Shown here one piece after another: positions 1 through 33,228 of a stretch of DNA of 33,228 nt; within the stretch, counting starts at the first letter, position 1, and each line of letters begins with the position of its first letter. This DNA comes from Candidatus Magasanikbacteria bacterium RIFCSPHIGHO2_02_FULL_48_18. Lineage in GTDB: Bacteria > Patescibacteriota > Patescibacteriia > Magasanikbacterales > UBA922. Position numbers and translations under genes: made by a program. The stretch lies in contig MFQC01000005.1 of NCBI GenBank assembly GCA_001784285.1, positions 1 to 33,228 on the forward strand, given 5' to 3'. Under the pieces are notes generated by a model. That model did not search any database. It had not been told where the DNA came from and worked only from the letters and a program-made list of their open reading frames with translations.

Positions 1-294
<294 letters not shown>

Positions 295-366
295 ACACAG
301 AGTTGTGCTTGAAATTAACAATTGACTTTGGAATTTTGAATGTACAATTTTACTTTGAAAAAAGAA

Positions 367-507
367 ACTGAGTATAGAATCTAGGTGGTTTTTGCGGTGG
401 GGGTACACCTGTTCCCATCCCGAACACAGCAGTTAAGCCCACCAGCGCCGATGGTAGTCGCAAGGCAAGAGTAGGTCGCCGCCTAGATTCTGTACTCAGT
501 TTTTTTG
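367..507 (+). terminator. rRNA operon terminator formed by an extended 5S stem
   Basis: The 5S helix I continues outward into a 19-pair stem, 367-385 with 482-500 (ACTGAGTA...TACTCAGT), with one G-U pair. It is followed at once by a run of T (500-506). The outer part probably serves as both processing stem and intrinsic terminator. That dual role is inferred from the pairing and T run. Confidence 0.65.
377..491 (+). rRNA. rrf: 5S rRNA
   Basis: 5S rRNA of the large ribosomal subunit. The conserved core CCCATCCCGAACACAG is near 415-430, followed by the GTTAAGCCC and GATGGTAGT segments. Helix I is formed by AGAATCTAGG at the 5' end and CCTAGATTCT at the 3' end. The ends are set from that helix and are approximate. 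It lies directly downstream of 23S rRNA in the usual 23S-5S order. Confidence 0.93.
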
Positions 508-529
508 TACAAAAAAATTTCATATGGAG

Positions 530-1339
530 TTATATGGATAGAATAATCCCGACAGGGCAGTGGTCTGATCCTGTTATGTTTGGGAGAATAAACGCGTCCT
601 TTACATTTTTTTTAAATTGTTGAGATATGAGAAAATAGTCAATTCGCCAGCCGACATTTCTGGCTCGTGCATTAGCCCAGTGGGTCCACCATGTATAGTG
701 TCCCGCTTCATTCGGATGAAGATGCCGGAAGATGTCAATAAATCCGGCTGTAATGATATGATCAAAGCCTTCTCGTTCTTCATCGGTGAATCCATGTTTT
801 CCGACATTATCTTTCGGCCGCGCAAGATCAATGTCTTCGTGCGCAACATTGAGATCTCCGCAAAAAATAACCGGTTTGATTTTTTCTAGTTGCCGCACAT
901 ATGCGAGGAAAAGCGGGTCCCACTGTTTGTGTCGAAAGGTGAGGCGCGAAAGATCATCTTTGGCGTTTGGCGTATACACGGTAACGACAAAAAATTTTTC
1001 ATATTCGGCGGTGATAATGCGCCCTTCGTCCGCCGCATTCCTCCCTTGCTTGTCAACACATATATATGTTTTTAATAACTCTTTCGGAAATCCGTTTCGA
1101 ACGGTCAGCGGAATTGTTTTGGTAAATATGGCAGTGCCCGAATATCCTTTTTTTCCTGCCGAAAACCAGTATTCTTCGTATTGGGGCAAATCAATTTCTG
1201 TTTGGTGCCGTTCGGCTTTGGTTTCTTGCAAGCATAATATATCCGGATTGTATTCGGATACAAAATCAAGAAATCCTTTTTTGAGCGCCGAACGGATGCC
1301 GTTGACGTTCCACGAAATAAGTGTTATTTTTTTTGGCAT
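530..1339 (-). CDS. xthA: Exodeoxyribonuclease III (AP endonuclease)
   Basis: Endonuclease/exonuclease/phosphatase-fold enzyme that cuts at abasic sites and degrades 3' ends in base excision repair. Visible motifs are WNVNGIR (catalytic Asn11), LQETK (metal-binding Glu39), VYTPNA, CGDLNVAH (Asp/Asn catalytic pair) and the terminal GSDHCPVG with the catalytic His. The ATG at 1339 gives 269 residues, the usual length of E. coli-type ExoIII. An in-frame TTG six codons upstream would add residues with no family counterpart. There is no SD; the start is preceded by TGT, as in seven other genes here. It faces the rRNA operon tail to tail. A candidate promoter is TTGACA (complement of 1389-1394) with a weak -10 near 1367-1372. 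Confidence 0.95.
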   Translation of the reverse strand: MPKKITLISWNVNGIRSALKKGFLDFVSEYNPDILCLQETKAERHQTEIDLPQYEEYWFSAGKKGYSGTAIFTKTIPLTVRNGFPKELLKTYICVDKQGRNAADEGRIITAEYEKFFVVTVYTPNAKDDLSRLTFRHKQWDPLFLAYVRQLEKIKPVIFCGDLNVAHEDIDLARPKDNVGKHGFTDEEREGFDHIITAGFIDIFRHLHPNEAGHYTWWTHWANARARNVGWRIDYFLISQQFKKNVKDAFILPNITGSDHCPVGIILSI

Positions 1340-1454
1340 ACATTTTTGGCTGAGCAAACTCAGATACCAGTATCATGGTACCTGAACTTGTCAAGAAAAT
1401 GAAGTCTGCCGTTTTTTATCTTGTCCCTGGGGATAGTTTGTGATATAGTCCTGC

Positions 1455-1482
1455 TTGACAAAATGAGATTATCGCATACAAT
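1455..1482 (+). promoter_or_regulatory. Sigma70-type promoter for the fbp-fba-gap operon
   Basis: TTGACA (1455-1460), a 16-bp spacer, then TACAAT (1477-1482). Transcription should start near 1489, giving a leader of about 18 nt before the ATG at 1507. No SD is visible in that leader. Confidence 0.8.
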
Positions 1483-1506
1483 AGACCCCACAAATTATTT
1501 TATCCT

Positions 1507-1788
1507 ATGACCGAGGAACTCTTTGAAGAAAGCAAACACGCTCTTCTCTCTCATATCCAAAATATTTTTGAGGAAATGGAGGAGGACATGGTCGTGTCTC
1601 ATCAAGAAAAGTTTGCGCTTTTGGAAGACATGTTCGATCAAGCGACCGACATTGACGAACTCAAGGTTGCCTTTGAGCAATGGTATACCGAACACGCCGA
1701 TGATCTTAATTTGGAAACAGATTCCGACGAATTGTGGCTCCAAGCGATGATTTCGGTTGAAGACGATGAAGATGAAGAAGAATGGTAA
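1507..1788 (+). CDS. Small acidic protein of unknown function
   Basis: A 93-residue, strongly acidic protein that I do not recognise. It appears largely helical, with an amphipathic Glu/Asp-rich N-terminal half and an acidic tail, DDEDEEEW. There are no cysteines, membrane segments or signal peptide. It is the first gene after a near-consensus promoter and ends 8 nt before fbp, so it is almost certainly co-transcribed with the gluconeogenic genes. It could be a small regulatory partner of these enzymes, but only the context suggests that. The reading frame is supported by its position under the promoter and its tight spacing. Confidence 0.75.
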   Translation: MTEELFEESKHALLSHIQNIFEEMEEDMVVSHQEKFALLEDMFDQATDIDELKVAFEQWYTEHADDLNLETDSDELWLQAMISVEDDEDEEEW

Positions 1789-1796
1789 TTTGTGTT

Positions 1797-2786
1797 ATGT
1801 CGACCCCATCTCTCACACTCACACAATATCTTCTCACGCTTTTGGCGGCGCATCCTGAACAGGAGGCGCTTGCGCGCATCATGAACGACCTTGCTCTTAT
1901 TGGAAAACAAATTTCCACGAAAACCAATAAAGCAGGCCTGGTTGATGTGCTTGGCGGAACGGATAGCCGCAATATCCATGGTGAACACGTGCAAAAGCTG
2001 GATGTGTTCGCCAACGAATTGTGCAAATCGATTTTCAAACGCAACCCGCATATTGCGGCAATGGCGAGTGAAGAAGAGGAAATGGTTGTCAACATGGAAG
2101 AGGGGCCTTCTGTCGGAGAGTATATTATTGCGTTTGATCCTCTCGATGGGAGCAGTAATATCGATGTCAATGTGAGCATCGGCACGATTTTTTCCGTACA
2201 CAAAAAAAGAGAGGACGTCTCCTCTTCGGATGAGCGGCAGTTTTTTCAAAAAGGGAGCGCGCAGGTATTGGCAGGATATATATTATACGGGTCAAGCACG
2301 GTGCTTATTTTTTCGTTTGGAAACGGGGTGCACGAATGCACGCTCGATCATGAGCTCGGTGAATGGTATGTGTCAAATGAGCAAATTCAGATTCCAAAAC
2401 AGTGCACATATTATAGCGTCAATGAAACATATACGCCGATAACCAGCGCAAAAGACCGGGCATTTTTACAGTATGTGAAAGAAGAAAAAAAATGCGATGC
2501 GCGCCATATCGGTTCACTGGTTGCCGATGTCCATCGCAACCTTATCAAAGGAGGTGTTCATATGTCGTTTGGACGAGATAAAGAAGGGGCCGGTATGTAC
2601 AAAGCAAAATTGAGGCTCAATTATGAATTGAAGCCTTTGGCATTTGTTCTCAAAAACGCCGGCGGCTCTGCGACCAATGGATATGAGGATATTTTGGACA
2701 TTCTTCCGTCCCAACTGCATGAACGGCAACCGGTTGTGATGGGGAATTCCGATATGGTGGCGTATTATAATACGCTTTCCGTTTAA
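1797..2786 (+). CDS. fbp: Fructose-1,6-bisphosphatase, class I
   Basis: Hydrolyses fructose-1,6-bisphosphate to fructose-6-phosphate, the committed step of gluconeogenesis, in the cytosol. Class I hallmarks are visible: HGEHVQKLDVFAN near residue 61, the acidic cluster SEEEE at 91-95, the metal-binding signature FDPLDGSSNID at 113-123 (Asp114, Asp117), LVADVHRNL, and the C-terminal LRLNYELKPLAFV. Its 329 residues match the usual 330 or so. The ATG at 1797 is chosen over one at 1782 that would overlap the upstream gene. The neighbours are aldolase and GAPDH, giving a compact triose-phosphate to fructose-6-phosphate module. Fructose-6-phosphate is also the substrate of GlmS encoded at 11650. 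Confidence 0.95.
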   Translation: MSTPSLTLTQYLLTLLAAHPEQEALARIMNDLALIGKQISTKTNKAGLVDVLGGTDSRNIHGEHVQKLDVFANELCKSIFKRNPHIAAMASEEEEMVVNMEEGPSVGEYIIAFDPLDGSSNIDVNVSIGTIFSVHKKREDVSSSDERQFFQKGSAQVLAGYILYGSSTVLIFSFGNGVHECTLDHELGEWYVSNEQIQIPKQCTYYSVNETYTPITSAKDRAFLQYVKEEKKCDARHIGSLVADVHRNLIKGGVHMSFGRDKEGAGMYKAKLRLNYELKPLAFVLKNAGGSATNGYEDILDILPSQLHERQPVVMGNSDMVAYYNTLSV

Positions 2787-2805
2787 GTCTTAATGATACA
2801 CCTGT

Positions 2806-3822
2806 ATGGATGATTCACTCACGCGCATTGCACAGATGCTGGTGGCGCCTCACAAAGGCATTTTGGCGGCGGATGAAAGCACGGGCACCATAAAAAAACG
2901 TTTTGATTCGATTGGCGTCGCATCCACCGAGGAGACACGACAGGCATATCGGCAACTCCTATTTCAGGCGCCAGGAATGGAACAGTATGTGAGCGGTGTG
3001 ATTCTCTATGACGAAACCATCCGTGAGACAACGGACGCGGGCGTTCCTTTCCCAAAATTTTTGAGCGAGAAGGGAGTCTTCCCGGGCATTAAAGTGGATA
3101 TGGGAGCGAAGCCGTTGGCGCTGTTTCCAGGTGAGACCGTGACGGAAGGATTGGACGGACTGCGGGAACGTCTTCAGGAGTACAAGGCATTGGGCGCTGT
3201 ATTTGCAAAATGGCGCGCAGTTATTGCGATTGATGATCAAAAACATATTCCCACGGATTTTTGCATTGAAGCAAATGCCCATGCGCTTGCCCGATATGCC
3301 GCCCTCTGTCAAGAAGCGGGTCTTGTTCCGATTGTGGAACCCGAAGTCTTGATGGATGGAACGCATTCAATTGACGTGTGTTTTGAGGTAACAAAAAAAA
3401 CACTGCAACGCGTGTTCGTTCAGCTGAACGCGCATCGCGTTCAATTGGGCGGTATGTTGCTCAAGCCAAACATGGTGATCTCCGCAAAAAATGCGGCAAT
3501 TCAAGTCGGCGCGGAAGAAATCGCTCAAAAGACGCTTGCCTGCTTTCGAGAAACTGTTCCGGCCGAGATTCCCGGTATTGTCTTTTTGTCCGGCGGTCAA
3601 AGTGAACGGCAGGCGTGTGAAACGCTCTCTGAAATCAATAAACAGAAGGGCGGCGCGCCATGGGAGCTCAGTTTTTCCTATGGCCGCGCGCTTCAGGCGT
3701 CTGCCCTGGTAGCATGGGGAGGAAAATCAGAAAATATTTCTGCCGCGCAGGAGGCGTTTTTGGCGCAGGCTTGCGCGGTTGGTGCCGCGCGTGAAGGGGC
3801 GTATGTCGCGATCGGCTCGTAA
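2806..3822 (+). CDS. fba: Fructose-bisphosphate aldolase, class I (eukaryotic-type)
   Basis: Schiff-base aldolase interconverting fructose-1,6-bisphosphate with glyceraldehyde-3-phosphate and dihydroxyacetone phosphate. Motifs: GILAADESTGTIKKRF at 18-33, AKWRAV with Lys135 (equivalent to Lys146 of muscle aldolase), VEPEVL at 177-182, and LLKPNMV with the Schiff-base Lys220. GGQSE supplies phosphate binding. It has 338 residues, slightly shorter than animal enzymes, and lacks their C-terminal tyrosine. There is no SD; the start is preceded by TGT. It sits 19 nt after fbp and 9 nt before gap. Class I aldolase is metal independent. Confidence 0.95.
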   Translation: MDDSLTRIAQMLVAPHKGILAADESTGTIKKRFDSIGVASTEETRQAYRQLLFQAPGMEQYVSGVILYDETIRETTDAGVPFPKFLSEKGVFPGIKVDMGAKPLALFPGETVTEGLDGLRERLQEYKALGAVFAKWRAVIAIDDQKHIPTDFCIEANAHALARYAALCQEAGLVPIVEPEVLMDGTHSIDVCFEVTKKTLQRVFVQLNAHRVQLGGMLLKPNMVISAKNAAIQVGAEEIAQKTLACFRETVPAEIPGIVFLSGGQSERQACETLSEINKQKGGAPWELSFSYGRALQASALVAWGGKSENISAAQEAFLAQACAVGAAREGAYVAIGS

Positions 3823-3831
3823 TCTTTTTGT

Positions 3832-4851
3832 ATGAAAAAAATACGTATTGGTATTAATGGCTTTGGCCGCATTGGTCGTATTTTGACGCGCGTCGCGTGG
3901 AATAATCCTGCGCTTGAGATTGCCGCGATCAACAGCCGATCGGACGCGGATATTTATGCGCATTTACTGAAATATGATTCTATTTACGGCAGATGGGGAC
4001 ACGAAGTGGATTGTGATGGCAACGACGCGCTCGTGATCGATGGAACGCGCGTGCCGCTTCTTCATAATGGAGATATTACGAACGCACCGTGGAAGGGTCG
4101 CGACGTCGACGTGGTCATAGAATCAACCGGCGTGTTTCGCGATCGGGCATCGTCCGAGGCGCATATTCGTGGTGGGGCAAAATATGTTGTTGTGAGCGCT
4201 CCTGCCAAAGAAGAAGACAAAACCATGATTTATGGCATTAATCATGAAGAATTTGATCCGGAAAAACATAAAATTATTTCGGCCGCTTCGTGCACCACCA
4301 CCTGTCTTGCGCCCATCGTAAAAGTGTTGCATACCGCGTATGGCATCAAGCACGGCACGGTGATTACGACCCATGCCTATACCAATGATCAACATTTAGT
4401 GGATCATCCTCACAAAGATAAAAGTTTTCGCCGTTCCCGCGCGTCCGCGATTTCCATTATTCCGACCTCAACCGGCGCGGCAAAAGCTATCGGCAAAGTG
4501 ATTCCGGAATTGAATGGAAAATTGGATGGCAACGCCCTTCGCGTTCCCGTGCCGGTATCGTCCATTGTTTCGTTTGTCGCTGAAGTAAGCCGCCCGGTGA
4601 CGCGCGACGAAGTAAACGCGGAGTTTCACCGAGCGGCAAAAGAAGATTTTCCCGGCAATTTGGCCGTGAGTGATATTGGCCTTGTCTCTGCCGACTACAT
4701 TGGCGATCCTCATGGGTCAACCATTGATACGCTATCGACGCTCGTCACAAACGACACCCAGGTCTTTATCCAGGCGTGGTATGATAATGAGTGGGGGTAT
4801 GTGACGCAGATGGCGAAATTGGTGGAGTACATGGGAGAGAAGATTCAGTAA
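3832..4851 (+). CDS. gap: Glyceraldehyde-3-phosphate dehydrogenase, type I
   Basis: Tetrameric oxidoreductase interconverting glyceraldehyde-3-phosphate and 1,3-bisphosphoglycerate. The N-terminal Rossmann motif is INGFGRIGR. The catalytic cysteine is Cys154 in SAASCTTTCLAP and the catalytic histidine is His181 in TTHAYTNDQ. WYDNEWGY marks the C-terminal part. Its 339 residues are typical. The usual cofactor-selecting Asp after AIN (AINDL in NAD enzymes) is replaced: residues 33-37 read INSRS. Loss of that Asp with an adjacent Arg resembles NADP-preferring GapB-type enzymes, so an anabolic, NADPH-using role is inferred. The 3' end overlaps the convergent methyltransferase gene by 86 bp. Confidence 0.96.
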   Translation: MKKIRIGINGFGRIGRILTRVAWNNPALEIAAINSRSDADIYAHLLKYDSIYGRWGHEVDCDGNDALVIDGTRVPLLHNGDITNAPWKGRDVDVVIESTGVFRDRASSEAHIRGGAKYVVVSAPAKEEDKTMIYGINHEEFDPEKHKIISAASCTTTCLAPIVKVLHTAYGIKHGTVITTHAYTNDQHLVDHPHKDKSFRRSRASAISIIPTSTGAAKAIGKVIPELNGKLDGNALRVPVPVSSIVSFVAEVSRPVTRDEVNAEFHRAAKEDFPGNLAVSDIGLVSADYIGDPHGSTIDTLSTLVTNDTQVFIQAWYDNEWGYVTQMAKLVEYMGEKIQ

Positions 4852-5386
4852 GAGGAATAGTGTATATATGTATTCCGCCGGGCGTTGCCACACCGTCTTT
4901 CAAGAGCGGATGAAAGGTTCCTTCTTGATTGGGAATAGTGTTTGAAAGGACCACAATGGTTGCTCCTGGCTTTGCCTCTTTTTGTATTTTTTTCCACATT
5001 TTTTCTACCACAGACTGCACGAGAAAAAGATAGATAATATCTGCCTCGCCGATATTGGCCGTAAAAAAATTTTGTCGGTACACGCGCACGTTGGATTGTC
5101 GCATCCAAGCCTTGAATCTGGTATACCACACATGGAGAGGAGAAAGTTCGTAGCCGATCAGTTTTTTTGGATGAAATTGTTCCGCGGCAAAGAGAACATC
5201 TCCTTTTCCAGAACCCAGGTCATAGATAATAGTTTCTTTTGTTATAGCCATGTGCTCCATAAGTGAAACAAGGCGTTTTTTTGGCGTGGCAACGTAAGGA
5301 ACATGGGTAAAAAAATATAAAAAAATGAGATAAAAAAGATACGCGGGCGGGAGAAGAAACAGAGCGATAAGAAGAATGCGGGACAT
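4766..5386 (-). CDS. Membrane-anchored class I SAM methyltransferase, FAM173-like
   Basis: A hydrophobic N-terminal segment (about residues 3-28, ILLIALFLLPPAYLFYLIFL) anchors a Rossmann-fold methyltransferase. YVATPKKRLVSLM precedes the SAM-binding motif YDLGSGKGD. GYELSP follows, and EADIIYLFL occupies the motif IV region. This order resembles the FAM173 family, whose eukaryotic members are membrane-linked protein lysine methyltransferases (ANTKMT, ATPSCKMT). The substrate here is unknown. The ATG at 5386 is chosen because upstream codons encode no conserved sequence. The last 28 or so codons are antisense to the 3' end of gap and give a low-complexity Ser/Thr/Pro/His tail that may not be functional. 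Confidence 0.8.
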   Translation of the reverse strand: MSRILLIALFLLPPAYLFYLIFLYFFTHVPYVATPKKRLVSLMEHMAITKETIIYDLGSGKGDVLFAAEQFHPKKLIGYELSPLHVWYTRFKAWMRQSNVRVYRQNFFTANIGEADIIYLFLVQSVVEKMWKKIQKEAKPGATIVVLSNTIPNQEGTFHPLLKDGVATPGGIHIYTIPLTESSLPCTPPISPSASHTPTHYHTTPG

Positions 5387-5436
5387 ACTACCACTTTGTA
5401 TACCACAGAATGGAGCCGGTGTCATTGTGAAAAAAC

Positions 5437-5526
5437 AAAAAACCGTCCCTATCTCTCTGTATACACAGATCCTCCTCCCTGAACAGTGAAGTGAGTTCAC
5501 GGCTTAGGGGGGTGGGGGACGGTTTT
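5437..5526 (-). terminator. Branched terminator-like RNA structure at the end of the GC-rich cassette
   Basis: On the minus strand an 11-bp closing stem (5516-5526 with 5439-5449, AAAACCGTCCC/GGGACGGTTTT) ends in six T, so it can act as an intrinsic terminator. The 66-nt interior is itself structured. CCTCCTCCCT (5471-5480) pairs with AGGGGGGTGG (5506-5515), with GTGAA/TTCAC (5486-5490/5496-5500) at its tip. TCTGT/ACAGA (5456-5460/5465-5469) forms a second arm. The result is a three-way junction rather than a simple hairpin. It ends about 10 nt after the last gene of the cassette. Confidence 0.55.
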
Positions 5527-5536
5527 AAGGGTTTGT

Positions 5537-5947
5537 TCAATCCACGTCCGGGTAGGGGTCGGGGAGGGAGTCCAACCATCCGGAGAACAGGATGGCGATC
5601 GTAAAAAAGAACGACATGATCCCCCAGAGAATCAAGAGCACCCAGCCGGGCACGGTTGAATCTCTGAGGTACCAAATGAAGGGATAAAGAGGGGCGATGA
5701 TGAGAAAAATAATGATGAGGAGCCTTGGCCTCTCACGGCAAAGCCGGAGGGCCGAGTAGATGGGCCGCCACTCTCGCAACAGCCCGATGGCTGTGAGCAC
5801 CGTCGCCAGGGGGCCCAGCCAAAATCCCCAGTCGTCGGCTACGAGTCCCCCGAGTAAACCCAGGGGGGTGCCGACAAACGCGGCCATAATCAGGATGAAA
5901 AATCCCTGGACCACTCTTTTTTTCATTTTTCTCGAGTTCATCTTCAT
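5537..5947 (-). CDS. Small multi-pass membrane protein of unknown function (third gene of cassette)
   Basis: A 136-residue protein, not recognised. It has a basic N-terminus (KMNSRKMKKR) followed by about four hydrophobic segments near residues 13-34, 38-58, 74-92 and 100-121. It ends in a short acidic tail, DPYPDVD. The start at 5947 is supported by a strong SD (AAAGGAG) on the minus strand. Such SD sequences are absent from almost all other genes in the window. The coding sequence is visibly richer in G+C than its neighbours. It is last in a three-gene minus-strand operon. Foreign origin is inferred from composition and SD use. Confidence 0.8.
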   Translation of the reverse strand: MKMNSRKMKKRVVQGFFILIMAAFVGTPLGLLGGLVADDWGFWLGPLATVLTAIGLLREWRPIYSALRLCRERPRLLIIIFLIIAPLYPFIWYLRDSTVPGWVLLILWGIMSFFFTIAILFSGWLDSLPDPYPDVD

Positions 5948-6007
5948 CTTTTCTCCTTTGGGGCCGGCTCTCGTCGGGTGTTGACTTTGGTGTCCCCCCG
6001 GCCACCT

Positions 6008-6451
6008 TTACATGCGGTATCGTTTTTCTGGTTGAACCGCGCGTGCGATGCCGGCCATAAGAAGGAGTCCGGTCACCCCAACCCAGGTGGCGATCAGGCC
6101 ACTGCGCCAAGCCTCCCAGGGTGGTTGCCCGGCCCGGGAGAAGAACTCCTTGAACATCCAGCTGGCGATGATTCCGTTGAGAGCCAGGCGCTCCCAGGTC
6201 GTGATCGGGGCGCGAAAGAGCTGCCCCAGCTCCTGGCAGACTCCGGCGATGATGCCGGCCACAAAGATAATGGCGGCAACGACGGCCACGATTGCCGCTG
6301 GAATCAGGAACGCCATTTGTGCGAGCGAGACGGTTGTGTGTCCGGGTGGTATCGGCAGCCCGGTCCAAGACCAACCCCCGAGGAGAATGGCCTCCCGGAG
6401 GACGATGCCGACGAAAAAGGTCCAAAACATTTTTTTGACGAACGGAATCAT
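6008..6451 (-). CDS. Small multi-pass membrane protein of unknown function (second gene of cassette)
   Basis: A 147-residue protein, not recognised. The basic start MIPFVKKMFW is followed by hydrophobic segments near residues 8-25, 44-70 and 115-137, with a possible amphipathic helix around 75-95 (VCQELGQLFRAPITTWERL). The start at 6451 is set by the minus-strand SD GGAGGAG five bases upstream. A longer open frame runs further upstream but encodes no plausible conserved sequence and would overlap the first gene of the cassette. A perfect 13-bp hairpin lies immediately upstream of the SD. Confidence 0.8.
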   Translation of the reverse strand: MIPFVKKMFWTFFVGIVLREAILLGGWSWTGLPIPPGHTTVSLAQMAFLIPAAIVAVVAAIIFVAGIIAGVCQELGQLFRAPITTWERLALNGIIASWMFKEFFSRAGQPPWEAWRSGLIATWVGVTGLLLMAGIARAVQPEKRYRM

Positions 6452-6463
6452 TTTTCTCCTCCA

Positions 6464-6493
6464 CAGCCGGCCCGACAGCGGTCGGGCCGGCTG
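6464..6493 (-). promoter_or_regulatory. Intercistronic hairpin upstream of the second cassette gene
   Basis: CAGCCGGCCCGAC (6464-6476) and GTCGGGCCGGCTG (6481-6493) form a perfect 13-bp, very GC-rich stem with a 4-nt loop. On the mRNA it sits directly before the SD (about 6455-6461) of the 147-residue gene. No T run follows, so it is not a terminator. Roles in mRNA stability, processing or differential translation are possible but inferred. Confidence 0.6.
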
Positions 6494-6539
6494 GTGTTGG
6501 GTGCCATTGGTAATGTGGCGTTGGGCCACCCCTGGTACA

Positions 6540-6737
6540 CTATGGTCGTCGTCTGTATTTGTGCCAAAGGTAGCCCTCTCCCGTGGGCCAGGCCGACAGC
6601 AGAGCTGCACCGCCGACCTTTTGCAGGATGGTGAGTGGCGTTCCCCCCCATCCGCATCCCTCCAGCAACAACAAGAGTCCAACGAGTATAGTGATGTTCA
6701 CGGCTCCCACACAGAGAGCGAATGTCGGCGATTTCAT
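6540..6737 (-). CDS. Small membrane protein of unknown function (first gene of cassette)
   Basis: A 65-residue protein, not recognised. It has one clear hydrophobic stretch (about residues 8-26, CVGAVNITILVGLLLLLEG) followed by CGWGGTP and a basic C-terminus ending RRRP. The LLLLLEGC segment is only loosely lipobox-like. The start is supported by a minus-strand SD (AGAGGA, seven bases before ATG). It heads the three-gene operon, about 160 nt downstream of a consensus promoter, with a structured leader in between. An 88-nt spacer separates it from the next gene. Confidence 0.7.
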   Translation of the reverse strand: MKSPTFALCVGAVNITILVGLLLLLEGCGWGGTPLTILQKVGGAALLSAWPTGEGYLWHKYRRRP

Positions 6738-6770
6738 TTTTCCTCTTCTCCACTGTTTGTTTTGTCAGAC

Positions 6771-6831
6771 TGCCCGCGGTTTTGCGGGCACGGCTTTGAT
6801 TATTTTGTTTAAAATAAGCAAAATCGTGCCC
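6771..6831 (-). promoter_or_regulatory. Overlapping, mutually exclusive hairpins in the cassette leader
   Basis: Read on the minus strand, a long hairpin forms first. Its pairs are GGGCACG/CGTGCCC, TTTTG/CAAAG and TTATTTT/AAAATAA, with a 4-nt AAAC loop. That is about 19 pairs between 6831 and 6786 interrupted by two single mismatches. A second hairpin, TGCCCGC/GCGGGCA (6790-6771), reuses five bases of the first one's 3' arm, so only one can form. One pair of the first stem is G-U as minus-strand RNA but a mismatch on the plus strand, suggesting the minus-strand RNA is the selected molecule. A switching leader or attenuator is inferred. Confidence 0.5.
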
Positions 6832-6898
6832 ACTTTGGGTGTTTTTTGTCAAAGAGCAAAAGTCAAAGGATAATAGACAAATTTCCAATGAACAGCTT

Positions 6899-6926
6899 AC
6901 TATAGCACAAAAATGCGCTTTGTCAA
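6899..6926 (-). promoter_or_regulatory. Sigma70-type promoter for the GC-rich membrane cassette
   Basis: On the minus strand TTGACA (complement of 6921-6926) is followed by a 16-bp spacer and TATAGT (complement of 6899-6904). Transcription would start near 6892 and leave a leader of about 155 nt before the ATG at 6737. It is back to back with the promoter at 6990-7017. Confidence 0.75.
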
Positions 6927-6957
6927 GCATATTTTTGTTATTTTTGTGCATAAAAAT

Positions 6958-6998
6958 GTTCTGTTATCCACAGAACTGTCATAAAAAAATTGACAGTT
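6958..6998. promoter_or_regulatory. Two overlapping inverted repeats between divergent promoters (candidate operator)
   Basis: GTTCTGT-TATCC-ACAGAAC (6958-6976) and AACTGTCA-(9 nt)-TGACAGTT (6974-6998) are perfect inverted repeats that share three bases. The right arm of the second covers the -35 box TTGACA of the plus-strand promoter. The first includes TTATCCACA (6964-6972), identical to a consensus DnaA box. The position between two divergent promoters, one driving a TrmB-like regulator, suggests an operator. A T run after 6998 would also allow a plus-strand hairpin terminator. Confidence 0.5.
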
Positions 6999-7017
6999 TT
7001 TTTTAGTATGATATATT
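6990..7017 (+). promoter_or_regulatory. Sigma70-type promoter for the TrmB-headed gene cluster
   Basis: TTGACA (6990-6995), a 16-bp spacer, then TATATT (7012-7017). The predicted transcription start is about 7024, only about 10 nt before the ATG at 7034, so the mRNA would have almost no leader. Confidence 0.7.
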
Positions 7018-7033
7018 TAAAATTAGCAAAAAT

Positions 7034-7771
7034 ATGGATATTAGTATATTTAAAAAATTAGGATTTTCTGACAGATCGGCCAAGGTCTATCTTGCGTTGC
7101 TCCAGCTGGGACCAAGTTCGGTCCGGTCTTTGGCATTGTTTTGTGGATTAAATCGAGGGACGCTCTATGAAGCATTGAAGTGGCTCCAAGAGCAAGAAGT
7201 GGTCTCATTTTATAAAAAAGACTCAAAACAGCTCTTTGTTGCCGAAGATCCGGAGGTACTCCACACGCTCATTCGTCGTCAGGAAGAAGAACTCTCTCTT
7301 GTCGATCGTCAGTTGGAAAAAGTTATTTCCGAACTCCAGGCCGTACACGATCGCGGGGGTGAACGGCCGGTCGCGCGGTATTTTTCCAAAAAAGAAATAG
7401 CTAAAATTTTGGAAGATGTATTGGAAACCTGTGAAAAAGATGAAGACCGGCTGTATCGAATTTATTCCACCGAAGGACTTCGCGAATGCTTGTATCGGGA
7501 TTTTTCCACTTTTAGTGATGTGCGGATTGCCAAAAATATCCGTGTGAACGTTATCGCGATTGGCGGCGGCGGCGAGCTCCGCGGTTTGGATGAGCGCAAG
7601 TGGCTTTCTCTTAAAGATACCATGCCCTCGACCTCTATTCTCATCTATCCCGGCAAGACTGCGTATATTTCTTTGGACGCAAAACAAGAACCGGTGGGTG
7701 TTGTTATTGAAAATGAAGGAGTATCCCAAACGCAAAAAAATATCTTTGACTCATTGTGGATGTGTTTGTAA
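7034..7771 (+). CDS. TrmB-like winged-helix transcriptional regulator
   Basis: A 245-residue DNA-binding regulator. The N-terminal winged helix (about residues 1-70) has the TrmB pattern: SDRSAKVYLALLQLGPSS, a recognition helix near LNRGTLYEALKWLQ, and the wing VSFYKKDSKQLFV. A coiled-coil region (about 80-110, RRQEEELSLVDRQLEKVI) follows. The C-terminal domain (about 120-245) is of the TrmB sensor type and likely binds a small ligand. Archaeal TrmB proteins sense sugars; the ligand here is unknown. It is first in a long plus-strand cluster and divergent from the membrane cassette, so it may control both and itself. Confidence 0.85.
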   Translation: MDISIFKKLGFSDRSAKVYLALLQLGPSSVRSLALFCGLNRGTLYEALKWLQEQEVVSFYKKDSKQLFVAEDPEVLHTLIRRQEEELSLVDRQLEKVISELQAVHDRGGERPVARYFSKKEIAKILEDVLETCEKDEDRLYRIYSTEGLRECLYRDFSTFSDVRIAKNIRVNVIAIGGGGELRGLDERKWLSLKDTMPSTSILIYPGKTAYISLDAKQEPVGVVIENEGVSQTQKNIFDSLWMCL

Positions 7772-7774
7772 GGT

Positions 7775-8419
7775 ATGGTGATTATTGATTTTGATGATAC
7801 ATTGTTTGACACAGAACAATTTAAAGAAGCCCGGCTTGAAGCGGTGGAGCATCTTGGCGTTTCAGAACAAGAATTTTGGGAAACCTATCGCATTGCCCGC
7901 AATAGTCCGGATGGCGCGTTTACGTATTCCAATGAGCGCCATGCCGCCGTGTTGGCTGAGAGAGGGTACAGCGAAAAAGAAGTGCTCTTTGTTTTGGAAC
8001 AAACGACAGGGGAGCACGTGTACGAATTTCTTTTTTCCGATACGATCCCTTTTTTGGATTTTTTGAAACACACGCGCGAGCGCATGATATTGTTGAGTCT
8101 TGGCAATCCGGGATTTCAAAAATTGAAGACGGACGGTTCCGGGGTGAGCGCATATTTTGACACGGTGATCATGGTTCATGACACCAAGCGCCATGTTCTT
8201 CGGGAGCTCTTGCGTGCTGTTCCCGCATCGGATTCGGTGTGGTTTATTAACGACAAAGTGGACGAAACAAAACAGCTCCTTTCTTTATTTCCGGAATTGC
8301 GTCCCATATTAAAACAATCTCGCCGGTTTCCCGAGTCGGACTATGCGGAGAGCGGGCTACCCTATTTTGAAACCCTTACGGAAATACAAGAATTTTTAAC
8401 ACCATATGTCACTCCTTGA
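7775..8419 (+). CDS. HAD-superfamily hydrolase
   Basis: A 214-residue Rossmann-like phosphatase. Motif I is IDFDDTLFDT (residues 3-12), with the nucleophile Asp5 and general acid Asp7. Motif II is the Ser in LLSLGN, motif III the Lys in DTKRHVL, and motif IV the acidic INDKVDE. A helical cap lies between motifs I and II (about 15-85). It probably acts on a phosphorylated metabolite, but the substrate cannot be read from sequence. It starts 3 nt after the TrmB-like gene and overlaps the next gene by 14 nt, so translation is likely coupled. Confidence 0.85.
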   Translation: MVIIDFDDTLFDTEQFKEARLEAVEHLGVSEQEFWETYRIARNSPDGAFTYSNERHAAVLAERGYSEKEVLFVLEQTTGEHVYEFLFSDTIPFLDFLKHTRERMILLSLGNPGFQKLKTDGSGVSAYFDTVIMVHDTKRHVLRELLRAVPASDSVWFINDKVDETKQLLSLFPELRPILKQSRRFPESDYAESGLPYFETLTEIQEFLTPYVTP

Positions 8420-9194
8420 TCATGTCGGCATGGTTCTCTTGGCGGCCGGCAAAGGCACGCGTCTTGGCTGTACGGATAAACCCAAGGTCATGCTTGATAT
8501 TGGCGGAAAACCCATGATGAGTTATATTGTTTCCAGCCTTGAGTCGCTTGGCGTTTCATCGGAGCGGATTATGGCCGTGGTCGGATTTCAGCGAGAAACA
8601 ATCATTAACTATTTTGGTTCTCGCGTGAATTACGCGGTTCAAGAGGAACAGCTGGGCACGGCGCACGCCGCAATGGTTGGCGCCGCGGCGCTTCCGGAAA
8701 CGATTGAAACCGTGTGCGTTCTTCAAGGGGATGACAGCGCGTTTTTGTCTCCCCAAACACTGAATAATTTTTTGGAAACGCACATTTCATCAGGAGCAGA
8801 TTTGACGCTTATGACCGTCGTATCGGACGATGAAACGCTCGGCAGGGTTATTCGTGACAAAGATGGAGCGCTTCTTGACGTCCTTGAGAAAGAAGAAGTG
8901 ACCAAAGACCAAGAGTCGATTCCGGAACGCAATACGAACATTTTTTGCGCGCGCAAAGCGTGGATCCTCAGCGCCTTTCTCCGGATGCAAGAAATTGATG
9001 CGATTCATGAGTTTGGCATTCCGCAGTTTATTCCTTTGGCGAGAGAAGATTTGTTGCGTGTGCAAACCTATCGTCTTCCAGATCCGGAAGAATATATGGG
9101 TATCAACACCAAAGAGCAATGTGCGCATGCGGACCAAAAAATGCACGCGTTGGTTCAATCGCGTCATTCACATGCGACACAGTCTTATTCTTAA
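8406..9194 (+). CDS. Nucleotidyltransferase, GlmU N-terminal-like
   Basis: A 262-residue sugar-1-phosphate nucleotidyltransferase. The signature LAAGKGTRLGCTDKPKVM binds NTP and Mg2+. EEQLGTAHAA and the metal-binding LQGDDS follow the GlmU uridyltransferase pattern. The left-handed beta-helix acetyltransferase domain of bifunctional GlmU is absent. It may make UDP-GlcNAc from GlcNAc-1-phosphate or activate another sugar phosphate; the specificity is uncertain. It overlaps the HAD gene by 14 nt and lies in the same cluster as GlmS and the YvcK/GlmR-like protein, which favours an amino-sugar role. An alternative start exists at Met9, 8430. Confidence 0.85.
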   Translation: MSLLDHVGMVLLAAGKGTRLGCTDKPKVMLDIGGKPMMSYIVSSLESLGVSSERIMAVVGFQRETIINYFGSRVNYAVQEEQLGTAHAAMVGAAALPETIETVCVLQGDDSAFLSPQTLNNFLETHISSGADLTLMTVVSDDETLGRVIRDKDGALLDVLEKEEVTKDQESIPERNTNIFCARKAWILSAFLRMQEIDAIHEFGIPQFIPLAREDLLRVQTYRLPDPEEYMGINTKEQCAHADQKMHALVQSRHSHATQSYS

Positions 9195-9204
9195 ATTATT
9201 TTGT

Positions 9205-10383
9205 ATGCCTCAGATGATTTCCGCGCTCACGCTCGACATTGCACAGGACGGGTGGAATTCCTCCCGCGGTTTTATCAAACGGGAAATCTCCATGCCGACT
9301 TTGGATGAAAAAAATCATCCGGAAGACGCCCTTTCGGTTATTGTCCGTGTGCGATATGCGGGCATGTGCGGTTCCGACCGAGGCATCTGGAATCGGGTTG
9401 CGTTTACCGATCTTTTTCATTCTGCGCTGGCCAAGGAAGGCAAGACGCTCCGCATTTTGGGGCATGAATTTGTGGGCGAAGTGGTCGAGACCGGGTCGCT
9501 CGTGCCGCATCTTTATTATGAAATAAAAAAAGGAGCGATGGTGTCTGGTGATTCTCATGTGACCTGCGGCAAGTGCTATCAGTGCCGGCTGGGTGAGGCT
9601 GAGGTCTGCCAGGATCAAGCGATTTTTGGGATTTCCATTGATGGTATTTTTGCGGAATATGTCAAAATTCCGGCAAAAAATTTATGGGCCATTGATTTGA
9701 ATCGCGTTCGCGGAGAAATTGCCGCCCTCTATGATCCGTTTGGCAACGCGATTCACACCCTGAGCCGGGTGGACGTGCGCGGCGCTCGAGTTGCCATTTT
9801 TGGGTGCGGCCAGATTGGACTGTTTTCGGTTCTTTTGGCTCGGAAATTTGGCGCGGCAAAAGTGATTGGCATTGATGTAAACGAACACAATCTCGAGCTG
9901 GCCAAACAGCTGGGCGCGCATGAAACCATTCATATCGAGCCGAAGGAGAAAAAAGACCCTGCGGCGCACGATGAGGCGGTTGTTGCAAAAATTATGGAGC
10001 TGACCTATGGAAAGGGAGTGGATGTGAGCTTGGAAATGGCCGGGTTTAATTCATCGGTCAATAATTGTTTGGAAGCCGCGCGGCCGGGCGGGCATGTGGT
10101 GTTTTTTGGCATCAAAGATGGGGATTTTGTCATTCCTCATTTTTCTCGGCTCATTGTGAAAGGATTGACCATTCACAGTATTATTGGCCGCCAAATTTTT
10201 AAAAGTTGGCAAATTGCGCAACGCATTTTATCCGACCGGACCAATGGCATACAGGATGCCATGTGGCAGGTCATCATGAATGAAGGCAAAGGAACGGTTA
10301 TTCCTTTTTCCGAGTATTCGATTGCATTGCTCGAGGAACGAATGGCAGAATATCCAAAATTAATTTTTGACATGCAATCATAA
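9205..10383 (+). CDS. tdh: Threonine 3-dehydrogenase-like zinc alcohol dehydrogenase
   Basis: Medium-chain zinc dehydrogenase, probably oxidising L-threonine to 2-amino-3-ketobutyrate with NAD+. The catalytic zinc site is at AGMCGSD and GHEFVGEV. The structural zinc site is CGKCYQCRLGEAEVC. DPFGNAIHT and the later GRQIFKSW are characteristic of Tdh. The Rossmann motif is FGCGQIG. At 392 residues it is about 50 longer than E. coli Tdh, with extra sequence in the N-terminal half. The true start is the ATG at 9205, preceded by TTTTGT; the open frame extends upstream into the previous gene but is not Tdh-like there. The following gene encodes the partner enzyme Kbl. Confidence 0.88.
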   Translation: MPQMISALTLDIAQDGWNSSRGFIKREISMPTLDEKNHPEDALSVIVRVRYAGMCGSDRGIWNRVAFTDLFHSALAKEGKTLRILGHEFVGEVVETGSLVPHLYYEIKKGAMVSGDSHVTCGKCYQCRLGEAEVCQDQAIFGISIDGIFAEYVKIPAKNLWAIDLNRVRGEIAALYDPFGNAIHTLSRVDVRGARVAIFGCGQIGLFSVLLARKFGAAKVIGIDVNEHNLELAKQLGAHETIHIEPKEKKDPAAHDEAVVAKIMELTYGKGVDVSLEMAGFNSSVNNCLEAARPGGHVVFFGIKDGDFVIPHFSRLIVKGLTIHSIIGRQIFKSWQIAQRILSDRTNGIQDAMWQVIMNEGKGTVIPFSEYSIALLEERMAEYPKLIFDMQS

Positions 10384-10395
10384 TTTTTTTATTGT

Positions 10396-11595
10396 ATGAA
10401 TCAGACGCTTTTGGTGGAAGCCGCCCGTCTTCTTGAGGAAATTCGCGCCGCCGGTTTATATAAAGAACAGCGGCATATTGAAACACGGCAGGGAACGAAC
10501 ATTGTCGCGGATGGAAAATCACTCATCAATTTTTGCGCGAATAATTATTTGGGATTGTCCGGCAGTCAGGAATTGGTTGACGCGGCCAAAGACGTTCTGG
10601 ATCGGTATGGCTACGGATTGTCATCCGTGCGGTTTATTTGCGGAACCCAAACCATACACAAAGAATTGGAAAAACAAATGGCGGCGTATCTTCAAAAAGA
10701 AGATTGCATTCTCTTTACCTCGTGTTGGGACGCGAACGAAGCCGTATTTGCCACACTGCTTACGGATCAAGACGCGGTCATTTCCGATGCCCTCAATCAC
10801 GCGAGCCTTATTGACGGCATTCGTCTCTGCAAAGCGGAACGCCACGTCTTTCAGCACATGGACATGGCGGACCTCGAACAGAAATTGAAAGCAACGCAAG
10901 GGAAACGACTTCGCTGTGTGGCGACCGATGGGGTTTTTAGCATGGATGGCGACATTGCGCCCATGAAGGACATCTGTGATCTCGCCGAACGCTATAACGC
11001 ATTTGTTGTTCTTGATGATTCCCACGCGACAGGATTTTTGGGACCGACCGGCCGCGGTGCGGCGGAACATCACGGCGTTCTTGACAAGGTTGACCTTATC
11101 ACCACCACGTTTGGGAAAGCATTGGGCGGCGCAAATGGGGGGTGTGTCGCCGGATCGAAAAAAGTCATTGAACTCCTTCACCAGCGCGCGCGAACGACAT
11201 TATTCACCAATAGCCTCCCGCCGGTTATTGCGGGGGTGACGCTTTTTGTCCTTTCATATAGCGAGTCTCATCCGGAGTTGCGGGAAAAATTATGGCAGAA
11301 TACACGATATTTTCGAGAAAAAATGGCGCACGCGGGGTTTGCGGTTCCCGTGTCAGAACACCCTATTGTGCCCATCATGATTGGCGACGGCAAAACCGCA
11401 AACGATATGGCGCAGGACATGCTTCACGAGGGTATCTATGTCATTGGATTTAGTTATCCGGTGGTGCCCATGGGCAAGGCCCGTATTCGTGTGCAGATTT
11501 CCGCGGCGCATACGCCGGAACAGATTGATCAGTTGGTAGATGCGTTTGAAAAATTAGGAAAAAAATATTTGAACATGTCCAATTCTTCTCGTTGA
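10396..11595 (+). CDS. kbl: 2-amino-3-ketobutyrate CoA ligase (glycine C-acetyltransferase)
   Basis: PLP-dependent alpha-oxoamine synthase that cleaves 2-amino-3-ketobutyrate with CoA to glycine and acetyl-CoA. It shows NFCANNYLGL near residue 45, the cofactor-contacting LDDSHATGFLG, and the Schiff-base lysine in TTTFGKALGGANGG. RVQISAAHT is near the C-terminus. Its 399 residues match E. coli Kbl. It lies 12 nt after tdh, reconstructing the two-step threonine to glycine route. Related 8-amino-7-oxononanoate synthases share the fold, but the tdh neighbour and the length favour Kbl. Confidence 0.93.
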   Translation: MNQTLLVEAARLLEEIRAAGLYKEQRHIETRQGTNIVADGKSLINFCANNYLGLSGSQELVDAAKDVLDRYGYGLSSVRFICGTQTIHKELEKQMAAYLQKEDCILFTSCWDANEAVFATLLTDQDAVISDALNHASLIDGIRLCKAERHVFQHMDMADLEQKLKATQGKRLRCVATDGVFSMDGDIAPMKDICDLAERYNAFVVLDDSHATGFLGPTGRGAAEHHGVLDKVDLITTTFGKALGGANGGCVAGSKKVIELLHQRARTTLFTNSLPPVIAGVTLFVLSYSESHPELREKLWQNTRYFREKMAHAGFAVPVSEHPIVPIMIGDGKTANDMAQDMLHEGIYVIGFSYPVVPMGKARIRVQISAAHTPEQIDQLVDAFEKLGKKYLNMSNSSR

Positions 11596-11649
11596 TCTCC
11601 CACATGTTTAGGCATGGGGTGGATGAGACATAAGATTAATTTCAAAACT

Positions 11650-13497
11650 ATGTGTGGTATTGTTGGTTATATTGGAGAAAAACAGGCGGCACCGATTCTT
11701 CTTCAGGGATTGCGGCGTTTGGAATATCGGGGTTATGATAGCGCCGGAATCGCGATATTGGATCAAGGTTGTATCCACCGCGCACGTTCGGTGGGGAGAA
11801 TTGATAATCTTATTGACGCGATTGGCGGGAAACAATTTCCCGGAACTATGGGCATCGCGCATACTCGTTGGGCCACGCACGGCGGCGTCACGGAAGAAAA
11901 TGCGCATCCCCACAGCTCGTGCGACGGATCTCTCATGCTCATGCACAATGGGATTATTGAAAATTATCGGGACATAAAAGAAAAGCTTGGGGGAGAGCAT
12001 GTCTTTCGCTCGGAAACCGATTCCGAAGTGCTGGCCCACCTCATTGAACATCATTATCAACTGCTCACGGGCAAAGAAGGGGACGCGCGGCTTCGTCTCT
12101 CAGTTGAGGCCGCGCTCTCTCATGTTCGCGGAACGTATGGATTGTTGGTGATTCATAAAGATCACCCCAATTGTATCATTGCCGCGCGATTGGGGAGTCC
12201 GATTGCGATTGGTATTAATCTGGGGGAATATTTTATCGCGAGCGATCCTACACCAATGCTGGCACACACAAAAAATGTGGTTTTTTTGGATGACGGAGAA
12301 ATTGCGGCCGTAACGCGTTCGAGCTTGGATACGTTTACCTTGAAAGACGAACACATTGTGAAATGTGTTGAACAGATTGATTGGAATGATGAGCAGGCGG
12401 AAAAGCAGGGGTATCCGCATTTTATGCTGAAAGAAATTTTTGATCAGCCAACCGTATTTGAAGATGCCATCCGGGGTCGATATAATTTGGCGGAAGGGAC
12501 GGCCAATTTGGGAGGCCTCAATATGACGCCCACTGAAATGCAACGCGTTTCGCGGATTGTCCTTATTGCCTGCGGCACTGCGTCGTATGCCGCCATGGTT
12601 GGTAAATACGCATTTGAGCGGCTTGCCGGCATTCCGACCGAAGTGGATGTGGGTAGCGAATTTCGTTATCGCGATCCCATTATTGACGATCGCACGCTCG
12701 TTTTTGCCATTTCCCAATCGGGAGAAACCGCAGATACCCTGGCCGCGCTCCGAGAAGCAAAACGAAAAGGCGCGTTTGTTCGGGGCATTGTCAATGTGAT
12801 TGGTTCCACTATCGCTCGCGAAACTGATGGGGGCACCTATATGCACGCCGGTCCGGAGTTGGCTGTTGCCTCAACCAAGGCATACACCAATATGCTGGCA
12901 ATTCTCTTATTATACGCGCTCCAGTTTGGAAGACAGCGGCGAGTGTCTCTTGCAACCGGGCAGAGATTGCTCGGGGCTCTTCGAGAAATTCCACGGAAAA
13001 TGCAGGCACTTTTTGAACAGGCGCCGGCCATTGAAGCATTGGCAAAAAAATATGCGTCCTACGAACATTTTTTGTATCTTGGCCGCGGCATCAATGTGCC
13101 GGTTGCCCTTGAAGGATCGCACAAATTGAAAGAAATTTCGTATATTCACAGTGAGGCGTACGCGGCCGGAGAAATGAAACACGGCGTCAACGCGCTGTTG
13201 TGTCCGGAATTTCCGGTATTGGCCATTATGACAAAGAATCAGCTCTATGATAAAATGCGAAGCAATGTCGAAGAAGTGCGTGCAAGAAAAAGCAAAGTCA
13301 TTTTGTTGGTGAATGAGGGCGACGAACAGGCAAAAGAACTCGCCGACGACGTGTTGATGGTTCCGCCAACCATGGAATTATTGGAACCGCTCTTGAATAC
13401 CATTCCCTTACAGCTGTTTGCCTATTATATTGCGGTTGCGTTAGACCGTGATGTGGATCGGCCGCGCAATTTGGCAAAAAGTGTGACGGTCGAATAA
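11650..13497 (+). CDS. glmS: Glutamine-fructose-6-phosphate aminotransferase (isomerizing)
   Basis: Makes glucosamine-6-phosphate from fructose-6-phosphate and glutamine, the first step toward UDP-GlcNAc and peptidoglycan. The N-terminal glutaminase domain begins MCGIVGYIG with the catalytic Cys2 after Met removal, followed by HTRWATHG. Two SIS sugar-binding domains follow (ACGTASYAA, ISQSGETADT). The C-terminus PRNLAKSVTVE is characteristic. It has 615 residues, the usual length. The ATG at 11650 is fixed by the need for Cys at position 2. A 54-nt gap after kbl shows no clear promoter and no glmS ribozyme was recognised. Confidence 0.97.
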   Translation: MCGIVGYIGEKQAAPILLQGLRRLEYRGYDSAGIAILDQGCIHRARSVGRIDNLIDAIGGKQFPGTMGIAHTRWATHGGVTEENAHPHSSCDGSLMLMHNGIIENYRDIKEKLGGEHVFRSETDSEVLAHLIEHHYQLLTGKEGDARLRLSVEAALSHVRGTYGLLVIHKDHPNCIIAARLGSPIAIGINLGEYFIASDPTPMLAHTKNVVFLDDGEIAAVTRSSLDTFTLKDEHIVKCVEQIDWNDEQAEKQGYPHFMLKEIFDQPTVFEDAIRGRYNLAEGTANLGGLNMTPTEMQRVSRIVLIACGTASYAAMVGKYAFERLAGIPTEVDVGSEFRYRDPIIDDRTLVFAISQSGETADTLAALREAKRKGAFVRGIVNVIGSTIARETDGGTYMHAGPELAVASTKAYTNMLAILLLYALQFGRQRRVSLATGQRLLGALREIPRKMQALFEQAPAIEALAKKYASYEHFLYLGRGINVPVALEGSHKLKEISYIHSEAYAAGEMKHGVNALLCPEFPVLAIMTKNQLYDKMRSNVEEVRARKSKVILLVNEGDEQAKELADDVLMVPPTMELLEPLLNTIPLQLFAYYIAVALDRDVDRPRNLAKSVTVE

Positions 13498-13505
13498 AAT
13501 TTTTT

Positions 13506-13763
13506 ATGGACTCATTCATCCTGTTTATTGGTTTGGTTGCCGCGGGGACAACGTCCGCTTCTTTTTTTCCGCAGGTCGTCAAGGTGATGAAGACGAAGTC
13601 AACGAAGGACATATCGCTTGGGATGTTTAGTCTTATGACCTTTGGCGTGCTTTGCTGGCTTATTTATGGCATATTGCGCAAGGACCCCGCGGTTATCGCC
13701 GCAAATGTTGTGACGATTGTGCTTTCCGGAATTATTTTGTTCTACAAAATTCGATATTCATAA
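13506..13763 (+). CDS. SemiSWEET sugar transporter (PQ-loop)
   Basis: An 85-residue protein of three membrane helices (about residues 3-22, 37-56 and 61-81). The FFPQVVKV motif in helix 1 is the PQ-loop signature. The conserved TKSTKDIS loop follows, and AANVV in helix 3 matches SemiSWEET. These proteins dimerise to form small, usually energy-independent sugar pores. It sits between glmS and the yvcK-like gene with gaps of 8 and 10 nt. The sugar moved is unknown. A role linked to amino-sugar supply is inferred from position only. Confidence 0.88.
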   Translation: MDSFILFIGLVAAGTTSASFFPQVVKVMKTKSTKDISLGMFSLMTFGVLCWLIYGILRKDPAVIAANVVTIVLSGIILFYKIRYS

Positions 13764-13773
13764 TTTGCCATGT

Positions 13774-14742
13774 ATGGCCGAAAGAACAAAAAAAAATGTC
13801 GTGGTGATCGGCGGTGGAAACGGTGCGGCCATTTCTTTGTGTGCCCTTAAAGAATTTCGGGAAGAGGTAAACATGTCCGCGGTCATTTCGATGAGTGATT
13901 CGGGCGGATCAAGCGGACTCTTGCGGAAAGAGTTCGGCGCGCTTCCGGTTGGCGACATTATGCGCGCCATTCTTGCGATGTCTCCATACGACCACGTGGT
14001 TCTCAAAAAAATATTTTATCGGAATCGATTTTCTGGCGCGGGAAAATTGGATGGGCATAATATAGGCAATCTTTTTTTGGTTTTATCCGAACAGTATGGC
14101 CACGATTTTGACGCTTCTCTTCGCGCCCTCCATCAGGCGGTTGAGGCGTTGGGAGTTGTTCATCCAGTTACTTTTGAATCATCAGATTTGTGCGTCGAGC
14201 TGTCGAACGGCGAAATTATTATTAACGAACACGAGATCGACCGGCCAACTCACAGCCGCGAACATCATATTGTGCGCGCGTGGCTCCAGCCGACGCCTTC
14301 GCTTTCTCAAGGCGCAAAACAGGCGATCGAAGAAGCGGATGTTCTTATTTTTGGGCCGGGCAGTTTGTATTGCAGTATTATTGCGTCTCTCGTTGTGGAG
14401 GGCTTGTCGGACGCCATTGCCAAAAATACGGACGCGACGCTCATGTATGTGGTCGGGAATGCATACGAAAAAATAGGAGAAGCAGGGCCATCAAAATTAT
14501 GTGATTTTATCAAAACACTGCAATCATATCTCCCCCGTCCGCTTGACCGTATTATCTATAACAATCACCAGCTCACACACAGAGAGCTTCTTCATTATGA
14601 GGAGAAAGGATGGGAACCTATTTCCTATAACGCAACCCGTTGTGAGGGGTATCCGGTTATTGCGGGTGATTTTGAGAAAAGCGCTGGCGGGCTATGCCCC
14701 CAAAAATTGGCGCCGCTGTTTTATTCCTGTATTTTTTCTTAA
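13774..14742 (+). CDS. yvcK: YvcK/GlmR-like protein (CofD/UPF0052 family)
   Basis: A 322-residue member of the gluconeogenesis-factor family. The nucleotide-binding motif is VVVIGGGNGAA, then SMSDSGGSSG, LPVGDIMRA and HNIGNL. FGPGSLYCSI is in the second half. In Bacillus this protein binds UDP-GlcNAc and stimulates GlmS, and is needed for growth on gluconeogenic carbon. Here it is encoded one small gene after glmS, which strongly supports the same partnership. The ATG at 13774 is chosen because upstream codons overlap the SemiSWEET gene. It is preceded by TGT. Confidence 0.92.
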   Translation: MAERTKKNVVVIGGGNGAAISLCALKEFREEVNMSAVISMSDSGGSSGLLRKEFGALPVGDIMRAILAMSPYDHVVLKKIFYRNRFSGAGKLDGHNIGNLFLVLSEQYGHDFDASLRALHQAVEALGVVHPVTFESSDLCVELSNGEIIINEHEIDRPTHSREHHIVRAWLQPTPSLSQGAKQAIEEADVLIFGPGSLYCSIIASLVVEGLSDAIAKNTDATLMYVVGNAYEKIGEAGPSKLCDFIKTLQSYLPRPLDRIIYNNHQLTHRELLHYEEKGWEPISYNATRCEGYPVIAGDFEKSAGGLCPQKLAPLFYSCIFS

Positions 14743-14760
14743 TTGGTTTATTTGGTGTAT

Positions 14761-15093
14761 ATGGATATTCGCACTACCGTGGAAAAACGCTCTTCCGCGA
14801 TTAAAATTACTGTTGAAGAAGACGGAAAAACAGTGGGACGCGTGTATTTGTATTTTATTTTTAATGATCTCCATGAAAAACCATACGGATTAATGGAAGA
14901 TTTGTTTGTGGATGAAGCACGCCGCGGGCAGGGTATTGGCACAAAACTGATTACGACGCTCATTGAAGAGGCCAAACGGCTGGGGTGCTACAAATTGGTG
15001 GGGCAAAGCCGCCATTCCAGGCCGGAGGTCCACGCGCTGTATGAGCGATATGGCTTTCAAAATCATGGGCTGAATTTTCGGATGGATTTTTGA
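14761..15093 (+). CDS. GNAT-family N-acetyltransferase
   Basis: A 110-residue single-domain acetyltransferase. The acetyl-CoA-binding motif A is visible as VDEARRGQGIGTKLI, with RxxGxG at RRGQGIG. It is followed by GCYKLVGQS and the typical YERYGF near the C-terminus. The substrate cannot be predicted. The ATG at 14761 is preferred over a TTG at 14743. It lies between yvcK and the EndoQ-like gene with very short gaps, so it is part of the same transcript. Confidence 0.85.
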   Translation: MDIRTTVEKRSSAIKITVEEDGKTVGRVYLYFIFNDLHEKPYGLMEDLFVDEARRGQGIGTKLITTLIEEAKRLGCYKLVGQSRHSRPEVHALYERYGFQNHGLNFRMDF

Positions 15094-15099
15094 TTGTGT

Positions 15100-16395
15100 A
15101 TGCTTGAGCAAGTTCTTGATCTGCATATCCATTCCAAATATTCCCGGGCATGTTCCAAAAAATTGATTTTGGAGAACATTGCTAGAGCGTGCTCTATTCG
15201 GGGCATTGATATTGTGGCGACCGGTGATTTTACCCATCCGGCGTGGTTTGCCATGATGAAAGAATCGTTGGTAGAAGATGCGCCTGGCTTGTACCGCCTA
15301 AAAGATATGGCGCCATCCACAGAACACACGCGTTTTCTTATTGGCACCGAAATCGCGTCCATTCGAAAACATAAAGGAAAAACGCGGCGAGTGCATCTGC
15401 TTATCTTTGCCCCGGATATGGCGGCGGCAGAACGATTCAATACGATGCTGAAACAAGAAGGATTCAATCTTACCGCTGACGGGCGTCCAATTTTGGGGCG
15501 AACCTGCAAAGAAATTTTGGAAATGATGCTTGCGACGGACGAACGAATGGTGATGATTCCCGCGCACGCGTGGACGCCATGGTTTGGCATTTTTGGGTCA
15601 AAGGGCGGGTATGATTCTTTGGAAGAGGCATTCGATGAATTGCGGGATTATATTTTTGCGATTGAGACCGGTCTTTCGAGCGACCCGCTTATGAATTGGC
15701 GGTGTTCGTGGCTTGATTCCGTCTGTCTTATCTCCAATTCCGACGCGCATAGCTGTGAGAAGCTGGGACGAGAAGCAAATGTGTTTCAATTTGATACCCG
15801 AGAAGAAATCACCTACGAAGAGGTTATGCGCATTCTTCGCGCGCAGGACCAGAAAAAATTTTTATACACGATTGAATTTTATCCCGAAGAAGGCAAATAT
15901 CACCTGGATGGCCATCGTGATTGCCGATTTGTGTGTTCTCCGGAAGACACAAAAAAATATGGAGGGCTGTGCCCAACATGCAAACGGCCGCTCGTCATTG
16001 GCGTGTTGCATCGTGTCGTGGATTTGTCCGATCGGTCATCCGCCGAGGCCGCACTGTGTGCAAAGAAAAATCGTCGTATCCCATATAAAAGTATTGTCCC
16101 TTTGCCGGAGGTTATTGCGGATGCATACGGCGTTGGCGCCGGATCCAAACGCGTCCATGCCATGTATATGGCGCTTACGAGCCGCGTCGGGAGCGAATTT
16201 TATGTGTTGCTTCAAGCGCCGCTTGAGAGTATCGCCAAGGCGGCCGATGGGGTTATTGCCGATGCGATCCATCGGGTGCGCCTTGGCAGTGTTGCGATTG
16301 TTCCCGGATACGATGGCGTGTTTGGCACAGTGAGCGTCTTTGGCGACGACGCGGCACAACACGGATCTCACCAGCTTGGTTTTGACCTTGATTAA
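15100..16395 (+). CDS. EndoQ-like PHP-domain DNA repair endonuclease
   Basis: A 431-residue PHP-domain protein resembling Endonuclease Q, which nicks DNA 5' of deaminated bases (uracil, hypoxanthine, xanthine) and abasic sites. PHP metal motifs in order: DLHIHSKYSRACS, ATGDFTHPAW, GTEIAS, HLLIFAP, IPAHAWTPWFG and SNSDAHSC. A zinc-binding module follows (CRFVC about 20 residues before CPTCKRPL), as in EndoQ. The C-terminal third (VLHRVVDLSDR onward) carries the remaining family region. EndoQ is best known from Thermococcales and scattered bacteria. The start ATG at 15100 is preceded by TGT. The gene ends the cluster before a hairpin terminator. Confidence 0.82.
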   Translation: MLEQVLDLHIHSKYSRACSKKLILENIARACSIRGIDIVATGDFTHPAWFAMMKESLVEDAPGLYRLKDMAPSTEHTRFLIGTEIASIRKHKGKTRRVHLLIFAPDMAAAERFNTMLKQEGFNLTADGRPILGRTCKEILEMMLATDERMVMIPAHAWTPWFGIFGSKGGYDSLEEAFDELRDYIFAIETGLSSDPLMNWRCSWLDSVCLISNSDAHSCEKLGREANVFQFDTREEITYEEVMRILRAQDQKKFLYTIEFYPEEGKYHLDGHRDCRFVCSPEDTKKYGGLCPTCKRPLVIGVLHRVVDLSDRSSAEAALCAKKNRRIPYKSIVPLPEVIADAYGVGAGSKRVHAMYMALTSRVGSEFYVLLQAPLESIAKAADGVIADAIHRVRLGSVAIVPGYDGVFGTVSVFGDDAAQHGSHQLGFDLD

Positions 16396-16415
16396 AAATC
16401 GGCGGATAAAACAAA

Positions 16416-16443
16416 AACAATCCCGATATAATCGGGATTGTTT
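16416..16443. terminator. Bidirectional terminator between the EndoQ-like and histone-like genes
   Basis: ACAATCCCGAT (16417-16427) and ATCGGGATTGT (16431-16441) form a perfect 11-bp stem with a 3-nt loop, extendable by AA/TT. The T-rich side is longer on the minus strand (TTTTTGTTTT), so it best terminates the histone-like gene. It can also serve the plus-strand cluster. A smaller hairpin GCATCA/TGATGC lies next to it at about 16444-16460. Confidence 0.75.
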
Positions 16444-16475
16444 GCATCATGTTTTGATGCAAGAAGAAGACTCGC

Positions 16476-16640
16476 TTATTTTTTCTTTGCCGCTTTTCTG
16501 CGTCGTGGGGCTTTTTTCTTTGCCACCTTCTTCTTTCCTTTTTTTGCGGCTACTTTGCGCTTTGGCGCTTTGCGCACTTTGCGCTTTGGCGCTTTGCGCA
16601 CTTTCTTTTTTGCCGGTTTGCGTTTTTTTGCGACTGCCAT
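16476..16640 (-). CDS. Histone H1-like Lys/Arg-rich DNA-binding protein
   Basis: A 54-residue protein made almost entirely of Lys, Arg, Ala, Pro and Val, beginning MAVAKKRKPAKKK and ending RKAAKKK. It contains two exact copies of KVRKAPKR. Such sequences resemble bacterial histone H1-like proteins and the basic tails that coat DNA. It is disordered and likely nucleoid-associated; RNA binding is an alternative. The ATG at 16640 is preceded by GAGGGGG about 8 nt upstream, an SD-like sequence. It ends just before a bidirectional terminator. Its own promoter could not be assigned with confidence. Confidence 0.8.
   Translation of the reverse strand: MAVAKKRKPAKKKVRKAPKRKVRKAPKRKVAAKKGKKKVAKKKAPRRRKAAKKK
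16557..16604. repeat. Tandem 24-bp repeat within the histone-like gene
   Basis: Two identical, adjacent 24-bp units (16557-16580 and 16581-16604). On the coding minus strand they encode the octapeptide KVRKAPKR twice. The perfect identity, including third codon positions, indicates a recent in-frame duplication. Confidence 0.85.
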
Positions 16641-17005
16641 AGGGTACACCCCCTCTCTATAAAATGATTCGCATGTGCTACATGTATTTTGATGTAACCA
16701 TGGTATACACCAAATGGTTCCTCACACATGCTAAAAGTTTTTACATGACAAGCATGGACGTAAAAACTTTATTGAAAAAATAAAAAATTTTTTCTCATCG
16801 ACCATTGGTATCAGTATAGTTTGTTTTTTTTGTTTTTAAAATACGTGCAAGCATTCGTCTGTTGATAACTTTTGTTTTTTATACATGATTTTTTGAAAAA
16901 AATATTGAGCGTCTTCTCCATATTTTATTTTTTGCGGCGCAGTTTCCAATTGTCTGTGGAAAAAATATAATTTTTTCAACAATACATATATCTGCTCTCG
17001 CCTTG
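16641..17005. other. Gene-free AT-rich region with inverted repeats
   Basis: About 365 bases between the histone-like gene and tRNA-Arg, both on the minus strand, with no credible gene. It holds a perfect 11-bp inverted repeat, AAAGTTTTTAC/GTAAAAACTTT (16734-16744/16760-16770). It also holds AT-only palindromes near 16774-16793 (GAAAAAAT/ATTTTTTC) and near 16961-16979. The last lies 3' of tRNA-Arg and could be a weak terminator. No clear promoter for the histone-like gene was identified. Confidence 0.5.
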
Positions 17006-17077
17006 TCCTTTCGGGTGGAATCGAACCACCATTTCAGGCTTCGGAGGCCTGCGTCCTATCCATTGAACGACGAAAGG
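17006..17077 (-). tRNA. tRNA-Arg (anticodon CCG)
   Basis: On the minus strand the acceptor stem is CCTTTCG/CGAAAGG and the D arm is GTTC...GAC. The anticodon stem CAGGC/GCCTG encloses the loop CTCCGAA, giving anticodon CCG, which reads the arginine codon CGG. The T arm is GGTGG-TTCGATT-CCACC. The discriminator base is A and the 3' CCA is not encoded. It lies 18 nt downstream of tRNA-Ile and is probably co-transcribed. Confidence 0.93.
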
Positions 17078-17095
17078 GTTTGGGTTCATGTTTGG

Positions 17096-17167
17096 TGCGT
17101 CTGGATGGAATCGAACCATCGACAGCGACTTTATAAGAGTCGTGCTCTACCACTGAGCTACAGACGC
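17096..17167 (-). tRNA. tRNA-Ile (anticodon UAU)
   Basis: On the minus strand the acceptor stem is GCGTCTG/CAGACGC and the D arm is GCTC-AGTGGTA-GAGC. The anticodon stem CGACT/AGTCG encloses CTTATAA, giving anticodon TAT. The T arm is GATGG-TTCGATT-CCATC. This tRNA would read AUA directly. Most bacteria instead use a CAU tRNA modified to lysidine by TilS, so the UAU form is unusual. CCA is not encoded. Confidence 0.9.
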
Positions 17168-17191
17168 GCGAACGGCAGGCGGGCTTGTCTC

Positions 17192-17221
17192 TATACTTGC
17201 GTGCCTTATACTTGCGCGCCT
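17192..17221. repeat. Short tandem repeat upstream of the tRNA pair
   Basis: Two adjacent 15-bp units differing at one base, TATACTTGCGTGCCT (17192-17206) and TATACTTGCGCGCCT (17207-17221). They lie just upstream of the minus-strand tRNAs. Each contains a possible minus-strand -10 element, so promoter duplication is possible. Confidence 0.6.
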
Positions 17222-17282
17222 TCCATTTGAAACGGTCTCAGTATAACAGGGACATAGTGAATGGGCAAGGGAGCCATGTTCC

Positions 17283-17311
17283 TGGACAAAAAGTGTTTTT
17301 TTGCCTATACT
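17283..17311 (+). promoter_or_regulatory. Promoter of the pseudouridine synthase gene, leaderless arrangement
   Basis: TGGACA (17283-17288), a 17-bp spacer, then TATACT (17306-17311). Transcription would start near 17317-17320, at or just before the ATG at 17320, implying leaderless or nearly leaderless mRNA. Confidence 0.65.
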
Positions 17312-17319
17312 CCGCCAAT

Positions 17320-18309
17320 ATGAACGATGCATCCGTTGTGGAAGTTCCTGAAGGCGGCGGCGGGCGGCTTGATATTTTTTTATCCCAAACAATGGGAAAA
17401 AGCCGGACCGCGATTCAAAAAATGATCAAAGATGGCCGCATGTATATTGATGAAAAAAAAATCATGAGAGGATCTTTTCCTGTCGTTTCGGGCATGACGA
17501 TTCATGTGCGGTCGTCCTTTGACACTCCCGGGCAATCAACCAAAAAACATGGCACCCATTTTTCTGATCAACTTATTTCTTCCAAAGAGCCTATTCGCAT
17601 TCTTGCGGAAACAGATGCGTATATGGTTGTTTCAAAACCAGCCGGCATGTTGGTTCACGCGACGGACGCGGAAGAAACGGGGACGCTTGCCGAATGGCTT
17701 CTCAAAATGTATCCTGCTCTCGAGTCGGTTGGCGATCATCCAAAGCGCCCGGGAATTGTCCATCGTCTTGACAAAGACGCATCCGGCGTCCTCATCATTG
17801 CCAAAACACAACCCATGTACGAGCACCTCAAAAAACAATTTCAAAGGCGAACCGTGGAAAAACAGTATGTGGTGTTGGCGCATGGCGTCATTCCGGCAGA
17901 TCACGATACCATATCATTTCCGATTGATCGGGGAAAAGAGGGGCGGATGGTCTCTCGCCCGGAGCTTGATCCGCTCAAATTGAAGCATGTGCGATACAGA
18001 CAGCCGGGGAAAGACGCGAACACAGAATTTTGGGTCACGCGGCGGTTTCAGCACTATACCTTGCTTGAGGTGCGTATTCATTCGGGAAGGACCCACCAGA
18101 TTCGCGTGCATTTGTTTGCATATAATCATCCGGTGGTGGGGGATGCTCTGTATGGACAAAAAAAGAATGTCCGAAAACGCGCGGTGCCGCTCAATCGGCT
18201 CTTTCTTCACGCTCAAACATTGTGTTTTTTGGATTTCGATGGAAAAAAACAATGTGTCACCGACCCTCTTCCCTCATCCTTGATAGAGTATCTTGCGTAT
18301 CTTGAGTAA
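17320..18309 (+). CDS. RluA-family rRNA pseudouridine synthase (RluD-like)
   Basis: A 329-residue enzyme isomerising uridine to pseudouridine, probably in 23S rRNA. The N-terminal S4 RNA-binding domain (about residues 14-60) shows RLDIFLSQTMGKSRTAIQ. The catalytic motif HRLDKDASGVLI contains the active-site Asp. SGRTHQIRVHL is the conserved C-terminal family motif. Domain order and length fit RluD/RluC-type enzymes; the exact target uridines cannot be told. The ATG at 17320 is placed by the S4 domain and by the promoter ending just upstream. An 8-nt gap leads to gmk. Confidence 0.92.
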   Translation: MNDASVVEVPEGGGGRLDIFLSQTMGKSRTAIQKMIKDGRMYIDEKKIMRGSFPVVSGMTIHVRSSFDTPGQSTKKHGTHFSDQLISSKEPIRILAETDAYMVVSKPAGMLVHATDAEETGTLAEWLLKMYPALESVGDHPKRPGIVHRLDKDASGVLIIAKTQPMYEHLKKQFQRRTVEKQYVVLAHGVIPADHDTISFPIDRGKEGRMVSRPELDPLKLKHVRYRQPGKDANTEFWVTRRFQHYTLLEVRIHSGRTHQIRVHLFAYNHPVVGDALYGQKKNVRKRAVPLNRLFLHAQTLCFLDFDGKKQCVTDPLPSSLIEYLAYLE

Positions 18310-18317
18310 AAAATACT

Positions 18318-18908
18318 ATGAAAACAACAACGAATGGCCTGTTTGTCATTATTTCTTCTCCTTCCGGGGGAGGAAAAAATTCGGTCATCGAAGCACTTCT
18401 GCCGCGCGTTTCTTGCGCAACGCGTCTCGTCACGACCACGTCACGGCCTCCGCGTCCCGGCGATCGGCCTGGAGTGGATTATCATTTCATTTCCAAAACA
18501 GCATTTGAAGAAGGGATGCGTGGAGGGCATTTTTTGGAATATAATTTTTATGCGGGTCATTATTATGGCACGCAAAAAGGAACGCTTGATGCGCTTTTGC
18601 ATACGCACGATGTGGTCTTTTCTCAAATTGAAGTCAATGGCAAACACGCGCTTGATCGTGCTGGCATCGCCAATCTTTCCATTTTTTTGGTTCCAGAGAG
18701 TTTGGATATTCTTGAAGCGCGCATTCGCAAACGAGGGGGTTTGGGCGCGGACGATATTGAACGGCGTTTGGCCCAGGCAAGGGTGGAATTGGAAGAATCC
18801 TCAGATTATGATTACCGCATCGTCAATAAAGAAGGAAAAATGGAGGAAACCGTGGACGCGATCGCAGATATTATAACATCACGCATTTCATCACACCTTT
18901 CCACTTGA
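18318..18908 (+). CDS. gmk: Guanylate kinase
   Basis: A 196-residue kinase phosphorylating GMP to GDP. The P-loop is SPSGGGKNS, whereas family members usually have A/GPSGxGK followed by SS or GT. The Lys is retained and the Ser/Thr is one position on, as in the GKGT variants. The GMP-binding region [18 protein letters not shown], and [14 protein letters not shown] follow. RIRKRG provides the lid arginines. It starts 8 nt after the pseudouridine synthase gene. Its stop codon TGA lies inside the -35 box of the rplS promoter. Confidence 0.93.
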
Positions 18909-18933
18909 CACGGCCGGTGATTTGTAGTACACT
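18905..18933 (+). promoter_or_regulatory. Sigma70-type promoter for rplS
   Basis: TTGACA (18905-18910), a 17-bp spacer, then TACACT (18928-18933). The -35 box contains the gmk stop codon. Transcription should start near 18940, leaving a leader of about 60 nt. Confidence 0.75.
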
Positions 18934-18941
18934 TGTGCCAC

Positions 18942-19000
18942 ATCCTGCGGGATTTCGACGTTGGCCCGGTTTGATCCAACCTCTCGTTAATTGTTTTTTT
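18942..19000 (+). promoter_or_regulatory. Candidate structured leader of rplS
   Basis: The leader can form a short hairpin ATCC/GGAT (18942-18945/18950-18953) and a second GTTGG/CCAAC (18960-18964/18976-18980). It then runs to seven T placed directly against the start codon. Ribosomal protein L19 leaders are known regulatory RNAs in other bacteria, but no match to a known family could be confirmed here. Confidence 0.3.
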
Positions 19001-19324
19001 ATGTCAGAAGATATTCGTTTTGGGCTTCTTCCGGGCATGATTGTCAAAGTCCACCAGAAGATTAAAGAAAAAAACGCAAAAGGAGAAGAAAAAGAACGCA
19101 TTCAATTGTTTGAAGGAACGGTGATTGCCGTGAAGCACGGCAAAGAATCCGGCGCGACAGTGACTATTCGAAAAATTTCCGGCGGCGTGGGCGTGGAAAA
19201 AATTTTTCCCATTCATTCTCCTGTTGTCGCAAAAATAGAAAAAGTGCGGCAAATGAAGGTCCGCCAGGCTCGGCCGTATTATCTCCGCACGCACAAAAAA
19301 CGATTGAAAGAAGTGAAAGAATAA
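19001..19324 (+). CDS. rplS: Ribosomal protein L19
   Basis: A 107-residue large-subunit protein located at the subunit interface. Recognisable segments are [14 protein letters not shown] near the N-terminus, [11 protein letters not shown], the [16 protein letters not shown] core and the C-terminal RQARPYYLR. Length is normal for L19. The ATG at 19001 matches the family N-terminus; the open frame upstream runs through the promoter and is not coding. There is no SD, only a T run before the ATG. A terminator follows 8 nt after the stop. Confidence 0.96.
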
Positions 19325-19332
19325 CAGCATGC

Positions 19333-19360
19333 AAAAACCCGCTTTTACGAGCGGGTTTTT
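19333..19360. terminator. Bidirectional intrinsic terminator between rplS and uvrA
   Basis: AAAAACCCGCT (19333-19343) and AGCGGGTTTTT (19350-19360) form an 11-bp stem with a 6-nt loop. T runs lie on both strands, with nine T on the plus strand to 19364. It terminates convergent rplS and uvrA. The uvrA stop codon (19345-19347) lies inside the loop. Confidence 0.9.
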
Positions 19361-22212
19361 TTTTGTTCCTGGAGAACGCGTTTCAAATATTTCCCCGTAA
19401 AGCTTTCTTGACACGCGGCTATGTCCGTCGGGGTGCCGGAGGCGATAATTTCCCCCCCATGCTTGCCTCCGCCCGGTCCGAGATCAATAATCCAATCCGC
19501 GCATTTGATGACGTCGAGATTATGTTCGATAATCAAAACAGTATTGCCTTTTTCCACCAATTGATCGAGCACAAGGAGTAATTTTTTAATATCTTCAAAA
19601 TGAAGTCCTGACGTTGGTTCGTCAAGAATGTACAATGTTTTGCCCGTGGCTTTTCGTGACAATTCGGTCGCCAATTTTACCCGCTGAGCTTCTCCGCCGG
19701 AGAGTGTTGTCGCCGGCTGACCAAGATGGAGGTACCCCAAGCCCACATTCCTGAGGACGCTCAGTTTTTCGGCTATGGCCGGCACATCGCGGAAAAATTC
19801 ATACGCTTCTTCGATAGTCATTTCGAGGATGTCCGCGATATTTTTGGCGCGGTAATGAATTTCAAGCGTTTCTTTGGTGTATCGTTTTCCTTCGCATTCG
19901 TTGCATTCCACAAAAACGTCGTTGAGAAATTGCATTGGGATGCGCGCATACCCTTCTCCGGAACATGCTTCGCATCGCCCGCCCCCTTTGACATTGAAGC
20001 TGAATTTTCCGGCGTCATAGCCGCGCATTTTCGCTTCGGGTTGCGCGGTAAACAAGTCACGGATGCCGGTAAAGAGCCCGGTATATGTCGCCGGATTGCT
20101 TCGCGGCGTTCTACCAATCGGCGTCTGGTCAATCGCAATCACTTTATTGATGTGGCTTAGCCCCTGTATTTTTTTGTGCGCGCCCGGCTCGGCTTTTGCC
20201 TGGTAAAAATGTTTGCTGAGCGCTTTGCCGAGAATATCGTGGATCAGCGTCGTTTTTCCGGACCCGGACACGCCGGTGACACAGATAAGACGCCCCAGCG
20301 GAATGGCGACGTCGATATTTTTTAAGTTGAATGCCTTTGCGCCAACGATGCCAAGTGTGTCCCCGTCTTTCGTTCTTATTTTTTTGGGAATGGGGATCAT
20401 TTCTTTTTGCGCCAAGTATTGTCCGGTTAAGGATTTTTTATTTTTTTTGATTTCTGCGGGAGTGCCGGTTGCCACAATTTCTCCGCCATACATGCCGGCG
20501 CCCGGGCCGACATCCACAATATAATCAGCGGCTTCCATCATGGCTTTATCATGCTCCACAATAATGACGGTGTTATCATTGTCCCGAAGTTCTTTGAGCG
20601 TTTCAATGAGTTTTTGCTGGTCTTTTGCGTGGAGGCCGATTGAGGGTTCGTCAAGAATATAGATGACTCCGGTCAAGCCGGTCGAGAGCTGTGTTGAGAG
20701 CCGCACGCGCTGATATTCTCCGCCGGAAAGGGTCGTGACCGCCCGATCGAGCGACAGATATTCCAGGCCGACCTTGACCAAATTATTGAGTCGGGTGTTG
20801 ATTTCTTTTGCGATCGGAACAATGATCGCAAGATTGTTTTTCGCGCGGCGGGCGGGTTCTTTTTTTGGTTTTTTATTTTCTCTCTCCGGTACAAACGTTT
20901 GAAACGTCTGTTGCAGATCTCCGACATTCAATTCCAAAAAATCCGCAATGCTGTATTCGCCAATTTTGACATGCAACGATTCTTGTTTGAGGCGCTCTCC
21001 TTTGCACATCGGGCAGATTTTTTCTCGCATGTATTGTTCGATTTCTTTGCGCACATACTCGGATTTTGTTTCCGCGTGGCGCTGGGTCAGGTTGGGGGCA
21101 ATTCCCTCAAAACGGACCCGTTTGCTGTCAATGACATATTCTTTTCCATCGGTTCCGTACATGAGAATATCAATGTGCGGCTGGGGAAGCGCGTGGAGGG
21201 GGGTGTGCACCGAAAAATTGTGCGTTTCAGCGACAGCGGCGAGGAGTTTTTGATAATACTGCTGGTTGCCCACAATGCGCGTCCATGGCTGGATGGCGCC
21301 TTCCGCAAGCGTGAGCCGAGGATTGGGAATAACGAGTTCCGGATCGATTTCAAGTGTTTTGCCGATACCCGTGCACCGGATACATGCGCCATATGGGCTA
21401 TTAAAACTAAATGATCGCGGTTCAATAGGTTCAAATGTGCGCTGGCAGGAAGGGCATATCGGAAATGTGGAATAGGGATATTCCTCTCCAGTTTCCGTAT
21501 CGAAAAAAATGACACTGCCATTCGAAAGATCCGCCGCCTTCTCCACCATGAGCGCGATGTTCTGTTTCTTGGGATCGGTGACGTTGCCGGTTATTGCGTC
21601 AATATCATATGTTTTTTGGCTGTCGAATTTCCATTTTGACAGTTCGGTAATGTTCATGATGGTACCATTCATGCGGAAGGCGCTGTATCCGGTCTGTTCC
21701 AATCGGTGAAGGAGTTCTTTTTGTTTGACGCGTGCTTCAGCAATCAGAGGAGACAGCACGAGAAGAGGATGTTGGCGCGCCATGTCCCTTCCGATTTCAG
21801 TCATTTGCCCCACACTTTGTTTTGCCACAGGGGTCCGGCATTTTGGACAATATTGCACGCCGATTCTCGCGAACAAAAGACGCAGATAATCGTGAATTTC
21901 GGTCACCGTTCCTACGGTCGAGCGGGGATTGTGCGTATGAATTTTTTGGTCAATCGCGATCGTCGGCGAAAGGCCGGCGATATCGTCCACATCGGGCTTG
22001 TCCTGCATGTCCATAAATTGCCGCGCGTACGCGTTGAGGCTTTCGGCGTATCGGCGCTGTCCTTCGGCGTAGATGGTGTCAAACGCCAAAGAGGACTTTC
22101 CTGATCCGGAAAGTCCTGTGATGACGATAAGTTTGTTTTTGGGAATCTCGAGAGAAACATTTTTGAGATTGTTGACTCGAGCATTGGTTATTGCAATACA
22201 CCCTTCTTTCAT
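19345..22212 (-). CDS. uvrA: Excinuclease ABC subunit A
   Basis: Damage-recognition ATPase of nucleotide excision repair, working with UvrB and UvrC. There are two ABC modules. The first has Walker [10 protein letters not shown] near residue 34, signature [11 protein letters not shown] and Walker [12 protein letters not shown]. The second has [20 protein letters not shown] and [11 protein letters not shown]. Zinc-binding cysteine pairs are CPSC/CIRC in the first half and CEAC/CNEC in the second. The ATG at 22212 gives 955 residues, close to the E. coli 940, and follows the upstream stop as TAATATG. An ATG at 22236 would overlap the upstream gene. It is the last gene of the dsbA-led operon. 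Confidence 0.96.
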
Positions 22213-22213
22213 A

Positions 22214-23710
22214 TTAATCTGGTGGAAAATGATCATTATTCACATCAATATCAAGGGCTGTCCCGTAGATAAGGTCATCATGGGAAAATAAATAATTTTT
22301 TGGAAGGTTTTTTAGTTTCGGGTATATTTGATCCATCGTGGACATAAAACATTCATTATATGATTTTTGAGCCATGAAACCACATTCTGGGAAGTCCTTT
22401 TTTTCCATCCCTGCGACATTGATGCCAACATCAAGCCCTAAGCCTCCCGGGCCTATGCCGATAAACCGCATGCTTTCATCGGCATCATCATTTTCATCCA
22501 AGAATCCAATCAATACAAAACCATTGATTTGGCCATGGTAACTGCATTCGACAATAGCGTCTTTTTCATCGATAATATCTTTGTAGGTATCATTCAGCGC
22601 TTTGGCGATAGCGCCGCTTTGTTCAACTTCAATGGTATAGGAGTATTGCTGGTCCGAAATTTTTGTGATATTTCCGCTTCCGGAGGTATCAACTTGGATC
22701 ATATATCCATCATTGCATAATACGGCGAGATGAAGTTCGTCAATAAACGGATCGGTCCATCCTTCTTCTTCCAGACTTTTGGAACTTTTTGTCTGGTATA
22801 TTTTTCCTGAGATGCTTCCGGTCTCGCACACAAATTTGGCAAGATCCATTGGTTCGCTTCCGCTATTGTTGTCTTTGCACACTTTTGGAAGCCCGGCGCC
22901 CGCTTCTTTACAATACGACCCAAGACAAGAACTCCCGTTCGTATTTTCAATCCAATATTCTTTTCCGCATAATGCGGTTTTGTCCGGATCGCCGGTCTTG
23001 ATAAATTCTCCATAAAAGGAATATTCCGCGTCGACGTAGCCGTTGGGATCGCTGGTTTTGAGCGACAACTGATTGGATTGGAAACGGCACCATTTTGATC
23101 CCAAATCCTGCTGTTTAATCATCCATACTTGCGGCAAGCGCAAATTGACCAAGAATGGATTGATCGTATTTAAGAGAAAATAGGAAAGGAGCGCCAACGC
23201 CATACCGGTCAAGGCGCCGGCAATCCTTTTTTTTGCGCTAGTAATAACGGCGCTGTTTCCTGCGGCGGCCATCCATTGAATGCCGGCAAAGATAATAACA
23301 ATCACCGCGAGAATGGAAATCACCATGACTCCATAGCGGTAGATATATCGGATAAAATCGGGCAGATTGAGGAACGTGTTTTTTTGTCCAAACGATATTT
23401 CCGTCGTGACCGCCGTGAGCGACGGACAAAAACCGAGTTTTTTTTCTTTTGCCAGCTTGGCGCCGCCGCATGCTTTGATCGCGTCGGTCCCTTGGTAAAA
23501 TCCTGAGTCGATTTCGGCTTTTGGCACGCCGAGCTTCAGCTCATCATTGAGCTGTGATCTTGTGGTGTAACAATCACCAATATTAAAACAACGCGGATCA
23601 AGCTTTTGGGCGTGCGTACTTGCGGGCAAGAAAGCGTAAAAAAAGACCGTCGCGACGAATAATGCCCGCATAGCAAATATGGAAGATGATGATGAAGAAG
23701 AAAAAAACAT
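22214..23710 (-). CDS. Cysteine-rich TrbC/VirB2-like pilin-type membrane protein
   Basis: A 498-residue secreted or membrane protein. It has a signal peptide (about residues 14-34, ending STHA), a short ectodomain with four Cys, and two hydrophobic helices (about 127-150 and 163-183). Between the helices lies [21 protein letters not shown], which matches the TrbC/VirB2-type pattern seen in CPR type IV secretion pilins. A C-terminal region of about 300 residues with ten more Cys follows, far larger than a usual pilin. Both ends are predicted outside the cytoplasm. The start may be 23710, seven bases after the dsbA-like stop, or the ATG at 23671. The DsbA-like neighbour fits disulfide formation here. 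Confidence 0.7.
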
Positions 23711-23717
23711 ACTCGTG

Positions 23718-24470
23718 TTATTTTTGCAATTCTTGAAGAAGGAGCGCGGTCCATTGTTTTTTGGAAGGGACGCCGACGACTTTTTGATTGTTCACGATGT
23801 ATGTCGGCGTGCCTGGGACATCAAGATGAACGCCGTCGGCCATGTCTTTCAAAATGGCTGATTCGTGCGTGCGAGCAGTAAAACATTGTTGGAACAGCGG
23901 CAGATTGAGGTTGAGATCAATCGCGTATGACAGTAGATTTTCTTTGGCCAGTTGTTTTTCGTCAAACAGACGACGATAGAATTCCCAAAATGCGTTTTGA
24001 TCCTGTGCGCACGCGGCGGCAATCGCCGCATCCATCGCATGGGGGTGAATGCTTTCAATGGGAAAGTGCTTGAAGATGACGCGTATGGCACTGCCGTATT
24101 CAGCAAGGATTTCTTCAAATATGGGGTAAGCTTTTTGACAATAGGGGCACTCAAAGTCAATAAACGCGAGGATCGTTATCGGCGCATCCGGATTTCCAAT
24201 TTGTGGACTCGAGGAATAGATATATTGCGTCACGTCTCCTTCAATGGTATCCGACGCGTCCTGCGGTTTCCCATCCGGATTGCGGGTAAATTCTCCGTAG
24301 AATTTTTTTTGGAGCTGTGCGGCGTCGCCAGAGTGAATTTTCCAAAAATAATAGCCAACCATGATGGTAAAGAACGAAAAAAAACCAACGCATACAATGC
24401 CAAGAATGGTGAGCAAGATAGTTTTGACCCCGCTTCTCTTGCCTGATTCGCGAGATGGCGTTGTTGGCAT
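23718..24470 (-). CDS. DsbA-like thiol-disulfide oxidoreductase, membrane-anchored
   Basis: A 250-residue protein with one N-terminal membrane helix (about residues 18-43) and a DsbA/DSBA-like thioredoxin domain outside the membrane. The active site is FECPYCQKAYP and the cis-Pro loop is VPGTPTYIV. IGNPDAPITILAFIDF starts the fold, as in Gram-positive and CPR DsbA-like (Thioredoxin_4) proteins. It probably oxidises cysteines of exported proteins. It is first in a minus-strand operon with the cysteine-rich pilin-like protein 7 nt downstream, its most likely substrate, followed by uvrA. Confidence 0.9.
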   Translation of the reverse strand: MPTTPSRESGKRSGVKTILLTILGIVCVGFFSFFTIMVGYYFWKIHSGDAAQLQKKFYGEFTRNPDGKPQDASDTIEGDVTQYIYSSSPQIGNPDAPITILAFIDFECPYCQKAYPIFEEILAEYGSAIRVIFKHFPIESIHPHAMDAAIAAACAQDQNAFWEFYRRLFDEKQLAKENLLSYAIDLNLNLPLFQQCFTARTHESAILKDMADGVHLDVPGTPTYIVNNQKVVGVPSKKQWTALLLQELQK

Positions 24471-24493
24471 AGATCACGGAAATAATCGAAAAG

Positions 24494-24520
24494 AGTATAT
24501 CATATTTTTTGTATTGTCAA
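24494..24520 (-). promoter_or_regulatory. Promoter for the dsbA-pilin-uvrA operon
   Basis: On the minus strand TTGACA (complement of 24515-24520), a 15-bp spacer and TATACT (complement of 24494-24499). The spacer is short, but both boxes match consensus. The leader to the ATG at 24470 is about 18 nt. Confidence 0.65.
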
Positions 24521-24542
24521 CAGTGTGTCGACTTGGGACGTA

Positions 24543-24571
24543 TTGACTTTTTGAAGGTATCCCGCTATACT
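24543..24571 (+). promoter_or_regulatory. Sigma70-type promoter for rpsB-tsf
   Basis: TTGACT (24543-24548), a 17-bp spacer, then TATACT (24566-24571). Divergent from the dsbA operon promoter. The leader to the rpsB start is about 97 nt and T-rich in its first half, with a purine-rich AAGGA near the start codon. Confidence 0.75.
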
Positions 24572-24674
24572 TTTGCCATTCATTCATATATTTTATCCTT
24601 CACTTCTCATATATTTTCCTCTGTTCCAAATGACAATCGGGACGGTCGTGGGAAGGAAGAGAAAAGGAAAACCT

Positions 24675-25400
24675 ATGCCAAAAATTCCAAGTTTGGAGGA
24701 CATGCTCAAAGCCGGTGTTCATTTTGGACACAAAACGTCGCGATGGCACCCAAAAATGGCGCCATACATTTTTACCAACAGGAACGGCGTCCACGTTATT
24801 GATTTAGAAAAAACACGGGAAAAATTGAAAGAAACTTTGGGCGCGGTAAAGCAGTTGGCGGCGGATGGAAAAAATATTTTGTTTGTCACGACCAAGCCGC
24901 AGGCCAAAGCAATTGTGAAACAGGCCGCCATTGATTGCGGCATGCCATACCTCGTGGATCGATGGATCGGGGGGCTCCTGACGAATTTTTCGGAAATGAA
25001 AAAAATGATTCAAACGTTTGTCTCTCTGTCCGAAAAACAGCAAAGCGGCGAGTTGGAAAAATATACCAAGAAAGAGCAATCCGAAATCGCGAAAGATTTG
25101 GAAAAAAAGCGGGTGTCTCTTTCGGGGCTGACCACGGTAACCCGCATGCCGGACGCCTTGTTCATTCCGTCTTTTCAGCGGGAAAAAACTGCTGTGACCG
25201 AAGCAAACCGGATGGGCGTGCCGATTATTGCCGTGGTCGATACCAATGCCAACCAGACAAAGGCCGCCTATTGTATTCCGGCAAACGACGACGCACTGCA
25301 ATCCATTATCATGATGGTGGGACTCGTGAAAGAGGCGATACAGGAAGGTTTGGCAGAACGGAAGCCTTTGGAAGAACCAAAGGAAACCATTCGTCTATGA
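24675..25400 (+). CDS. rpsB: Ribosomal protein S2
   Basis: A 241-residue small-subunit protein. Family motifs are LKAGVHFGHKTSRWHPKM near the N-terminus, VTTKPQA, DRWIGGLLTNF, and VDTNANQTKAAYCIPANDD. The ATG at 24675 matches the S2 N-terminus; codons upstream lie in the leader. An AAGGA sequence sits about 10 bases before the ATG, one of few SD-like sequences outside the membrane cassette. It overlaps tsf by four bases (ATGA), the classic S2/EF-Ts operon. Confidence 0.96.
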   Translation: MPKIPSLEDMLKAGVHFGHKTSRWHPKMAPYIFTNRNGVHVIDLEKTREKLKETLGAVKQLAADGKNILFVTTKPQAKAIVKQAAIDCGMPYLVDRWIGGLLTNFSEMKKMIQTFVSLSEKQQSGELEKYTKKEQSEIAKDLEKKRVSLSGLTTVTRMPDALFIPSFQREKTAVTEANRMGVPIIAVVDTNANQTKAAYCIPANDDALQSIIMMVGLVKEAIQEGLAERKPLEEPKETIRL

Positions 25401-26047
25401 CTATTGATGCATCTCGTATTACAAAAGTTCGGGAGCAGAGCGGGGCCGGTGTGTTGGATTGCAAAAAAGCGCTGGAAGAAGCAAACGGCAATGTTGCACA
25501 GGCTGTGGACATTCTCCGCAAAAAAGGCATCGCCAAGGCCGCGAAGCGCGCAGGAAAAATTGCCGCAGAAGGCGCAGTCGGAAGCTATATTCATGGCGCC
25601 GGGAAAATTGGCGTATTGGTGGAAGTCAATTGCGAGACCGATTTTGTGGCAAAAACCGATGCGTTCCAGTCGCTTGTGAGTGACATTGCCATGCATATCG
25701 CGGCGGCGGCGCCACAGTATATTTGCTCGGCCGATGTGCCGGGAGAGCACGTCGAAAAAGAAAAAGACGTGTACCGCGAACAGCTCAAAACCGAAGGCAA
25801 ACCGGCAGAGATGATTGAGAACATTATCCAAGGGAAGATGGCCAAGTTTTATAAGGAAGTCTGCCTTCTGGAACAGCCATTTATTAAAGATGAAGAAAAG
25901 ACGATCCAGGCGCTTCTTGACCAGAAGACCGCTGAAATCGGAGAAAAAATACAAGTGCGTCGGTTTGCCCGCTTTGCGCTGGGAGAGGGGATTGAAAAAG
26001 AAACGACCGATTTCGTCCGGGAAGTTCAGGAACAATTGGGCGCATAA
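25397..26047 (+). CDS. tsf: Elongation factor Ts
   Basis: Nucleotide exchange factor recycling EF-Tu-GDP. The N-terminal UBA-like domain shows ITKVREQSGAGVLDCKKALE, followed by AAEGAVGSYIH and the EF-Tu-contacting VEVNCETDFVAK. It has 216 residues, much shorter than E. coli EF-Ts (283) and similar to compact forms with a reduced core. Start and stop are coupled to rpsB through ATGA. The gene ends 19 nt before a strong terminator. Confidence 0.95.
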   Translation: MTIDASRITKVREQSGAGVLDCKKALEEANGNVAQAVDILRKKGIAKAAKRAGKIAAEGAVGSYIHGAGKIGVLVEVNCETDFVAKTDAFQSLVSDIAMHIAAAAPQYICSADVPGEHVEKEKDVYREQLKTEGKPAEMIENIIQGKMAKFYKEVCLLEQPFIKDEEKTIQALLDQKTAEIGEKIQVRRFARFALGEGIEKETTDFVREVQEQLGA

Positions 26048-26066
26048 TATCCACATTCTTTATAAG

Positions 26067-26092
26067 AAAAGTCAAGGTTGCTCTTGACTTTT
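26067..26092 (+). terminator. Intrinsic terminator after tsf
   Basis: AAAAGTCAAG (26067-26076) and CTTGACTTTT (26083-26092) form a perfect 10-bp stem with a 6-nt loop, followed by TGTTTTTTT. The 3' arm also contains the -35 box of the next promoter. Confidence 0.88.
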
Positions 26093-26111
26093 TGTTTTTT
26101 TCTGTCATACT
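26084..26111 (+). promoter_or_regulatory. Promoter for the first SBBP-repeat protein, overlapping the tsf terminator
   Basis: TTGACT (26084-26089) lies in the terminator's 3' arm. A 16-bp T-rich spacer leads to CATACT (26106-26111). The leader before the ATG at 26179 is about 60 nt. Confidence 0.55.
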
Positions 26112-26178
26112 GAATTGTGGAGTATTTTAGTCTATTACGCGGAGTGTCTTTGGCACTATATTATTATTTTATAACTGT

Positions 26179-28413
26179 ATGGCTCGTCTCTTTTTTCGCA
26201 CGATTCCATCTGCTCTTTTGTTTTTTGGGATCGTAAGTGCCGGTTTGGTTTGTTTTATCATTCCAGCATCCTCAGCAGAATTGTCTCAACTTGGGGCTTC
26301 CACTTATATTGGCGGATCAAAAGCGCAAGAATTTGTGGCAGGGATGACAATGGACAAGTCAGGGAATATCTTTATCGTCGGCAATACGATTAGTACTGAT
26401 TTTCCAACCACAACCGTTGCCTACGATGTTACTGCGCCGGCAGGAAATTCAGATGTCTTTGTTTCAAAATTTTCTCCGGACTTATCAATCCTCCTTGCGT
26501 CGACTTTCCTTGGCAGTTCGGAATTTGATCAAGTGCATGACATTGCCATAGATAGTTTTGAAAATGTCTTCGTGACGGGATATACCTACGGAAATAATTT
26601 TCCTACCACTCTTGGCGCGTATGACACCACCTTTAATGCGTCAACCAATGGAAGAAGTGATGTGTTTGTCGCAAAATTTTCTTCGACTCTTGCAAACCTC
26701 AAGGCGTCAACGCTTTTGGGAGGGGCAGAGAATGATTCAGAACCCAGCTTCGCGCTGAGTCCGACGGGTGATGTGGTTGTCGCCGGTTTGACCGGGAGCA
26801 TTGATTTTCCAGTAACCGTGGGCGCCTCCGTTTCAAGTTTTTTTTCATTTGTGGCAACGCTTTCTTCCGACCTCAAAACGCTGAAGGCCGGACGGTACAT
26901 CCAAGACGGATTTCCGGAAGACGTGGTGGTGGATGCGTTTTCCAATGTATTTGTTGGTGGAACAGCCAGTCAATTTTTGTCTCCGTTGGTTCAAGGATAT
27001 GATCTCACCTATAACGATCTTCCAGGAGAAGGAAGCGACGCGTTTCTTATGAAATTTTCTCCTGATCTCCAAACTGTAATGTCGTCCACATTCCTTGGCG
27101 GGGGTCATGCTGAAGACAATTGTGAAGACAGTCCTGAAGACAATTGTGAAGGCCAGATTGATGACATTCGCGCCATGCTTTTGGATTCTTCCGGCAATGT
27201 GGTTGTAACCGGCTATACGGGAAGTGACGATTTTCCGGTCACCGGGGGCGCATACGATGAAACATTCAATGGCATGAATGATATCTTTGTTTCAAAATTT
27301 TCGCCCAACCTGAAAACACTCCTGTCTTCAACATATATTGGCGGAGAAGAAGCGGAAGTGGGTCTTGCCATTGCGCGCGACGCGGCAAACAATACATACA
27401 TTTCCGGGGGCACGGGGAGTGTTGATTTTCCAGTTTTTTCAGGTGCGTTTGACACCACATTGAATGCAGTTACCGAAGGCGTTGCTTTCAAATTGTCGCC
27501 CTCATTATCGCAACTTATGGCATCCACCTACCTCGGGGGACAGAATGTGAGTGGCTTGCCAAATACGGAAGGGGCCAATGATGGCTTTGGCATAGCGGCC
27601 GGGTTTGACAAGGTCTACGTCGCCGGAATTGCCGGGTATGGTTTCCCGACAACAGCCGGTGCGTACGATGAGGTGTATAATGGCAATGGTGACGGGTATG
27701 TGTTGTCCTTTCTTGGCGGCCCAAGCGGGTTTACTCCAATGAGCATGCCCCTTATGTTTGACGCCGCCATCCCGGAAATCGAAAGTGGAAAGATGATCAG
27801 TTTTAACGCACCGATCCAATTGCCAAAAGAGGTTGCGACGGATTTTTTGGATGGAAATGGCAATGTCACTCCTATGTCTCCTCAAATTGTTAGTTCAATC
27901 CAGGGAAAGACTTTTTTGGGTTTTGGCACCGTATCGCTTGCTCCCGATACATATGTCCTTCGTGTGTTTTCTTCATCCGGTTTTCTCCTTGCCCAAAGCA
28001 GTCCATTTGTTGTGTCAGCTCCGAAGATTGTCTATAAGGTGGTGACCGATAAAGATGTCTATATAACCAATAAAGAAATAACGGTAAAAGTGTATCCTGG
28101 TCTTTATGCCTTCGATGCGCTTATGTCCGGAGCGTATGAACTCCGGTGGGTCGATGCAAAAGGGCAGGTTGCCTCGCCGAATCTTGTTTCTTCTCCGAGT
28201 GAAGGATTTTCATTGTATCTTTTATATACATACGATGTGTCCGCACTGAACGGGACGCATGCAATTCAGCTTCGAGATACGACAACGGGAGAAATTCTTG
28301 CTGAAAAACAGGTCGTTCTTTTTCCGTCCTCTCTTTTTAGCTTGAAGCCGGTAACAAAATCGGTACCGATCACACGAATATTTCCACTGTTGCCCGCGTA
28401 TCCTGTTCGTTAA
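26179..28413 (+). CDS. Secreted SBBP-repeat beta-propeller protein
   Basis: A 744-residue exported protein. A signal peptide (about residues 1-34, ending PASSAE) precedes seven repeats of about 60 residues. Each repeat has a form of STYLGG, DxxGNxxVxGxT, DFPxTxGAYD and DVFVxKF, the SBBP pattern. Seven copies would close one seven-bladed propeller (about 35-515). The C-terminal 230 or so residues look like Ig-type beta domains and lack an obvious sorting motif or membrane anchor. A Cys-containing acidic insertion lies in repeat five. It is probably a surface or extracellular binding protein; the ligand is unknown. The start is preceded by TGT. Confidence 0.85.
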   Translation: MARLFFRTIPSALLFFGIVSAGLVCFIIPASSAELSQLGASTYIGGSKAQEFVAGMTMDKSGNIFIVGNTISTDFPTTTVAYDVTAPAGNSDVFVSKFSPDLSILLASTFLGSSEFDQVHDIAIDSFENVFVTGYTYGNNFPTTLGAYDTTFNASTNGRSDVFVAKFSSTLANLKASTLLGGAENDSEPSFALSPTGDVVVAGLTGSIDFPVTVGASVSSFFSFVATLSSDLKTLKAGRYIQDGFPEDVVVDAFSNVFVGGTASQFLSPLVQGYDLTYNDLPGEGSDAFLMKFSPDLQTVMSSTFLGGGHAEDNCEDSPEDNCEGQIDDIRAMLLDSSGNVVVTGYTGSDDFPVTGGAYDETFNGMNDIFVSKFSPNLKTLLSSTYIGGEEAEVGLAIARDAANNTYISGGTGSVDFPVFSGAFDTTLNAVTEGVAFKLSPSLSQLMASTYLGGQNVSGLPNTEGANDGFGIAAGFDKVYVAGIAGYGFPTTAGAYDEVYNGNGDGYVLSFLGGPSGFTPMSMPLMFDAAIPEIESGKMISFNAPIQLPKEVATDFLDGNGNVTPMSPQIVSSIQGKTFLGFGTVSLAPDTYVLRVFSSSGFLLAQSSPFVVSAPKIVYKVVTDKDVYITNKEITVKVYPGLYAFDALMSGAYELRWVDAKGQVASPNLVSSPSEGFSLYLLYTYDVSALNGTHAIQLRDTTTGEILAEKQVVLFPSSLFSLKPVTKSVPITRIFPLLPAYPVR
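27111..27151 (+). repeat. 24-nt spaced direct repeat in the SBBP gene
   Basis: TGAAGACAATTGTGAAG occurs at 27111-27127 and again at 27135-27151. It encodes two EDNCE units in the acidic stretch HAEDNCEDSPEDNCEG. The two Cys are the only ones in the mature protein. This suggests a recent in-frame duplication in a loop of the fifth propeller repeat, possibly binding metal. Confidence 0.8.
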
Positions 28414-28430
28414 TCTTTTTCAGAAATGGA

Positions 28431-28525
28431 GTACCACCCCGCTCAGCGGGGTGGTACCAGTTGTTACCGACCGGTGGGGCGGAATCCGCCGACTCACCAA
28501 CTCCGCGACTAAAGCCGTGGTATCA
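28431..28525. repeat. GC-rich palindromic element, REP- or IS200/IS605-end-like
   Basis: GTACCACCCCGC (28431-28442) and GCGGGGTGGTAC (28446-28457) form a perfect 12-bp stem with a 3-nt loop. Next come nested pairs: AGTTG/CAACT (28459-28463/28498-28502), GGTG/CACC (28473-28476/28495-28498, sharing one base with the previous pair) and GGCGG/CCGCC (28478-28482/28486-28490). TGGTACCA (28452-28459) can pair with TGGTATCA (28518-28525), competing with the first stem. Composition is unlike the AT-rich surroundings. No transposase gene is present, so a REP-type or mobile-element remnant is only a guess. Confidence 0.4.
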
Positions 28526-28538
28526 TTTGGCGGATGAC

Positions 28539-28560
28539 ACCCCGAAAAGGGGTTTTTTTT
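28539..28560 (+). terminator. Intrinsic terminator after the first SBBP gene
   Basis: ACCCC (28539-28543), loop GAAAA, GGGGT (28549-28553), then an eight-T run to 28560. It separates the two SBBP genes into distinct transcripts. Confidence 0.85.
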
Positions 28561-28562
28561 GT

Positions 28563-28591
28563 TTTACTTTTTTTTTTGGATACGATATACT
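28563..28591 (+). promoter_or_regulatory. Candidate promoter for the second SBBP protein
   Basis: TTTACT (28563-28568), a 17-bp spacer, then TATACT (28586-28591). The -35 box is weak and the -10 box is good. The leader would be about 45 nt. A further TATAAT at 28631-28636 lacks a matching -35. Confidence 0.45.
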
Positions 28592-28642
28592 TTTATAATT
28601 TGAACCCTGAGTACTTAGATGTTTGTCTTTTATAATTTTTTT

Positions 28643-31600
28643 ATGAAACAACAGGGACAACGCGGGAGGGGCCCAATGTTGAGCATTATTGCAGTCAGTA
28701 TTATTGTTATTGTAGGTCTTGTTCTGTTTTTTCAGTGGTCAAAAAGGGAAGAACCAAAAGAGGCCGTCTCCCCCATAAACCAGCCATCGGCCGAGGAGGG
28801 TGGCACTTCTTTATCCGAGGTCGTCTCTTCCACGCGATTGGGATCGTTTTTTATCCAAAATCAGGGCCAGGCTCCGGGAGAGATTGTTTTTTATGCAAAA
28901 CAGGGAAATGGCGGCGTTTATTTTTTGAAAGATCGATTGTTGTTTGAGAATATATATCCCGTACCGTCGGAAGACGGAAAGAGTAAGAAGGAGCGGCGTG
29001 TTACCTATTATATGCGGTTTTTGGGGGCGTCCCCGCAGGGTGTCTTGAGCGGGCGCGAGCCTTCGGAGACCGAAGTCAATTATTTTTCTGGAGAAAGCGC
29101 CAATACCGATATTGCCACGTTTCAAAAGCTCATGTATACGAATATATACCCCAACATTGATATTGAGTTTTTTTTCACGGAAAAAGGGATAAAATATAAT
29201 ATTTTTGTGCGTCCGGGAGGAGATCCAAACCAATTGCAGTTTGAATTTTTTGGGCTGGCGTCTCTCTCGCTTGATGAAAAGACGGGCGGCTTGATTCTTG
29301 AGACTGGCGCAGATTCGTTTCTCCATGAGCCCCCTCGCTCATATCAAGATATTGGCGGGGAGCGTTTTTCTGTCTCTTCGCGGTATGCCGTTGACACGGC
29401 AAAACAGATTATTTCTTTTGACGTTGGATCATACGACACGGACGAATTGTTGGTTATTGATCCGGTTCTCGCGACCCTTTCCGCTTCTACCTATTTGGGT
29501 TCGTCAAACTTGGATAACATTTATCAGATCGTTCAGGATGATTCGGGAAATATTTATGTTGCGGGTGACGTGGATGGCGCGGGTTTTCCTGCCGTAGGGT
29601 CGCCTGATGACAGCATCTATAATGGATCAACCGATGTGTTTGTTTCTCAACTCAGTTCAAATTTGCAAAGTCTTTTGATTTCAACCTATCTTGGCGGGAC
29701 CAATCTGGACTCGCCATTCGGTCTCCAAATTGATTCGAGCGGCAATATACTGATTGGGGTCAACACCAATAGTTCGGATTTTCCCATACTGAATGGCTAT
29801 GATGGCGTGTTTAATGACGCGGGAGCAAATTTGGACATTGCGGTCGTAAAAATGCCGGCCAATCTGCAAAGTATCACTGCTTCTACCTTTGTGGGGGGAG
29901 CCAGCGTTGACCTGGCGACTGGTATGGCACTTGATTCTTTGGACACAGTCTATGTTGGCGGGTGGACATGGAGCAATAATTTTCCCACGACGCTCGGCGC
30001 GTATAATACCACACCGCTTGCCGACGGAGAAACCAATGGTATTGTTTTTGCATTATCATCCAACTTGTTCAGTCTTTCGTACGCTACATTTATTCGCGGG
30101 GCAACCGTCGGGGCCACTATCGCGGAAATAGCGATCAATTCGTCTAACCAGCTATATATTGTGGGGAGTACGGCAGACAGCACATATCCGGGAACTGTCG
30201 GCACGTATGACCCGGATCCTCCCGACGGCCCATCGAAAAATTTTATTTCACGTCTCAGTCTGGAATTATCCAACATTCCCCTCTCCACATTTTTTCCTGC
30301 GGCTATGACCGTTAACGGAATGACCATAGATGCGGATGGAAATATTTTTCTTGCAGGCCAAGTGCGCGGCGGGGGATTGGCGGAAACCGCCGGAACCGCG
30401 TTTCCTTCCGCCGCGGGCGGCATCTATGAGGGTTTTGTCTCAAAATTTTCTTCCGGTTTGACGACCTTGGTTTCAACCTATTTAGGAAGTTCGGATGCAG
30501 GCCTGGCTCCTACTGAATATGCCCAATCAATTGATACTGATGCATCGGGCAACGTGTATGTCGCCGGGGTAACCGATGGAAACGATTTCCCTACGACTGC
30601 GGGGGCGTATGATACATTCAATGGAGGACCAGATGTATTTTTATCCAAGCTGACGTCTGATTTGGGAACATTATCCGGGTCCACATATCTTGGAGGGACT
30701 ATGGACGATGTACCATATGCGGTATTACTCGGGACATCACGCATTTATGTTGCCGGATATACTGCGAGCGCGGATTTCCCCACGAGTGGAGCGGCGTATG
30801 ACACCATCTACAATCTCGGCGGAGACGGATTTATTTCGGCATTTCTCAATAATACCGTTCCGTCCGCATCCGCAATTACGCCGACGCAGGCCACATCGAA
30901 TACCGCAAGCATTACGACGACTGTCGCAGACGTTGATTTGAATGTGACCAATTTGGCCGTGGAACATTCCACTGATGGATCGACCTGGGTTTCTTCGACT
31001 ATTCGAGGCGGTTCGCAAGGGGGGGGCGAAGGGGATGGCATCGCGACGACGACCGGCAACATAAGCGATATTGATACGGACACTGACGGGTCAGTGGCTT
31101 TAACATTTGAATGGAACACCGCGGAAGATTTACCCGACAGAGACGATACAACGGTGTACATGCGTGTTGTTCCCAATGACGGAACAGAAAATGGATCAAC
31201 CGTAACCTCTGGTGCGTTTGCCGTGGATACTCAAGACCCCACAGTTCCGAGCGCGTTGAGCCTGGCCAATGTTGCGTCCAGTTCTCTTCAGTTTACCTTC
31301 CCGGCAACGCCTTCTTCTGATACCAATTTTTATGAATATAAAATATATTACGCAACATCGTCGCCATCTATTTCGGATAGCGCATTTGCATCTTCAACGG
31401 ACGCAAATATGAGCGCCGTCGATTTTAATGGAGAAACCACGAGCGACCCTTTGGCTGGATTGACCCCGAATACACCATATTATTTTGATCTCTATGCCTA
31501 TGATAGCTGGGGATTCAATACGTCAACAGCCGCGGAAGTGACAACCACCACGCTTGCCGCTGTGCCAAATGCTCTTTCTGGCGCGGTCACCGCATCAAGC

Positions 31601-33228
31601 ATTACTGTCTCATGGAGTGCCAATGGTAATCCTTCTGGAACGTCCTATTATATTCAGTCCCCCAGTAATTCGGCTGTGAATTCCGGATGGATTACCGCGA
31701 CATCACATACATTTTCCTCCCTTGCCTGCGGCACGTCGTATTCCTTTTATGTCAAAGCAAAAAACAGTCAAGGAACGGAAACGGCATGGAGTACCGCACT
31801 CAATATCACCACAACAAGCTGTGAGCCGGGCGGGCCTCCACCTCCTGTTGCGCCGCCCCCTACTCCGCCGCAGAATTCTGAGGGTCCTTCATCAGAAGAA
31901 CAAGAGCTTTTTCCTGATGAAGAAATATTTACCCCAACAGGATTAATCCGTATTGTCGACAAGAAAGGAAAAAACGCTCGGTTTACCGCGACAAGGGATG
32001 TGTCTCTTCTTGTAGATGCAACCTATGCGGATCAAGTGGCATTCTATGAATCAGCCGGTCAGCCTGGGGATAATTTTGATGCGGTTAATTTTGAAGCTAT
32101 TAGTTCGAAAAAATTATGGACACTGCAACCGGGAGATGGAAAGAAATGTGTCAATGCTCGTTTTTTCAACACAAAAAACGGCTATACGTACACCACGTAC
32201 GCATGTGTTATTCTTGATTCCGAGGCTGAACCCCCTCACGTTTCTGCGGAGCTCCCTGAAAGCGGTCGCGTGAGAATATACGGTACGGCAGAACCGCTTG
32301 CGACCATTATTATTGTTAAAGAATCGATTCCCGCTCTTCTCTCGTCGCTTATGCGCCAGATGCCATTGCGAATACAGCTAAGGTCTCTCTTGATTGCAGG
32401 CCTCCATATTCAGACAACGCCGCCGATTGCTCGCGCCACATATTATGCAAAAGCAAATGTAAAAGGAGAATGGGGGTTTACTTTTCAGGAGCCGATTGAT
32501 TTTACAAAATATCGTTTGACAGTCCAGGTACAGGATCTCGCAGGCAATTTTTCCGAAAAAGTGCCGGTGACGGTTGCCACATCAAAGTTTGAACAAGAAA
32601 AAATAGAAATCGGCGGCGGCGCATTTGAAATTGTAAATGAGGAGAATCATCAAATACTCTACACCAACAAACCCGAGGTGACGCTCCTTATTAAAGACAC
32701 CGCTCTCGAATACGCGTATTTTTCAGAATCTCCAAGACCGTTGGTTCAAAAACCATACCAAAATTTTTTCCCGAAGACCCCGGGATTTCAAGAACTTTTG
32801 GGCGCCGAGGTTTTGCCGGAAACGTTTCGAAGTTTTGCATTGATTGATAAGCATGAATTCACCGTTGCCCGGACTCTTACCGGAGGAGATGGAAAAAAAT
32901 GTCTGCTGGGACGCCTGCTCGATGTGGTTGAGACACCAAAGTTGAAAACCGACTTTGCGTGTGTCATTTTGGATACGACGCCGCCCAGCAAACCGACGTT
33001 TGGCACGGTTGCCATTGGCACAGTTTCCGGAACGGGTCAATTGTTTGTGCATTTTGGCGGCACCGCAGAAGACGGCGCAACCGTTGTTTTCGATACCATT
33101 CCTCTTTCTTCAGATAATCCCGCGGCGGCAAATCCTGATGTTGTGATATCATTGTTTACCACGATTGCGGGTCAAAAAAATGCGCAAATCGTAAAAAACG
33201 TGTTTTTATCCTCGCCAAGTGACACACC
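28643..33228 (+). CDS. Giant membrane-anchored SBBP/FN3 surface protein (3' end outside window)
   Basis: An open frame of 1528 codons from the ATG at 28643 to the window edge with no stop. An N-terminal membrane helix (about residues 13-30) precedes a domain starting FFIQNQGQAPGEIVFYA (about 70-275), of the type that precedes SBBP repeats. Seven SBBP repeats (about 280-737) would form one propeller. An Ig-like region follows (about 740-865), then two fibronectin III-like domains (about 866-1057), a Pro/Glu-rich linker (about 1060-1092) and more beta domains. These include two copies of a GDGKKC module ending ACVILD. It is likely a cell-surface adhesion or binding protein. There is no SD; a T run precedes the ATG. 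Confidence 0.88.
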   Translation, partial: MKQQGQRGRGPMLSIIAVSIIVIVGLVLFFQWSKREEPKEAVSPINQPSAEEGGTSLSEVVSSTRLGSFFIQNQGQAPGEIVFYAKQGNGGVYFLKDRLLFENIYPVPSEDGKSKKERRVTYYMRFLGASPQGVLSGREPSETEVNYFSGESANTDIATFQKLMYTNIYPNIDIEFFFTEKGIKYNIFVRPGGDPNQLQFEFFGLASLSLDEKTGGLILETGADSFLHEPPRSYQDIGGERFSVSSRYAVDTAKQIISFDVGSYDTDELLVIDPVLATLSASTYLGSSNLDNIYQIVQDDSGNIYVAGDVDGAGFPAVGSPDDSIYNGSTDVFVSQLSSNLQSLLISTYLGGTNLDSPFGLQIDSSGNILIGVNTNSSDFPILNGYDGVFNDAGANLDIAVVKMPANLQSITASTFVGGASVDLATGMALDSLDTVYVGGWTWSNNFPTTLGAYNTTPLADGETNGIVFALSSNLFSLSYATFIRGATVGATIAEIAINSSNQLYIVGSTADSTYPGTVGTYDPDPPDGPSKNFISRLSLELSNIPLSTFFPAAMTVNGMTIDADGNIFLAGQVRGGGLAETAGTAFPSAAGGIYEGFVSKFSSGLTTLVSTYLGSSDAGLAPTEYAQSIDTDASGNVYVAGVTDGNDFPTTAGAYDTFNGGPDVFLSKLTSDLGTLSGSTYLGGTMDDVPYAVLLGTSRIYVAGYTASADFPTSGAAYDTIYNLGGDGFISAFLNNTVPSASAITPTQATSNTASITTTVADVDLNVTNLAVEHSTDGSTWVSSTIRGGSQGGGEGDGIATTTGNISDIDTDTDGSVALTFEWNTAEDLPDRDDTTVYMRVVPNDGTENGSTVTSGAFAVDTQDPTVPSALSLANVASSSLQFTFPATPSSDTNFYEYKIYYATSSPSISDSAFASSTDANMSAVDFNGETTSDPLAGLTPNTPYYFDLYAYDSWGFNTSTAAEVTTTTLAAVPNALSGAVTASSITVSWSANGNPSGTSYYIQSPSNSAVNSGWITATSHTFSSLACGTSYSFYVKAKNSQGTETAWSTALNITTTSCEPGGPPPPVAPPPTPPQNSEGPSSEEQELFPDEEIFTPTGLIRIVDKKGKNARFTATRDVSLLVDATYADQVAFYESAGQPGDNFDAVNFEAISSKKLWTLQPGDGKKCVNARFFNTKNGYTYTTYACVILDSEAEPPHVSAELPESGRVRIYGTAEPLATIIIVKESIPALLSSLMRQMPLRIQLRSLLIAGLHIQTTPPIARATYYAKANVKGEWGFTFQEPIDFTKYRLTVQVQDLAGNFSEKVPVTVATSKFEQEKIEIGGGAFEIVNEENHQILYTNKPEVTLLIKDTALEYAYFSESPRPLVQKPYQNFFPKTPGFQELLGAEVLPETFRSFALIDKHEFTVARTLTGGDGKKCLLGRLLDVVETPKLKTDFACVILDTTPPSKPTFGTVAIGTVSGTGQLFVHFGGTAEDGATVVFDTIPLSSDNPAAANPDVVISLFTTIAGQKNAQIVKNVFLSSPSDT

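Follow-up and report, generated by a model that had tools for sequence, protein, structure and literature searches.

A cassette of three small G+C-rich genes lies back to back with a gene for a TrmB-like regulator in the window (the whole stretch of DNA analysed, 33,228 nucleotides of a Candidatus Magasanikbacteria genome). Does this arrangement represent an acquired unit of a regulator and its target, as an earlier note on this DNA had suggested from the divergent promoters and the unusual composition of the cassette, or did accessory genes come to lie beside a regulator that was already resident? We approached this question through the anatomy of the cassette, the relatives of its genes and of the regulator, and the RNA element with which the cassette ends.

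Anatomy and composition of the cassette

Three open reading frames make up the cassette, all on the minus strand and each preceded by a Shine-Dalgarno (SD) sequence. The first gene (6540-6737; 65 aa) follows the SD GGAGAAGAGG, the second (6008-6451, with its ATG at 6451; 147 aa) the SD GGAGGAG and the third (5537-5947; 136 aa) the SD AAAGGAG, confirming the earlier description of three SD-led, GC-rich small membrane genes. Upstream lies the promoter TTGACA-N16-TATAGT (6899-6926, minus strand; 11/12 matches), which carries a TG extension, with TGC before the -10 box. Between promoter and first gene, folding predicts a leader hairpin (6784-6833, minus strand), the apical part of which is an operator-like sequence discussed below, and a hairpin formed by a 13-bp perfect inverted repeat (6464-6493, minus strand) separates the first and second genes. 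The cassette ends in a branched terminator (5436-5526, minus strand), found both by folding and with a covariance model. The terminator (z -4.7), the intercistronic hairpin (z -4.2) and the leader (z -3.1) all fold beyond what dinucleotide-shuffled sequences allow, and with promoter, structured leader, spacer hairpin and terminator all present, the view of the cassette as a complete transcription unit held.

The composition check that had been proposed for positions 5537-6737 was run, and both measures were exceptional. The G+C content of the cassette is 0.588, compared with 0.475 ± 0.022 in other 1.2-kb stretches (z 5.2; their maximum is 0.520), and third-position G+C (GC3) is 0.74, 0.73 and 0.64 in its three genes versus 0.49 ± 0.04 in 14 neighbouring genes, none of which uses a strong SD at its start. 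The cassette therefore does differ from its neighbours in composition and SD use. It is not, however, unique in its genome, since about 20 similar GC-rich open reading frames with a strong SD were present in 438 kb of sampled stretches, about 40% of the genome, in which gene calls were mechanical. A strong SD precedes half of the genes with GC3 of at least 0.7 but only 4-11% of those with GC3 below 0.6, the latter being close to the internal-control rate. Most of the tested members of this class lack a Pfam domain, the exceptions being a phosphoribosyltransferase, a methyltransferase-like membrane protein, a weak pre-ATP-grasp match and a slime-mould repeat match. Extended -10 promoters like that of the cassette are found before other cassettes, and at the same place in two relatives (G028 and G009), with a link to GC-rich cassettes that is weak (p 0.015). 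Here and below, one representative genome per species was compared, and several of the tests were chosen after seeing the data.

Relatives of the cassette proteins

Hydrophobic segments are predicted in all three proteins: at residues 7-25 of the 65-aa protein, several in the 147-aa protein, which is predicted, with low confidence, to be helical, and three to four in the mostly helical 136-aa protein. AlphaFold models, with a mean pLDDT of 61-63, were too poor for a fold search. The earlier note had called the proteins unrecognised, and this was borne out, with no significant family for any of them in Pfam, NCBIfam, PHROGs or PADLOC and a single weak PHROGs match (E 0.16) to the 65-aa protein. 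No usable homology was found in PDB sequences, phages, plasmids, viral contigs or GTDB contigs, and in particular no phage-encoded relative of the 147-aa or the 136-aa protein was seen in phages or viral contigs. With regard to anti-phage defence, the PADLOC models gave no match even at E 5, and SLATT- or YLATT-type membrane effectors were rejected (SLATT_1 13.4 bits against a cut-off of 41; YLATT 12.9 against 26.7). Comparison of the 147-aa and 136-aa proteins with each other led us to reject them as paralogues.

The 147-aa protein has one relative in the 46 genomes of the family, of 37% identity, encoded in G028 (locus L010). It is found at another locus than the slot studied here, at a contig edge, with unrelated neighbours and another 3' module. 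No further relative emerged when 381 genomes of the class were searched with a profile. Neither the 136-aa nor the 65-aa protein has a convincing relative in 86 genomes of the order, and the 136-aa protein has none in viral or genome collections either. On these searches the three cassette proteins are orphans, and they may serve a role in the envelope or in host contact. The 3' module behind the G028 relative has its hairpin in common with a cassette on contig C8 of the genome under study.

The TrmB-like regulator is a core gene

The TrmB-like gene (7034-7771, plus strand; 245 aa) encodes a winged-helix domain that scores 40.7 bits with PF01978, above the cut-off of 25.6 (E 2.1e-10). Its scores with the NCBIfam equivalogs for the sugar-sensing regulators TrmB and TrmBL1 are below the cut-offs, at 20.6 bits against 600 and 18.7 against 650, respectively. 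The promoter of the gene (6990-7017, plus strand; 11/12 matches) is kept across orthologues, and two conserved partner genes follow on the plus strand, encoding a HAD-type hydrolase (7775-8419) and a GlmU-like nucleotidyltransferase (8406-9194).

Orthologues of the regulator at 56-68% identity were found in 38 relatives, so that, with its own, 39 of the 46 family genomes carry the gene. The flanks were read in 29 relatives, and within the stretch read the HAD gene is kept in 28 and the nucleotidyltransferase gene in 26, while the cassette genes lie beside the regulator in none. Genes for APE, FBP, FBA or GAPDH recur upstream of the regulator in many relatives, and the composition of the regulator gene is that of the genome. 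Because its orthologues keep their partners in relatives that lack the cassette, the regulator is, as judged from sequence comparison, a core gene of a sugar-metabolism neighbourhood and older than the cassette.

These results separate two ideas that the earlier note had joined. The layout of a regulator and a target stands, with back-to-back promoters and operator-like copies around that of the cassette, and so does the accessory nature of the cassette. The suggested co-occurrence of the cassette genes with the TrmB-like gene was not seen, and the notion of a co-inherited unit fell with it. The regulator keeps its neighbours in 29 relatives without the cassette, which is the very situation that the earlier note had named as speaking against its proposal; by this comparison the TrmB-like gene is not a dedicated regulator of the cassette.

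Operator-like sites around the cassette promoter

A phylogenetic footprint of the DNA upstream of about 29 orthologues consists of TTATCCACA, an ACTGTCG...GACAGT inverted repeat, the promoter, and AAATNAGCNAAAAT right before the start codon. In the window, the conserved start-proximal operator reads TTTAAAATTAGCAAAAAT (7016-7033, plus strand). Two near-copies of it flank the cassette promoter as candidate regulator sites, identified as sequence matches. One is inverted and abuts the -35 box (6928-6945, minus strand; 16/18 identical), and the other lies in the cassette leader (6808-6823, plus strand; 15/16 identical). The paired inverted repeats that had been noticed between the two promoters (6928-6945 and 7019-7036) are thus real, and correspond to degenerate copies of the operator of the regulator.

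Since two near-copies flank its promoter, the cassette is likely to be under the local control of the resident regulator in this one genome. With one site against the -35 box and the other within the leader, looping or a roadblock would be suitable mechanisms of repression. The copies could instead be chance matches of an A+T-rich motif, leaving the cassette constitutive. The leader copy does lie far downstream of the likely start site, by about 70 nt, and doubles as a hairpin loop, and the G028 and G009 slots showed no operator-like copies. However, the leader copy is the sole other match with at most one mismatch over 16 nt in 438 kb, where about 0 are expected, and a match with at most two mismatches over 18 nt, as in the inverted copy, is expected 0.33 times per 430 kb. 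We therefore regard chance as the less probable explanation, albeit one to be taken seriously.

A variable slot upstream of the regulator

The slot that the cassette occupies, between the glycolysis genes and the TrmB-like gene, is filled by unrelated genes in relatives. These are a divergent, SD-led, GC-rich lipoprotein gene with weak thioredoxin similarity (G009), a divergent GC-rich membrane protein gene (G028), a divergent, SD-led gene for a 66-aa membrane protein (G018), a co-directional GC-rich gene (G005) and a pentapeptide-repeat gene (G043). The slot is short, or holds ordinary genes, in many other relatives. The occupants in G028 and G018 end in terminators built like that of the window, and two such terminators among the slots of 28 relatives exceed chance (Poisson p ~0.0007, calculated from the density of the element in the family). 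Taken at the level of sequence, the cassette is accessory and fills a variable slot.

Such a slot could be ancestral, with nothing acquired or swapped, if relaxed or diversifying selection had let its genes diverge where they stand until their kinship could no longer be seen. The window and G028, and in part G018 and G009, agree in where the promoter lies, in orientation and in the type of terminator, which is what vertical descent would leave, and since the cassette proteins have essentially no relatives, acquisition and rapid divergence in place would look the same in the proteins themselves. The occupants are nevertheless unlike in gene number, length and predicted class, ranging from a lipoprotein to a pentapeptide protein and membrane proteins, and the composition of the cassette is foreign. 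Given that the occupants vary in gene number and kind, and that the 147-aa protein has its sole relative at a different locus, followed by another 3' module, we favour acquisition or replacement at the slot and consider divergence in place less likely.

A structured terminator with a conserved GGAG

The terminator of the cassette has a 10-bp outer stem, an asymmetric internal loop with a conserved GGAG on one side, a long variable inner hairpin and a U-tract. We built a first covariance model (R1) from four copies, namely those of the window, the G028 slot, the G018 slot and a further genome (G025). The window copy (5436-5526), itself in the R1 seed, scores 77 bits and shows the features of the family. 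R1 matches 32 of the 46 family genomes at E <= 1, and many matches are full length with E-values, rough as these are, below 1e-8. In an alignment of 21 copies, 91.6% of cells pair, compared with 64.0 ± 1.6 after shuffling, and two-sided changes occur at 20 of the 22 base pairs. The covariation score reaches 0.711 versus 0.207 ± 0.021 for shuffled alignments and at most 0.164 for slid structures; because the copies were aligned to the model, these figures are biased in its favour, although the slid controls agree. RNAalifold, run on the same alignment, is in agreement, with two-sided changes in 17 of 20 pairs.

The GGAG stands directly 3' of the inner stem in 20 of the 21 aligned copies, and in the window it is part of the motif GGGAGGAG on the 3' side of the internal loop (5472-5479, minus strand). 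Among matches of a second model outside its training set, the GGAG is found in 12 of 17 (12 of 14 within the order), a conservation that is partly selected, as the model scores the GGAG itself. The DNA before these new matches is richer in G+C than the DNA beyond them, by 0.118 on average (p 0.003), as in the first set (0.107; p 3e-6), and the element usually lies behind GC-rich, often SD-led orphan genes. It was detected in 12 of the 18 listed genomes of the family, 5 of the 16 listed from other families of the order and, with mostly weak matches, 9 of about 347 elsewhere in the class; strict filters make these counts per genome minimum values. The sampled background (785 kb) contained one strong copy, at C3:250796-250866 in the genome under study, which follows a small, GC-rich membrane gene whose promoter is TTGACAACTCTCTCTCTTTGCTATGAT. 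A search with the 4227 Rfam covariance models gave weak, sub-threshold hits but no match at the window terminator, nor did any reach E <= 0.05 in seven loci where copies of it occur.

Because the copies follow GC-rich genes and the 785-kb background holds a single strong one, these sequence data identify a structured terminator family that is tied to one gene class and is not the general terminator of these genomes. The family appears almost absent outside the order and previously undescribed. We infer its activity in termination, and one may speculate that the GGAG pairs with the anti-SD of 16S rRNA, with effects on mRNA stability or ribosome capture. The cassette probably belongs to a class, scattered in this bacterial order, of promoter, orphan gene(s) and GGAG terminator, a class defined by common RNA and sequence signals rather than by transfer events seen. 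A counterpoint is that not every cassette ends in this element, the genome having two strong copies, whereas its sample contains about 20 GC-rich genes led by an SD.

A bolder proposal is that GGAG terminators mark a dedicated system of cassette turnover, in which preferred slots keep fixed promoter and terminator modules while the orphan membrane or secreted genes between them are swapped, the element being both a terminator and a cassette-defining signal for exchange or for anti-SD-dependent control; we consider this a long shot. More improbable still is that a cassette-moving system also uses the element for recombination or recognition, as integrons use attC. Speaking for such a role are the occurrence of a single kind of structured 3' element after unrelated genes at many loci and an integron-like integrase with a repeat array elsewhere in the same genome, but no attC core sequence was seen, the T-tract and outer stem resemble an ordinary terminator, and the cassettes are single and not arrayed. 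The window cassette itself was rejected as an integron cassette, as it has no sequence similarity to the integrase-repeat locus, and all four matches of the genome to integrase models lie on contigs other than its own (C5). Least credible of all is that the TrmB-like gene arrived with the cassette as its dedicated regulator, since the conserved partners and native composition of the regulator refute co-inheritance despite the divergent layout, the operator-like copies and a suggestive, post hoc finding that GC-rich stretches are somewhat more frequent upstream of TrmB-type genes (7/47 versus 4/116 in the family, p 0.014).

Proposed model and implications

We propose, with a probability of roughly 0.6, that the cassette is an accessory operon of a scattered cassette class, filling a variable slot and probably controlled by the resident regulator through near-copies of its operator. 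The slot lies between the glycolysis gene cluster and the core operon of TrmB-like, HAD and nucleotidyltransferase genes, and a typical member of the class would comprise a strong promoter whose -10 box is often extended (TGCTA), a structured leader, one or more SD-led GC-rich orphan genes and the branched terminator. Leftward transcription would start from the extended -10 promoter and end at the GGAG element, and SD-driven translation would yield the three small membrane proteins, probably for a joint role in the envelope. The TrmB-like regulator probably controls itself through the site at its own start codon, and probably also represses or roadblocks the cassette through the two near-copies on either side of the promoter. 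Both the acquisition or replacement of the genes and the action of the regulator on them are our interpretation of these patterns.

Orphan genes are numerous in Patescibacteria genomes, and clues to the timing and mode of their expression are lacking. A covarying 3' RNA element offers a means to find and group such genes across the genomes of an order, and raises the question of why an SD-like motif is conserved inside a terminator. The locus also suggests that accessory cassettes can settle beside, and perhaps come under, a core metabolic regulator.

Comparison with known systems

The regulator resembles TrmB-family members (PF01978) in its winged-helix domain, which scores above the cut-off, and in its position near glycolysis and sugar-nucleotide genes. 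It differs from the TrmB and TrmBL1 equivalogs in scoring far below them, and it lies outside the presumably acquired cassette. The GGAG element is like intrinsic (rho-independent) terminators in placing a G+C-rich stem and then a U-tract where a transcription unit ends, but differs in its long variable inner hairpin and in the asymmetric loop with a conserved GGAG, as well as in its preference for one gene class, its restriction to one order and the lack of an Rfam match. Integron cassettes with attC likewise combine unrelated small genes with an element conserved in fold rather than in sequence, whereas in the window cassette no attC core was seen, there is neither an array nor an adjacent integrase, and a U-tract is present.

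Genomic islands of Patescibacteria average ~10 kb across the groundwater genomes surveyed (PMC12455944). The cassettes share with these islands, and with individually transferred genes (PMC12455944), accessory content, atypical composition and ultra-small bacterial hosts, but are instead single units of 0.5-1.5 kb with common promoter and terminator signals.

Sequences upstream of TrmB-like genes

Two sequence elements lie upstream of the TrmB-like gene of the window and are conserved in most of its orthologues, namely a perfect DnaA-box-like TTATCCACA (6964-6972) and an ACTGTC...GACAGT inverted repeat. A second TrmB-like gene was found in the same genome (sampled stretches L016 and L041 of contig C8, near C8:160782-161700). 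Like the window's gene, it lies back to back with an SD-led unit that has an extended -10 promoter, and copies of the operator motif of the window's regulator were seen between the two. C6:114-131 and C8:106571-106588 of this genome hold operator-type TTTGCTTATTTTAGCMAA sites that are nearly palindromic. Since the latter site lies where a penicillin-binding-protein-like gene starts, a wider regulon is suggested.

Cassettes and an integron-like locus on contig C8

In a further stretch of C8 (L036:8056-8161), Rfam model RF00162 identified a SAM riboswitch with 64 bits, flanked on one side by an extended -10 promoter and on the other by an SD-led GC-rich gene of 456 aa, which belongs to the same class as the cassette genes of the window. 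Similar hairpin-rich 3' modules, consisting of CGGACGGCAAGATTAGCACCCTTGCCGACCGATC and neighbouring sequence, follow three different large GC-rich genes in L041 (C8:160001-180000; at about 9569, 13710 and 15961). Another 3' module, CAACCGGAGCCAGTCT...AGCTGGCTCCAAAGGA, is common to unrelated cassettes of two genera, and was observed in L035 (C8:40001-60000; about 6855-7085, minus strand) and in L010, the locus of a relative's genome with the sole relative of the window's 147-aa protein (about 380-455). In L035 a hammerhead-like CTGATGAGTCC...GGACGAAATCC comes after this module; no Rfam match was obtained for it at the gathering threshold.

L035 also encodes a tyrosine integrase (3208-4143, minus strand), which scored 256.6 bits with XerA, where the cut-off is 220, and 259 bits with the integron-integrase model, where it is 265. 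Adjoining it, from about 4109 to 9951, are six or more structured repeats, almost identical and each 120-225 nt long, with differing small ORFs in between; parts of the repeat sequence are N. Together, the integrase and the repeat array form an integron-like locus.
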